Positions 1 through 64,000 of a stretch of 64,000 bases of DNA are shown here, piece after piece. The position numbers were made by a program, and so were the translations under genes. Source of the stretch: Voacanga thouarsii (taxonomy: Eukaryota > Streptophyta > Magnoliopsida > Gentianales > Apocynaceae). The stretch is from contig JANUWF010001213.1 of NCBI GenBank assembly GCA_026120185.1, positions 496,001 to 560,000 on the forward strand, given 5' to 3'. Under the pieces are notes generated by a model. It saw nothing but the letters and a program-made list of their open reading frames with translations, was not told where the DNA came from and made no database searches. Each line of letters opens with the position of its first letter. The first letter of the stretch is position 1.

Positions 1-143
1 AACACTAGTGAAGGGTGACTGCCTAAGGCTGAAGAAAGCTGAGAAGTAGCACTAGGAGAAGACTGAGAACAGTACTTCTCGGAAGAGTGGTTTGTACTGT
101 TGACCCAATTGGTTGATGCACGTATAATATTTGGATTATCCAT
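1..143 (-). CDS. possible start of a second CACTA gene (partial)
   Basis: An open frame without stops starts at an ATG (143-141) and runs off the left edge. It begins MDNPNIIRASTNWVNS and is rich in serine and threonine, which is no recognisable domain. It lies just downstream of the TNP2 remnant on the same strand, where the better preserved element at 27955-39460 keeps its Transposase_24-like gene. By that parallel it may be the N-terminus of the same kind of accessory protein. No similarity supports this beyond position and a plausible start codon. Confidence 0.3.
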   Translation of the reverse strand, partial: MDNPNIIRASTNWVNSTNHSSEKYCSQSSPSATSQLSSALGSHPSLV

Positions 144-299
144 CTCTGCAAAAGAAGCAGCTAAAAAAAAATTAAAGTACAAGTTATGATCAAAACATAA
201 GTACAGATCTCATAATATCCTATTCAATGTAAATACGTTTTGCATAGAAGCAGCAAATAAATACTTGACATCTTATTGGAGGCTTGTTTGACAACATTT

Positions 300-1235
300 T
301 TCACTAATGCTTGACAGCTTGTTTCGTTGGACTTACTATTTTTATTCATCAAATTATTCTAACAATTCATTTTCCTCATTCTCTAAACTCTCTTCACTTG
401 TATTCCATTCTTCTTCTTCCTCTTCTTCATCATCATTTTCACCTAATTCAAAATCCCCTTATTATTTAAGTCGTGGTAACTCAACAAACAATTCTACCAC
501 TTCTTTATCACTGGATTCATGATACAAAGATCCCACATCATCAACCCCATGAGTCATAATAGCCAATTCTACATTAACTTCATCCTCTTGATATGCATTT
601 TCAACATGAGGAGCATCAATGACATGGCGAGCTTTACATTTTTGCATTGCTAGCCAATCACTTTTTTGTCTCTTAACTTTGGGATAAGTGCTATAGTAAA
701 CTTGAATAGCTTGATGGGCCAAGATGAATGGGTTATAACTGGGGTATCTCCTTTTGTGGTCGATATCCACAAGTTTATACTGTGGGTGAACTTTCACTCT
801 ACGATTACTAGTTGGATCAAACCAATCACATTTGAACATTACCACTTTTTGAACAGGAGTAAGAGGGAGTTCAAACTCAATGATTTCTTGCAAGACTCCA
901 TAGTAATCAGAAGTAGCTAAATTTTTATCACTTCCTTTGACACAAAATTCCACTATTGCATGTCTTTTTCCCTTCACTGTGTGAATGTATATGAAACCTA
1001 TATCCATTGACAAAGTATCCTTTAAAGGATTCTACAATTTGAGATGGTCCCAACGAAATGGCCTTTAGGTACTGGTTATCAACATGATTCAAGCTACTGT
1101 TAACTTGTAGACGCAGTTGACAGAACATGAATAAATAACAACATATTATATTGAATTCAATGAATCAATTTGGATGCAAAAGATTCAACACTTACAAATT
1201 CCCTAAACCACTGAGCAAACTCCTTGTCAAATCTT
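300..1235 (-). pseudogene. TNP2-like transposase, C-terminal DUF4216 region and acidic tail
   Basis: The minus-strand translation of 462-1128 gives the DUF4216 signature found downstream of TNP2 in plant CACTA elements. It includes YFVNGYRFH (near 1060-1030), DYYGVLQEIIEFELP (near 905-860), FKCDWFDPT and HPQYKLVDI, then a segment ending IQVYYSTYP. Near 1225-1195 lies an EFAQWFRE-like linker that usually precedes DUF4216. Past 470 the frame turns into an acidic stretch (poly-Glu near 430-400), typical of the end of these proteins. At least one frameshift separates the start of the domain (928-1128) from its body (462-1013). The gene is not translatable as one piece. No catalytic role is known for this domain. 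Confidence 0.82.
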
Positions 1236-1559
1236 AGGTCATTGTTTAGATCTGTGATATTCAGTTCCTCAAACCACAAATAGTCCTTAAATTTCCTAGA
1301 AACATCACAAGTAATCATAGTATTATAATCTTTGAACCTTTCTAATAAATCTCTGAATTACATATAATACATTATCAAGTATATGTAATATATGTATATT
1401 ACTTACTGAAAATATAATTCAACCTCTTCGCAGTTGCATAATATATAATTTGTAATTGCAATCACCTATTCATCCTTCGAATATCGCTTTTTTGCTCCAC
1501 CTATTTTCCGCCCCACTAACTTGCATATTGAAAGAATATCTTTAGTTGAATTAGGAGCA

Positions 1560-2063
1560 CATTCTTCATTGTGAGATGATATTCTATTGTTTGTTTCCAC
1601 GTGAAGTTCGAAGTAGTAGGAGAAGAATGTTGATGCCTCCTCAACAAGGTAAGTATTACAGATTAACCCTTCTACCCTTACCTTGGTTTTTTATCTTTTT
1701 CTTGAGATGATGCAAGAACCTACCATAACCATAGTATTAAAACATTTTGATGTTATAAAATAAATATTTAAGCAAAACTAACCAATCACATTTGTGAGTG
1801 ATTAAGACAAACCGTTTAAATAGATACATCCACCTATATTGCACAGGCCTACCAACCCTTGCCTCGAAAGGCAAATGAAGTAGAAGATGTTCCATTACAT
1901 CCAAAAAAACCCAGTGGGAAGATTCTCTCTAGCTTGCAAATCAGAGGAGCAACATCTTCCTCTAGTTTGTACATGTGTGACTCGGACAACTCTGTTAAAA
2001 TCGTCCATATTTTCTAGGGAAGTAGTTCCCGTAAGGCAATTGGAAATAATCTCTCCATGAACA
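1560..2063 (-). pseudogene. TNP2-like transposase, DUF4218 region
   Basis: Minus-strand fragments match the DUF4218 region that follows the TNP2 core in CACTA transposases. A KLERIFPLGFF-like piece lies near 1940-1900, a PVQYRWMYLFKR-like piece near 1850-1810, and YLVEEASTFFSYYFE near 1650-1600. The pieces lie in order but in different frames, separated by stops and AT-rich insertions. The segment continues the same decayed gene as the neighbouring entries. The function of the domain is unknown. Confidence 0.72.
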
Positions 2064-3180
2064 CATGTCAATCATGGCTCTTCATGCCAGACATTTTAAA
2101 ATCTTTATAATCAACGCACCTCTCTTATTTTGATGCATACCCATCAGGAAGCCTAAAATCCTTAACCCAATCTAGTACAAGTTTCCTTTGTTCTTTTGTT
2201 AATGAGTAGCAAGCATAAGGTTTGGTACCTTTCTTCTGATCTACTAGACAAATTTCTAATTCTGGCCTATTACAGAACATGGCCAAATCATGTCTAGCCT
2301 TGACCATGTCCTTGGTCTTACCATTCATATCCATCACTATATAGAATACATTAATAAACACATTTTTTTTGCTGTGCATTGCATCAATATTGTGGTAGAG
2401 AAGACTATCTTGCCAATAGGGTAAACCCATAATATGCACCATTTTGCCTCATTGTGGTAATCAACCCAGCCATCGTGTTTCCCAAGTTTAGTTGCAGTTT
2501 CAGTTATCTTTGGAAATAGTTTAACTCTATTCCAAAATTGGTCACTAGTAAGATGAGGTGGTGGTGGACTTAGATCCATCCATTTGTCTATTCTGAAGGA
2601 TTTTTTGTCTCTTCGAAACGGGTGGTGAATATGTAAAAATTAACGATAGCAATCAAACCACGATTGCTTTCCTCCAGAAGGCAATTGAAATGCTTTTGTT
2701 TACTCCATGCAATACAGACAAGCTAACCTCCCTGATGTACTCCACCAACTCAACATTCCATAAGCAAGGAAGTCATTAATTATCCACTGAAGGGCAGCCC
2801 GCATTTGAAAATTTTGCCTCTTTCAAATATCATATGTTACGACATTGGATGCCCATAAGTGATTGAGTTCATCCAGTAATGACTGCATATATACATCTAC
2901 CTTATGTTTTAGGGTTTTTGGTCCTGGTATAATGATAGTTAGGAACATAACGGAATTTTTCATGTACATCCGAGGTGGTAGATTATAAGGCGTCACAATG
3001 ACAGGCCAACAAGTGTACTATTTTCCTAAAATTCCAAATGGTGAGAATCCATTTGTACACAAGCCTAGTCTAACATTTCTAAGCTCTAAGGCAAAATCAA
3101 GAGAGCATGCAACAAAGTGCTTCCAGGCTCCTCCATCTCGTGGATAATTTAAAATACCATCCTCACTTACACTCTTCGCA
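2064..3180 (-). pseudogene. TNP2-like transposase core (catalytic Asp replaced)
   Basis: The core of the CACTA transposase is readable in pieces on the minus strand. LRNVRLGLCTNGFSPFG lies near 3090-3035, a DVYMQS-like stretch near 2900, and LLYHNIDAMHSKKNVF near 2400-2350. A block ending LVLDWVKDFRLPDGYASK lies near 2180-2125, and GMKSHD followed by HVFMERLFPIALREL near 2095-2025. In the family the motif is LCTDGFSPFG, whose Asp is thought to be catalytic. Here the codon reads Asn. Together with several stops and two frameshifts this makes the copy inactive. The domain normally cuts at the CACTA termini. Confidence 0.8.
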
Positions 3181-3182
3181 TG

Positions 3183-3639
3183 CTACCTCATATGCTCTAC
3201 AGTAGTGTTAGATGGATACAATCTCTCTAGCCTTGGAGTGATTGGAAAATAATATATTTTTCTTAAAAGTAACCTCTTTCCGCAATTTATTCTTTCCAAC
3301 CTTCTTCTTATGCGCATAGCATTCATGGCCACAGAATTTACACACTCTACTATTACTTCCATCTTTCCAATAGAGCATACAACCATTAACACAAAAAATG
3401 ATTTTCTGCACTGGTAATGCAAGTCTAGTAACCAACTTCTTTCTTTGATAGAAGTCTTCTACCATCCCGTTACTGGGTGGCATAACTTCTTTCATAAGCT
3501 GGGCAATCTGATTGAAATAATTTTCAGACATATTATTTTTAGACTTAATATATAGCAAATGAAAAATAACAGATAACTGTGAGTGAGTAGCACATCCATT
3601 CCATATTGGTGTATCAACAGCTCTTAACAAGTCATACAA
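3183..3639 (-). pseudogene. TNP2-like transposase, N-terminal region
   Basis: The 143-residue minus-strand frame at 3208-3639 is the segment before the catalytic core of TNP2 proteins. It reads YDLLRAVDTPIWNGC, then LLYIKSKNNMSENYFNQIAQ, LMKEVMPPSN, DFYQRKKLV, CVNGCMLYWKD and a cysteine-rich CKFCGHECY. An overlapping frame (3183-3422) carries the continuation, ending ITPRLERLYPSN, so there is a frameshift near 3350-3240. The order agrees with the domains on either side. Confidence in the identity is high, but the gene is broken. Confidence 0.82.
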
Positions 3640-3851
3640 TTTCTATGCCTCTGGATTAGGGGATTCGACGGCACGCGATTGAGGATCCGAGTCAAAGCTT
3701 GGTCCTGTAATATTAATTATCATCTAATGGTATGGGTTTTCAGATGCTAATTCTACGAAGGTTGCAAATTGGTCAATCCTGTGAGTTGTTCGTACCAATG
3801 CTTCTCCATGACAATTCGGTTTGTATAATTAGATACAAGACCTTTCCGATA

Positions 3852-4052
3852 CTAATGGGAAATGATTACTTCTTTAGAATAAAACTTTTCATTCTTACAA
3901 GCTGAACAAAAACATCTAATTCGACCCCTGTCTGCTGGAAGAGCATTTAATGATGCAAAATCATTGAATTTAAATACTCCCTTAATAAAGTCTAGATTAA
4001 GCCCCTGTTCCTGAGAGTTATGATGTTTATACATCCAACTACGATTTTTCAT
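3852..4052 (-). pseudogene. transposase-associated domain at the TNP2 N-terminus
   Basis: The frame opens MKNRSWMYKHH, continues with a GLNLDFIKGV-type segment, and reaches RGRIRCFCSACKN, a cysteine pair pattern (CxCxxC). This is the transposase-associated domain that starts plant CACTA transposases, where the start MDRSWMY is nearly invariant. The ATG at 4052 is the natural start codon of the gene. Downstream continuity to the next segment (3639) is lost through stops. Upstream lies the microhomology site at about 4095-4105 that is also the junction of the tandem duplication described elsewhere. Confidence 0.78.
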
Positions 4053-4107
4053 CTATAACATACACATTATCGGGAAAGCATTTAGTTATATATCAGGAAA
4101 ACAAAGG

Positions 4108-4606
4108 ATTATGCTTAGATATGAACACTACGATTAGTCTTCTTTATTGATTTACCATCTTCCTTATGCTTTTCCCAATATAGATGCCCAATTATGTTTA
4201 TATAGATGCCCAATATACTTAGCACACAATCAGTCAACTCCAGCATATACCACATACAAAAGAATATTTTCATGCGTGGTACATATTCACAAGCTTCATA
4301 ACTAAGGAAACTTTGGAATGTCCAAAGCAGAGTTATGAAGTTTTCTAACATTGCGCATCATATGTGGGCTTCTGAAGGTAAAGCATCGTTGCAAAACATG
4401 GAATGGGTGCCAAAAGATGTTTATATAAACGCCGAATATACTTGCACACAATCAGTTAACTTTAAAATATACCACATACAAAAGAATATTTTATTGCAAG
4501 GTACATATTCACATGCTTAGTAACTATCGAAATTTTTAAATGTCAAAAGTAAAGTAATGAAGTTTTCTAACATTGCGCATCATACGTGGGCTTCTGATGG
4601 TAAAGC
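4108..4606. repeat. ~220 bp tandem array, fragment 1
   Basis: About two units of a tandem repeat. Recognisable pieces are TAGCACACAATCAGTCAACT, a run ending CATATACCACATACAAAAG, TTTTAGTGCATGGTACATATT, and GCATCATACGTGGGCTTCTG. The fragment begins at a lead sequence (GCTTAGATATGAACACTACG) that recurs at 10612 and 18841. It is cut at 4606 by the LTR-A insertion. The last five bases, AAAGC (4602-4606), are the left target duplication. Confidence 0.8.
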
Positions 4607-6192
4607 TGTTGGGAAATATGCCCTTTTAGACTAGGTTTCTGATGAAAACATCGAATGTTTTAATAAAAGAATTTATTTTCAGAAATTATTTATGAATTTA
4701 CATTTTATTTATGCATAATTACGTTTGGAAAAGACCCATTGTATTTAAGTAAGTGGTCCATGTGAATGGAGGTCTTTCACAGTAAGGTACGGATCACGGG
4801 TTACTTAACACATAAATATTCATTCTTAACCAATTGATGAGAATGAGAATCTTAACATGTTTAGGTTATTATGTTATGAATTCCAAATAGGGAATGGCTT
4901 ACCTTTAGCCAGTGAGTAGTCCACTCACTTCATGACATAAGCGTATTTCGAATACGTAGAATAAGACCTGTAGTAGTGGTTTGTTAAAAGTACTATATGA
5001 TAAAAACCTAGACTACTACTGCTACAGCGTGGACTAGTACTTTACGACTTAAGTATAAGTTGGTAGTCTAACGAAACTGGAAACATATATTTTGATATGC
5101 TGTTGTTGAGGTTCTATCGTAAGACCAATATACTTACATGTTAGGTATGTGTGACTAATTAGTTAAGAAAGACTTGTAGAAGATAGTTTCAATACTATAT
5201 CGCCCCTGATGGTTGTCTGAAAGATCTAAGTATCCACGGCCCTGGGAAACATGACTTGAATGTTTGTATTAGGGTAGCTCCCTTGGAAAGCTGAAACAAT
5301 CCAGGAAGTCGTGGATCATTGGACTAGAAGCCTAAGGATGGTAGATGTCATTTAGAGAGGTGTTAATCCACTTCTACCTCTCTAAATGTATGGCGATGTA
5401 TAGGGGGTATTTTAGTCATTACACTTATAGGTCAGAGACTTTGCTAACACAGCATTGTGCTTGGGGTCAGTATTTCTTTATGGTGATATTAGGAAATATT
5501 TAAAATGCAAAATATAGCTATTTACATGGAAAAGGTATTTTGGTCATTTTAGTAGCCAAGGCAGTGTGTCTTTTGGTCCCTAGTATAGACCTTGAGTCCT
5601 AGTTAAATATAGGCTAAGGAATTGGTCATAAATTAAATTAAATAAAATTTATTTTATTTAAGTAACTTGATTTAATTATTGGGCTAAAATAAAATAAAAG
5701 TTCGTGGAGAAAGAGAATTAATTAAATTAGTTCGGTGGGTTAATTAATTGTTCAGGGCTTTGGCCCTGTTTGAATAATTAAAGATTAACATGGGACTAAA
5801 CTAATATAGGCTTGTTAATTGGACTAGCTTATTTAGATTGGGAAATTAATTATTTGTTGAGCTATTTATTTAGTTCTAATTAGAATAATTAATTTAGTCC
5901 AAAAGGCTAAACTAAGAGTCCAATGGGCTAGTCCAACTTAACCTCGGATTTTATTTAGGTTAAGCAGGAGGATTGAATACAACGTTGTTTTTCACTGCTT
6001 CTTCTCTATGAAAAAGAAACACCTCTCTCACTCTCTCTCCAAGAAAAGTTCCTTAGTCTGTGAGTTATTCACCAAATGAAATTAGGGAGGCCATATACTA
6101 GAAGATCGAGAGTTTGGGGTTCACCTACATCCAATGACGGAGTAGGAGGCTTGTAGGAATCGCACAAGAGGTTTCCACTAGCACACCTATCC
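4607..6192 (+). mobile_element. LTR-A copy 1 (copia 5' LTR, 3' part deleted)
   Basis: Begins TGTTGGGAAATATGCCC directly after the AAAGC target duplication and is collinear with LTR-A2 (11044) and LTR-A3 (19335). Alignment by eye breaks off at about 6192, after a short GCACACCT-containing stretch. There LTR sequence is fused straight to the end of gag, so the last ~200 bp of the LTR, the primer site, the leader and most of gag are deleted. No gene lies in it. Confidence 0.85.
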
Positions 6193-6600
6193 CAAAGGTC
6201 ATGAAGCCACAATCAAAGGCTATGATTGCTAAGGCTTCTTCCTCTAGAACTGGGTCCAAGCCCAGAATGTTCAAGAAGAAGAAGGGCAACGCAGTGGCCC
6301 AGCCCAAGACCCAGCCCAAAGAGAAACCCAAAGGTAAGTGCTTCAAATGTGGACTGAAGGGACACTGGAAAAATGAGTGTCTAGATCTTCAAGCCAAGAA
6401 AAACCCCACAAGTAATGTTTTCTATCTAGAGTCTATATCAATGGTTGGATCAACTTCTACTTAGATTGTTGATTCAAAAGCACTGATCACATCTATAACT
6501 CCTTGCAGGGGTTTAGAAAGATTAGAATACTCCAGAAGGGCGAACATGGACTACGTGTGGGAAAATGAGCACAAGTTTAGGCCCTTGTAGTGGGATAGCT
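6193..6600 (+). pseudogene. copia copy 1: end of gag (zinc knuckle) and protease remnant
   Basis: The frame at 6201-6464 carries a lysine-rich linker and the nucleocapsid zinc knuckle CFKCGLKGHWKNEC (CX2CX4HX4C, near 6340-6381). The family then expects the W..DSGA protease site. Here the Trp codon is a stop (TAG) and the active-site region reads VDSKST-like, without a usable catalytic context. The nearly identical but better preserved copy 2 (15142-15519) confirms the identity. The 5' end is a deletion junction to the LTR at about 6192. Confidence 0.82.
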
Positions 6601-6628
6601 AGATCTTATTTTTTATTATAATAGATTA

Positions 6629-7735
6629 GTGGTTTTGAAAGATATTTTATATGTACCTGGATTTCGACAGAATTTGATTTCAGCTGCGAAACTAATAAAT
6701 CAAGGATATTCTATGTCTTTCCATTCTGGTATTTCTATCAGTAGAGATGGAGAAATTTTATGTACTGGGCACATCTATAGGAATCTATTTTTCTTAAACC
6801 CTATTAACAATCAATTAAATAAGGCTCAATCTGAACCTTTAACAAGGAAAAGTAAGACTAATGTCAATAACTCTTACTTTGGCATCTGAGGTTGAGTCAT
6901 ATCAACACAACTAAGATTCAAAGGTTAATCCATGATGGGCCTTTAGGCTCATTGAGATTGGAAAATTGGCCTCAGTGTGAATCCTGCCTAATGGGAAAGA
7001 TGACCAAGAGGTCTTTTACCCCTAAGGCAGATAGAGCCAAGGAAATATTGAGTCTTGTTCATACTGATATGTGTGGTCCCTTGTCTACACCAGCTAGAGG
7101 GGGTATTGAGTACTTCATCACTTTCATGGATGATTGTACAAGGTTTGGTTACATTTACCTGATGAGACGCAAGTCTGACTCTTTTAACAAGTTCAAAGAG
7201 TTTAAGAATGAAGTGGAGCATCGAATAAGTAAATTAATCAAGACCTTACGATCGAATTGTGGTGGAGTGTACCTCCTGGGTGAATTCAATGACTACATGG
7301 TACATCATGGGATAGTATCCCAACTCTCTACACCAGGGACACCCCAGCAGAACTGAGTAGCTGAGAGAAAGAACAGGATATTGACGGAAATGGTCCGAAG
7401 CATGATATCTCATGCTACTCTTCCAGTGTCTTTTTTGGGATATGCCCTGGAAACAGTGGCATACATTCTGAACTTGGTGCTTTCAAAGTCAGTACCTAGG
7501 ACTCCCTATGAGATGTAGACTGGGTTTAAGCTAAGTTTGAATCATCTCAGGATATGGGGTTGTCCAGCTTATGTACTAGTCAAGGAAGACAAGTTGGAAC
7601 CAAGATCAGGATTATGCTATTTTGTTGGGTATCCAAAAGGGACAAAAGGTAGTGACTTTTATCATCCTAAAGAGTAGAAAGTACTAGTTTATACCAATGC
7701 TAGATACTTAGAGGATAATCAGAGTGCTTTCATGA
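6629..7735 (+). pseudogene. copia copy 1: GAG-pre-integrase and integrase
   Basis: Residues from 6629 (MVLKDILYVPGFRQNLISAA) are the segment before copia integrase. CESCLMGKMTKRSF follows near 6975-7015, the zinc-binding region's end. The integrase core starts with HTDMCGP (first catalytic Asp kept) near 7058 and MDDCTRFGY near 7130. At the second catalytic position, usually SDRGGEY, the copy reads SNCGGVY, so Asp and Glu are both lost. The third site, TPQQN then VAERKNR, keeps Glu but a stop replaces the Gly codon (near 7355). The C-terminal GCPAYVLVKEDKLEPRSG block follows. Several further stops occur. It cannot encode an active enzyme. Confidence 0.85.
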
Positions 7736-8396
7736 AAGGTTCAACTAGGTTGGAACTTGAGGAGAAGTTATCTTCGGAAAAATCTTCTTTTGACCCAGTT
7801 GTGGAACAAGAAGAGGGACAGCCTCAAGAGCCAGTACAATTGGAGCCTCGTTATAGTGGGAGAGTGTTTAGGGTTTTGGAGAGATGGACTGGAGAAGCTT
7901 TCGAGCTTGTCTCCGACCATCAGGAACAAGACCCTACTAAATATGAGGAGGCTATTGCTGATGCTAATACAAATCTATGGCATGAAGTAATTAAAACCAA
8001 GATTGAGTCTATGTACCTCAATCAGGTTTAGGATCTTGTAACTTCACCTGAAAGGATAAAACCCATTGGGTGTAATTAGGTATACAAGAGAAAGAGGGGA
8101 ATGCAGGGGAAGGTGGAAACCTTTAAAGCTAGGCTTGTGGCGAAGGGGTATACTCAGAAAGAAGTAATCGATTATGAAGAAACCTTTTCCCCAGTAGCCA
8201 TGCTTAAGTCCATCTGTATCCTCCTTGCCATCGCATGTCATTATGACTACGAAATATGGCAAATGGATGTCAAGACGACATTTTTAAATGGCCATCTTAG
8301 CGAAGACATCTACATATCCCAACCGGAAGGCTTTATTGCTAAAGGCTAAGAACATATGATTTGCAAGCTTAAGAAGTCCATTTATGGACTTAAGCA
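7736..8396 (+). pseudogene. copia copy 1: reverse transcriptase, first part
   Basis: Translation shows the linker with WHEV..KIESMYLNQV and KPIGC, then the copia reverse transcriptase: KVETFKARLVAKGYTQK, YEETFSPVAMLKSI, and YEIWQMDVKTTFLNGHLSED around the first polymerase Asp. It ends at KSIYGLK (about 8375-8393). A solo LTR (LTR-B1) then interrupts the gene, and the domain resumes at 10387. Internal stops at about 8030, 8079 and 8349 make it a pseudogene. Confidence 0.86.
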
Positions 8397-9969
8397 TGTT
8401 GGGAAATATGCCCTCTTAGACTAGGTTTCAGATGTAAAAATCGAATTTTTTAATAAAAGAATTTATTTTCAAAAATCGTTTGTGAATTTACTTTTTTATT
8501 TGTGCATAATTTCATTTGGAAAAGACCCATTGCGTTTAAATAAGTGATCTATGTTAATGGTGGTCTTTCACAATAAGGTATGGATCACGAGTTGTTTAAC
8601 ACATAAAACATTTGTTCTTAACCAATTGATGAGAATGGGAATCTCATTATGTTTAGGTTATTATGTTATGAATTTCAAATGGGGAATGGCTTATGAATAC
8701 TCAGTAAGTAGTCCACTCACTTCATGAAATAAGCGTATTTCGAATACGTAGAACATGACCTATAGTAGTGGTTTCTTAAAGTACTATTTGGTAGAAACCT
8801 AGACTACTACTGCTACAGCGCAGACTAGTGCTCTACGACTTAAGTATATACGTTGGTGATCTAACAAAGCTGGAAGCATGTACTTTGATATGCTTTAGTT
8901 GAGGTTCTATCATAAAACCAATATACTTATATATTGGGTATATGTAACTAGTTAGTTAAGACAGACTTGTACAAGATAGTTTCTACACAATAACGCCCAT
9001 TGTGGTTGTCTGAATGATCTAAAATGTCCAGGGCCTTGGGAAACATGACTTGGATGTTTGCTTTAGGGTAGCTCCCTTGGAAAGCGGAAATACTCCAAGA
9101 AGTCGTGGATCATTGGACTAGAAGCCTAAGGATGGTAGATGTCATTTAGAGATGTGTTAGCACACTTTTTCCTCTCTAAATGTACGGCGATGTGTAGAGG
9201 GGTATTTTAGTCATTCCACCTGTAGGTCGGAGACTTTGTTACTACAACATTTTCCTTGGGGTCAATATTTTCTTATCGTGATATTAAAAAATATTTAAAA
9301 TGCAAAATACAGCTATTTATATAACATGAGTTTTTTTGTCATTTTAGTAGCCAATGCGATGTGTATTTTTTGTCCTCGAAATAGCCCATAAGTTTGTTAA
9401 AGAGGATTTTATTTTATTCAGGAAGTCTAATTTATTTTTAGACTGGAATAAAAATAAATAAAAAGGAGTTGAGAGAAATTTATTATCTGGTTTAATTGGT
9501 TAATTAATTATTCATGGCCAAGTTCCAGTTTGAATAATTAGAAAATTAACCTGGGCTTAAACTAGAGGGGAATAAGCTTGTTTAATTATTTATTGGGTTA
9601 TTTATATAAGCCCAAGAAATAAATATTTAATGTTTAATTATTTTGGTTCATTTAGGCTCATTAATTATTTATTGGGTTATTTCTACAAGCCCAGAAAATA
9701 AATAATTAATGTTTATTATTTTAGAATTTTTTGGTTCAAGAAAAATAATAAATATTATTTTAGCCCAATAGCCTGGACCATAGGGTTTTTTTCCAAATAC
9801 AATTCAGAAGAGTTTAGGGTTAAGCCAAACTTACTCTGTTGATAACATCCGAGTGTTTGAAATATCATATCCCGAGGGATATTGTTATCAGATATCAGAT
9901 ACCTTGTTTTGGCTAGTGAGACTCACGCCTCTTGTGAAAAAGAAAAAAAACCCTATTTCGCCCAAAGCG

Positions 9970-10011
<42 letters not shown>

Positions 10012-10381
10012 TCTCTCTCTCCTGTTTCTGTTCTTGGATTTTACTAATCAATTGCAAAAGGGTCAAGAACGTTGAGATCACTCTTCTCGCTTGTTTGTTT
10101 CACCAACAAGGATTGAGGCAGTGGAATATTCTATGATCTGGAAAGCTTGGTGTTCATGCAAACAAGGCGTAGTAGGAGAATAGCGAGTTTTCAATCGGAA
10201 GCTTCAACAAGCGGACGAGAATGAGCCATTCCTGCGGTCCAATCGATTCCTTCACAGCCAAAGAAGCTTAGAGCACATAGAGATATGGATTGAATGCTTC
10301 CTTACTGTTTTTAAGCTATGATTTTTGCCTCCTTTTTTTTTTCTCCCACACAGCATGCTCCTCTATTTTTTCAAACCAATA
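8397..10381 (+). mobile_element. solo LTR-B1 inserted in the copia reverse transcriptase
   Basis: A 1985 bp LTR starting TGTTGGGAAATATGCCCTC and ending near CAAACCAATA. It splits the reverse transcriptase codon-for-codon between KSIYGLK and the RAWNIHF-like segment. AAGCA flanks it at 8392-8396 and 10382-10386, a 5 bp target duplication. Its first half resembles LTR-A and the rest diverges, so LTR-B is a related family. No internal region remains, so it is a solo LTR made by LTR-LTR recombination. The same insertion is present in copy 2 (16594-18614). Confidence 0.85.
9968..10022. repeat. (CT)n microsatellite inside LTR-B1
   Basis: A pure CT run of about 20 repeats follows GCGCGCG and ends in CGTGACTCTCTCTC. 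The matching place in LTR-B2 has a compound (AC)n(TC)n tract, so the array has changed since the two copies separated. Confidence 0.9.
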
Positions 10382-10386
10382 AAGCA

Positions 10387-10606
10387 GGTATTGAGAGTAC
10401 GGAACATTCATTTTGATGAGACTATAGAGTCTTATGGCTTTATTCAAAATGACGATAAACCATGCGTATACAAAAAACTTGAAGGCATAAATGTGGTTAT
10501 TCTAGTCCTCTGTGTGGATGATATTCTGCTCATTGGAAATGATGTAGGGTCATTATCATCTACAAATGTTTGGAAGTCTAGTCAATTCAGGAAAATACTG
10601 GATTGT
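10387..10606 (+). pseudogene. copia copy 1: reverse transcriptase, second part
   Basis: Directly after the LTR-B1 target duplication the frame resumes: a RNIHFDETIESYGFIQNDDK-type segment, a CVYKKLEG stretch, and VDDILLIGND, the polymerase active-site motif (YVDD, here CVDD). The domain breaks off after SSQF at about 10585. Sequence then passes, through shared CAGGAAAA bases, into the lead of the tandem array. The rest of reverse transcriptase, RNase H and the 3' LTR are absent from this copy. Confidence 0.85.
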
Positions 10607-10611
10607 GCTTA

Positions 10612-11043
10612 GATATGAACACTACGATTAGTCTTCTTTATTGATTTACCATCTTCCATATGCTTTTCCCAATATAGATGCCCAATTATGTTTATATAGA
10701 TGCCCAATATACTTAGCACACAATCAGTTAACTCCAGTATATACCACATATAAAAGATTATTTTAGTACATGGTACCTATTCACAAGCTTGGTAACTATG
10801 CAAATTTTTAAATGTCCAAAGTAGAGTTATGAAGTTTTCTAACATTGCGCATCATACGTGGGCTTCTGATGGTAAAGCATCGTCGCAATCAGTCAACTCC
10901 AGCATTTACCGCATACAAAAGAATTTTTTAGTGCATGGTACATATTCACATGCTTAGTAACTATCGAAATTTTTAAATGTCAAAAGTAAAGTAACAAAGT
11001 TTTCTAATATTGCGCATCATACGTGGGCTTTTGATAGTAAAGC
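10612..11043. repeat. ~220 bp tandem array, fragment 2
   Basis: Starts with the same lead as the fragment at 4108 (GCTTAGATATGAACACTACG) and holds about two units, one shortened by a deletion near 10885. It ends with AAAGC just before LTR-A2, the same array position where LTR-A1 and LTR-A3 sit. It is a duplicated copy, not an independent array. Confidence 0.8.
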
Positions 11044-12843
11044 TGTTGGCAAATATGTCCTCTTAGACTAGGTTTCTGATGTAAATATCGAATGTTTTAA
11101 TAAAAGAATTTATTTTCAGAAATCGTTTGTGAATTTACATTTTATTTGTTCACAATTACGTTTGGAAAAGACCCATTGTGTTTAAGTAAGTAGTCTATGT
11201 GAATGGAGGTCTTTCACAGTAAGGTATGGATTACGGGTTACTTAACACATAAACGTTCGTTCTTAACTGATTGATGAGAATGGAAATCTTGTTATGTTTA
11301 GGTTATTATGTTTTGAATTCCAAATAGGGAATGGCTTACCTTTAGCCAGTAAGTTGTCCACTCACTTTAAAACATAAGCGTATTTCGAATACATAGAACA
11401 AGACCTGTAGTAGTGGTTTGTTAACAATGCTATATAGTAGAAACCTAGACTACAACTGCTACAGTGTGGACTAGTACTCTACGACTTGAGTATGAGTTGG
11501 TGTTCTGATGAAGCTGGAAACATGTACTTTGATATGCTATAGTTGAGGTTCTATCGTAGGACCAATATACTTGCATGTTGGGTATGTGTGACTAGTTAGT
11601 TAAGAAAGACTTCTACAAGATAGTTTCAATACTATATCGCCCATTGTAGTTGTCTGAATGATCTAAATATCCTCGGCCCTTGAAAACATGACTTGGATGT
11701 TTACTTTAGGGTAGCTCCTTTGGAAAGCTGAAACAATCCAGGAAGTCGTGGATCATTAGACTAAAAGTCTAAGGATGGTAGATGTCATTTAGAGAGGTGT
11801 TAGTACACTTCTACCTCTCTAAATGCATGGTGATGTATAGGGGGACATTTTAGTCATTACACCTGTAGGTTGGAGACTTTGCTAATGCAATATTGTCCTT
11901 AGGGTCAATATTTCCTTATGGTGATATTAGGAAATATTTAAAATGCAAAATACAACTATTTATATTGCAAGGGTATTTTGGTCATTTTAGTAGCCAAGGC
12001 AGTGTGTCTTTTGGTTCGCAGTATAGGTCGTGAGTCCTAATTAAATACAGGCTAAGGAATTGGTCTTAAATTAAATTAAATGAAATTTATTTTATTGAAG
12101 TAGCCTGATTTAATTATTATGCCAGAATAAAATAAAGGTCCACGAAAAAGAGAATTAATAATTAGTTTGGTGGGTTAATTAATTGTTCAGGGCTTTGGCC
12201 CAATTTGAATAATTAAAGATTAACCTGGGACTAAACTAATATAGTTTTGTTAATTGGACTAGTTTATTCGAGCTGTAAAATTAATTATTTATTGGTCCAT
12301 TTATTTGGTTTTAATTAGAATAATTAATTTAGTCCAAAAGGCTAAACTAAGAGTCCAATGGGCTAGTCCAGTTTAACCTAGGGTTTTATTTAGGTTAAGC
12401 AGGAGGATTGAATACAACATTGTTTTTCACTGCTTCTTCTCTATGAAAAAGAGACGCCTCTCTCACTCTCTCTCCAAGAAAAGTTCCATAGTCTGTGAGT
12501 TGTTCATCAAACAGAATTAGGCAAGCCATATACTGGAAGATCGAGAGTTCGACGTTCACCTACATCCAATGACGGATTAGGAAGCTTGCAAGAATCGCAC
12601 CAGATGTTTCCACCAGCACACCTTCCCTAATTCCACACATTCCGGTCCAGCTAACTTTGAGAACAAGGAGAAAAGGTTAGAAATTTTTCCCTTCGAAATT
12701 TGGAATGAGCGCAACGAGAGCAGCTAGGGCTGTCAAAGCCGGTGCCGGCTCTATTCAGGAGTTCCCCTATTCTTTCAGTTTTTCTAGTTTTTCAGTTTTT
12801 ACTTCCGCTGCGCGCTCTGTGTTTTCCCTTTCTAGGCCATTCA
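11044..12843 (+). mobile_element. LTR-A copy 2 (complete copia 5' LTR)
   Basis: The most complete LTR-A, about 1800 bp, from TGTTGGCAAATATGTCC to the CA at 12843, directly before a copia primer site. It is preceded by AAAGC. Alternate AT-rich and conserved blocks match LTR-A1 and LTR-A3 throughout. No coding potential. Confidence 0.87.
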
Positions 12844-12845
12844 AT

Positions 12846-12857
12846 TGGTATTAGAGC
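12846..12857 (+). other. copia primer-binding site (initiator tRNA-Met type)
   Basis: TGGTATTAGAGC follows the LTR end by two bases and differs by one base from TGGTATCAGAGC, the usual plant copia site complementary to the 3' end of initiator tRNA-Met. It fixes the 3' border of LTR-A2. Confidence 0.85.
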
Positions 12858-14526
12858 ATGAAGGTTTTATGAAAATATAGGGAGCATGCATCTAGTTGAA
12901 TAAAACTGGATACATATGTGTGATTAATCTATGATCCTTCACTGTTTTTGGTATGGATAGATTCTCTGTTAAACCTCTTTGATGGAGGTATCGGAGATTT
13001 GTAATTTACAGTTTTTCTTTGCAAATCGTGTAACCCCAATGGTAATGGGTATAGGCGATTGTTGATTTTTATTGATTTCATTGTATTTGGGTTGAAATCG
13101 TAGAACCAATGCAGCCAGAAGTTGCACATAAAAACAGAGGAATTTTGCAGAGGAAATTCGCGAAAAAACTGCAGGAAGATCACTCGGTCAGACCGCAACT
13201 GGTGCCGGCTGGGGCTACCAAACCGGCACCGGCTCGAGTCTGGGATCCGATCAGCGCACTGGTTGCCCATGGGTCTCGGTTCTGTGTAGCGGGTGCAGGG
13301 GACCACAGTGCAGATGAGTGTTTGATCCAGTGCGGTAGGTGCAGCTGACCAAGGAGAAATTTTAAATTTTCCTTGTAATTTCTCTTGCAATTTCTTTTGG
13401 TTTTGGGGTCCATACCTGACAAAGTTAATATTTTTGCAATAGTTAATATTCATAGAATATTTTTGCATGAAAAATATTAGTTAGGGATTTTAGGATTAAA
13501 CAAGACGATTAATTAATTAATGTGTTTAATTCTATTATCTGGAGTACTTAAGTTTAAAAATAGAAAAGTATGAAAATATCTATTGTTTTCTAGCATGCTA
13601 TTTATTTTTATGTACCTATGTGCACGGTTTCTCAAAAACCAAAGTCTTTGGGAATATTTTTGACAAAGAAAACATTTTTCTACAAATTAAATGGTTGTTT
13701 TAACTTGAACAAAAAAATTAATCCTTAGATATTTTCTCAAAGGATTTAATCATTGACATAGAAAATATATTGGATTTAGATATTTTTGTAAGTTAAAATA
13801 GAAAGCCATTTTGTTTTATTTTGGCACAAGAAAAATTGTTTTGTCAAATAAACTTGAGACCTAAGTCTCTAGAAAGTTTTAATTGGAAAATTTTTGAAAT
13901 CATTAAGTTTTTAACTTAAATAAAATTAGTCCATAGAAAAATCTTTCAAAGGATATATACCTTAACATAGAGATTTTAATGGATTTAGATATTTTATTTT
14001 TGAGTTAAAGGAAAACTTAATGAAAATTTTCAAAAGGATATTTTTTAGAAAACCCTTGTTTTAAAATACTAAGTGGGAGAGGGGTTCTAATGGCCCCATG
14101 GCTTCCAACACGATCCTCATTAAAGATCATGGGTCCCCTCGCGTCACCCTGGGAGTGAACCCGTATAGGATGGGGATACCACAAGGATCTAGATCTAATG
14201 GAGGGATATAATTAATAACCTGGGACACGTACTATGATTGGTCAGCCCCTCGTTGGAGGTTATAATGCGAGGTATGTCTATAGGAAATGAGAGGAAACGG
14301 CCATTCCCTCGAAGGAGATATCTTCCAGATCATTACCTAGAAGGGAAATTAATTTGTGGTGGTTAACACACTTAGCTTAGGAAACTGTTAATCTTTCCAA
14401 GAAGCTATGTTAGTTTTCCTAAGAGCCAAATTAATTATCATTAGTTTTGATAATAAGGATAAAGTACACAAATTTGTTTTGTTTTGACAAACTAAATCTT
14501 TTTCATTTATTTTCGATTTTTCAGAA
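12858..14526 (+). other. copia leader region, no gene
   Basis: About 1.7 kb between primer site and gag start. It has a GC-richer part (13100-13340) with repeated GGTGCCGGCT-like words also found near the LTR end, then AT-rich sequence. A 14090-14340 stretch contains CCTGGGAGTGAACCCG. The short open frames here have no recognisable product. It is read as untranslated leader of the copia element. Confidence 0.6.
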
Positions 14527-15525
14527 ATGGTGGGAGGTTCTTTTAGTCCTTTGGCCGTTATTCTCTGAGAGAATAAGCTAACGAGATCAAACTATGTAGA
14601 CTGGAAGAGGAACTTGGACATAATTCTCATAACGGAAGAGTATAAGTATATCCTTTACGAAACTTGCCCTGTTATCGGGGAAGGTTCCATCGCCGAAGAG
14701 CATGAGGCTAAGAAGGCATGGAAGAAGGCCGACGAGATGGCTCAATGTTACATGTTGGCCTCCATGTCTAATGTGCTCCAGTGAAAACACGAGCACATGG
14801 CTTCTGCGTACGACATAAGTCAATCATTAGCTATGATGTTTGCAGATAAGAACCGGCTCGCAAGGCAGGAGGTTCTTTGAACTATCGTTAACTCTAAGAT
14901 GGCTGAGGGAGTATCAGTCAGAGAGTATATGCTCAAGATGATTGCTGTTTTTGAGGAGGCAGAAATCTTAGGGGCTGTCATTGACCCCGAGAGCTAAGTG
15001 GACATGGTTCTCGAATCTCTACTGGGTTCTTTTACTCAGTTCAAGTTGAATTACAACATGAACAGGTTAAACATGAGTTTAACTAAGTTGATGAAAGAAT
15101 TCCATATGGTGGAGAAGGACATGAAGCCATAATCAAATGCTATGATTGCTAAGGCTTCTTCCTCTAGAACTGGGCCCAAGCGTAAAATGTTCAAGAAGAA
15201 GAAGGGCAACGCAGCGGCCCAGCCTAAGACCCAGCACAAAGACAAACCCAAGGGTAAGTGCTTCAAATGTGGACTGAAGGGACACTGGAAAAATGAGTGT
15301 CCAGATCTTCAAACCAAGAAAAACCCCATAAGTAATGTTTTCTATCTACAGTCTATATCAATAGTTGGATCAACTTCCACTTGGATTGTTGATTTAGGAA
15401 CCACTGATCACATCTATAACTCCTTGCAGGGGTTTAGAAAGATTAGAAGACTCCAGAAGGGCGAACATGGACTACGTGTGGGAAATAGAGCACAAGTTTG
15501 GGCCTTTGCAGTGGGATAGCAGGAT
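14527..15525 (+). pseudogene. copia copy 2: gag with zinc knuckle, start of protease
   Basis: From the ATG at 14527 the translation follows plant copia gag: MVGGSFSPLAVIL, RSNYVDWKRNLDIILITEE, SVREYMLKMIAVFEEAEILG, NMNRLNMSLTKLMKEFHMVE. The zinc knuckle CFKCGLKGHWKNEC is near 15265-15305 and the protease region reads STWIVDLGTTDHIYN. The family has DSGA at the protease site. Here it is DLGT, so Ser and Ala are changed. Stops interrupt gag near 14566, 14783, 14878, 14996 and 15130. The 5' LTR and leader precede it correctly, so this is the 5' half of the original element. Confidence 0.87.
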
Positions 15526-16593
15526 CTTGTTTTTTTTATTGTAATAGTATAGTAGTTTTGAAAGATATTTTATATGTACTTGGATTTAGGGAACATGGAC
15601 TATTTTATAGTAAGCCCTTCCAGTGTCTTTTTAGGGATATGCCCTGGAAATAACGACATACATTCTGAATTTGGCGCTTTCGAAGTCAGTACCTAGGACT
15701 CCCTATGAGATGTAGACTGGGTGTAGGCCAAGTCTAAATCATCTCAGGATATGGGGTTGTCCAGCTTATGTACTAGTCAAGGAAGACAAGTTGGAACCAA
15801 GATCAGGATTATGCTATTTTGTTGGGTATCCAAAAGGGACAAAGGGTGATTACTTTTATCATCCTAAAGAGTAGAAAGTACTGGTTTATACCAATGCTAG
15901 ATTCTTAGAGGATGATCAGAGTACTTCCACGAATGGTTCAACTAGGTTGGAACTTGAGAAAAAGTTATCTTCAGAATCATCTTCTTTTGACCAGATTATG
16001 GAACAAGAAGAGGCATAGCCTCAAGAGCCAGTACAATTGGAGCCTCGTCATAGTGGGAGAGTGTTTAGGGTTCTGGAGAGATGGACTGGAGAAGCTTTCG
16101 AGCTTGTCTCCGACCATCAGAAACAAGACCCCACTAGATACGAGGAGACTATTGATGATGCTGATGCAAATCTATGGCATGAATCAATGAAAGCCGAGAT
16201 TGAGTCTATGTACCTCAATTGGGTTTAGGATCTTGTAGCTTCACTTGAAATGATAAAACCCATTGGGTGTAAGTAGGTATATAAGAGAAAGAGAGGAATG
16301 CATGGGAAGGTGGAAACCTTTAAAGCTAGGCTTGTGGCGAAAGAAAATACACAGAAAGAAGAAATCGATTATGAGGAAATCTTTTCTCCAGTAGCCATGC
16401 TTAAGTCCATCTGTATCCTCCTTGCCATCGCATGTCATTATGGCTACGAGATATGGCAAATAGATGTCAAGATGACAATTTTAAATTGCCATCTTAGTGA
16501 AGACATCTATATGTCCCAACCGAAAGGCTTTATTGCTAAAGGCCAAGAACATATGGTTTGCAAGCTTAAGAAGTTCATTTATGGACTTAAGCA
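15526..16593 (+). pseudogene. copia copy 2: integrase end and reverse transcriptase, first part
   Basis: Near 15590-15612 a deletion joins the start of the GAG-pre-integrase region to the end of integrase ([16 protein letters not shown]). About 750 bp present in copy 1 (6665-7420) are missing. Downstream the order is GCPAYVLVKEDKLEPRSG, the linker with WHESMKAEIESMYLNWV, then KVETFKARLVAKENTQK, FSPVAMLKSI, YEIWQIDVKMTILNCHLSED and KFIYGLK. LTR-B2 interrupts at 16594. Stops at about 15713, 15873, 16017 and 16226 break it. Confidence 0.85.
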
Positions 16594-18205
16594 TGTTGGG
16601 AAATATGCCCTCTTAGACTTGGTTTCAGATGTAAAATTCGAATAATTTAATAAAAGAATTTATTTTCAGAAAACGTTTGTGAATTTACTTTTTTATTTGT
16701 GCATAATTTCATTTGGAAAAGACCCATTGTATTTAAAAAAGTGATCTATGTGAATGGTGGTCTTTCACAGTAACGTATGGATCATGGGTTTTTTAACACA
16801 TAAAACATTTGTTCTTAACCAATTGATGAGAATGGGAATCTCATCATGTTTAGGTTATTATGTTACGAATTCCAAAGTGGGAAAGGCTTTAGCCAGTGAG
16901 TAATCCACTCACTTCATGACATAAGCGTATTTCGAATACGTAGAACATGACCTGTAGTAGTGGTTTCTTAAAGTACTATTTGGTAGAAACCTAGACTACT
17001 TCTGCTACATCGTAGACTAATGCTCTACGACTTGAGTATAAGTTGGTGGTCTAACAAAGCTGGAAGCATGTACTTTGATATGCTTTAGTTGAGGTCTATC
17101 GTAAAACCAATAGACTTATATATTGGGTATATGTAATTAGTTAGTTAAGACAAACTTGTACAAAATAATTCTGCACAATAATGCCTCTTGTGGTTGCCTG
17201 GATGATCTAAAATGTCCAGGGCCCTGAGAAACATGACTTGGATGTTTGCTTTAGGGTAGCTCCCTTAGAAACCGAAAACACTCCAGGAAGTCGTGGACCA
17301 TTGGACTAGAAGTCTAAGGATGGTAGATGTTATTTAGAGAGGTGTTAGTACACTTTTTCCTCTCTAAATGTACGGCGATGTGTAGAGGGGTATTTTAGTC
17401 ATTTCACCTGTGGGTCGGAGACTTTACTAACGCAGCATTGTCGTTGGGGTCAATATTTTCTTATGGTGATATTTGAAAATATTTAAAATGCAAAATATAG
17501 CTATTAATATAGTATGGGTATTTTGGTCATTTTAGTAGCCAAGCCAATGTATCTTTTTGGTCCTTGGAATAGCCCGTAAGTCCTAATTAATATTGGGATG
17601 AGGAATTGGTCTCAGTTAAAGAGGATATTAGTTTATTTAGGAAGTTTAATTTATTATTAGACTAGAATATAAATAAATAAAAATGAGTTGAGAGAAATTA
17701 ATTATCTGGTTTAATTAATTAATTAATTATTCAGGGCCAAGTTCCAGTTTGAATAATTAGAAAATTAACCTGGGCTTAAACTAGAGGGGAATAAGCTTGT
17801 TTAATTATTTATTGGGTTATTTATATAAGCCCAAGAAATAAATATTTAATGTTTAATTATTTTGGTTCATTTGGGCTCATTAATTATTTATTGGGTTATT
17901 TCTGCAAGTCCAAAAAGTAAATAATTAATGTTTATTATTTTAGGCTTTTTGGGTCCAAGAAAAATAATAAATATTATTTTGGCCCAATAGCCTGGACCAT
18001 AGGGTTTTTTCCAGATACGGTTCAGAAGAGTTTAGCGTTAAGTCAAACTTACTCTGTTGATAACATCTGGGTGCTTGAAATATCATATCCCAGGGGATAT
18101 TGTTATTAGATATCAGATACCTTGTTTTGGCTAGTGAGACGCACGCCTCTTGTGAAAAAGAAAAAAACCCTATTTTCCTCGTAAACACACACACACACAC
18201 ACACA

Positions 18206-18245
<40 letters not shown>

Positions 18246-18614
18246 TCTCTTTCTCTTGTTTCTGTTCTTGGATTTTGCTAATCGATAGCAAAATGGTCAA
18301 GAACGTTGAGACCACTCTTCTCGCCTATTTGTTTCACCAATAAGGATTGAGGCAGTGGAATATTCTGTGATCTGGTAAGCTTAGTGTTCATGCAAACAAG
18401 GCGTAGTAGGAGAATAGCAGGTTTTCAACCAGAAGCTTCAACAAGCGGAGGAGAAGGAGCCATTCCTGTGGTCCAGTTGATTCCTTCACAGCTAAAGAAG
18501 CTTAGAGCACACAGAGATATGGATTGAACGCTTCCTTACTGTTGTTAAGCTTTGATTTTTTCCTCCTTTTTTTTTCTCCCACACAGCATGCTCCTCTATT
18601 TTTCCAAACCAATA
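16594..18614 (+). mobile_element. solo LTR-B2, same insertion as LTR-B1
   Basis: About 2.0 kb, beginning TGTTGGGAAATATGCCCTC after AAGCA (16589-16593) and followed by AAGTA (18615-18619), one change from the target duplication. It sits at the same base of the reverse transcriptase as LTR-B1. Two independent insertions at one base are unlikely, so the insertion predates duplication of the block. Confidence 0.85.
18185..18242. repeat. compound (AC)n(TC)n microsatellite in LTR-B2
   Basis: An AC run followed immediately by a TC run. LTR-B1 has only CT repeats at the same place. Open frames across it (Arg-Glu or Cys-Val runs) are artefacts. Confidence 0.9.
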
Positions 18615-18619
18615 AAGTA

Positions 18620-18830
18620 GGCATTGAGAGCATGGAACATTCATTTTGATGAGACTATAGAGTCTTATGGCTTTATTCAAAATGACGATAAACCATGCAT
18701 ATACAGGAAACTTAAAGGCATAAATGTGGTTATTCTTGTCCTCTATGTGGATGATATTCTACTTATTGGAAATTATGTAGAGTCATTATCATCCACAAAG
18801 GTTTGGCAGTCTAGTTAATTCAGGAAAACA
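18620..18830 (+). pseudogene. copia copy 2: reverse transcriptase, second part
   Basis: Resumes with RAWNIHFDETIESYGFIQND and reaches LYVDDILLIGNY, which keeps the YVDD active-site motif. A stop follows the VWQSS segment at about 18816. At about 18825-18840 the sequence passes through TCAGGAAAAC into the array lead, exactly as in copy 1. Confidence 0.85.
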
Positions 18831-18840
18831 CTGGATTGTG

Positions 18841-19334
18841 CTTAGATATGAACACTACGATTAGTCTTCTTTATTGATTTTCCATCTTCCTTATGCTTTT
18901 CCCGATATGGACACCCAATCATGTTTATATAGATGCCCAATATACTTAGCACACAATCAGTCAACTCCAGCATATGCCACATACAAAAGAATATTTTAGT
19001 ACATGGTACCTATTCACATGCTTGATAACTATGGAAATTTTTAAATGTCCAAATCAGAGTTATGAAGTTTTTTAACATTGCGCATCATACGTGGGCTTCT
19101 GATGGTAAAGCATCGTCACAAAACACGGAATGGGTGCCAAATGATGTTCATATAAATGCCAAATACACTTAGCACACAATCAATCAACTCCAGCATATAC
19201 CGTATACAAAAGAATATTTTAGTGCATGGTACATATTCACATGCTTAGTAACTATGGAAATTTTTAAATGTCAAAATTAAAGTAATGAAGTTTTCTAATA
19301 TTGCGTATCATACGTGGGTTTCTGATGGTAAAGC
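18841..19334. repeat. ~220 bp tandem array, fragment 3
   Basis: Third copy of the array lead and about two units, more complete than fragment 2. It ends AAAGC (19330-19334) before LTR-A3. Confidence 0.8.
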
Positions 19335-21116
19335 TATTGGGAAATATGCCCTCTTAGACTAGGTTTCTGATGTAAACATCGAATGTTTTAATAAAAGAAT
19401 TTATTTTCAGTAATTATTTGTACACAATTACGTTTGGAAAAGACCCACTATGTTTAAGTAAGTGGTCCATGTGAATGGAGGTCTTTCACAGTAAGGTATG
19501 GATTACAAGCTACTTAACACATAAACCTTCGTTCTTAATCGACTGATGAGAATGAGAATCTTGTCATGTTTAGGTTATTATGTTATGAATTCTAAATAGG
19601 GAATGGCTTACCTTTAGCCAGTGAGAAGTCCACTCACTTCATGATATAAGCGTATTTCGAATACATAGAATAGGACTTGTAGTATTGGTTTGTTAAAAGT
19701 ACTATATGGTAGAAACCTAGACTACTACTACTACAGCGTGGACTAATACTCTACGACATGAGTATGAGTTGGTGGTCTGACGATGCTGGAAACATGCACT
19801 TCGATATACTATAGTTGAGGTTCTATCGTAGGACTAATATATTTGCATGTTGGGTATGTGTGACTAGTTAGTTAAGAAAGACTTGTACAAGATAGTTTCA
19901 ATACTATATTGCCCCTTGTGGTTGTCTGAATGATCTAAATATCCACAGTTCTGGAAAACATGACTTGGATGTTTGCTTTAGGGTAGCTCCCTTGAAAAGC
20001 TAAAATAATCCAGGAAGTCATGGATCATTGGACTAAAAGCCTAAGGATGGTAGATGTCATTTAGAGAGGTGTTAGTACACTTCTACCTCTCTAAATGTAT
20101 GGCGATGTATAGAGGGTATTTTAGTCATTACACCTGTAGGTCGGAGACTTTGCTAAAACAGCATTGTCCTTAGGGTTAATATTTCCTTATGGTGATGTTA
20201 GGAAATATTTAAAATGCAAAATACAGCTATTTACATGGCAAGGGTATTTTGGTCATTTTAGTAGCCAAGGCAGTGTGTCTTTTGGTCCCCAGTATAAACC
20301 GTGAATCCTAGTTAAATACAAGCTAAGGAATTGGTTTTGAATTAAATTAAATAAAATTTATTTTATTAAAGTTGCCTGATTTAATTATTGGGCTAGAATA
20401 AAATAAAGGTCTATGGAGAATAGAATTAATTAAATTAGTTTGGTGGGTTAATTAATTGTTCAGGGCTTTGGCCCAATTTGAATAATTAAAGATTAACCTG
20501 GGACTAAACTAATATAGGCTTGTTAATTGGACTAGTTTATTTGGGCTGTGAAATTAATTATTTGTTGGTCCATTTATTTGGTTTTAATTAGAATAATTAA
20601 TTTAGTCCAAAAGGCTAAACTAAGAGTCCAATGGGCTAGTCCAGTTTAACCTAGGGTTTTATTTAGGTTAAACAGGATGATTGAATACAACGTTGTTTTC
20701 AACTGCTTCTTCTCTATGAAAAAGAGACGCCTTTCTCACACTCTCTCCAAGAAAAGTTCCTTAGTCTGTAAGTTGTTCACCAAACGGAATTAGGCAGGCC
20801 ATATACTGGAAGATCGAGAGTTTGTTATTCACCTACATCCAATGACGGAGTAGGAGGCTTGCAGGAATCGCACCAGAGGTTTCCACCTGCACACCTTCCC
20901 TGATTCCACACATTCCGATCTAGCCAACTTTGAGAACAAGGAGAAAAGGTTAGAAATTTTTCCCTTCGAAATTTGGACAGAGCGCAACCGGCGCCAGCTA
21001 GAGCTACCGAAGCCGCCATCGTCTCTGTTCAGGAGTTCCCTTGTTCTTCAGTTTTTCCAGTTTTTCAGTTTTCGCTTCCGCTGCGTGCTTTATGTTTTCC
21101 ATTTCTAGGCCTTTCT
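19335..21116 (+). mobile_element. LTR-A copy 3 (solo LTR)
   Basis: A full-length LTR-A, starting TATTGGGAAATATGCCC (TG mutated to TA) and ending ..GGCCTTTCT where LTR-A2 has ..GGCCATTCA. Its right flank is AAAGC followed at once by the continuation of the array unit (CATCATCGCAAAACA). Both sides therefore carry the target duplication AAAGC with no internal region between, so it is a solo LTR. Confidence 0.87.
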
Positions 21117-23036
21117 AAAGCATCATCGCAAAACATTGAATGGGTGCCAAATCATGTTTAAATAGACGCCGAATATACTTAGCACACAATCAGTCAACTC
21201 CAACATATACCATGTAAAAAAGAATATTTTAGTGCATGGTATATATTGACAAGCTTAGTAACTATAGAAAATTTTAAATGTCAAAAGTAGAGTTATGATG
21301 TTTTATGACAATGTGCATCATACGGGGGCTTCTGATGGTAAATCATTGTCGCAAAATATGGAATGGTTGACCAATCATATTTATATAGATGCCCAATATA
21401 CTTCGCACACAATCAGTCAATTGCAGCATATACCACGTACAAATGAATATTTTAGTGCATGGTACATATTGACAAGCTAGTAACTATGGAAAATTTTAAA
21501 TGTCCAAAGTAAATTTAAGTTTTCTGATTTTGTGCATTATACATGGGCTTCTGATGGAAAACCATCAACGCAAAACACAGAATAGTCACCCAATCATGTT
21601 TATATAGACGGCCAATATACTTAGCACAAAATCTATCAACTCCAACATATACCACATAAAAAAGAATATTTTAGTGCATGGTACATATTCACAAGCTTAG
21701 TAACTATGGAAATTTTTAAATGTCAAAGTAGAGTTGTGAAGTTTTTTGACATTGTGCATCAAACGTGGGCTTCTGATGATAGACCGTCGCTACAAAACAC
21801 GGAATGGTTGCCGAATCATGTTTATATAGATGCCCAGTATACTTAGCACACAATCAGTCAACTCCTGCATATACCATATACAAAAGAATATTTTAGTGCA
21901 TGTACATATTCACAAGCTTAGTAACTATGAGAATTTTTAAATGTCAAAAGTAAAGTAATGAAGTTTTCTAACATTGCGCACCATACGTGGACTTCTGATG
22001 GTAAAGCATCATCGTAAAACACGGAATGGGTGCTGAATCATGTTTAAATAGACACCGAATATACTTAGCCACCAATCAGTCACCTCCAGCATATACCATG
22101 TACAAAAGAATATTTTAGTGCATGGTACATATTAACAAGCTTAGTAACTATGGAAATTTTTAAATGTCAAAAGTAAAGTTATGAAGTTTTCTTGACATTG
22201 TGCATCATAAGTAGGCTTCTGATGGTAAACCATTGTCGCAAAACACAAAATAGTTGACCAATCATGTTTATATAGATGCCCAATATGCTTAGCACACAAT
22301 CAGTCAACTACAGCATATACCACGTACAAAAGAATATTTTAGTGCATCATACATATTGACAAGCTTAGTAACTATGGAAATTTTTCAATGTCAAAAGTAA
22401 ATTCAAGTTTTCTGACATTGTGTATCATAAGTGGGCTTCTAATTGTAAACCATCGTCGCAAAACACAGAATGGTTACCCAATCATATTTATATAGATGCC
22501 CAATATACTTAGCACACAATCAATCAACTCTAGCATATACCACATGCAAAAGAATATTTTAGTGCATGATACATATTCAAAAGCTTAATAACTATGGAAA
22601 TTTTTAAATGTCAAAAGTAGAGTGATGAAGTTTTCTGACATTGTGCATCATACGTGGCTTCTAATGGTAAACCATCGTCGCAAAACACCAAATGGTTGTC
22701 AAATCATATTTATATAGTCGCCCAACGTACTTAGAACACAATCAGTCAACTCCAGCATATACCACACGCAAAAGAATATTTTAGTACATGGTACATATTC
22801 ACAAGTTTAGAAACTATGAAAATTTTTAAATGTCAAAAGTAAATTCAAGTTTTCTGACTTTGTGCATCATACGTGGGCTTTTAATGGTAAACCATTGTCA
22901 TAAAATATGGAATGGTTGCCCAATCATGTTTATATAGATGTCCAATATACTTAGCACACAATTAGTCAACTCCAACACATACCACATACAAAAGAATATT
23001 GCAGTGCACGGTACATATTCACAAGCTTAGTAACTA
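21117..23036. repeat. ~220 bp tandem array, fragment 4 (main block)
   Basis: About nine head-to-tail units; the phrase TTAGCACACAATCAGTCAAC recurs every 218-224 bases (near 21179, 21401, 21620, 21842, 22066, 22290, 22508, 22731 and 22950). Units differ by scattered substitutions and small deletions. Short open frames (for example 21295-21480) have no recognisable product. Function unknown; it could be a satellite or internal tandem repeat of the flanking CACTA element. Confidence 0.88.
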
Positions 23037-26000
23037 GAATAGAGAAAAAATAGCAAATATTGCGGCTCCAATAGTCAAGGAGAATCCCACAGAAACAGTT
23101 CAATCAGATCCCATAGTTTTAAATCCCATCATAACCATAAACTAATAGGTCTAGTAGGTTTTTAAAAAAACCAAAGACTACAAAAGTCCTTTTACAACTA
23201 CTATAATCAAAATCCTAATAGTAAGACCCCAATTTAAATAAAACCACATGACAGAGCCTATAAGACATATCAATACCCTATGAAATTCTCAAATTTTCAA
23301 TGGTGCTATAGTTAATGATATAACTTCTAAAATACTTAAGTAATATCAAGAATAAAACTTGCTAAATTCTTTGTAACTTAATACGGATCATTAACTGATT
23401 TTACTCAGTTGCAATAAGTGTTTAATGTTACTATTATGAAGTTGGAGAAAAACTTTTGACTTTTCTGCATACTTTATCCAGAGTCTCTTATTCTCCATAT
23501 GATTCTCACCCAATACAATCTTAAACTTTCAATCATTGCTCACAAGAAATTGCAGTTTATTCAGTGCATGGAATCTTGCAAGTAGTTTTCTGCTAAAAAT
23601 CTAGAAAAGAAATTCAAAACAATGAAATAAAGCTCTTAAAGATAAAAAAATATGTAGAAGCTATGGTAATAAACCTAGTCAATAAAATCTAGTAGTTTTA
23701 CACCTTCAGTAACACTTTCATACAGTGATGGAAGATATGTACAGCACAAATTCATCAAAAGTTGTACAAACATATATTGTAATCTCTCCACTACCTCATC
23801 TATTTTGCTGAATAGACTTTTAAAGATCAACTACAAAAAGTAGCAAAATAATGTATTATCTAAATGTTGAATTGACATTTTTTCCATATTTATATAAAGA
23901 AAGCCATAACTGAATTTCAAAACAGCAACATTTCAAAACATATGTAAATAAAGTAAACTAAACTTATTGCAACTGATTAAATACCTACATAAGTCTCAAA
24001 ATAAGGAAACTAAATAAAGTTTGCAAATAAAATCCATCCGCACTAGAAAATATTCGATTCCTCTTATTTTTTTTTTTTTTTGCTGTTTCAAAATTAAATT
24101 CTAAGGAAAACTCTTTTACAATAAATTTACATCAAAATATCATAAAATAGAGGGAATGAATAGTCAATGTACTCAAATTACTACGAAAACGTAGGTGCAA
24201 TTAAACCCTATTAGCTACTACAAGTAGTCTGCCCATATTTAGTACTCAACGTTTTGTCACCCTACTTAGGGATAAATCTGTATTCGTGCACTATTAGCTC
24301 AATTACATTTCCATAACAAAAATATTTTATCAAAATATCATAATTTAGGAGCTAAAGATGTCAAATTCATGCTATGGCTTATATAACCATGTTCATGCAT
24401 GAAAATCAAGTTCATAGATTGAATGACATAAAAGAACTATAAAATATTTCACATAAAATCACAAAGTGTTTCTGCAAATAGTTCTGTACAAAATATTTCA
24501 GAGAAATATAGATTTAGAAAATCTTAAAGTTACTCTATCAGAGAAATTTAATGTAATGACTTACCTTCCAAACTTAGGTGACTATTCCGAGTCTAACAAA
24601 TTGCTCCTTGACCTTGGAAACCTTCCCCTTCAATCATAGAAAATTATAAAACATAATCAATTACTAGCCTAATTGGTCTCACAATACTGTATTCATACTC
24701 AAATTCAACACTTCCATCTATATACATAAAAAAAAAAATACTAATCATAGTTTCCCCAAGTAATTGATCAAATGCAACCTTAAATAATCAATCATGTGCC
24801 TAATATTATTCTTGTAGGTCTTCTTACTCTGATATGTGCATACAATTCACTCTTGTCATAAACTTCCCAAAGAAATACAACTCATATATTACACACTCCA
24901 GAAGTCATGTTGCTATCCCAAAAAAAAAAAGAAAAAAAATCCAGATTCTCTAAGATTGAACTTACACATAAACATACTCAAGTATTCCCCAACTTTCCAG
25001 CACTTTAAAGTCACATTACTATTACAAGCCCGCATTTCTCTATATGTGCATAATACACTATGAAGTTTAACAATTCAAGTCACCAACATTACAAATTGTA
25101 GGATTAAAGTTGGATGAAAATTGGTGAAAGATTACATAAAAGCTTGTGAAAAGGAGCTAAAACAAAGATGAAGCCAATCAAGGATTTTGAGACATTAAAA
25201 CAGAGCAATTCAAAGCCAGTCATAAAAGGAACTAGAAGAGAATCGTGGTTTGGATAAAATAAAACTAAGGCTGATTTTCGGTAAAAACAAAGAAAATGTG
25301 CTTTCCAGCTCAACTAAAGCCATGGCCAACTATGTGAAAAAGAAAAGGAGAAGAAAGAGAGCAAGCTAAGGACTGGCTATAGAAGCCATGGCCAGTAGTT
25401 GCATTTTGAAGGATAGCTGGCCCAAGCTCAAAAAAGTTGTGGCAGACTCGTGTGAATAAAATAAAATAAAAATTGGCTCAAACAATCCAAGTACACCATG
25501 ACATAGCAATCAACTCTTAAACAATCCCCTCAATAATTTTACTTCAATTCACACAAACCACAATTACCCAAACCAACTAACTCGACAATCCACCGTCAAC
25601 CTACAATCAACTGCACCAACTTTTCTCCTTTTTCTAAATACGAATTCCACCACAACCAGTTGGCCAATTTCAACAACCAATTTAAATCAGTCAACTTCAG
25701 TTCAATACAAGAAATTTAAGTCCCCAATTATTTGTCATACAACTTCAAAAAATCAACTCAAGGCTCAAGTAGATTAATAATGGCAATCACTACAACAATT
25801 CAATCCAACAAAGCAGTTATACTCAATAAAAGAAGGAATAAGCAAGGAATTAAGCCAAATCAATTGAAGCAATGCACAAGGAAGAGATGTAGCTACTTGC
25901 ACAAGGAATTAAGCAAGGAATTCTACCTAATCAATTGCACAAGGAATTAAGCAATGCAAGTTTTATTTACCACTGAAGAAATGTAGAAATGAACTTGTAA

Positions 26001-27883
26001 AAAGGAAAAGCCTACAATAATCCAATTCTAATTTAGTTTTTCTTCTTCTTTTTGTTAAAAAAAGGCAAATGGAAAGGAAAAACATGTTAATAGAAAACTA
26101 TATGATGACATAGCTTGTAGAAGTGTAACATGTTCCAGAAGAACCAAAAAGCATATAACATATATCTAGGTTGCTACTAATATTACACCATTAAACTGAC
26201 AGCACAATTTCCGTAGACAAATTATGCGATTCCAAATCCAGAACAAACTGACAATATGCTTCTAATATTCACAAAGACCATAAATAAAAAAATAAAAGAA
26301 TTCATAGTTGGACTTCATGTACATTCACAGTTGGAATTCACAATTGGAATTAACAGTTGGACTTCTAAAACAAAAATAAAAAGTAAAGGACTTCATGTAC
26401 ATTGTTGACGCAGAAACCATAAATCATAGAGAATCAAGCATATATCTTCCCCCTAAATTCACAGTTGTTGGACACATTATTAACAAACAAAATCATTGTT
26501 GAATCTAACGGGAAGCCTTGAGAAGAGGAACAGAGAGGAGTGGCATTCTTACAGAGGTGGTAGTTCTGGTCAAGGGAAGGCGATGCTTGCAGGAGATTCC
26601 ACTTTCTTGTTGGCTATAACTACTCCAACGAAAATCTGCAACACCCACATTCTCCAGATCTTTGTTCACTTTATTTCCATATCTCTCGATCAGAGGGTTA
26701 TAAGGTTGCGGACTTTGATAGGGAGAAGGGGATTTTTGCAGAAGAAAGGGACAGGCTTGAGAGGGTCAAGTAGCGACAAGGAACCAAAAATGGTGGGTGT
26801 TTGAATGATTTCAGATTGCCAAAGGGAAAGCCGTGAACTCGATGTGCCGAGAAACCTTCCAACATAAACCTTTATCACCGATGAGGGGGGTACGACAAAA
26901 GGGATGGGTTTGGCTTGAGAAAATGTTAAAGCTGTCTGGGAAAATCTTTAATGCACTGGTTGCAAGTACACCAGGTGCTTAGGTAATTGTACCAACCTTT
27001 ACAAAAGTTGTACCATTTTGTGGGTGTATAGCTTCATCTACACGTGGTACAACTTTCTTCACATAAGTTCACATGCACCAAATGCACCTAAAAATTTCCA
27101 AACTGTATTTAGTTTTTCAAGCTCCTGAATTTTTTCAATCTCCCGGACTTATTTTTGGTGGGTAACCCTCCCTTTTTGCAATGGGTTCTTTTTTTTTATT
27201 TTCCGTAATTTTCTATTATTACATTTTTTGATGTATTAAATAATTAAATGAATCAATTATTTATCAATACCAGTTGCACTGCAACTGAGAGAAAGAAAAA
27301 AAAATGGTTATTAGACGAATCTATACGACAATGTAATCATATATTCAATTTTTTTTTTCATATTTTATAAAGCTTGTGAAAGTATATAGTAATAATAATG
27401 TAAGTTTTAATTTAATTAAAAAATATTAATTTATTCTTAAATTTATTTATTTTATTAATAGATTGAATATTGATAAAATATAATATCTATTAAAGATTTA
27501 AAAAACTATTGACCATACACATTAAAAGAAAAAAATAGTTAATAACCATTCAATTTTTATTAATTATTTGTTATTAGAATAATTAATATATATAAATTAA
27601 TGTTATATTTAATTGTAAGTTATGATAAACTCTGGTAACACTAATTTGTTATTTGTCATTGGGTCAAATTAACAAACAACAACAACAAAGTTAGGAAAAT
27701 TCTAATATGTAAATACGACCATTTATATAGAATAGGCGTTCGACTCAAGAATTATGATATTTCAAGCATTCTAGGTAATATATACTAACTGCGATTCATT
27801 AGAACACAAGCTATTCACATTCAAATTATAAATTTTGTTTACAAATTATTTGACCCCGCTGCAATTTGGATCACTTCTTTTTT
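23037..27883. other. AT-rich non-coding region, no gene recognised
   Basis: No recognisable domain on either strand. The phrase TTTAGTACTCAACG near 24240 resembles the TTGAGTACTCAACG words of the gypsy LTRs at 58040 and 60020, so part of this may be an old gypsy LTR. A 102-residue frame at 26496-26804 shows no family signature. 27180-27880 is very AT-rich. Confidence 0.5.
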
Positions 27884-27954
27884 CACTACAGTTCAAATTA
27901 TTAAAAATATATAATAGCTTATAAAATTAAATTGCGACCGATTTGCGACTACCT

Positions 27955-28690
27955 CACAACAGGAAAAATCGCCATTTGCGACGGCCAAAAACCGTCGCAA
28001 AACCGTCGCTGACCGTTTTTGCGACGGTTTTGCGACGGTTTTAGCCGTCGCAAAAACGACGTCGCAATTTGCGACGGCCATAGAAACCGTCGCAAATTGC
28101 GACGGTTTTGCGAGGGCAAAAAATTCGTTGCTATTTACGACGGTTTTGCGAGGATTTTGCGACGAATATTTTTTGGTCAAACTTCACCAGAGGAACAATT
28201 TTTGCGACGATTTTGCGACGAAAAAAAGTGACCCTCGCAAAACCGTCGCAAATTTGCGAGGGTTTTGCGAGGGCTACGGTTTGGACCCTCGCAAAACCGT
28301 CGCAAATCGCAAAATCGTCGCAAATTTGCGAGGGTTTTGCGAGGGCTACGGTTTGGACCCTCGCAAAACCGTCGCAATTTGCGAGGGTTTTGCGAGGGCC
28401 AACCTTGTGCCCTCGCAAAACCCTCGCAAATTGGGACGGTTTTGCGAGGGGACAATTAACCCCAAGTCGTGACCCTCGCAAAACCCTCGCAAATTGCGAC
28501 GGTTTTGCGAGGGGACAATTAACCCCAAGTTGTGACCCTCGCAAAACCCTCGCAAATTGCGACGGTTTTGCGAGGGGAGAATTAACCCCAAGTCGTGACC
28601 CTCGCAAAATCGTCGCAATACCCTCGCAATTTGCGAGGGTTTTGCGAGGGCCACGACTTCAGCCCTCGCAAATTGCGAGGGTTTTGCAAT
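27955..28690. repeat. left subterminal repeats of the CACTA element
   Basis: Dense direct and inverted copies of TTTGCGAGGG, CCCTCGCAAAA and TTGCGACGGTTTTGCG, forming many perfect hairpins. Three near-identical units with AATTAACCCCAAGT recur near 28450, 28512 and 28575. Subterminal repeats of this kind bind the accessory transposase protein in En/Spm. Several long open frames across this zone are produced by the repeats. Confidence 0.85.
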
Positions 28691-28929
28691 AAATTTTTTT
28701 TATTATTATATTTATTTTAAATTATTACCCTATAAATCAACCCTGAAATATTATACAAATAAATATCAACACTATGTTCATAATCCAAAAAAATACTATA
28801 AAAAATTAAAAATAAACCCAAATAAATATAATTAAATATTAAAATATAATATAAAATACATAATAAGTATCTAAAAAAGTAAATTAATTCACAAAAATAA
28901 GTAATAGTGTATAAAGAGTATAAAAAGAA

Positions 28930-30611
28930 ATATAACAAGTCTATGTAAGCAATGAAGGAGCAGCTGCAGAAGGAGGTGGAGGAGGGGAACGAGAGCCCCT
29001 ACGTGGGCCCGGGTGCTCATCGACTGGATCAAATCCATCGTCAACATTTGGATCTTCATCTTCGACATTAGCAGCCGCAATGCGCGCTTCTATCTCCTCT
29101 ATGGATGGCATAGATGGTGCGAGAATACCCATTTTGTCCGACATAGCTGCCATCCAACCACCAAATGTAGACTCGTTGTTGCCTCATGAAGTCCCGGTAC
29201 AAGTCTATTTGTCGATTGAATCTCCGCTCAGCCTGTTGAACCCTTTGCTCTACTAGATGTCTAGTATCAACTTGTGTAGGAGAAGATGCATGCAGTCCAC
29301 TTTGAGACAGTCTAGTTCGAACATGTGTCGCCTCTGAGCCTAACCCAAAAACTCGTCCCCTTTTGAACCCGCCTTGTGCCTTTACAAACATGGCTTTTTC
29401 ATCAAGAGGAACAACAGAGTTTACAGAGTCACTAGACTCGGACTGAGGAGTGCTCTGTATGAGATTTCGCACCTCATCCTAAAAAAAAAAAAAAGAATTG
29501 TCAATAGTAATTTTCAAAATAAAATACAAATTCCACACAGTATAAAGAATTTCAACATATTTAATCTATATAGTACCAATGTCTGGCGAGATCGCTCACT
29601 GACAAACTGACCCTTTTGTGGCCCGCTCTGAAAGACATGTAATGTCTCAAACATGTCTGTGTAGCTAAAAGAACTCCCCTCCTTGGCCCGCTACATTTAT
29701 GTTAACACAATGTAATCATTACAATCTTACATAAATTTGTAATAAAACAATTTAGATTAATAATTAATTAAGGCATGTAGGTGAATTACCAAACGGTCCT
29801 CGTGTTCTGTGAACGAAATAGACCCTCCAGTATGGGTGCAGCTACTCCCACGATTCTTTTTGTTGGTGGATGAGAGCTTCTGATACTTCTCTGATCTCCA
29901 GTACTCGCAAATGTCATTCCAATATTGTGCCTCTATCCAATGAGGACATACCCAATCATCCCTCTTCCTCAGCCTAGACATTATGTCCGAAAATCGCGTC
30001 CGACACTTCTTTTCCCAAGTTGATCAAATTAGCGAAGCATACTCTTCCCTCCACCGAAAATATTTCTGCATGATCATGATTAAGATTTCTGATTAACATA
30101 TAACATAGTACTTAAACGATAAAAAATACTCAAAAATTGCTTACCCCAAATTCTTGAAACCATAAGTCTCGCACGGTTATCGGGACGTGCGTGTATGTCG
30201 GATACGAACCAGTGAAGTACTGCTGTATTATATTTGAAATTTCTCGGACACATTTGTCCGAGCCGGCGAACCTATTTTTGGTGCAATGACAATGTACAAT
30301 ATAGTTATGTTAAACTCAAAAATAATAATAATAATTGAACTAATAATCAACATCTTACAAAGTATGAATATGTTACTTACCCGTTTCCCCGTGGAACAAT
30401 CCAAGGTCGGGAGTCCGTAACTTGCAACCCAACAGAATGCGAAGGCTGAAGCGACGGATGATTGAAAAGCCGGGGATGGTACTCCCTCATCTCCAATAGA
30501 GCCATGTAATGAATGAGGCACTGAAAGCCTTTGTAGCTGAGTAGGGGATGGAGTATAAGGCTCCTAACCCTCCTGACTCCCCTCCCTCAATGATCCTTCA
30601 TTAGAAGACAT
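28930..30611 (-). pseudogene. Transposase_24-like CACTA accessory protein
   Basis: From an ATG at 30611 (MSSNEGSLREGSQEG) the minus strand reads, in pieces, a proline/serine-rich N-terminus, then a block ending THVPITVRDLWFQEF (near 30205-30150). RWREEYASLI follows near 30050, then WNDICEYWRSEKYQKLS and RGSSCTHTGGSISFTEHED (29920-29790), and a FETLHVFQSG-like piece near 29640. A long C-terminal frame (29068-29472) has DEKAMFVKAQGG and an RRFNRQIDLYRDF helix. The middle blocks are the signature of the plant Transposase_24 (Ptta/En/Spm) family. Introns probably explain some frame changes, but a stop 15 codons after the start and others suggest decay. Likely role by analogy with TNPA: binding the subterminal repeats. 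Confidence 0.75.
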
Positions 30612-30824
30612 TGCTAAAGGAGATGAAAAAAGAAAAATAAGTAACCAATAAAGACAAAGCCCACTCCAAAAGAAGGATGTAAATAACCATGAATAAAAAT
30701 GATAAAAGAATAATAACATTGAAACGTTATATCTATTCGCTAGTTTAAAGTAATACAATAATAATGCTTTGCTGATGATGGATATGTCAAAATAAACATT
30801 GTACTTGTAAATTGAATTTTAAAA

Positions 30825-31034
30825 AAAATTTGACAGAGTCTCCCCTATAATTGGACATTTCCCAGGCACAAGGCCACCTCAAGATTTGACAACCAAAACG
30901 TTGTTACAAACAACAAAGACAGATCTTTTAAATATAGAAAAATTCAAAAGATAACTAGGGGTAATCACCCATTACCCAAGAGGAATGATCACCCATCACT
31001 CACGGGGAATGATCACCCATCACTCACGGGGTTC
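30825..31034 (-). promoter_or_regulatory. duplicated upstream segment, copy near the accessory gene
   Basis: A ~210 bp segment beginning GAGTCTCCCCTATAATTGGA and ending with repeated GATCACCCATCACTCACGGG words. It is closely similar to 35701-35909. On the minus strand each copy lies upstream of one gene of the element, here about 215 bp before the Transposase_24-like start. A shared promoter or 5' leader is inferred, not shown. Confidence 0.55.
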
Positions 31035-31439
31035 CAATTAAAATGTTAGATATAGTTAAAATCAAGCTAAAAATTATAAATGCCTCTGTCCTTGTGAATT
31101 GTCTGTCAATACAGCAACAATACAATATATAAACTACCTTGTTGTTTACACCACAAAAGAATATAATAAGGAATAACAAAAATCCTCCGAGTCTGTACAA
31201 GTCTAAACGAAAGATTCTGCCAAAAAAAAAGAAGGAGATGAGATTCCCGACAATTAGACAAAATTGTGAAACAAAATTGTATGTGATGGAATTTAAAATA
31301 ATAAAAATTAAAAGATTCAAGGCATGTAGATTCAAGTAACAAATAAATTGTAAGTTAAAATTTGACATGGGATAGTAATGATGCAATAGATTTCAGGATT
31401 CCCTCACCATTAACTATATTATTTGTAAATGAATTGAAA

Positions 31440-34400
31440 TCGGGCCTATTCACTAGAATCATTCTCCGATCTGAGACTCATCATCATCTACTGAGGTATC
31501 GCTACTCGTTTCCCATTCATCTTCTTCCTCTTCATTTATAGGAGAACTATCCCTTGCTTGTTATAGCCTCATCATGAACATCCAACATTTCACTCATACC
31601 ATTCTCATGCGTCGAGAATACCAAGATCAACAAATAACGATATGCTTGACTTCGTCGGTAGCATCTACTTCTTCTCGATAAGCTCTATCAACCACGGGTG
31701 CATCTATTATATGTCGAGCTTTGGTTTTGCAAGCTGCCAACCAATCGAGATCTTGGCCTCTTACTCCCTGGATATGATGCATAATACACTTGGATAGCTT
31801 GTTGAGCTAGAACAAATGGATCATAGTTAGCATAGCTCCTTTTGTGGTTAATTTCTACAAGATTATACTGCGGATGTACCCTCGTACCACGATTCAATGT
31901 TTGATCAAACCGGTGACATTTAAAAAGAACAATGCTTTCTTTGTGGATTACCAGGAAATTGCACTTCAATAATCTCATTTAACACTCCATAGTAATCGAG
32001 GTCTCGATGCGTCATTTCCAATCCCTTTCACGCAAACACCACTATTAAGCTGTTTTCTTTCCCTCCGCATAATCATGAGTGTGAAATCGGTAACCATTAA
32101 TTATGTACCCACTATATGATTTCACTAGTCTTGACGGACCCCAAGCAAAGTTCCTCAAGCATTCATTTGTAACCATATTTTACGAATCTTGTACCTAAAA
32201 AACATTAGACAAGTTAACCTCGTAATTATGAAAGTTATAGCATTATGAAACTCCATTGAATCCCCAATGGAGTTCCAAATGCAAGTTATTATCTTATGAG
32301 ACTTACATATCCACTAAACCATTACGCAAATTCAAGGTGATACTTCTATTGATTTCTATCTACGATATAGTCGGAGCAGGACTTACGTAAGTGTGCAGTG
32401 AATGCCCTGTAATGCATTAGAATTAGATGGAATGAGTCAAAATCATTATGAGGTATCGTTTATCGTATAAAATGTATGAAGTAGTAGCTCGTACTCAATG
32501 TATGGCTGCACTTCACCACAATTAAGCAACATATAAATTCTTGCTGCAACGAATTCTTCGAAGTAAGGAACCGAGTTCGAATTCGTCCTATCACCCGATC
32601 CTTGAACATTGCGGATTGACGACCCGGGTTCTTGCACCCTCTCTAATCGTTCTCCTTCTTCATTACGCGCTGGAATTGTACGTTTTGTTTGTACATGTGG
32701 CTCAAAATAATAAGAGAAGAAAGTGGATGCTTCCTCAACTAGATAAGCATTGCGAGATTGACCCTTCAACTCTAGCCTTATTTTTCACCTTGATTTTCAA
32801 TTGATGCAAATACATGTCATTTAAAAAAAAATACGACTTCGAGTCACACACACTTATATCGAACCTGCTATGAAAAGAATTAGATTGAATGATTCGATTA
32901 CCGTTCAAACGGGTACATCCACCTATATTGAACGGGGCCACAAACTCTTGCTTCGTAAGGCAAATGAATTAATAGGTGTTCCATTACATCAAAGAATGCG
33001 AGGTGGAAATATCTTCTCCAACTTACATAACAATAAAGGAATGTCGGACTCCAATTTGGCCATATGAGCTACATTCAACTTAGGAGAGCATAGATCACGA
33101 TAAAAAAGACTCAACTCCAGTCAAAACACCCCATACATTAGAAGGAAGAAATTCCTTCAATGCAATTGGAAGTAGTCTCTCCATGAATACGTGACGATCA
33201 TGTGATTTCATACCGGATAACTTCAACTCATTCAAATCGGCACATCTTCCAATGTTTGAAGCGTATCCATGCGGGAGTTGCAATCCCCTCAACCATTCTA
33301 GCAAAAGTTTCTTTTGTTCGATGTCAACGAGTAAACATGACTTTAGGTATAGCCACTTTTCCTCCTCCCACATTCAAGGCATGTAGCTCGGGCCTATGGC
33401 AATAAATTTCTAAGTCACGTCTAGCCTTTAAATTGTCTTTTGATTTACCCTTTACCTCAAGAAGCTGTATTCATGACATTGTCAAATACATTCTTCTCAT
33501 TGTGCATTACATCAATATTATGTCGGACCAAATTAGTACGCCAATACGGCAAATCCCAAAAAATACTCCTTTTTGCCCAATTATGAGATATTCCCCTGCC
33601 ATTACTCCTTCCAATTTCTTTGCATGTTTCTGTAATTTTTTCATAATTAGACAAACTATCCCAGATTTCTTCACCGGTAGGGTATTGCACGAGTTGTGAT
33701 GTCTCGAGAACCTCTATCATTCCTAAAAGATCTCGTATCCCTCCTGTAAGGATGATCCGATGGTAAGCACGACGGTGACGAGTCAAACCATGATTGTTTC
33801 CCACCATTTTGTAGATGAAAAGACTTTGTATTGCCCATACAATATGGACAAGCCGATCTCCAGCGAGTGCTCCGGCCACTCAACATACCATATGCGGGAA
33901 AATCATTAATAGTCCACAAAAGTGCCGCCAGTAGTTGGAAGTTTTGTTTCTTCGATATGTCATAAGTGGTGACACCTTCAAACCACAATTTGGTTAATTC
34001 GTCTATCAAGGGTTGTAAATAAACATCCACCTGGTGCTTTGGATTCTTGGGGCCCGGGATAATGATTGTTAAAAACATGATTGGATCCTTCATACACATC
34101 CACGGGGGAGATTATACGGTGTGAGAATGACCAGGCCGGGATGAATATTGCTTACCAGACATCCCAAATGGTGAGAATCCATACGTACATAAACCAAGTT
34201 TGACATTCCGTACTTCTTTTGCAAACTCGGGATATATTCGATCAAAGTGTTGCCATGCTTCGAGTATCACGAGGTGACTCATTGTGCCTTTCTCCGATCT
34301 GCTCTCTCCATGCCATCTCATGTGTTCGAGTTGTTGTTTTGGAAGTGTACAATCTTTGTAGCCTCGGTGTTATCGGGAAGTAATACATCTTCTTGAATGA

Positions 34401-35173
34401 AATTTCCCTTCTACTTGTGTTCTTCCCAACCTTTTTACTGTGCATATCGAGGATGGCCACAAAATTTACACTCTCTACGATTCATGTCATCTTTCCGATA
34501 AAGCATGCATCCATTATTGCATACATCTATTTTTTGTACCGGCAAACCCAACCCGACCACTAATTTTTTCATCGATAGAAATCATCGGGAATCGTATTCT
34601 TGCTAGGCACAACCTCTTTCATCAATTGCACAACATCGTTAAAGGCTTTACGCGAGAGGTTATTTTCGGACTTAATGTTTAATAACCTTGAAGCCGGTGA
34701 AAAGCTGCGAATGTTGTGTGCATCCATCCCATATAGGAGTCTCTGCCGCCTTTAACATATCGTAAAACCTTTGTGCCTCCACATTAGGTGGCTCTTCAAA
34801 ATGAGCTGCTGATGGAGCTTCGGGGGAAAGTCGGGTCTGCTACGTCTAAGACCATTTCGCGAGACCGATTTTCTTGATGTGAATCGGATTACGGGATTGA
34901 GGTAGACACACTTGAGGGACACTCGAATGGCTCACCATGACATGTCCACCGGTAATACCTAGGCACAAATCCGGACTTCCACGGGTGGAGCTTAACTTGT
35001 CTTTGGATCCGGGTACTTTTTATTCTTACATTTTGCACACGGGCATCTAATTACGCTTGACATTGCATTTGATAAGGCAAATGTCAAAAAAGCCTTAACC
35101 CCTTCCTCAAATTCAATAGTGATCCCTTTTACACCGAAGCGTGCCTTCTATACATCCAACTACGATCCTCCAT
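31440..35173 (-). pseudogene. TNP2-like CACTA transposase
   Basis: From the ATG at 35173 (MEDRSWMYRRH) the family domains follow in order. They are the transposase-associated domain with RCPCAKCKN (near 35060-35030), RLLNIKSENNLS and LMKEVVP (34690-34610), and a segment ending ITPRLQRLYTSK (near 34350). The core reads VKLGLCTYGFSPFG (near 34200-34165), IIIPGPKNPKHQVDVYLQPL, LLWTINDFPAYGMLSG and LVRHNIDVMHNEKNVFDNV, then GMKSHDRHVFMERLLPIALK (near 33200). The DUF4218 end has YLVEEASTFFSYYFE (near 32740), and DUF4216 has HPQYNLVEINHK with IQVYYASYPG (near 31880-31770). The usual LCTDGF Asp is Tyr. Frameshifts in the first domain and near 34100, 33500 and 31930 break the frame. An acidic tail lies near 31500. 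Confidence 0.84.
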
Positions 35174-36510
35174 GACGTCTAAATGAGAGAAAAGAACAAT
35201 CAACTCAATAATTAAAATCACCCCTTAAACAAAAGGAAGAGAAGTATAATTACATTTTCCTTTCTATTATCTAACAAAAAGAGGTCCAAAACATAGAATT
35301 TACAATTGCTATCGTTGGATACGATTACACCTTCAATATATACGTTTTAACCAAGTATTTAATCTTAATTGAGGAATTTGATTAAGATTAAATACTATTA
35401 AAGCTAATTATATTCTTATTTTACACATTCCAATGGTTAAATAATAACATTTTATTTATTTTCATTCCAATGTTTATATTTGTTTAAACTCTCTCTATAA
35501 CGTATATTATTCACTGCTATTATTAACATCGACCTATATATGAAATTATTATTATTACTCATTTCATTACTCCTATTCTTATTCTTATTAGCAATATTAT
35601 TTTTAATAATAATGCTATTATGGGATATATACTCATGCTCAATCGAATAATACACTCCAAGATAAGGGTAGTTATTCTATTCCACATTAAGTAGCGGCAG
35701 ATTTTGAAAAAAATTTTGACGAGTCTCCCCTGTAATTGGACATTTTCCAGGCACAAGGCCACCTCAAAATTATACAATCAAAATGCAATTGCAAACAACA
35801 AAGACAGATCATTCATTTATACAAAAAAATAAATAAATAAATAAAAGGATAACTAGGGGTAATCACCCATTACCCGGGAGGAGTAATCACCCATTACTCA
35901 CGGGGAATCCAACATTTGAATTCAACAAAAAGGCAATTTATATGAACAACACGCACCTCCTACATCTTCATAATCTAAGGAAACGGATTTCTCACATAAA
36001 AGAGCCTTCAAAGCATTCTACTAGAGTTAAATCTTCCACTAGAGAGACTAATATATTATTATAATCAAGTAATAAGATTACTAAACTAATTAGAAATCAA
36101 CCTTCCTATTATGGCATCATAACCAATCAAATTAATTTATAAGGGTTTATATAGCTAAAACATAGTTCCCATATAATTTGATCAAAGTAGTAATTTTTTT
36201 ATAACGGGGTAAAAAGAGTGCACTATAAGTATAGATCAAAACACATTGAATGTTAAAAAAGGACAACAATTCCAACTAACAATTTAGCAATTCCGAGTTC
36301 ACAATTCCAAATTTAAATCAATAATCTCACATCAAACCACCATCATGTCACTCACAATCTCCTCAAACTCAACCCCAACATCAATACAACTTTTATACAT
36401 CAATTCAAACTCTGCTCATTCACAAATAATCGCCCAAATTTCAAAGCTTCGGGGAAATGCAAATACTGCCCAAAGTTTATAAGATAATGAAGTAGCTCAA
36501 GAGATAAATT
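35174..36510. other. upstream region of the TNP2 gene, AT-rich
   Basis: No coding signal. It contains the second copy of the duplicated segment (35701-35909, separate entry). The short minus-strand frames at 35452-35777 are AT-rich and match no family. Confidence 0.6.
35701..35909 (-). promoter_or_regulatory. duplicated upstream segment, copy near the TNP2 gene
   Basis: Shares GAGTCTCCCCTGTAATTGGA, CCAGGCACAAGGCCACCTCA, CAAACAACAAAGACAGATC and TAACTAGGGGTAATCACCCA with 30825-31034, in the same order and orientation. It lies about 530 bp upstream of the TNP2 start. The AATGGGTGATTAC-type words at one end occur two or three times per copy. Confidence 0.55.
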
Positions 36511-36519
36511 CTAACTACT

Positions 36520-36965
36520 TACCCAAACGAATCGGCTTCGACAACGGCACGGCGATAGCACGGGAATGGCGGCGCGGCGAGAGGCGGGCTGAAGGGAGTA
36601 GGAAGAGCGGGGGGAGTTGAGGGGGGGCGCTGCGGGATGGGGCGCGAGGAGGAGGGGGCGCGGGGAGGGGGCCGCGGGGGTGTGGGGGAGTTGAGGGAGG
36701 GGAGTTGAGGGGGGGCTGCGGGATGGGGGGAGTTGAGGGAGGGGGCCGCGGGATGAGGGAGGGGGAGCGGGAGGGGGCGCGGATGAGGGAGGGGGAGCGG
36801 GAGGGGGCGCGGGATGGGGGGGTCGCCGGCGGGGAGAGGGAGGGGGAGCGGGAGGGGGCACGGGATGAGGGAGGGGGAGCGGGAGGGGCGCCGGATGGGG
36901 GGGGCCTTGAGGGAGGTGAGGGAGGGAGTTGAGGAGGAAGAAGGAAGGGGGAAGAAGGAGGGAAA
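36520..36965. repeat. G-rich minisatellite within the CACTA element
   Basis: About 440 bp of GGGAGGGGGAGCGGGAGGGG-type repeats on the plus strand, far richer in G than the surrounding AT-rich DNA. Many runs of three or more G make G-quadruplex formation plausible. Proline-rich or glycine-rich frames across it are repeat artefacts. It lies upstream of the TNP2 gene in that gene's direction. Confidence 0.8.
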
Positions 36966-37079
36966 AAAAAAAAAAAAAGAGGGAGTGAAAAATTTTGGAA
37001 ATTTTTAATTTTTTTTTAAATTTCTAGCTATTTCGTCGCAATTTGTGACGAAAAAATAAAACCCTCGCTAATTTCTCAT

Positions 37080-37646
37080 AAATTAATACGAATAATATTA
37101 TAAATCGATCTATACATTATAATTTTTATTATTTTTTAGTGATTCTAATAATAATATTATTATGTAAATTATTTTTCTTTATATATTTTAATTTATACAC
37201 CACTTAATCAAATAAATAGATAAAAAAATTAGATATATGTATATATATAACTATATAGTATAATATATATTAATATGTTCGAGATGAATAACATTACAAA
37301 TCGATCTCTACATTATAATTTTCAATATTTTTTTTAGTAATCTCAACAATAATAACGAGTATTTGAATTGTTTTTCTTTACATATTTTATTTTATACACT
37401 ACTTAACAAAATAGATATATTAAAAAATTGGACATATGTATATACATAGCTAAATTAGTATAATATATATTAACATGTAGGAGACGAAGAACATTACAAA
37501 TTGATCTCTACATTATAAATTTCATAATTTTTTTAGTGATATCAACAATAATAACGAGTATTTGAATTATTTTTCTTTATACACTACTTAATCAAAGTGA
37601 TAGATTAAAAAATTAGACATATGTATATATATACCTACATGTTATA

Positions 37647-37686
<40 letters not shown>

Positions 37687-37700
37687 CTAAACGAGATACT
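37080..37700. repeat. ~205 bp AT-rich tandem repeat, three copies
   Basis: The phrase ATCTCTACATTATAA (first copy ATCTATACATTATAA) recurs near 37100, 37300 and 37505 with similar downstream sequence (CAATAATAACGAGTATTTGA in two copies). It ends in a (TA)n run near 37640-37682. Non-coding. Confidence 0.75.
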
Positions 37701-37930
37701 TATATACATTATATACATATACTTATATATTAGAATAAGTATATAACATAACATAATTAACTATATACATTTACTTATGCAATACATTAGGTGTATAACA
37801 TGACATAATTACATATACAAAATTATAATAAAATGCACTAATTGAGACATGTTATTAAAAATATTTCAGTAAATTTGTCAAAATACACCATCACATAAAC
37901 ACATAAAGAAATTTAAAAAAAAAGATTAAA
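37701..37930. other. AT-rich spacer inside the CACTA element
   Basis: No gene or repeat beyond simple AT-rich words such as ATATACATTTACTTATGCAA. Confidence 0.5.
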
Positions 37931-39460
37931 ACCCTATTTTGTTGTAAAACCCTCGCAAATTCGTCGCAATTAGTGACGTATTAGCGGCAATTTGCGACGA
38001 ATTGGGGCTTTGAGATTTTCTATACATTTTGTCATTTATTTATTTTTTAATTAAAAATATTGACCGTCGCAAAACCCTCGCAAATTGCGAGAGCCGAAAA
38101 TTCGTCTCAAAACCCTCGCAAATTGCGAGAACTTTGCGACGGATGTTCAAAAATTTTTAAAATATTTTTTTAAAAAATAATCGATCGTCGCAAAGCCCTC
38201 GCAAATTGCGAGGGTTATTGCCGTCGCAAAATCCTCGCAATTTGCGAGGGTTTGCGATGGACGTTCAATTTTTTTTAAAAATAAATTACCGTCGCAAAAC
38301 CCTCGCAAATTGCGAGGGCTAACTACCGTCACAAAACCCTCGCAAATTGCGAGGACTTTGCGATGGACGTTCAAAAATTTTAAAAATATTTTTTTAAAAA
38401 ATAATTTGTCGTCGCAAACCCATCGCAAATTGCGAGGGTTATTTACCGTCGCAAAACCCTCGCAATTTGCGAGGGTTTTGCGATGGAAGTTCAAAAAAAA
38501 TTTTAAAAATATTTTTTTAAAAAATAAATTGCACGTCGCAAAACCCTCGCAAATTGAGAAGGTTTATTGGCCGTCGCAAATTGCGAGGGTTTTGCGATGG
38601 ACGTTCAAATTTTTTTAAAAAATATTTTTTAAAATTAAATATCCGTCGCAAAACCCTCGCAAATTGCGAGGATTATTTGCCGTCACAAAACCCTCGCAAA
38701 TTGCGAGGGTTTTGCGATGGACGTTCAATTTTTTTTAAAAAAAAATATTTTTAAAAAAATAAATTACCGTTGCAAAACCCTCGCAAATTGCGAGGACTTT
38801 GCGATGGACGTTCAAAAATTTTAAAAATATTTTTTTAAAAAATAATTTATCGTCGTAAAACCCTCGCAAATTGCGAGTGTTATTTGCCGTCGCAAAACCC
38901 TCGCAATTTGCGAGGGTTTTGCGATGGTCGTTCAAAAAAATTTTTAAAAAATATTATTTTAAAAAATAACTTGCCGTCGCAAAACCCTCGCAATTTGCGA
39001 GGGTTTATTAGCCGTCGCAAAATCCTCGCAAATTGCGAGGGTTTTGCGACGGACGATCTGAAAATTTATTTAAAAATATTTTTTTTAAAATAACTCGCCG
39101 TCGCAAAACCCTCGCAATTTGCGAGGGTTTATTAGCCGTCGCAAAATCCTCGCAAATTGCGAGGGTTTTGCGACGGACGTATCTGAAAATTTATTTAAAA
39201 ATATTTTTTTAAAATAACTCGCCGTCGCAAAACCCTCGCAATTTGCGAGGGCATAAATACCGTCGCAAATAGCGATGATTTTGCTACGAATTGCGACGGG
39301 TATTTTGGCCGTCGCAAAACCGTCGCAAATTGCGACGGTTTTGCGACGGTTTTGGTCAACTCGCTACTTGTTTGAAAATCGTCGCAAATTGGTCACTATT
39401 AGCGACGGTATTGAAGCCGTCGCAAAAAATTCGTCGCAAATCGCGATTTTTCCTGTAGTG
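37930..39460. repeat. right subterminal repeats of the CACTA element
   Basis: About ten tandem units of 105-125 bp. Each has CCGTCGCAAAACCCTCGCAA, an inverted partner TTGCGAGGGTTTTGCGA, a GGACGTTC word and an AT-rich AAAAATATTTTTTTAAAA spacer. The zone is twice as long as its left counterpart, and the left lacks the AT spacers. Every unit can fold into a hairpin. Open frames here (for example 38310-38618) arise from the repeats. Confidence 0.87.
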
Positions 39461-39806
39461 CCTTTGCGACCAATTAGGGACAAATAATTGCTTAGGGTTC
39501 AAGGTTTGGCTGATCCAAAATAGTGGTATAGGGTTTTGCAACTGATTAGCTTCCATAAGAACACCAGTCGCAAATTTCAGTCACTAATCGGTAGCAATTC
39601 GGTGGCCTTTTAATTTGCAACCAAATTTCTACCAAGTTTTTGACGGCCTTTGACTCATCGGTCACAATTATGTCAGTATATCTACATCCGTATTTGTTCG
39701 GTCACAATTTGGTTGCAATTTGTGACTGAATTGGTGCTGTAGCATTTTGGTCGCAATATTGCGAACGATTATTTTGCGGTCGCAATTTTACTCTTTTCTT
39801 GTAGTG

Positions 39807-40480
39807 TAAAGTGGGCTAAGTTTTTATTATTTTTTATTTTAGTAAAAGACCCAAGACAAAAAATTGGCAGAAAACAACCCTAGCCCGTTTTAGACTAATG
39901 TAGCTGGCCATGAGGTTTAATATTAATCCCCATGGAGGGCCGGCTAAGGGTGCCAATCTAAGCAACCATAGTGACGCCAATCTTGCTCCCTTTTCAAGCG
40001 GCTCATCCTATGAAAAATTAATCCTTGCCTGCTTTCATTGGTAGCGTAATATGTGATACCTTGGAAGGTCAAAAATTTTAACATTGTACGTCTTTTATGC
40101 ATAGGAGTAGACGTTTAGCAGATTTCTAGTCAGTACTACTCTAGAGGTCACGATTTAGATGAGTTCTAAACAACTTACTGAATAGCAAAATCTAGTCATT
40201 ATCACAGTTTCTTCTAATATTAGAAGAAAAAGTAAGCATGCGATCCTGATACTTGTTTCGGTATACTTGTATGATACTTGATCAGTGGTCATCATCACCA
40301 ACGTAGTGCATGTCTGGCTGTTTTTGCTTCTATGCATAAGACAATAGCTCAATTGTCGGATCCGTATGTTTAGTTTTGCTCCTAGTGTTTTTTATAACCG
40401 ATTGTTGTTGTCGCTTATGAGCTGTCTGATAGTCTTTATTAATATTTTCCCCATGACACTGTTGCTTTCTCTACAATCAT
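39807..40480. other. non-coding sequence, nothing recognised
   Basis: No domain or repeat seen. A CCCCATGGAGGGCCGGCTAA stretch near 39930 is GC-richer than its surroundings. Confidence 0.4.
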
Positions 40481-40484
40481 GACC

Positions 40485-40800
40485 CAATCAACAACAGGTC
40501 ATGCAATAAGATGGCTTGTCTTCATACAATAAAGAATGGAAAAGCCCTAATTTTGTCTACTAATCTAGACACGAGAAGGCAAATCCTTCAATAAGTTGAT
40601 CTCCACAAAAACCCTAGCATTACTAGGTCGCATAAGATGAGCAGCTGCGCTATCAGTTTTCAACAGGCATCCAACTACAGAAGCCAAGGAGAACAATATC
40701 TCCATTTTAGAAAAATACATAGGCGGATTGTAGAAAGATATCCAAAGAGGCATTACGGATGGCTCAAAAGAAACATGAAAGTTAGACAACTATTTACGAA
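40485..40800 (-). pseudogene. LINE-like ORF1 fragment (DUF4283 and CCHC knuckle)
   Basis: The minus-strand frame 40565-40789 reads PLWISFYNPPMYFSKMEIL, then LFSLASVVGCLLKTDSAAA and RPSNARVFVEINLLKDLPSR. This is the DUF4283 pattern of plant L1-type non-LTR retrotransposon ORF1 proteins. Further along the same strand, near 40505-40475, a CxxCC..LGHDC word fits the zinc knuckle that follows, with a stop inside. Only this fragment survives; no reverse transcriptase was seen nearby. A domesticated DUF4283 gene is an alternative, but the stops argue against it. Confidence 0.65.
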
Positions 40801-40994
40801 TTTGCCTAGGAAAACTGCAGAGATGACATAGGCCTTTCAGCCATAGCCTAAAATAATCCTCCTCTAAGGATGGCATAATATATGCACATATCGATAATCC
40901 AAGCAGCCCGTCAACATTCATCTCTTCAGACCAATAGTTCGAAAAGCTTTACGCAAGGATTCCATTGAAGGCTGGCCTCACGAAAATTTTCCAA

Positions 40995-41060
40995 TTACTG
41001 TGAAAGACCACCATTGTGTTTAAATAAGTGATCCATGTGAATGGTGGTCTTTCACAGTAA
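40995..41060. repeat. perfect 21 bp inverted repeat at the LTR-C break
   Basis: Arms 40995-41015 and 41040-41060 are exact inverses (TTACTGTGAAAGACCACCATT), with a 24 bp loop. In LTR-A and LTR-B the left arm reads differently (GGAAAAGACCCATTGTG), so the perfect palindrome is specific to this copy. Confidence 0.9.
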
Positions 41061-42909
41061 GGTATGGATCACGGATTATTTAACACATAAACATTTGTTC
41101 TTAACCTATTGATGAGACTGGGGACCTCATCATGTTTAGGTTATTATGTTATGAATTCCAAATGGGGAATGGCTTACCTTTAGCCAGTGGGTAGTCCACT
41201 CACTTCATGACATAAGCGTATTTCGAATACGTAGAACAGGACCTGTCGTAGTGGTTTCTCAAAGTAGTATGGTAGAAACCTAGACTACTACCGCTACAGC
41301 GTGGACTAGTACTCTACGACTTGAGTATGAGTTGGTGGTCTGGCGAAGCTGGAAGCATATACTTTGATTTGCTGTAGTTGAGGTTCTATCGTAGGGCCAA
41401 TATACTTGCATGTTAGGTATGTGTGACTAGTTAGTTAAGGCAGACTTATACAAGATAGTTTCTGCACTATATCGCCCCTTGTGGTTGTCTGAATGGTCTA
41501 AATTATCCAGGACCCTGGGAAACATGACTTGGATGTTTGCTTTAGGATAGCTCCCTTGGAAAGCATAAACACTCCAGGAAGTCGTGGATCATTGGATTAG
41601 AAGCCTAAGGATGGTAGATGTCATTTAGAGGGGTGTTAGTACACTTCTTCCTCTCTAAATGTACGGCGATGTGTAGAGGGGTATTTTAGTCATTTCATCT
41701 GTAGGTCGGAGACTTTCCGAATGCAGCATTGTCCTTGGGGTCAATATTTTCTTATGGTGATATTAGAAAATATTTAAAATACAAAATACAGCTATTTATA
41801 TAGTAGGGGTATTTTGGTCATTTTAGCAGCCAAGGCGATGTGTCTTTTTGGTCCTCGGGATAGCCCGTAAGTCCTAACTACTTTTGGGTTGAGGAATTGG
41901 TCTCAGTTGAAGAGTATTTTATTTTATTTTATTTTATTCAGGAAGTCTAATTTATTATTGGACTGGAATAAAATAAATAAATAAATAAAATAGGAGTTGA
42001 GAGAAATTAATTATCTAGTTTAATTGGTTAATTAATTATTTAGAGCCTAGGTCCAGTATGAATAATTAAGAAATTAACCTGGGCTTAAACTATGGGAAAT
42101 AAATAATGTTTAATTATTTATTGGGTTATTTATATATGCCCAATAAATAAATAATTAAAGATTAATTATTATGGTTCATTTGGGCTCATTAATTATTTAT
42201 TGGGTTACTTATGAGCCCAAATGAACCATAATAATTAATATTTATTATTTTGGGCTTTTTTGGTCCAAGAAAAATAATAATATTTTTGTTGCCCAATAGC
42301 TTGGACCTTAGGGTTTTTTCCAGATACGGTTAAGAGGAGTTTAGGGTTAAGTCAAATTGATTTTCAGGGATAACATCCGAGTGTTTGAAATATGAAATCC
42401 CGAGGATATGTTTATCAGATAATGGGAGACCTAATTTTGGCTAACTAATAAATAACTCTCTGGAAAAAGAAAAACCCTAGTTTTTTTCCTGGCCACAGAG
42501 AGAACTCACGTCTCTCTCTTGCTCTCTCACGCCACCTCCCTCTGTGTTTTCTTCTTGTCTTCTTTGCTAACTAATAGCAACTGAACCAAGGAGTTTTGAG
42601 TCCATTCTTCTTCTCTGTTGTGTTCACCGACTAGAGGTTAGGCAGAGGAATATTCCGAGAGCTGGAAAGCTAGGCATTCATGCAAATAAGATGGAGTAGA
42701 AGGCTAGCGGGTGTTCAACCGGAAGCTTCTTGAAGTGGACAAAGCGAGGCAATTACAGTCGTTCAATCCGCTCCTACTCAACCTAGAAGGGTTAAGGAGT
42801 GCAAAGGTATGATCTTCACGCTTCCGTATAACCTTTAAGGCTCGCGGGTTTTTTTTCTCTGAATTTTTTTCCCGTGACCGTGCATGCCCCCTGTTTCCGT
42901 TTCCCTTCA
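40995..42909 (+). mobile_element. LTR-C, truncated solo LTR related to LTR-B
   Basis: Collinear with LTR-B from the AAATAAGTGATCCATGTGAA word onward, through the CGTATTTCGAATACGTAGAA and GCTTTAGGATAGCTCCCTTG blocks, to GTGCATGCC and an end near TTCCCTTCA (42909). The first ~130 bp of the LTR are missing, and the break lies in a perfect foldback (40995-41060). No internal region adjoins, so it is a truncated solo LTR. Confidence 0.8.
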
Positions 42910-43555
42910 TGGAGGAGTATCCCACCCGAGAAGCCGTACACCCACCATCACTATGACGTAAGGTTTCACAGTGACCATCGCGATGTAAGGTTTCGTGGCA
43001 AATATGTTGAGGCTATGATGCATGGTTTCACACCCATATTCTCTTATGAAATAAAATGAATGGTTTATTTTATCCTAATTTCATTTGTCAGCTGCAAAAA
43101 TATTCATACTTGTGAGACCTTTAAACCGCTTAGGAAAATTTGAAATTGATTGAACATCTCAGCAATTATATTTTCTACATCTTTCAAACTTTCATCATAA
43201 AAACTAGTGAATTATAATTTGCAATGGCACACATAGGACTTATTTAGAATTTTCTTCTCACACATTTCTTTATAATGTTTCAGGGAGCACTAGACTCAAC
43301 AAGATGAGGAGTTATTAAAGTTTCAAGACTTAGAGACCTTTAATTATTGTATTATATATTTTAAGACTATGAACTTCTTTTGGGTTTTCATTTTATTTCT
43401 ACAACCTTTGTAATAGATTTGAAGAATTTGTAATTTAAGTTGAATTTCTTTCTCTCTTTGCTCTTGCCTGATTATAAAGACCCCTGATTTTAATGATGTG
43501 GTGGCATCCCTGCCACCTTTGGATTACATAATTGCGGGGTGCTACATCACAATTT
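42910..43555 (+). other. possible end of another LTR
   Basis: Non-coding. It ends with a TGCGGGGTGCTACATCA word resembling the 3' ends of gypsy LTRs, and contains a GTGGTGGCATCCCTGCCACC hairpin word near 43498. The beginning is not identifiable. Confidence 0.35.
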
Positions 43556-44888
43556 ACATGAATAATGGACATAATTTTTTGTTATTTACTCTTACATACA
43601 ATAAGATACTTCAACCAAATGTACTTGGATTTACCTAAAGATTAATTTTTTTTGAATAAGTAAACTACAACAGAATTATCACAACATATAACAATATGCT
43701 TAGAGATAGAATCAAACTTTAAAATTGTTTGGACTTTTACTGTATATTTTAAATTACGTGAATTTTCTCTTAAAATATTAACAATAAATTCTTTCATAAA
43801 TCTAAATATGTTTTTATATACTTTTAAATCCCATTTAAATATGTATACATATTTATGTAAGATAAATTGATATAAATATAAAATAAAAAATTAGGAGATA
43901 AGCAGGGGTGAGCCAAGGGATAGGTCCTGGTCCTATCCGTATCTCCATCAAGTTGGGGAATCTCCAACCGAGCAAAGCCAGGTTGGCCGAGTACCCAACA
44001 TAAGTGGGAAAATTACTCTCTCTGTAGGTGATGATGATATTAATTTACTTAGCCAACTTTCGAATAATAGGTAGCTCAAATTTCACGTAGTAGGTAATGT
44101 TCTAAATGGATTGCATATTTCATATAGGTCTACAAAGAATTATTTATCTGATTCCTCCCTAACAATGTTGATGAGAGGAGATTTTGAAACTAAATTGCAA
44201 CATCATATTGTGCTTCAAAAAATTCTCAAAGTTCGTGAAGGAAAAAAAAACCTAAAGTTGTTTCCCAAACATCACCCCATGGCTTGTGCACATAAATTTT
44301 GATTTTAAATTTGTATGTTCATGTAGTCAAGGATGTTGATTATGATTTTGAAGATTTTAGTGTAATTCACTCTCGAAATCGCTAGAAAAGTAAAGGTATA
44401 ACACTTCGAAAATATAGTATAGTTACATTGGATGAGTAGGGTTTTGTCATTATGTAACATTCCCAAAAAGATCCTAGGGAAGATTCAAACTCGTTTCCTA
44501 TCTCACAAAGAATACAAAGTAGCAACAAATTATATGTTGCTTAATTGTGAAGAGGTTTAACTATATATGAGGTGAGCTGATTGTGCATTGAGTGATTTTC
44601 CCACAATCTTTTCCTTTGTGTTCCTCCTTTCTATAGTGATGGCAAGTTATCAAATTGGAACAGCTTCTACGAAGTGGTCCTTCTCAGAATTACAAAATCA
44701 ATACCTCGCAAAATTAAATATTTTGTCGGGTAAAATAATTTATATAATATTTCTGGAACATAAATTTCATTTTTCAAAAGTTTTGAAGCCATCACAATAC
44801 CATATCTCGCATATCATTATGATGCACATACCGCGATAACTTCTCACAATCTATCATATATATGGTAACAACATATACAATGCCAAAT
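43556..44888. other. AT-rich non-coding sequence
   Basis: No recognisable gene. Small open frames (44111-44302, 44588-44839) match nothing I know and have ordinary AT-rich composition. Confidence 0.45.
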
Positions 44889-45300
44889 AATTGGGTATGA
44901 TGTACATCCCTCCCGAGAGAATACCCTATCATATCCCTCATACAAAATCAGGTTGGATGTCCGACGTCTTTCTTTTGGTTCCCTATGGAGACCATGCTAC
45001 TAGTTAATGACTGTGCTCAACTAATAGAACTATACTTCTAGTTGGGAGAAGATAACTTTTCAGATATGGCCAATCTACTGGAATTCTCTCCTAATTGGGT
45101 ATGATGTACATCCCTCCCGAGAGAATACCCTGCCATATCCCTCATACAAAATTAGATTGGATGTCTGACGTCTCTCTTTTGGTTCCCCTTGGAGACCATG
45201 GTGCCAGTTAAAGACTGCGCTCAACAAATAGAACTATGCTTCCAGTTGGGAGAAGACAGCTTTTCGGATATGGCCAATCTACCAGAATTCTCTCCTAATC
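44889..45300. repeat. two-copy tandem duplication of ~204 bp
   Basis: The stretch beginning ATTGGGTATGATGTACATCC repeats from about 45093, and both copies run through GAGAATACCCT, GACGTCT and GGCCAATCTAC to CTCTCCTAAT. They differ by scattered substitutions. No coding potential seen. Confidence 0.85.
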
Positions 45301-45966
45301 TAACAAAAGCTAGTCTAATAGCTTTATCCAATGAGATCTCAATATCATTAATTTAAAGGTTCAAGGTTCACTATTTCGATATGAAATAATTAATTTGTTT
45401 CCAAAATTGTTCCAATCTTTTGATGTAAATTCACAAGTCTCTTCTTGACCAAAATTAAAACTAAAAATATTTTTCCCAAGGTTTAAAAAACAAACCTTTC
45501 TATATCCATTTCAAATTTTATTCGAGAAGTATTAATTTATTTCTTGTAATTCAACAAAAATATAATATTTGGAGACATTATAAAATTCTTGCCAAGATTA
45601 TCGCAACATTTTTCATGCGTGTAATGCGTAAGTGTATTTTCATACATCGCATTTATTTGATCCATAGCTCTATTTCCTAATCATAATACTCATGAAGGCT
45701 TTGCATATATACTTATGTATGAACAAATCATAATAAAACAATTATTTATCAAAAACACTATTTTCATGCTTAAATGTTATCCTCAACGTGGCATTTAGAT
45801 CACAATTTTCATTTTATAAGGATAAATATTTCAAGAAAAAAAAAAGCATCAATTATATATATGCACAGGAAAGCAAATTTTGGGTAATTTAATCATAGTA
45901 TTTTGCACAGATTTCGCATTTCATAATATGCATTTCAAAAAATATGTTTGGGATGCATGGACTTAC
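45301..45966. other. AT-rich non-coding sequence
   Basis: Nothing recognisable beyond AT-rich spacer. Confidence 0.4.
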
Positions 45967-47480
45967 TGATGAGTGCTTATAATTGCTATAATTCATAGTC
46001 ATATATGCTGAGTTATGCTACATTTAGGATTAGATGGCTACTCATTCCCTTTGCTTTTGCCTTGTTTTATTCAAAATACATAAATAGAAGATGATTGAAG
46101 AAACAAGGTGAAAACAGAGCAAAAGTGAATCAAACCGGCATTGGGTACAACTCCAAACGGCCATCGGTTCGGAACTTTGGCCAACAACATGGAATTAATA
46201 GGCATCGATTTACCATAATGGGGGCTAGTTCATCAGTTGAAGAGGCACCGATTATTTTCAAATAATTTAGGAGCTAGAACAAAAAGACTAGCAAGTCCCA
46301 GAGAAGATATGCAATAGGCGCCGGCTCAGAGTGGGATTTCATGATCTTCAAGAGAAAATCTGCTAGCCAGCACCTATCTAGTATTAATATAGGCTCTGAC
46401 AAGTTAGTGTATAGCAGATTTCATAGGTTTTCAAGTTCACCTAAAAATAGCCCCATAAGCTGTCTTGTCAATTGATGAATAAAAAAGGGCTAAGAGCAGC
46501 CTCCAAACCCTAAAGCTCCAAGAAGGAATCCAAGGAAAGGATCTGAGCCATTCTTAAAGAGGAGAAGGTGTCTTCAAAGAGGAGATTTAAGAAGAAGCAC
46601 TTGTCTAAGAGCTTATCTTCTTTTCTCATGTATTTCTTTCTTTCTTTTTGTTTGTTGTTCATGTTTTACTTTGTATTTAAATGGTTGAAATTTTATATTC
46701 GTTGGAACTAGACTTCTATTTTGGTATTCAATCATTTGATTTGAGTTAGATTATTGATTGTTGAGCTTATTTTGACCTTAATAATTTCAAGAGATGGGGT
46801 TAGGGTGGAGGGGTTCGATTAGTTAATTATCATATGGGTTTGCTTTTGATTAACTCGAGAGAGAGGTTGAAGGCATAGAACTTAGGGATTTGAGGGTTAT
46901 GCAGTTGCATTGAGATAGGTATTTCATTTCCCCTAAATAGAGAATTGGTAATTAGTCTTAATGCCCTATGGATTTGGTTAGTAAGGTAGAAATACCAATT
47001 AGTCAGGTTGAGGGTAAGGGATCCATAACTCGAGAAAGAATGGGTCTTGATTTAGATTATCCAATTAGTGCGTTTATAGACTATCAATAGATCAATTTAG
47101 TTGGTTGGGGTTTAGCTTGATAATAGGGAATGCCTTTTAATTTACATTACTTATCATTCTCTTCCAAAAGATGTTTGCTGATCTAAGGAGGATTCTTAGG
47201 TGTACTTAGGTTGGTTGAGCTTTCTGTTGATTTATAGACTTTCCAATGGGATAGTTTACCAAACAATGAAATAAGTGTGTAGTAAAAGTATTGTGCCACC
47301 TTACCTAAGGGAAACGATACTTGCCAACTCGACTCTATGCTACACGATGAGTATACTTACCCATATGTGTGTTGTGTGTGAGTGATTTTTGGTATTTTAG
47401 ATTTAAAACTTGATTAGTTTTGTTTGAGTTGTTTAAACATTTCCTATGCACAAGTTTATGCACATCCAAGCACACTATCA
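45967..47480 (+). mobile_element. gypsy-type LTR-D (5' LTR)
   Basis: About 1.5 kb from TGATGAGTGCTTATAATTGC to CACACTATCA, followed within seven bases by a gypsy-like primer site. The AACTCGAGAGAGAGGTTGAA word near 46850 and the long U-rich middle are typical of Athila/Tat-like LTRs. It lies on the plus strand, but the gag next to it is on the minus strand. Confidence 0.6.
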
Positions 47481-47486
47481 ACTTTT

Positions 47487-47499
47487 TGGCACCGTTGCC
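47487..47499 (+). other. gypsy primer-binding site
   Basis: TGGCACCGTTGCC differs by one base from TGGCGCCGTTGCC, the primer site usual in Athila/Tat-type plant gypsy elements. It sets the right border of LTR-D. Confidence 0.6.
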
Positions 47500-48420
47500 T
47501 TGATCCGCATTCCCCTCAAAGTCTACTTGTTCCATAGATTGATCATCAATTGCTCCTATAGATTATGATTTATGGTTTGGGTGACTACCTCTACAAAAAT
47601 CACAACACATTACTTGGACTTAAGGATTTGTGTTCATTTTTTTTGTGAGAGCTTCTAAGTTTGCTTCTACACCTGCCATTGCATCAATGCAATACATCCC
47701 TTGCATTCGAGCCCTTGGCTTTGCCCATGAATAGTTGTTCATTGCTAGGCTCTCAATCAAATATCTCAATTCTTCAGGTGTTTTGGTGGATGTAGAACAA
47801 CTAGAGGATGCATCCAAAAGTTACTTAGTAGCAAAATTCAACACATTGTGAAAGGTTACCGTTTAGAATCCTATGCCCAATCCACGATGTGAGCATCTTC
47901 TGAATAATTCTTTCCAACGCTCCTAACAATCATACAATATCTCACCCTCTATTTGAACAAATGATAAGATATCATTTTTTAGTTTAGTAGCCCTAGTTGG
48001 GGGATAGTACTTTGTAAGAAATTTTTGTGCTAAATCATCCCAAGTAGTAAGCAAACCCGGAGGTAGAGATTTAAGCCAAGATTTTTCCATATCGTGAAGT
48101 GAAAATAGGAATAGACTTAATCTTATTACATCTTTAGATACACCATTCAGCCTCAGAGTGTCACAGATCTCAAGAAAGCTTGCAATATGTGCATTGGGAT
48201 CCTTATTGGGGAGTCCATCAAACTATACCATCTACAGCACCATTTGAATGAATGAGGGTTTCAGGTCGAAGTTGTTTGCTTCCACTCTAGGTCTCAAGAT
48301 AATTAGTTCAATTCCATGGAGTGAAGGTCATGCATAGTCGCCCATGGTTTTCCTTCCATTTCCACTTCATGACTCTTCTCCATAAATTCTAACATTATCA
48401 CGATTCGGATCCATGCCTGC
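47500..48420 (-). pseudogene. gypsy gag fragment, inverted next to LTR-D
   Basis: The minus strand reads a gypsy gag (Retrotrans_gag) from about 48410 down. DPNRDNVRIYGEE is at the start, then a GLPNKDPNAHI-like block with LEICDTLRLNG (near 48215-48150), FSLHDMEKSWLKSLPPG and WDDLAQKFLTKYYPP (near 48040-48000), and LKNDILSFVQIEG. The C-terminus at 47620-47817 has a LRYLIESLAMNNYSWAK stretch, and CDFCRGSHPNHK near 47580 is a zinc-knuckle remnant. Several stops and frameshifts interrupt it. It points away from LTR-D, so the junction near 47500 is a rearrangement. Confidence 0.75.
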
Positions 48421-48619
48421 CTAATTTTCCAAAAGCACAAACAATGTACCTCCTCCCAAATTTCAAGTTTTACTAGACTCTTGCCTCCCTCTCCTCAACC
48501 TTCTTAAAATTCTTTGTATCTCTAGGTAAAATTTTCCAAGTGTCCTTAAATTCTCCAATTCATATAAGAAAAGATTTTCCTTCAATCAAAGAACGAAAAA
48601 AAAAAAAAAAAAAGCGTTC
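48421..48619. other. spacer with poly-A run
   Basis: Non-coding. It ends in an A run (about 48594-48614) just before the CACTA terminus at 48620. Confidence 0.4.
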
Positions 48620-49050
48620 ACTACAAGAAAATTGTTAATCTGCCACGGACATTTGTTACGAAAAAAATTCCGTGGCAATTTGCCATAGATTTGCCAAGAA
48701 AAAAGATAAGACATAGCAAATTTCCATGGCAATGTAATTGTAGCCAATCCGTAGCTATTTGTCACGGACTTGCAATGGATATTGTAGCAACTAGCAATGC
48801 AAAGATGTTTCCCTCACAATTCCGTAGCAAAAAAAAAAAAAAAAAAAAAAAAAAGACAGGGGAAAAATTAGCCACCAATTTGCATTGGAAAATAATATTG
48901 ATATAAACCTCCGTAGCAAATCTGTGGCAATTTGCCACGGAATAAAGTACTTTCAAATTAATTAGATTGCGACAGAATTAAGTATTTCCTAACTAGTTTC
49001 GTGGCAAATCCATGGCAATCTATTAGAGATTTGCCACAGATTTATTTTTT
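48620..49050. mobile_element. CACTA-like terminus with CCGTGGCAA subterminal repeats
   Basis: CACTACAAGAAAATTG at 48620 is a canonical plant CACTA end. Direct and inverted copies of CCGTGGCAATTTGCCA-type words follow (near 48645-48700, 48900-48940 and 49000-49040), the subterminal arrangement of these elements. The same words recur at 54830-54890, 55258-55300 and 55650-55730 beyond the copia insertion. No matching right end was found in the window. Confidence 0.65.
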
Positions 49051-49303
49051 TCTTTTTTATTCTATTTTTTATTCTATTAATTTGTATGAATATTTGTTCC
49101 ATACCTTAAAATTCCTGATCTTATCTTTAGTTGATTTTAAAAAAAAAATTCTTTCTTATTTGTAGTTAAAAATTTTCATTTCTTTCTATCTTTCTATTTA
49201 TAATTTGACAACAAAAGTCATTGGGAATATCAGTGCAATTAACTATATTACCATTTAGAATATTCAAAAAATATTTTAGTTAAAGTAGGGATAAAAAGAC
49301 TAA
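49051..49303. repeat. ~0.4 kb tandem array, left part
   Basis: Contains the unit words GACAACAAAAGTCATTGGGA and AACTATATTACCATTTAGAA that recur beyond the copia element (54723 onward). The copia element split the array, leaving ACTAA on both sides. Confidence 0.7.
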
Positions 49304-49654
49304 TGTTATAAAATTTGGATAGTGTTAGAATAAAATCTACACACTACACACTAATAAAACTCTGACTATTCTTTGTACAAGAATTTCTCTCTTTCTTTTC
49401 TCTCACAATTTTCTCTAATCTTTCTTTTACAAAATAATGGTGTATTACAAGCTTAGAGAATAGCTCTATTTATAGAGCTCTAATTAGTGGAATACATCAT
49501 GGCATACATCATCTTCCACTAATCTTAATTAGTGGTGTCTCCATTAAATGATGGACATCCATAAAAATCTTCTCTAATAATTCACATAAATCCATAATTA
49601 GTGGAGCCTCCACTAATTAATGGAACTTCCAATAATTTTAAGATATTCATAACA
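49304..49654 (-). repeat. copia 3' LTR, 351 bp
   Basis: TG..CA-bounded LTR. On the minus strand it follows a polypurine tract. Its counterpart is at 54144-54494. Confidence 0.9.
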
Positions 49655-49665
49655 CTCCCCCTTGG
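49655..49665 (-). other. copia polypurine tract
   Basis: On the minus strand AAGGGGGAG directly abuts the LTR, the expected plus-strand priming site. Confidence 0.82.
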
Positions 49666-49789
49666 ATGTCCATCCATTACATAAAGAATATGTCTCGTTA
49701 AAACCTTACTAGATAAAAACCCAGTGGAAAAAATATCTAGTGAAGGAAAAAGAGTACACTATTCTATATGTCTGTTTATTACTCCCCCT

Positions 49790-51690
49790 GATGAGCTAAG
49801 TCCTTTAAATCTTTAAATCGACGCATATCAATTATATATCTCAACTTCTCAAATGTTGTAGTCGATAAAATCTTCGTGAAAATATCTGTGAGGTTATCAC
49901 ATGACCAAATTTGTAGCACATCAATTTCACCTTTCTTCTGGAGTTTGGTGGCCTATGTTGTGTTCGATCTCCTTTAATATATCCTCCTCGTAATTGCACT
50001 ATGCAAGCTGCATTCTCTTCATAAAGAGGAGTTGGAATATTTCTGATATATAATAATCCACAACTTTCTTGGATATAATGAATCATTCTCTACTTGCTTC
50101 ATGAATAGCTGTAATTTCAACATAATTTGAAGAAGTAGCTGCTTGGAGATATCGGAGGACTTGTTTAATTCCATTCTAATGTCGTCGTGTTGGTGAAGAA
50201 CTAAATCTTACTAATAAATTGACAGCAAAAGCAATATCAGGTCGTGTATTATTAGCAAGATAATCAATGCACCAATTGCACTGAGATATGATACTTCAGG
50301 ACCAAGAAGTTCTTCATCCTCTTCTTGGGGTTGGAAAAGATCTTTATTCACATCTAATGACCGGACGATCATTGAATACTCAATGGATATGCTTTGTCCA
50401 TGCTAAATCTTTTTAGAACTTTTGTTGTATATGTTGAATAAATGTTCTACTTGCCAAATGTTCAATTTATAAACCAAGGCAAAGTGTAATTTTACGACCA
50501 TCCTTGATGTCGAATAATCAATTGTTTCTTGGAACTCTTCAGGAGTTCCAATAAGATTAATATCATCAATATATATAACTAATATCACAAATTTAGAATC
50601 AAATTTCTTAATAAAAACACATGGACATACCTGGTCATTTTTAAATCTCGCTTTCAATCACTATTCACTAAGATGAATGAACCACATGCGCCCAGATTGC
50701 TTCAGGCCATATAATGATTTCTGCAACTTGATGGAGTAATTTTCACGAGGATAATGTTTATATGCTTCAGGCATATGAAATCCTTCAGGGATTTTCATGT
50801 AAATATCATTTTCTAAATTTCCATACAAGTAAGCAGTGATAACATCTAATAGGCGCATATCTATCTTTTCATGTACTGCTAAACTGATAAGATATCGGAG
50901 TATAATAGCATCAACAATAGGAGAATAAGTTTTATCATAATCAATACCTGGTCATTGTGAAAAACCTTGGGCTACTAACCGTGCTTTATATCGTACGATT
51001 TCATTATTTTCATTGCGTTTTCGCACAAATATCCATTAGTAGCCATTAGGTTTTACACCTTTTGGTGTTCGGACTGCAGGTCTGAAGACTTCACGTTTTG
51101 TCAATGTATTTAACTTCGATTGAATCGCATCTTTCCATTGCAGCCAATCTTTTCTATACCAACATTCATTAACTGATATTGGTTTAGGATCATCATTATC
51201 CTGTGTAACATCAAAAGATATATTGGATACAAATATATTATCAATAACAGTTTCTATCCGATTCCAACTTCTACCGGAAGTGGTATAATGGATAGAAATT
51301 TCAATATTACTTTCATCAACTTCTGGTTCTTTGTCATCAATATGAATATCTGGAACATTTAATCCTCTTTCCTTTCGAGGATTTTTATCTTTAGAACCAA
51401 GAGTTCGGTCACGCTTCTGGCATGTTTTTGGCTCAACAGCTATAGGTATAATCTTTTGTTCTGCTGGAACTTCAAGTTGAATAGGAGCATCTATAGCTGG
51501 AATATGCAATTTTGTTACTCTTCTGGAGTCAACAAAAGCATCTGGAATTTGATTTGCAATGCTTTACAAATGCATTACACTGTTGAACTTCAAGTTCACA
51601 CATGCTTGTATGCGGATCAAGATAATTTATAATGTTGTCCAATCAAGATCTTTCTTATACTATTTCTGTTCTCCCCATAATTTAGGGAAT
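49790..51690 (-). pseudogene. copia pol remnant: integrase end, reverse transcriptase, RNase H
   Basis: On the minus strand, from about 51690, the frame pieces are the integrase-to-RT linker (IANQIPDAFVDS, HIPAIDAPIQLEVP), then WKDAIQSKLNTLTKREVF (about 51120). RT follows with LLDVITAYLYGNLENDIYMK, IPEGFHMPEA and LQKSLYGLKQSGRMW (50858-50690), and VIYIDDINLIGTPEEF (near 50560). RNase H has NIPTPLYEENAACI and RGGYIKGDRTQH (50086-49940), where the family's DN is EN. Frameshifts and stops occur near 51030, 50660 and 50100. The upstream integrase core and protease are absent. Confidence 0.84.
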
Positions 51691-51886
51691 AATGATTTCA
51701 TAAGAGAATAATGAAAAAGAAAAGGAAATGTAAGAACATGATGACAAGTAGGAAATGCCAAGACATTTATTATAAAAATCTCCTTTTTTTTTTTCTTTTC
51801 CCGGTACCGACTTTTCCTCTTCCTCTCTTGTCTTTTCTTCTCTTCCGACCCTCTACCTACTATCTACCTCTTCTCCTTCCACATAC

Positions 51887-51926
<40 letters not shown>

Positions 51927-52009
51927 CGATATATATCTCAATCATCAGTCATTAGTAAACATCAAAAACAAAAGCCATAAAGCAGATATAGAGACTCGTA
52001 ATTCATTTG
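51691..52009 (+). other. upstream sequence of the captured RKD gene (inferred)
   Basis: Pyrimidine-rich DNA (CCTCTTCCTCTCTTGTC near 51828) followed by a TATATA run (51890-51920). It is not copia-like. It may be the promoter and 5' leader of the RKD gene, acquired together with it. The junction to copia pol is somewhere near 51690. Confidence 0.4.
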
Positions 52010-53329
52010 AGACATGGTCAAATTTTGACTTAGTTTCTGCAGCAGATTTTGATGTATTTTGCTTTCCAAGCCAACCGCTTTTTCCTAATTCTAAGGCAGA
52101 AGATTTTAATATGTTATCCTTTCCAAGCCAACCGCTTCCTCCTAATTTCAGGTGAGATACCTTTAAGGGCTTCCTTTTTTTTTTTTTTTTTTAGTGTGCT
52201 TGATAATGAAATTAAACTATCTTTTGGTTTGTTTTGATGTAAATCAGTGAACATACTGCTTGGGACCAATTTGATCTGCCCATGTAAGAGACTGCTTTTG
52301 ATGTTGTTCCTCTTGATGCTATTCCTCTGAATGAGGATATGCTTGTGCATGATCCTTTCTACTCTCTATTAGATTTTGAACAAAGCCAGAATATGATTCC
52401 AGGTTATCATATATTCAAACACAGGTTTTGAATGGTATTATCTTTACTGATATTATTTTCTTTTTCTAGGAGAAATAATGAGTGGTATTGGTAATGAAGT
52501 CGGAGTGAGGACCCATGACATGCATAATATCGAAGTTCAAGATATTATTTCAGACGAAATTCCTATAGAGAATAAAAGGATTAAGAGGCAGAGAGAGAAG
52601 AAAGGCAATAACTCCCAGACACTATCAAGAGAAACCATTTCGCAGTACTTTTACCTGCCAATCAAGAGCGCGGCCAAAGAACTGAATATTGGCATAACCC
52701 AGTCTCAAGAAAAGATGTAGGGAGTTAGAAATTCGTCGATGGCCTCACAGGAAGTTGATGAGCTTGGAGACCCTAATCCAGAATGTTCAAGTTCTCTCTC
52801 ACACACACTTATAATTTGCAAGTATGAAACTATGAAAGATTTATAAGTAAATAACCGATGATATCACTTCGATTTACAGGAGATGCAAAATAAAGAAGAA
52901 GGAGGACATATGGCTGAGAAGAAGTTGAAAGAAGCCATTAAGATACTGGAATATGAAAAGCAGTTAGTGGAAGAAAGTCCTGATATGTAGTTGGAGGACC
53001 AAACACAAAAATGGAGACAAGCATGCTTCAAGGCCAAATATAATGAGAAACTTAAGTATAATAAACTTAAGGGGATCATAAAATCCCAAGACTCATTTCA
53101 CAGTAACTTCACGGCTAATTCTGCTGCTAGTCTAGATGCTGGCTCAAAAGGGAAGGAAAAGGAGGAGGATGCCGAAGAAGAGGAGCTGAAGTCCATAATT
53201 GCTAATTGTTTGTCTTCCTCTAATGTAAATATTGAAAAAGAACAATTACAAACATTCATCTTAAATTTGTCAGCTCAATTGCAAAAGAGAAACTACAAAC
53301 ATGTATCCTCAAGTTCATGTGAACACTAG
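52010..53329 (+). pseudogene. RKD: RKD-type RWP-RK transcription factor pseudogene inside a copia element
   Basis: Four exon-like blocks with GT..AG introns read as an RKD protein, a plant RWP-RK factor active in egg cells and embryogenesis. They are ~52010-52151 (ends CAG/GTGAGA), 52248-52402, 52470-52789 and 52880-53329. Phases agree across the introns. Exon 2 gives SEHTAWDQFDLPM then a stop, then PLNEDMLVHDPFYSLLD. Exon 3 gives LSRETISQYFYLPIKSAAKE. After a one-base frameshift near 52705 it gives RRWPHRKLMSLETLIQNVQ, the RWP-RK motif. Exon 4 gives an EKKLKEAIKILEYEKQL coiled segment, a TAG at 52988 (family Gln), then LEDQTQKWRQACFKAKY. AATAAA lies ten bases after the end. The first-exon start is unclear. 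The gene is antisense to the retroelement and non-functional. Confidence 0.87.
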
Positions 53330-53399
53330 TGATATGAATAAAAGATGTGATGCTTATTATTAATGGAAATATCCTTTTCCCTTTCTATTTCACTTCAGG

Positions 53400-54088
53400 T
53401 GGCTAGTATTTCTCTGTGATAAGGGAAATATCGAGTGTGTCCATGACCATAACCACAGTCACTGCCACAATTACGACTAGAATGATGGCCTCTGCTAAAG
53501 CCAACAACATTCACTTCTGGGAGTGCTGTTGAGCCAGTTCATTTGGCTTCATGATTGCTCAATAATAACTCATGTTAAATCTGTACACTTTGGATACTCT
53601 ATTTTTCGATATTATTGCTGCAGGACAATATTCGAGGCATGAAAAGTGGAAAATGTCTTCTCCAATATATCTTCATCAATAACTTTTTCTCCGCATATTT
53701 TTAACTGAGATGTAATTTTATACATTACAAAGCTATATTCATTCACGGTTTTAAAATTTTGCAACCTCAGGTGAAACCATTCATACCGTGCAGTGGGTAG
53801 TACGACCATCTTCAGGTGGTCAAATCTTTCTTTTAAATTTACCCACAGGACATATGGATCTTTTTCGATAAGATATTCCATTTTCAAATTTTCATCGAGA
53901 TGACGACGAATAAAAATCAAAACTTTAGCCTTGTGTTGTGTAGATGCACTATTATTTGCTTGAATAGTTTTACTAAGGCCTTCAACATTTAGATACATTT
54001 CTGCATCGAGAAACCATAACATATAATTTTTTCCAGAAATATCAAGGGCTACAAATTCGAGTTTAGCAAGGTTAGCCATAAAGATCAA
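53400..54088 (-). pseudogene. copia gag
   Basis: The 158-residue minus-strand frame at 53612-54088 is a copia gag: LVALDISGKNYMLWFLDAE-like start, IRRHLDENLKMEYLIEKDPY, LWVNLKERFDHLK, WFHLRLQNFKTVNEY and ICGEKVIDEDILEKT. Beyond a frameshift near 53610 the C-terminal tail continues to about 53400 (NHEA.. then TGSTALPEVNVVGFSRG), where RKD-derived sequence begins. The start lies about 55 bases inside the primer site, as usual. Confidence 0.83.
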
Positions 54089-54130
54089 TAAATGCGTACC
54101 TGTCTTCTGGCTTTTGTAACGGTAGAGACT

Positions 54131-54143
54131 CGTGCTGATAACG
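54131..54143 (-). other. copia primer-binding site
   Basis: On the minus strand CGTTATCAGCACG directly adjoins the 5' LTR, the position and form of a copia tRNA primer site. The tRNA species is not assigned. Confidence 0.65.
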
Positions 54144-54494
54144 TGTTATAAAATTTAGGTAGTGTTAGAATAAAATCTACACACTACACACTAATAAAAC
54201 TCTAACTATTCTTTGCACAAGAATTTCTCTCTTTCTTTTCCCTCACAATTTTCACTAATCTTTCTTTCACAAAATAATGGTGTATTACAAGCTTAGAGAA
54301 TAGCTTTATTTATAAAGCTCTAATTAGTGGAATACATCATGGCATACATCATCTTCCACTAATCTTATCTAGTGGTGTCTCCACTAAATGGTGGACATCC
54401 ATAAAAACCTTCTCTAATAATTCACATAAATCCATAATTAGTGGAGCCTCCACTAATTAATGGAGCTTCCAATAATTTTAAGATATTCATAACA
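54144..54494 (-). repeat. copia 5' LTR, 351 bp
   Basis: Same length as 49304-49654 with about 15 differences by eye. ACTAA follows at 54495. Confidence 0.9.
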
Positions 54495-55920
54495 ACTAAG
54501 AATTTTTTTTTCTAATTTTTTATTTTTATTTTTATTCAATCCATTTTGATTAAACTGGTCAAATGTTTTATAAATATTTTTTATCTCTAATTTATTTATT
54601 CTTGAAAAAAGAACTGATACAAATCTAAAATAGAATGTAATATTTTTGTGTGTCGAAATATATGTGTATTAAAATAAAAAATTTTAAAGATATGATATAT
54701 ATATATATATATATTTACAACAAAAGCCATTGATAATTTAGTGCAATTAAATATATCACCATTTAGAATATACAAAAAATATGTTAGGTAAAATAGTGAT
54801 AAAAAGAATAAAAAAATTTTATTATGTGTTCTGTGGCAAATCCGTGGCAATCTGCCACGGACTATGTTAGCCCGTGGCAAATCCCAAGCAAATTGTAAGA
54901 GATTTTCCATAGATTTATTTTTCCTTTTTTATTCTAAATTTTATTATATTTAATTTTTTCCATACTTTTTGATTAAAATGGTCAAATGCTTTATAAACAT
55001 TTTTTTTTATTTCTAACTTATTTATTCTTGAAAAAGACTCGATACGAATTTAAAATAGAATGTACTATTTTTGTGTGTCAAAATATATGTGTGTATTAAA
55101 ATAAAAAATTTTAAATATATGATATAATTTTTTTTTTTTTTTGACAACAAATGCCATTGGAAATATCAATGCAATTAATTATATTACCATTTAGAATATA
55201 AAAAAAATTATGTTAGATAAAATAGTGATAAAAGGAATAAGAAAATTTTATTATTTATTCCGTGGCAAATCCCTAACAAATTGCAAGGGATTTTCCATGG
55301 ATTTTCCCCCCTTTTTTATTCTAATTTTTGCTATATTTATTTTTATTCCATACATTTTGATTAAAATGGTCAAATGTTTTATAAACATTTTGTTTTTTTT
55401 ATCTCTAACTTATTTATTCTTGAAAAAGAATTGATACGAATTTAAAATAGAATGTAATATATGTTTTTGTGTTGAAATATATGTGTGTATGAAATTAAAA
55501 TATTTTAAAGATATGATATAATTTTTTTATTTTAACAACAAAAGCCATTGGAAATATCAGTGCAATTAACTATATTACCATTTAAAATATACAAAAAATA
55601 TGTTAGGTAAAATAGTGATGCAAAGAATAAGAAAAAAATTTTATTATGCGTTCCGTAGCAAATCCGTGGTGGATTGTGTTAGTCCGTGACAAATCCCTAG
55701 CAAATTGCGAGGGATTTGCCACAGATTTATTTTTTTCTTTTTTATTTTTATTTATATTATATTTATTTTTATTCCATAAATTTTGATTAAAATGGTCAAA
55801 TGTTTTATAAATATTTTATTTTTTTATCTCTAACTTATTTATTATTGAAAAAAAATTGATACGAATTTAAAATAGAATGTAATATTTTTGTGTGTTTTAA
55901 AATAAAAAATTTTAAAGATA

Positions 55921-55954
<34 letters not shown>

Positions 55955-56010
55955 ACAACAAAAGCCATTGGAAATATCAGTGCGGTTAACTATATTAAAT
56001 TTATTTATTT
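54495..56010. repeat. ~0.4 kb tandem array with CCGTGGCAAA words, right part
   Basis: About three and a half units of 390-425 bp. AAGCCATTGG recurs near 54723, 55150, 55543 and 55965, and ATTAAAATGGTCAAATG near 54968, 55357 and 55780. Most units contain CCGTGGCAAATCC with GGATTTGCCA-type partners. It continues the array left of the copia element and probably belongs to the CACTA-like element at 48620. Non-coding. Confidence 0.8.
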
Positions 56011-56440
56011 TATTTTATTAAACAAATTAAAATAAGTGGACTTTAAAAAAATAGTAAATTTACGTTCAAAAAATGATTATTTCATATTCAATGGCGCCTA
56101 TCTTTGTAAATGCATTGGGTTTTCAGTATTTTTGCAGATATTTTGTAAGATTACATGCCAAAATATATGCGATTATCTTTAAATTTATGTATATGAATAT
56201 GTATATATATATATATATATATATATGTAAATGAATATGTGTGTGTGTGTGTATATACACACACACATATTCATTTACATATATAAATATATTCATATAT
56301 ATATATATATATGTATGTATGTGTGTGTACTTAAATAAGTGTGGGGTGTTTGTGAGTATGTATGCAAATGTGAATGTGTGTGTGTGTGTGTGTGTGTGTA
56401 CTTAAGTATGTGTGGTGTGTATATATATATACATACACAC

Positions 56441-56471
<31 letters not shown>

Positions 56472-56580
56472 TATACACACACCACACATACTTATATATA
56501 TATTGTGTATGAATTTATCTATGTATATTATGGGTTATGTATGCATGAATTTATGTATGTATATAGATATGTTTTGCCAA
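56011..56580. repeat. microsatellite cluster (AT, GT/AC, TATG)
   Basis: Alternating (AT)n, (GT)n and (TATG)n runs, several as inverted pairs able to fold (for example GTGTGTGTGTGTATATACAC near 56240). Frames across it are low-complexity Tyr/Cys/His/Val runs without meaning. Confidence 0.88.
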
Positions 56581-57272
56581 ATAATTTAGCATAATCTCTA
56601 CTTAAAAGCCCAAAAGCTAATTCATTTACAAAGATTATAATATCAAATTAATGATTCAACCATTAGATTTGTTAAAATTATTACAATAAGCATTATGGCT
56701 AAATTTGAAGGTAATCGGATATGTTTTTTCACATAATCTATTATAATCTCTACATAAATGCCCAAAACCTAATGCATTTATAAATATAAGGATATCGAAT
56801 TAATAATCCAACTGTTAAATTTGTTAAAACTTCTTAAAAAATTATCACGACCGAATATAAAAATAATCGAATATCTTTTGCCACAAAATCTAGTATAATA
56901 TCTAGATAAAAGCCCAAAATCTAATGCATTTATGTATATTAGTATATTAAATTAACGATCCAACCGTTAGATTTCTTAAAATTACTAAAATAAGTATTTT
57001 GGCCAAATTGAAGGTAATAAGATTTGTTTTGCCACATGATCTATCATAATATTTACATAATAGCTCAAAACCTATTGCATTTAAAAAGATTAGCATATCA
57101 AATTAATGATCCAACCGTTAGAGTTGTTAAAATTGCTTTAAAAAGTATTATTGCCAAATTTGTAGGTAATGAGATATGTTTTGCCATATACTGTAGCATA
57201 ATCTCTATATAAAAGCCCAAAACCTAATACATTTATGAATGTTACCATCTCAAATTAATGATCCAATGGTTA
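56581..57272. repeat. ~150 bp tandem array, 4-5 copies
   Basis: AAGCCCAAAACCTAATGCAT-like words recur near 56604, 56757, 56905, 57061 and 57210. TTAATGATCCAACCGTTAGA lies in the middle of each unit. The array is cut by the LTR at 57273. Confidence 0.82.
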
Positions 57273-59201
57273 TATAACACCCCACTACCTAGGCCCAACA
57301 AGGCCAGAGATGTCGCCGTATCCAAAGGACAAGGGGTCTTTGTAACTAGGACACACAAACGAAAATAAAACAGTACTTTAAAATTAACACGTATTACAAC
57401 CTAAAAATTCAAGAACAAATCCAAAATAAATTGTTCACTATCATCTCTCAAAGCAACATATAAAATAAACAACAAGAGTCTTCAAGCAAGCAACATTCTA
57501 GCTACTCATCCCCACAACACGATCGACCTGAAACATGGCATAAAAGGTAATTAGATAAAAATCTTAGTAAGTCTGTGTGTACTTTGAGTGTTTCAGGTAA
57601 AACAATTCATATATGCAAGTCGTAAAAACTTCATAAGAAAATGTACTGGCAAGCATTAGACAATGTTAAAACTAATGAGTGGTGTTTTACTTTTCTAACC
57701 ATACATTTGCACAATAAAATCTACCACTTGAAAAGGCGACCATGGGTTACCACACGTCGGGCCCCGTGATCATACAACGGTCACAATGCCACACTTTGTG
57801 CAGACTGACAAAAGGTAGGTGTATGGCCTACTGGGTAAGATACTCCTCATTCTCTACACCCAAACATACCGGTTGTCCACTCCTGAAACACACAGTCTAC
57901 ATGACTGAAACTTGCTAACTCGGACCGGCATGACTAAGTAGTACTATCGCTTCTCCAAGTTGAGTTCATCTTCTGGAGGTGGCCTCCTGCCAGAAGACTC
58001 GCTCTTGCTCTTCAAAACTAGTACTACTAGCCTACCCTTATTGAGTACTCAACGTTAATTGTCCCACTTGGGAGAAAACTGATAAAACATTTCTTTATTT
58101 GGAAATGGCAATTAAGGGTTTCTAAAATTCGTGTCAAAGGTGGTTTTTGAAGAAGTTTAGTGTTTGAGTAAAACTGCTTGTTGATTTCAAATGATTTGTT
58201 TGACTGAAACAAGAAAGGAAATAGTCATTAATTACCTTTACCAAAAATGAGTGTTCATACACTTCGCGTTTGGCTTGCCATAGTAATCTGTTGACATCAA
58301 ATAAGTTTTATGCAGGAGCTTACCTGATTCTTTGCTTGAGCTAAATCAAAGGTCTTCCAAAACTGACCTAACCCCGCCTGGGGTAATCACAAGACATAAT
58401 TAAACTCAAGCCAAATTCGCTTCCATAAATAATCTTAGTTCAACTTATTACGATCATGACCCTAATGTCTTAAGCTTAAAGGCTAGATGATAAAGGTTTT
58501 ATAAAAAAAAATAATAATAATAAGTTTAGCTTGATAATAAATTAACTCGGGGTAGTAAAATAATTACTAAGAGGTTATAGGTTCAAAAATAAATCTTTGT
58601 TATTAATAAATTAGGGTTTATTTAATGAAGGATCCTAAGTCCTAGATGATATTATTAAAATAAATAATAAATTATTACTAATCTCTTAATTAATAATTAA
58701 TAGTTAGAAAATAACTAATAAATGAAATTAATAATAAGTAAATTTTAATAAATCTTGATGAAAAGATAATAAATAGATTTCAATAGTCTTTATGAATATA
58801 TGACCTACTAGATCAATATTTTACCTATTATTATTATTTATATAAAAGGCCTTATTTAATATTATTATTACATATAAATATTTATATATATTATTTTTAA
58901 CTAAAGATATTATTTATTTAGCTAAAATTTCACTATTTTATGTAATATTCCAACTCCAAGGCTTCAAAGGGTTTTCAAAATTATTGAGGGAAAATATAGT
59001 CTTAATTTTGATTAACGTAATAAAATTGGCTAATTAAAATATCTTAGGATCAACAAGGTCATGATCATAATTTTCCTATTGCTAACAATAATCATGAACA
59101 TAAAATCCAACATCAATCAACAAACCATTCCATTCATGAATAGAGGCTTAAATCCATACCTATTAGCATATGGCTAAATCTCTACTAAGTATAATCATAT
59201 A
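57273..59201 (-). mobile_element. older gypsy LTR, interrupted
   Basis: Starts TATAACACCCCACTACC (TG mutated to TA). It is collinear with the LTR at 59202 through GGACAAGGGGTCTTTGTAAC, CTTCTGGAGGTGGCCTCCTG and CCCTTATTGAGTACTCAACG. At 59201 it is cut by the second element. The rest lies outside the window. The orientation is the same as the second element. Confidence 0.75.
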
Positions 59202-62200
59202 TGTAACACCCCAAGACTACGTACCCTAAAAGGGCGGGGATGTCGCCCCGTCCCGTAGGACAAGGGGTCTTTAGAACGAGGTATAAAATATAAAGGCAAT
59301 CTCCAAAAGGATCAACTTAGATAAATAAAGATTACATCAGGCTCAACTTGGAGCAAAACGGAATAAAATAAAATATTATTTAGAAGCATAAACAATAAAT
59401 GTCTCCTAGAACGGATAGAGAAAATAGCAAAAGCTTCAACTATTACATGCCCCGCTGACTCAGCATAGTCTATCCCCTGAAAACATGATGTAAAACAGTG
59501 TGAGAATAAATCTCAGTAAGTCCTGTGTGTGCACATGGTGTTTTTAAATAGTTCGTGTATGCAAAGTGTAAAACATTTGTAAAAATAATTTGGCAAGTCA
59601 TAAACAATCTCTTTTCGCAAGGAGTGGGTTTTTCTCATTGTCACCATTTGTACAAAATAAATCCTCCACTCGGATAAAAGTCATGTCACCACACGTTGGG
59701 CTCCATGAGAACAAGTTGGCCAAGGCACCACACTTTGTGCACCTTGTCCGGACCAGATTACCACACGACGGGCGTTCTGATCAAGGTGAGTGTACAGCCC
59801 ACCGGGTGAGATACTCCTCCATCTCTACATCCAACAAAACCATCCGGGTGTCCATGCCGGGAATATAAATAATACCTTTCAGGCATAATGCTAGCTCGAA
59901 CTGGCCTGACCAACCAACACTGTTGCCTTTTCAAGCAGAGTTCATCTTCTGGAGGTGGCCTCCTGCCAGAAGACTTACGCTAGCCCTCCAAGACTAGTAT
60001 TGTTAGCCTACCCTTATTGAGTACTCAACGAACATATCCGTCAATTCCTGATTCAAAATATTTTCAAACCTTGGCTTTGCAAAACATGGTTTTATTTAAA
60101 AGAGATTTCTAAAAATTTAAGGAAAAGAATAGTTTTCTTGCTAAAAACCGTTAGTTTAACAAAATCGTTTAAAGCATAAATATCCACGTTTACAACCCAA
60201 GCAAACACAATTTAACAATAGCTTTACAAAGCTTCACAACATAGACTTGCCATCACAACCTTTAACAAAACAGTATATAAAAGGACTTACCATCACAACG
60301 TTTAGTAAAAGAGTTTATGCAAGGACTTACTTGATATGCCTCAGATAAATGAGATAAAAATCACCGCTGGCTTTCCTCAATTATCCACCTGATCTAAACC
60401 ATATAATATCATGACCAGGGTCTCAATTAATTCAACCATGTTCTAATCCCATTTATTTTCATAACAATTCGCAATCTCCTATTTAATTCCAAGTAAACTA
60501 TTCAATCCTAAAAAATCAAATGCTACGACCACATGTTTATCTCGCTAATAAACACCATTAAACCTTACTTTCGACATCAAGGGAGGGTATTCCCGTACCT
60601 TGCAACTACCGAGTAATGAGGTTTCGATGCTCCTATGGTTATCGTCCCGAGTTCGCTTGAGAAGAAGAGATAAGCTACCTCCTTTGCTTCACTTGTCCGA
60701 AAATTTAGGAAGAAGAGGAAATCAGCCTCTATAGGGCGTGATTTAAGGGTAGAAGAAAGAGAAAAGAATCATTAGAGAAAACGGCATCAAGAGGTTGAAA
60801 TGATTTGTGCTTACCTTAAGGTGTGTTCGATTTTTGCTTGGAACAACTCTAGTATTTTCGAAAATTTGCAGAGAGAAGTTGCTAAAATTTTCGTGTAGAA
60901 TGGAGAGGGTAAACAGTGGTTATGGTTTAAAATTGGAGAAGATTGGTTTAGGGTTAGATGGTGATGTTTAGATAGACTCCTAATGGCTTTAGGTTTCTTG
61001 GACAGCAAAGGCGGAATTTCCAGCTTGCGCACGCCTCCTTGGTGTCGATTTTAGGGGAGTTTTATGGAGGAAAAGATTCTGTAATTTGCTCCTCTAAGCT
61101 GGCCGAAACACTTCCCAAAGGAAGGGTTGTATGTGTTCAGATTTTTGGGCCAAACAAGAAAGAGTTTGAGTGGATGTTGATGACTGAAAAATCCTATGCA
61201 AGCTGTGCGAAATCGCTGAACAAAAAGAGAAGAAATTCTGGATTGTTCAAGCTGTAATTCTGCCGAAATTTCCAGGGAAAACTTGAGGGTTTTGGGTGCT
61301 GAAATTGGCTTAATCAACAAGGAGTTTTATTAGGTTTTGGAGTGCACAGCTGGACGAAAATTCTGTGCAAGCTGACCGAATTTTTCTGGTTTCCAAGCTG
61401 CCGAAAATCAGTAATTTTTGGTGATAGAAATTCTGGTTTTGTGCAGCTAAGGTAGTTGAATTATTAAGGAGTGTTCTAGGTGTTTTGAGCTAGGATTTTC
61501 AGAGTTGGATTGTAGCTAAAGATGGCTGGAATTTCGGACAGCTTATGTAGATACAAAGCTGCCGAAATTCAGCTAGGAAAAGGAAGAAATCCTAGTTGAA
61601 TTTGGATTGAAATAAAATCTGATTGTATCAAAGATTTGGGTAAGATTTCCTCTAGTCCTAGAAGAGTTTGGATTAAGCTAAAGGTGCTCCAAGGTGGCGA
61701 TCAAAATCTGGAAAAATTTCCAGAATATTTCCAGCTTATGGTTTCCAAAAATTCAAGGGAACAAAAGCTGAAAATAAAACAAATTTCATCCTTAGCTAAA
61801 ATCCTTGAACTTAGGAGTTAAATACAGAGTCTTACTCCTACGGAAGTGGCGTTTAAACCCAAATAAAATATCTAAGACTTTAGTTAAAATATTTCTCTAA
61901 AACAATTAAATAAATACAATGATTATGGCTAGAATTCTTGAAGAGGTAAAATAAGATTTTTCCCTAATATATTCCCTAACTCTAATATTCATCAAGAAGA
62001 GTTTTATACCACTTGAAATTCTTCAAAGTGGCTCCTAGCTAGGGGTTTTTCGAAAATCCTAAGGAACACAAGCTGGAAATTAAGGGGGAACTTTATTCAC
62101 ATCAAAGTCCTTGAATTTAGGAAATAAATATAGAGACTTATTTCCTTGGAGTAAAAATACTAAAATTTCTCTAGGATAGCTAGATTCTTTTTCAGCCAAA

Positions 62201-62570
62201 ACAAGAAATGGTCTAAAGAAAAGAATTTCAAGAAGAGAAACTTACTTCACAAAAGGTAGGATTCGAACTCAGGTCACCAAAGGAAATCACCAACCTCCCC
62301 GCTATTCCAAAACAACTCTAATGCTAATTTTTCTACAAGAAGTTCTTACCACCCCAATACTCATCCTTCCAATTCTTCGACCAAACCTCCCTTAAACAAG
62401 TCTTTAACAACACAACTATTTCACATCAATTAATTCAAATGCAAGAGCAACTGAAAAATTCACATGCATCATGCAAATAAAATTATTCTAGCTACCACAT
62501 AACATGCAAGATGCTATGCAATGCATGACTTTTTCCCATAGTCAAAGGTGGTTTTGGGCGGGGTATTACA
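59202..62570 (-). repeat. gypsy 3' LTR, 3.37 kb
   Basis: Bounded by TGTAACACCCC and GGGTATTACA (inverted ends). Long for a plant gypsy LTR. It contains no gene; frames such as 61039-61320 have no known product. Around 60840-61760 the AT-rich body repeats phrases such as CAAGCTGCCGAAA and GCCGAAATT. Confidence 0.85.
62262..62345 (-). other. tRNA-like (SINE-like) promoter boxes within the LTR
   Basis: The minus strand has GAGTTCGAATCCT, a good B-box match, about 30 bases after TAGCGGGGAGGTTGG, a weak A-box match. A full tRNA cloverleaf is not evident. It may be a tRNA-derived SINE piece or a chance match. Confidence 0.3.
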
Positions 62571-62585
62571 TCCCCTCCCCCTTAA
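62571..62585 (-). other. gypsy polypurine tract
   Basis: On the minus strand TTAAGGGGGAGGGGA directly precedes the LTR. Confidence 0.85.
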
Positions 62586-62589
62586 GAGA

Positions 62590-64000
62590 ATTTCATCCCG
62601 AAATTCAGGTTTCATACCCTTCGAGTATACCCGGATACTTTCGTCTTAACCATTCCTCCGTTTCCCACGTTGCATCCTGTGCTCCATGATGATCCCAAAG
62701 TATCTTCACCATGGGTATCTGCTTGTTTCAGAGCGTCTTAATACTCCGCTCCAAGATCTTGACGGGTCTCTCCACATAACTCAGATTGGGTTGCAACTCC
62801 AACGGTTCCTCATTGAGTACATGACTCGGATCAGGATTGTACCTTTTCAACTGAGAGACATGGAATACGTCATGCATCCCGATTAGGCCATCAGGTAGAT
62901 CCAATCGGTAGGCAACCAGTCCAATTTTCTCCAATATCGGGAATGGTCCCAAATACCTAGGACTCAACTTCCCTCCCTTCGGATATTTCAGGATTCCTCT
63001 ACTAGGAGTCAACTTCAAGAATGCACGGTCACCTACTTGGAACTCCAATTCCCTCCTCCTAGTGTCTGCATAGCTTTTCTGTCTGCTTTGTGCTGCCCTT
63101 AGCCTTTCCCGAATTAACTTAATCTTGTCGATCATCTCCTGAATGCATACTTCACCAGTCTTTTTAACGTTCCCTTCTTCTGTCCATCCCCAGTATATTA
63201 ATACTTGGCATTTTCGCCCATACAGTGCTTCGTACGGCGCCATTCCGATTGACGCCTGATAGCTGTTGTTATATGCTAACTCCGCATGCGGTAAAGACTC
63301 AATCCACTTGTCTCCAAAGTCCAAGATACATGCTCAGAGCATGTCTTCTAGTATCTGAATGACTCTTTCGGATTGACCGTCTGTTTGCGGATGAGCAGAG
63401 GTGTTGAATTTCAATGTCGTGCCCAAGGACTCCTGGAACTTACCCCAGAACCTTGAAGTGAATCTAGGGTCCCTATCCGACACGATGCTCGACGGTACAC
63501 CATGCAACCTTACAATTCCTCGGGTATATGTCTAAGCCAACTTTTCCATCGAGTCCCTTACGTTTACCAGTATGAAATGCGCTGTCTTGCTCAATCGGTC
63601 CACTAACACCCAGATCGCATCTTTGTGTGACTTGGTCATCGGAAGGCCAGTCACAAATTCCATGGTCACCTCTTCCCATTTCCATTTGGGAATCGGTAAC
63701 GGTTGCAGTAAACCTGCAGACTTCTTATGCTCCATCTTAACCTTCTGGCATGTCAGACAGGTTGACACATGCTGAACTACATCCCTCTTCATTCCAGCCC
63801 ACCAATATTTCCTCTTCAAGTCTTGGTACATCTTTACCTCCCCAGGGTGTATGGTGTATTTGCTCTTGTGCGCTTCATCCAGTATCCTCTTCCTTAAGTC
63901 TTGGATGTTCGGTACACAAATCCGGTCCCGAAAGTACAATACCCCTTCCTCATCGGTTCGGAAATCGCCTCCTCCTCTTGCGATCTCTTTCTCCCTGAAA
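62590..64000 (-). pseudogene. gypsy integrase and chromodomain (partial, broken)
   Basis: From the window edge the minus strand reads the zinc-binding region (HKSKYTIHPGEVKMYQDLKR, then CLTCQKVK, near 63870-63730). The core follows: [45 protein letters not shown] (near 63480) and [13 protein letters not shown] (near 63390). Then come ELAYNNSYQASIGMAPYEAL, FLKLTPSRGILKYP and HDVFHVSQLKRY, and a chromodomain (VERPVKILERSIKTL.. KQIPMVKILWDHH.. TWETEEWLRRKYP) ending near 62600. The first catalytic Asp (MDFV in the family) is Glu here. Stops occur near 63533, 63335 and 62729. The chromodomain places it among plant chromoviruses. Confidence 0.85.

Follow-up and report, generated by a model that had tools for sequence, protein, structure and literature searches.

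The window, i.e., the whole 64,000-nucleotide stretch of Voacanga thouarsii DNA that we analyzed, contains at positions 49304-54494 a single Ty1/copia LTR retrotransposon, which lies on the minus strand and carries an RKD gene, in four exons and three introns, on the plus strand, i.e., antisense to the element. The LTRs have the termini TGTTAT...ATAACA, i.e., TG...CA ends, and their coordinates and identity confirm the two 351 bp LTRs flanked by ACTAA that an earlier, sequence-only reading of this DNA had described. The features of the element are:

49299-49303, no strand: target-site duplication ACTAA, left copy
49304-49654, minus strand: 3′ LTR, 351 bp, 336/351 identical to the 5′ LTR (13 transitions, 2 transversions)
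49655-49684, minus strand: AAGGGGGAG, adjoining the 3′ LTR, the putative polypurine tract region by its position in the element
49655-51697, minus strand: copia integrase end and reverse transcriptase (RT)/RNase H side, with stops and frameshifts
51698-53373, plus strand: RKD segment, presumably captured, with about 290 bp of upstream sequence, the entire gene and a short 3′ tail
51988-52151, plus strand: RKD exon 1, start codon ATA
52152-52247, plus strand: RKD intron 1, GT-AG
52248-52402, plus strand: RKD exon 2, stop at 52285
52403-52469, plus strand: RKD intron 2, GT-AG
52470-52790, plus strand: RKD exon 3, holding the RWP-RK domain, inserted base at 52701
52791-52879, plus strand: RKD intron 3, GT-AG
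52880-53331, plus strand: RKD exon 4 and stop codon, premature stop at 52988
53374-54088, minus strand: copia gag, its tail lacking 16 bases
54110-54143, minus strand: primer-binding-site region adjoining the 5′ LTR, assigned by position only
54144-54494, minus strand: 5′ LTR, 351 bp
54495-54499, no strand: target-site duplication ACTAA, right copy

The sequence-only reading had placed gag on one side of the RKD gene and the integrase end, RT and RNase H on the other, and our searches matched gag and RT but not RNase H, for which the pieces tested on the RT side gave no match. The gag match is to Retrotran_gag_2 (53612-54088, minus strand; E 4e-5), with a score of 23.6 bits that is below the curated cut-off of 27, and 371 of 380 candidate gag homologues pass E<=1e-3, the best being 66% identical. 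The RT pieces match RVT_2 with E 1.6e-20 (50664-50951) and E 0.026, the integrase-end piece at 51039-51563 has six homologues, and the RT side contains six stops and three frameshift-type indels within 416 codons. Searches of solved structures, Rfam (at gathering scores) and tRNAs gave no match, and a viral-contig scan with an exon-4 piece gave no relative.

Alignment of RKD-bearing copies with normal sister copies in the same genome, which retain a zinc knuckle, protease and integrase at this position, placed the borders of the RKD segment at 51697/51698 and approximately 53373/53374, with the right junction placed to within a few bases. This alignment ruled out a reading in which copia sequence reached to about 51785. 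The RKD segment thus replaces the protease and integrase core, as had been proposed, and also the zinc knuckle, and the window copy, with RKD sequence where these proteins should be encoded, is not an autonomous element. The gene itself, which had been taken as a gene without further qualification, is a pseudogene in the window copy. Its ATA start codon is shared with copy L014, with ATG present in 10 of the 11 other aligned copies; the stop at 52285 and the inserted base at 52701 occur in none of these 11 copies, and the premature stop at 52988 is also found in L022 and L040.

The identification as an RKD-type RWP-RK gene stands. The RWP-RK domain (PF02042), split in two by the frameshift, gives two Pfam matches (E 8.5e-7, 29.2 bits; E 4.1e-7, 30.2 bits; cut-off 29.3 bits), the domain is present in all of the 120 proteins listed among 216 matches, and many of these 120 are flowering-plant proteins that bear the name RKD or RWP-RK. 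The nearest relatives are RKD proteins and the conserved C-terminal stretch is present, and in a tree the RKD of the element is sister to a Catharanthus RKD-type protein with support of 97/92. The gene retains all three introns and so does not show the intron loss of a retroduplicated gene.

The window copy is one of many. RKD sequence lies within, or is joined directly to, the same copia, and at the same position in it, at 26 loci, so that the absence of other copies in the genome, which the sequence-only reading had named as evidence against its proposal, is contradicted, and its proposal that one element captured the gene and gave rise to many copies is upheld. A 32-base word from the RWP-RK domain, searched with up to two mismatches, has 2,040 matches in the 1.35-Gb genome (0 for the reversed control), a count possibly inflated since the assembly may hold both haplotypes. 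Flanks were read at the 26 loci, and taking the remaining matches to be alike, we infer that most of the 2,040 sit in such RKD-bearing elements. Perfect and distinct 5-bp target duplications are present in 8 of 10 elements tested, as expected for the differing duplications that had been proposed as a check, with no perfect duplication in the other two (L021 and L027), and LTR divergence in the elements tested is K 0.017-0.044. These are independent insertions.

These insertions share a single origin. Both junctions are identical in 9 of 9 aligned RKD copies. Of 15 further loci, 14 have the identical left junction, and the fifteenth gave a piece too short for a judgement. In addition, 16 bases of the gag tail are missing from 9 of 9 aligned RKD-bearing copies and present in 6 of 6 normal copies. 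Identical junctions and a common gag deletion indicate one capture, with amplification following it. Two RT stops are also characteristic of RKD copies, at codon 44 (9 of 10 RKD copies, 0 of 9 normal) and at codon 357 (8 of 10, 0 of 9), so that most of the spread took place with RT already broken. A tree of RT sequences has a branch with support of 90/90, which misses the tool's mark of 95/80, that separates 11 normal copies from 9 RKD copies; L026, a deletion derivative without RKD, falls among the RKD copies, which by the starred branches are not a single clade.

Our search for the parental gene, in which 40 of 3,654 first-look RKD candidates were scored, did not find it: all 40 came out at 86-100%, and the flanks of 15 of them, the further loci mentioned above, were copia in 14 cases and too short to assign in one. 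The only paralogue seen, a divergent RKD in L046, has about 70% DNA identity and itself contains premature stops. With no parental gene found, the case for host-gene capture rests on the RKD family tree together with this paralogue.

We therefore interpret these loci, with a probability of roughly 0.88, as a high-copy, non-autonomous Ty1/copia family that was born by a single capture of RKD and then amplified. The proposed course is that, on a single occasion in an ancestor, an entire genomic RKD gene, probably of host origin, took the place of the stretch encoding the zinc knuckle, protease and integrase core, in reversed orientation. The LTRs and internal ends were kept, so the element would still be transcribable and copyable, and the lost proteins may have been supplied in trans by full-length sister elements. 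The element RNA contains RKD in antisense, so the RKD introns would go unrecognized in that RNA and survive reverse transcription, and antisense orientation is thus the likely reason for their retention. An RNA route would in this way have multiplied an intron-bearing gene, i.e., a pattern that the usual rule reads as DNA duplication.

Given this family, the question arises whether the RKD cargo matters to the element, and we judge it probable, though by no means secure, that RKD is a neutral passenger whose frame seems kept only because little time separated capture from amplification. An uninterrupted 362-codon frame is present in 2 of 12 RKD copies (one of which, L037, has a changed intron-3 donor), premature stops are present in the other 10, and all three introns retain GT-AG ends in 6 of 12. 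In rice, many LTR-captured genes are described as pseudogenized and only 36% as expressed, with captured genes in sorghum more often expressed and constrained (PMC3726574). Against a neutral passenger, divergence between RKD copies reaches 10.6%, so that the lineage is not very young, and RKD appears constrained while the RT of the same elements does not.

This last point comes from comparing N:S among changes shared between copies and changes private to one copy, which is not a formal test of selection; the counts exclude mixed-class sites, sites where more than two bases occur and codons with gaps. Near the end of RT, the reference copy L011 has a one-base difference that sets it apart from the 18 other copies, and RT counts cover the 416 codons preceding this site. 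In ten RKD copies, N:S for RKD is 44:37 for shared and 96:26 for private changes (p=0.0003), the N-rich private changes being as expected of an unconstrained passenger, whereas RT in the same ten copies shows 72:19 and 119:35 (p=0.87), and the shared changes of RKD and RT differ from each other (p=0.0006). In normal copies, where RT is presumably needed, RT gives 27:17 for shared and 140:32 for private changes (p=0.008). Thus, older coding changes in RKD look constrained, and older RT changes in the same copies do not.

A possible, though doubtful, explanation is that selection maintained the RKD protein in the element lineage, with RKD, as a transcription factor of germ line or embryo, helping expression where new copies are inherited. 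The contrasts with RT, the same pattern in the RT of normal copies and the two uninterrupted frames agree with this, as does a 12-copy comparison in which p is 0.008 for the RKD frame and 0.12-0.89 for five wrong frames. However, wrong frames reach a shared ratio as low as 0.55 of expectation in these 12 copies, below the 0.63 of the true frame, and stops make up 6 of 98 shared RKD changes, not rarer than the 3.3% expected. With nine copies the comparison gives p 0.0015 (mirror frame p 0.044), but restricting it to strict internal branches weakens this to p 0.034, the internal ratio of the +1 frame is similar to that of the true frame, and taken by itself the internal ratio is not distinguishable from neutral (p=0.10). 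The RKD of L009 also deviates at 6 of 51 near-invariant positions. Selection on the RKD cargo is therefore suggestive, not proven. The RKD family acts in egg-cell and embryo identity, and a more specific version, which we hold to be rather unlikely, is that protease and integrase were traded for a reproductive master regulator under selection, with RKD from the antisense gene activating the element or its helpers in the egg cell or embryo, and with RT left to helpers. An RKD protein that switched on the element or its helpers would make the cargo pay for itself, and, if the frame is indeed selected, this would be a retrotransposon exploiting a host reproductive regulator.

That the antisense copies give rise to small RNAs directed at host RKD genes is unlikely. 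Given the orientation, transcription from the LTR promoter could yield antisense RKD RNA, and the 2,040 word matches suggest many copies that might do so, but a close parental gene was not found and a paralogue of about 70% identity would offer few perfect 21-24-base matches. The family may also supply antisense RKD RNA naturally, and would then bear on work on RKD, embryony and apomixis.

Rider is a copia-type retrotransposon. At the Rider/sun locus of tomato, as here, a retrotransposon is found with a host developmental gene, but the locus is described as one transduced segment with an effect on fruit shape and not as a gene-bearing family (PMC13317346). Bs1 of maize likewise holds host coding sequence internally; as described in the same source, it carries pieces of three genes, none as a full-length ORF (PMC13317346), whereas the present element holds one whole, intron-bearing, antisense gene whose RWP-RK word is found 2,040 times. 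LTR-driven retroduplication, e.g., of pepper NLR genes, also places host genes, sometimes numerous, inside LTR elements, but there the mRNA is described as captured after splicing and the introns as lost (PMC5664825, PMC3726574), intron loss being a named mark of retrogenes (PMC5664825), and RKD here keeps its introns and is antisense. Grande, RIRE2 and Retand have an antisense gene in many family copies, but these ORFs are described as lying between pol and the 3′ LTR, as having no counterparts among genes elsewhere and as being of unknown origin (PMC7264820), whereas the present cargo is a recognizable RKD relative, and protease and integrase are lost. Captured genes are there described as usually sense to gag-pol and in one or few copies (PMC7264820). 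Gene capture by LTR elements is already known, and what these loci add is a whole intron-bearing RKD gene, in antisense, across an element family. We found no RKD-bearing retrotransposon among the titles and abstract openings listed in a literature search, which is no proof of absence.

Separate insertion of RKD into the window copy after it had landed, as a nested DNA transposon or as repair filler, is highly improbable and is refuted for this copy by the junctions common to the family, even though the gene looks like a DNA-level copy, introns included, and transduced genes seldom lie in antisense (PMC7264820); the original event could still be of that kind. At the RKD borders, no convincing terminal repeats with a duplication are present, and no pair of terminal inverted repeats and duplication rises above chance as it should for Pack-MULE cargo. 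The 8-bp word CTTTTCCC found on both sides, considered as a mark of a nested transposon or of microhomology, is matched by 236 of 1000 shuffles, and the right occurrence is ordinary copia sequence. An excess of changes in the window RKD, 7 of 50 near-invariant columns with a simulated mean of 2.2 (P 0.007), might suggest decay before the window insertion, but L009 has 6 of the 7 as well, and these changes are therefore older than the copies.

Our analysis bears out the sequence-only reading of a copia element with 351-bp LTRs and ACTAA at either side, in which an RWP-RK gene of the RKD type lies between gag and the reverse transcriptase (RT) side. The element and the exons of its RKD gene are located in the window (35% G+C) as follows:

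49304-54494, minus strand: the element, with ACTAA at either side and a pair of 351-bp LTRs that agree at 336 of 351 bases
54144-54494, minus strand: 5′ LTR, the first part in the element's reading direction
49304-49654, minus strand: 3′ LTR, the last part in the element's reading direction
51988-52151, plus strand: RKD exon 1
52248-52402, plus strand: RKD exon 2
52470-52790, plus strand: RKD exon 3
52880-53331, plus strand: RKD exon 4

Read 5′ to 3′, the order is LTR, gag, RKD on the opposite strand, the integrase end with RT, and LTR. The three RKD introns (96, 67 and 89 bases) are all GT-AG, and a protein search with this gene returned 216 matches, where all 120 listed have RWP-RK, many are named RKD or RWP-RK, and the top two show 45% and 46% identity at query coverages of 86% and 80%. 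In a tree that also includes the 60 best matches, its sister is P0010 of Catharanthus roseus (97/92, the bootstrap not having fully settled), which makes a host near the Apocynaceae, the family of Catharanthus, probable. The window RKD is a pseudogene, with an ATA start codon, stops at 52285 and 52988 and one extra base at 52701; RWP-RK is recognised on either side of a frameshift. A 57-bp tandem duplication within exon 1 (52039-52152) is present in the nine element copies compared and is single in a paralogue at locus L046.

The proposal that further copies would carry RKD between gag and RT was followed through the assembly (1,848 contigs, 1.346 Gb). The search with the LTR yielded 3,787 first-look candidates; the 40 that were scored all reached at least 96%, and 20 loci were extracted around scored matches. 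RKD lies between RT and gag in 8 of these 20 (at 89-93%), a share that does not stand for the whole genome since the loci were chosen for likeness to the window's LTRs. A whole or partial protease-integrase occupies the place of RKD in 11, and the deletion derivative L026 has neither. Seventeen further 2-kb pieces, selected for the same likeness, contained RKD with RT in two (L037, L040), protease-integrase in nine, gag alone in one, an RKD paralogue in one (L033) and none of these in four. In an RKD search with 3,654 first-look candidates, the 40 that were scored all reached 86-100%, mostly near full query length; among 15 of these with upstream flanks inspected, the same copia-RKD junction was present in 14, the remaining piece being too short. 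In total, 26 loci, window included, have RKD inside or directly joined to copia of the window type. A 32-base RWP-RK word with at most two mismatches has 1,038 forward and 1,002 reverse matches (reversed control, 0). These 2,040 matches are words rather than a tally of complete elements, and their number could be too high if the assembly includes haplotype copies.

These copies show that RKD was captured once and then spread with the element as a unit. The left copia-RKD junction (51697/51698) is identical in all nine aligned copies, the right junction (53373/53374) is the same within a few bases in all nine, and a 16-base gag stretch present in 6 of 6 normal copies, i.e., sister elements with protease-integrase, is missing from 9 of 9 RKD copies. 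The RKD 3′ end is about 100 bases longer in two copies (L010, L023). In an RT tree of 21 rows, one branch (90/90, below the tool's mark) separates 11 normal copies from nine RKD copies plus L026, which falls among the latter; by starred branches the RKD copies do not form one clade. Perfect 5-bp target duplications flank 8 of 10 elements tested and differ in sequence (ACTAA, TATTG, TCAAA, ATATA, CTAAC, AAAAG, TATAT, GTAAG), as the sequence-only reading had anticipated for transposed copies; the other two are L027 (GTGGT/GTGGC) and L021 (none). The left LTR of L021 (left end, L050) is flanked by TGATAACG, normally found just inside the opposite LTR, which suggests a tandem or recombined element. 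At 1.3e-8 per site per year, the rate used in PMC5664825, the LTR divergence (K 0.017-0.044) translates into 0.67-1.7 million years. Sequence differences among 12 aligned RKD segments reach 10.6%, and the RKD lineage is therefore older than the dated insertions.

Because RKD is antisense to the element RNA, its introns would not be spliceable from that RNA, and reverse transcription would multiply an intron-bearing gene. The captured RKD would have required an unspliced, antisense or genomic source, since a spliced mRNA would be intronless. In the literature, intron loss is a mark of retrogenes (PMC5664825), transduced genes are usually in gag-pol sense and in one or few copies (PMC7264820), and a review of plant gene capture covers Bs1, Rider and template switching (PMC13317346). 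PMC5664825 finds that LTR elements of six plant genomes contain 1,398 to 3,898 genes, and gene presence as such is therefore ordinary. The RKD-bearing family differs from the cases in these sources and PMC3726574 in its combination of orientation, introns, completeness and number. No RKD-bearing retrotransposon was found among the titles and abstract openings listed, where subscription literature is little covered. PMC3726574 describes many captured rice genes as having become pseudogenes and captured sorghum genes as more frequently expressed and more frequently under purifying selection, a precedent for constraint on a captured gene.

Among 12 aligned RKD copies, ten start with ATG, and in two (L009, L037) the 362 codons are free of premature stops, the intron-3 donor of L037 being altered; neither the exon-2 stop nor the inserted base of the window copy recurs in the other 11. 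Over 416 RT codons, ten RKD-bearing copies have 3-6 stops and 1-10 frameshift-type indels, versus 0-6 and 0-2 in nine normal copies. RT stops at codon 44 (9 of 10 RKD copies versus 0 of 9 normal) and codon 357 (8 of 10 versus 0 of 9) indicate that RT was already broken during most of the lineage's spread, which sisters with the same LTRs presumably helped in trans.

We classed changes as shared (at least two copies) or private (one copy), and as replacement (N) or silent (S). In ten RKD copies, N:S was 44:37 for shared and 96:26 for private changes (p 0.0003), versus 72:19 and 119:35 in the RT of the same copies (p 0.87) and 27:17 and 140:32 in the RT of nine normal copies (p 0.008); shared changes differed between RKD and RT within RKD-bearing copies (p 0.0006). 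With 12 copies, RKD gave 54:38 versus 100:32 (p 0.008). In five wrong frames, p ranged from 0.12 to 0.89. Against selection, some wrong frames equal the true one in how low the shared ratio is, and changes fitting one inner branch only, in nine copies, gave 20:16 versus 84:27 (p 0.034); the +1 frame was similar (22:15), and the inner-branch ratio alone did not differ from neutral (p 0.10). Shared stops were not depleted in RKD (6 of 98 shared changes), and in the RKD of L009, 6 of 51 nearly invariant RKD residues are changed. Judged from these counts, selection may have acted on the RKD frame, a possibility whose odds we place well below even.

At L046, an extension of L033, an RKD paralogue is followed 0.6 kb downstream by another RKD-bearing element, a spacing that looks unlikely by chance. 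This paralogue (L046:3418-4558, C777) has a canonical C-terminal stretch, about 70% DNA identity to the element RKD and premature stops. Around the window element (48658-49303, 54500-55997) lies a roughly 425-bp tandem repeat whose cores read CCGTGGCAAATCC...GCCACGGA; it also adjoins the L046 paralogue (L046:1-2810) and, except for L033, is otherwise absent from L009-L046, many of which have little flank. At 28235-28672 and 38267-39284 lie tandem arrays that have palindromic cores of CCGTCGCAAAACCCTCGCAAATTGCGAGGGTTTTGCGACGG type, contain ORFs on both strands and resemble this repeat in style. Further transposon remains in the window encode Transposase_21 (33671-34099), a zinc knuckle and RVT_2 (15142-16645), integrase zinc-binding and Tf2-1-like SH3 pieces (62728-63939) and DUF4216 (462-1013).
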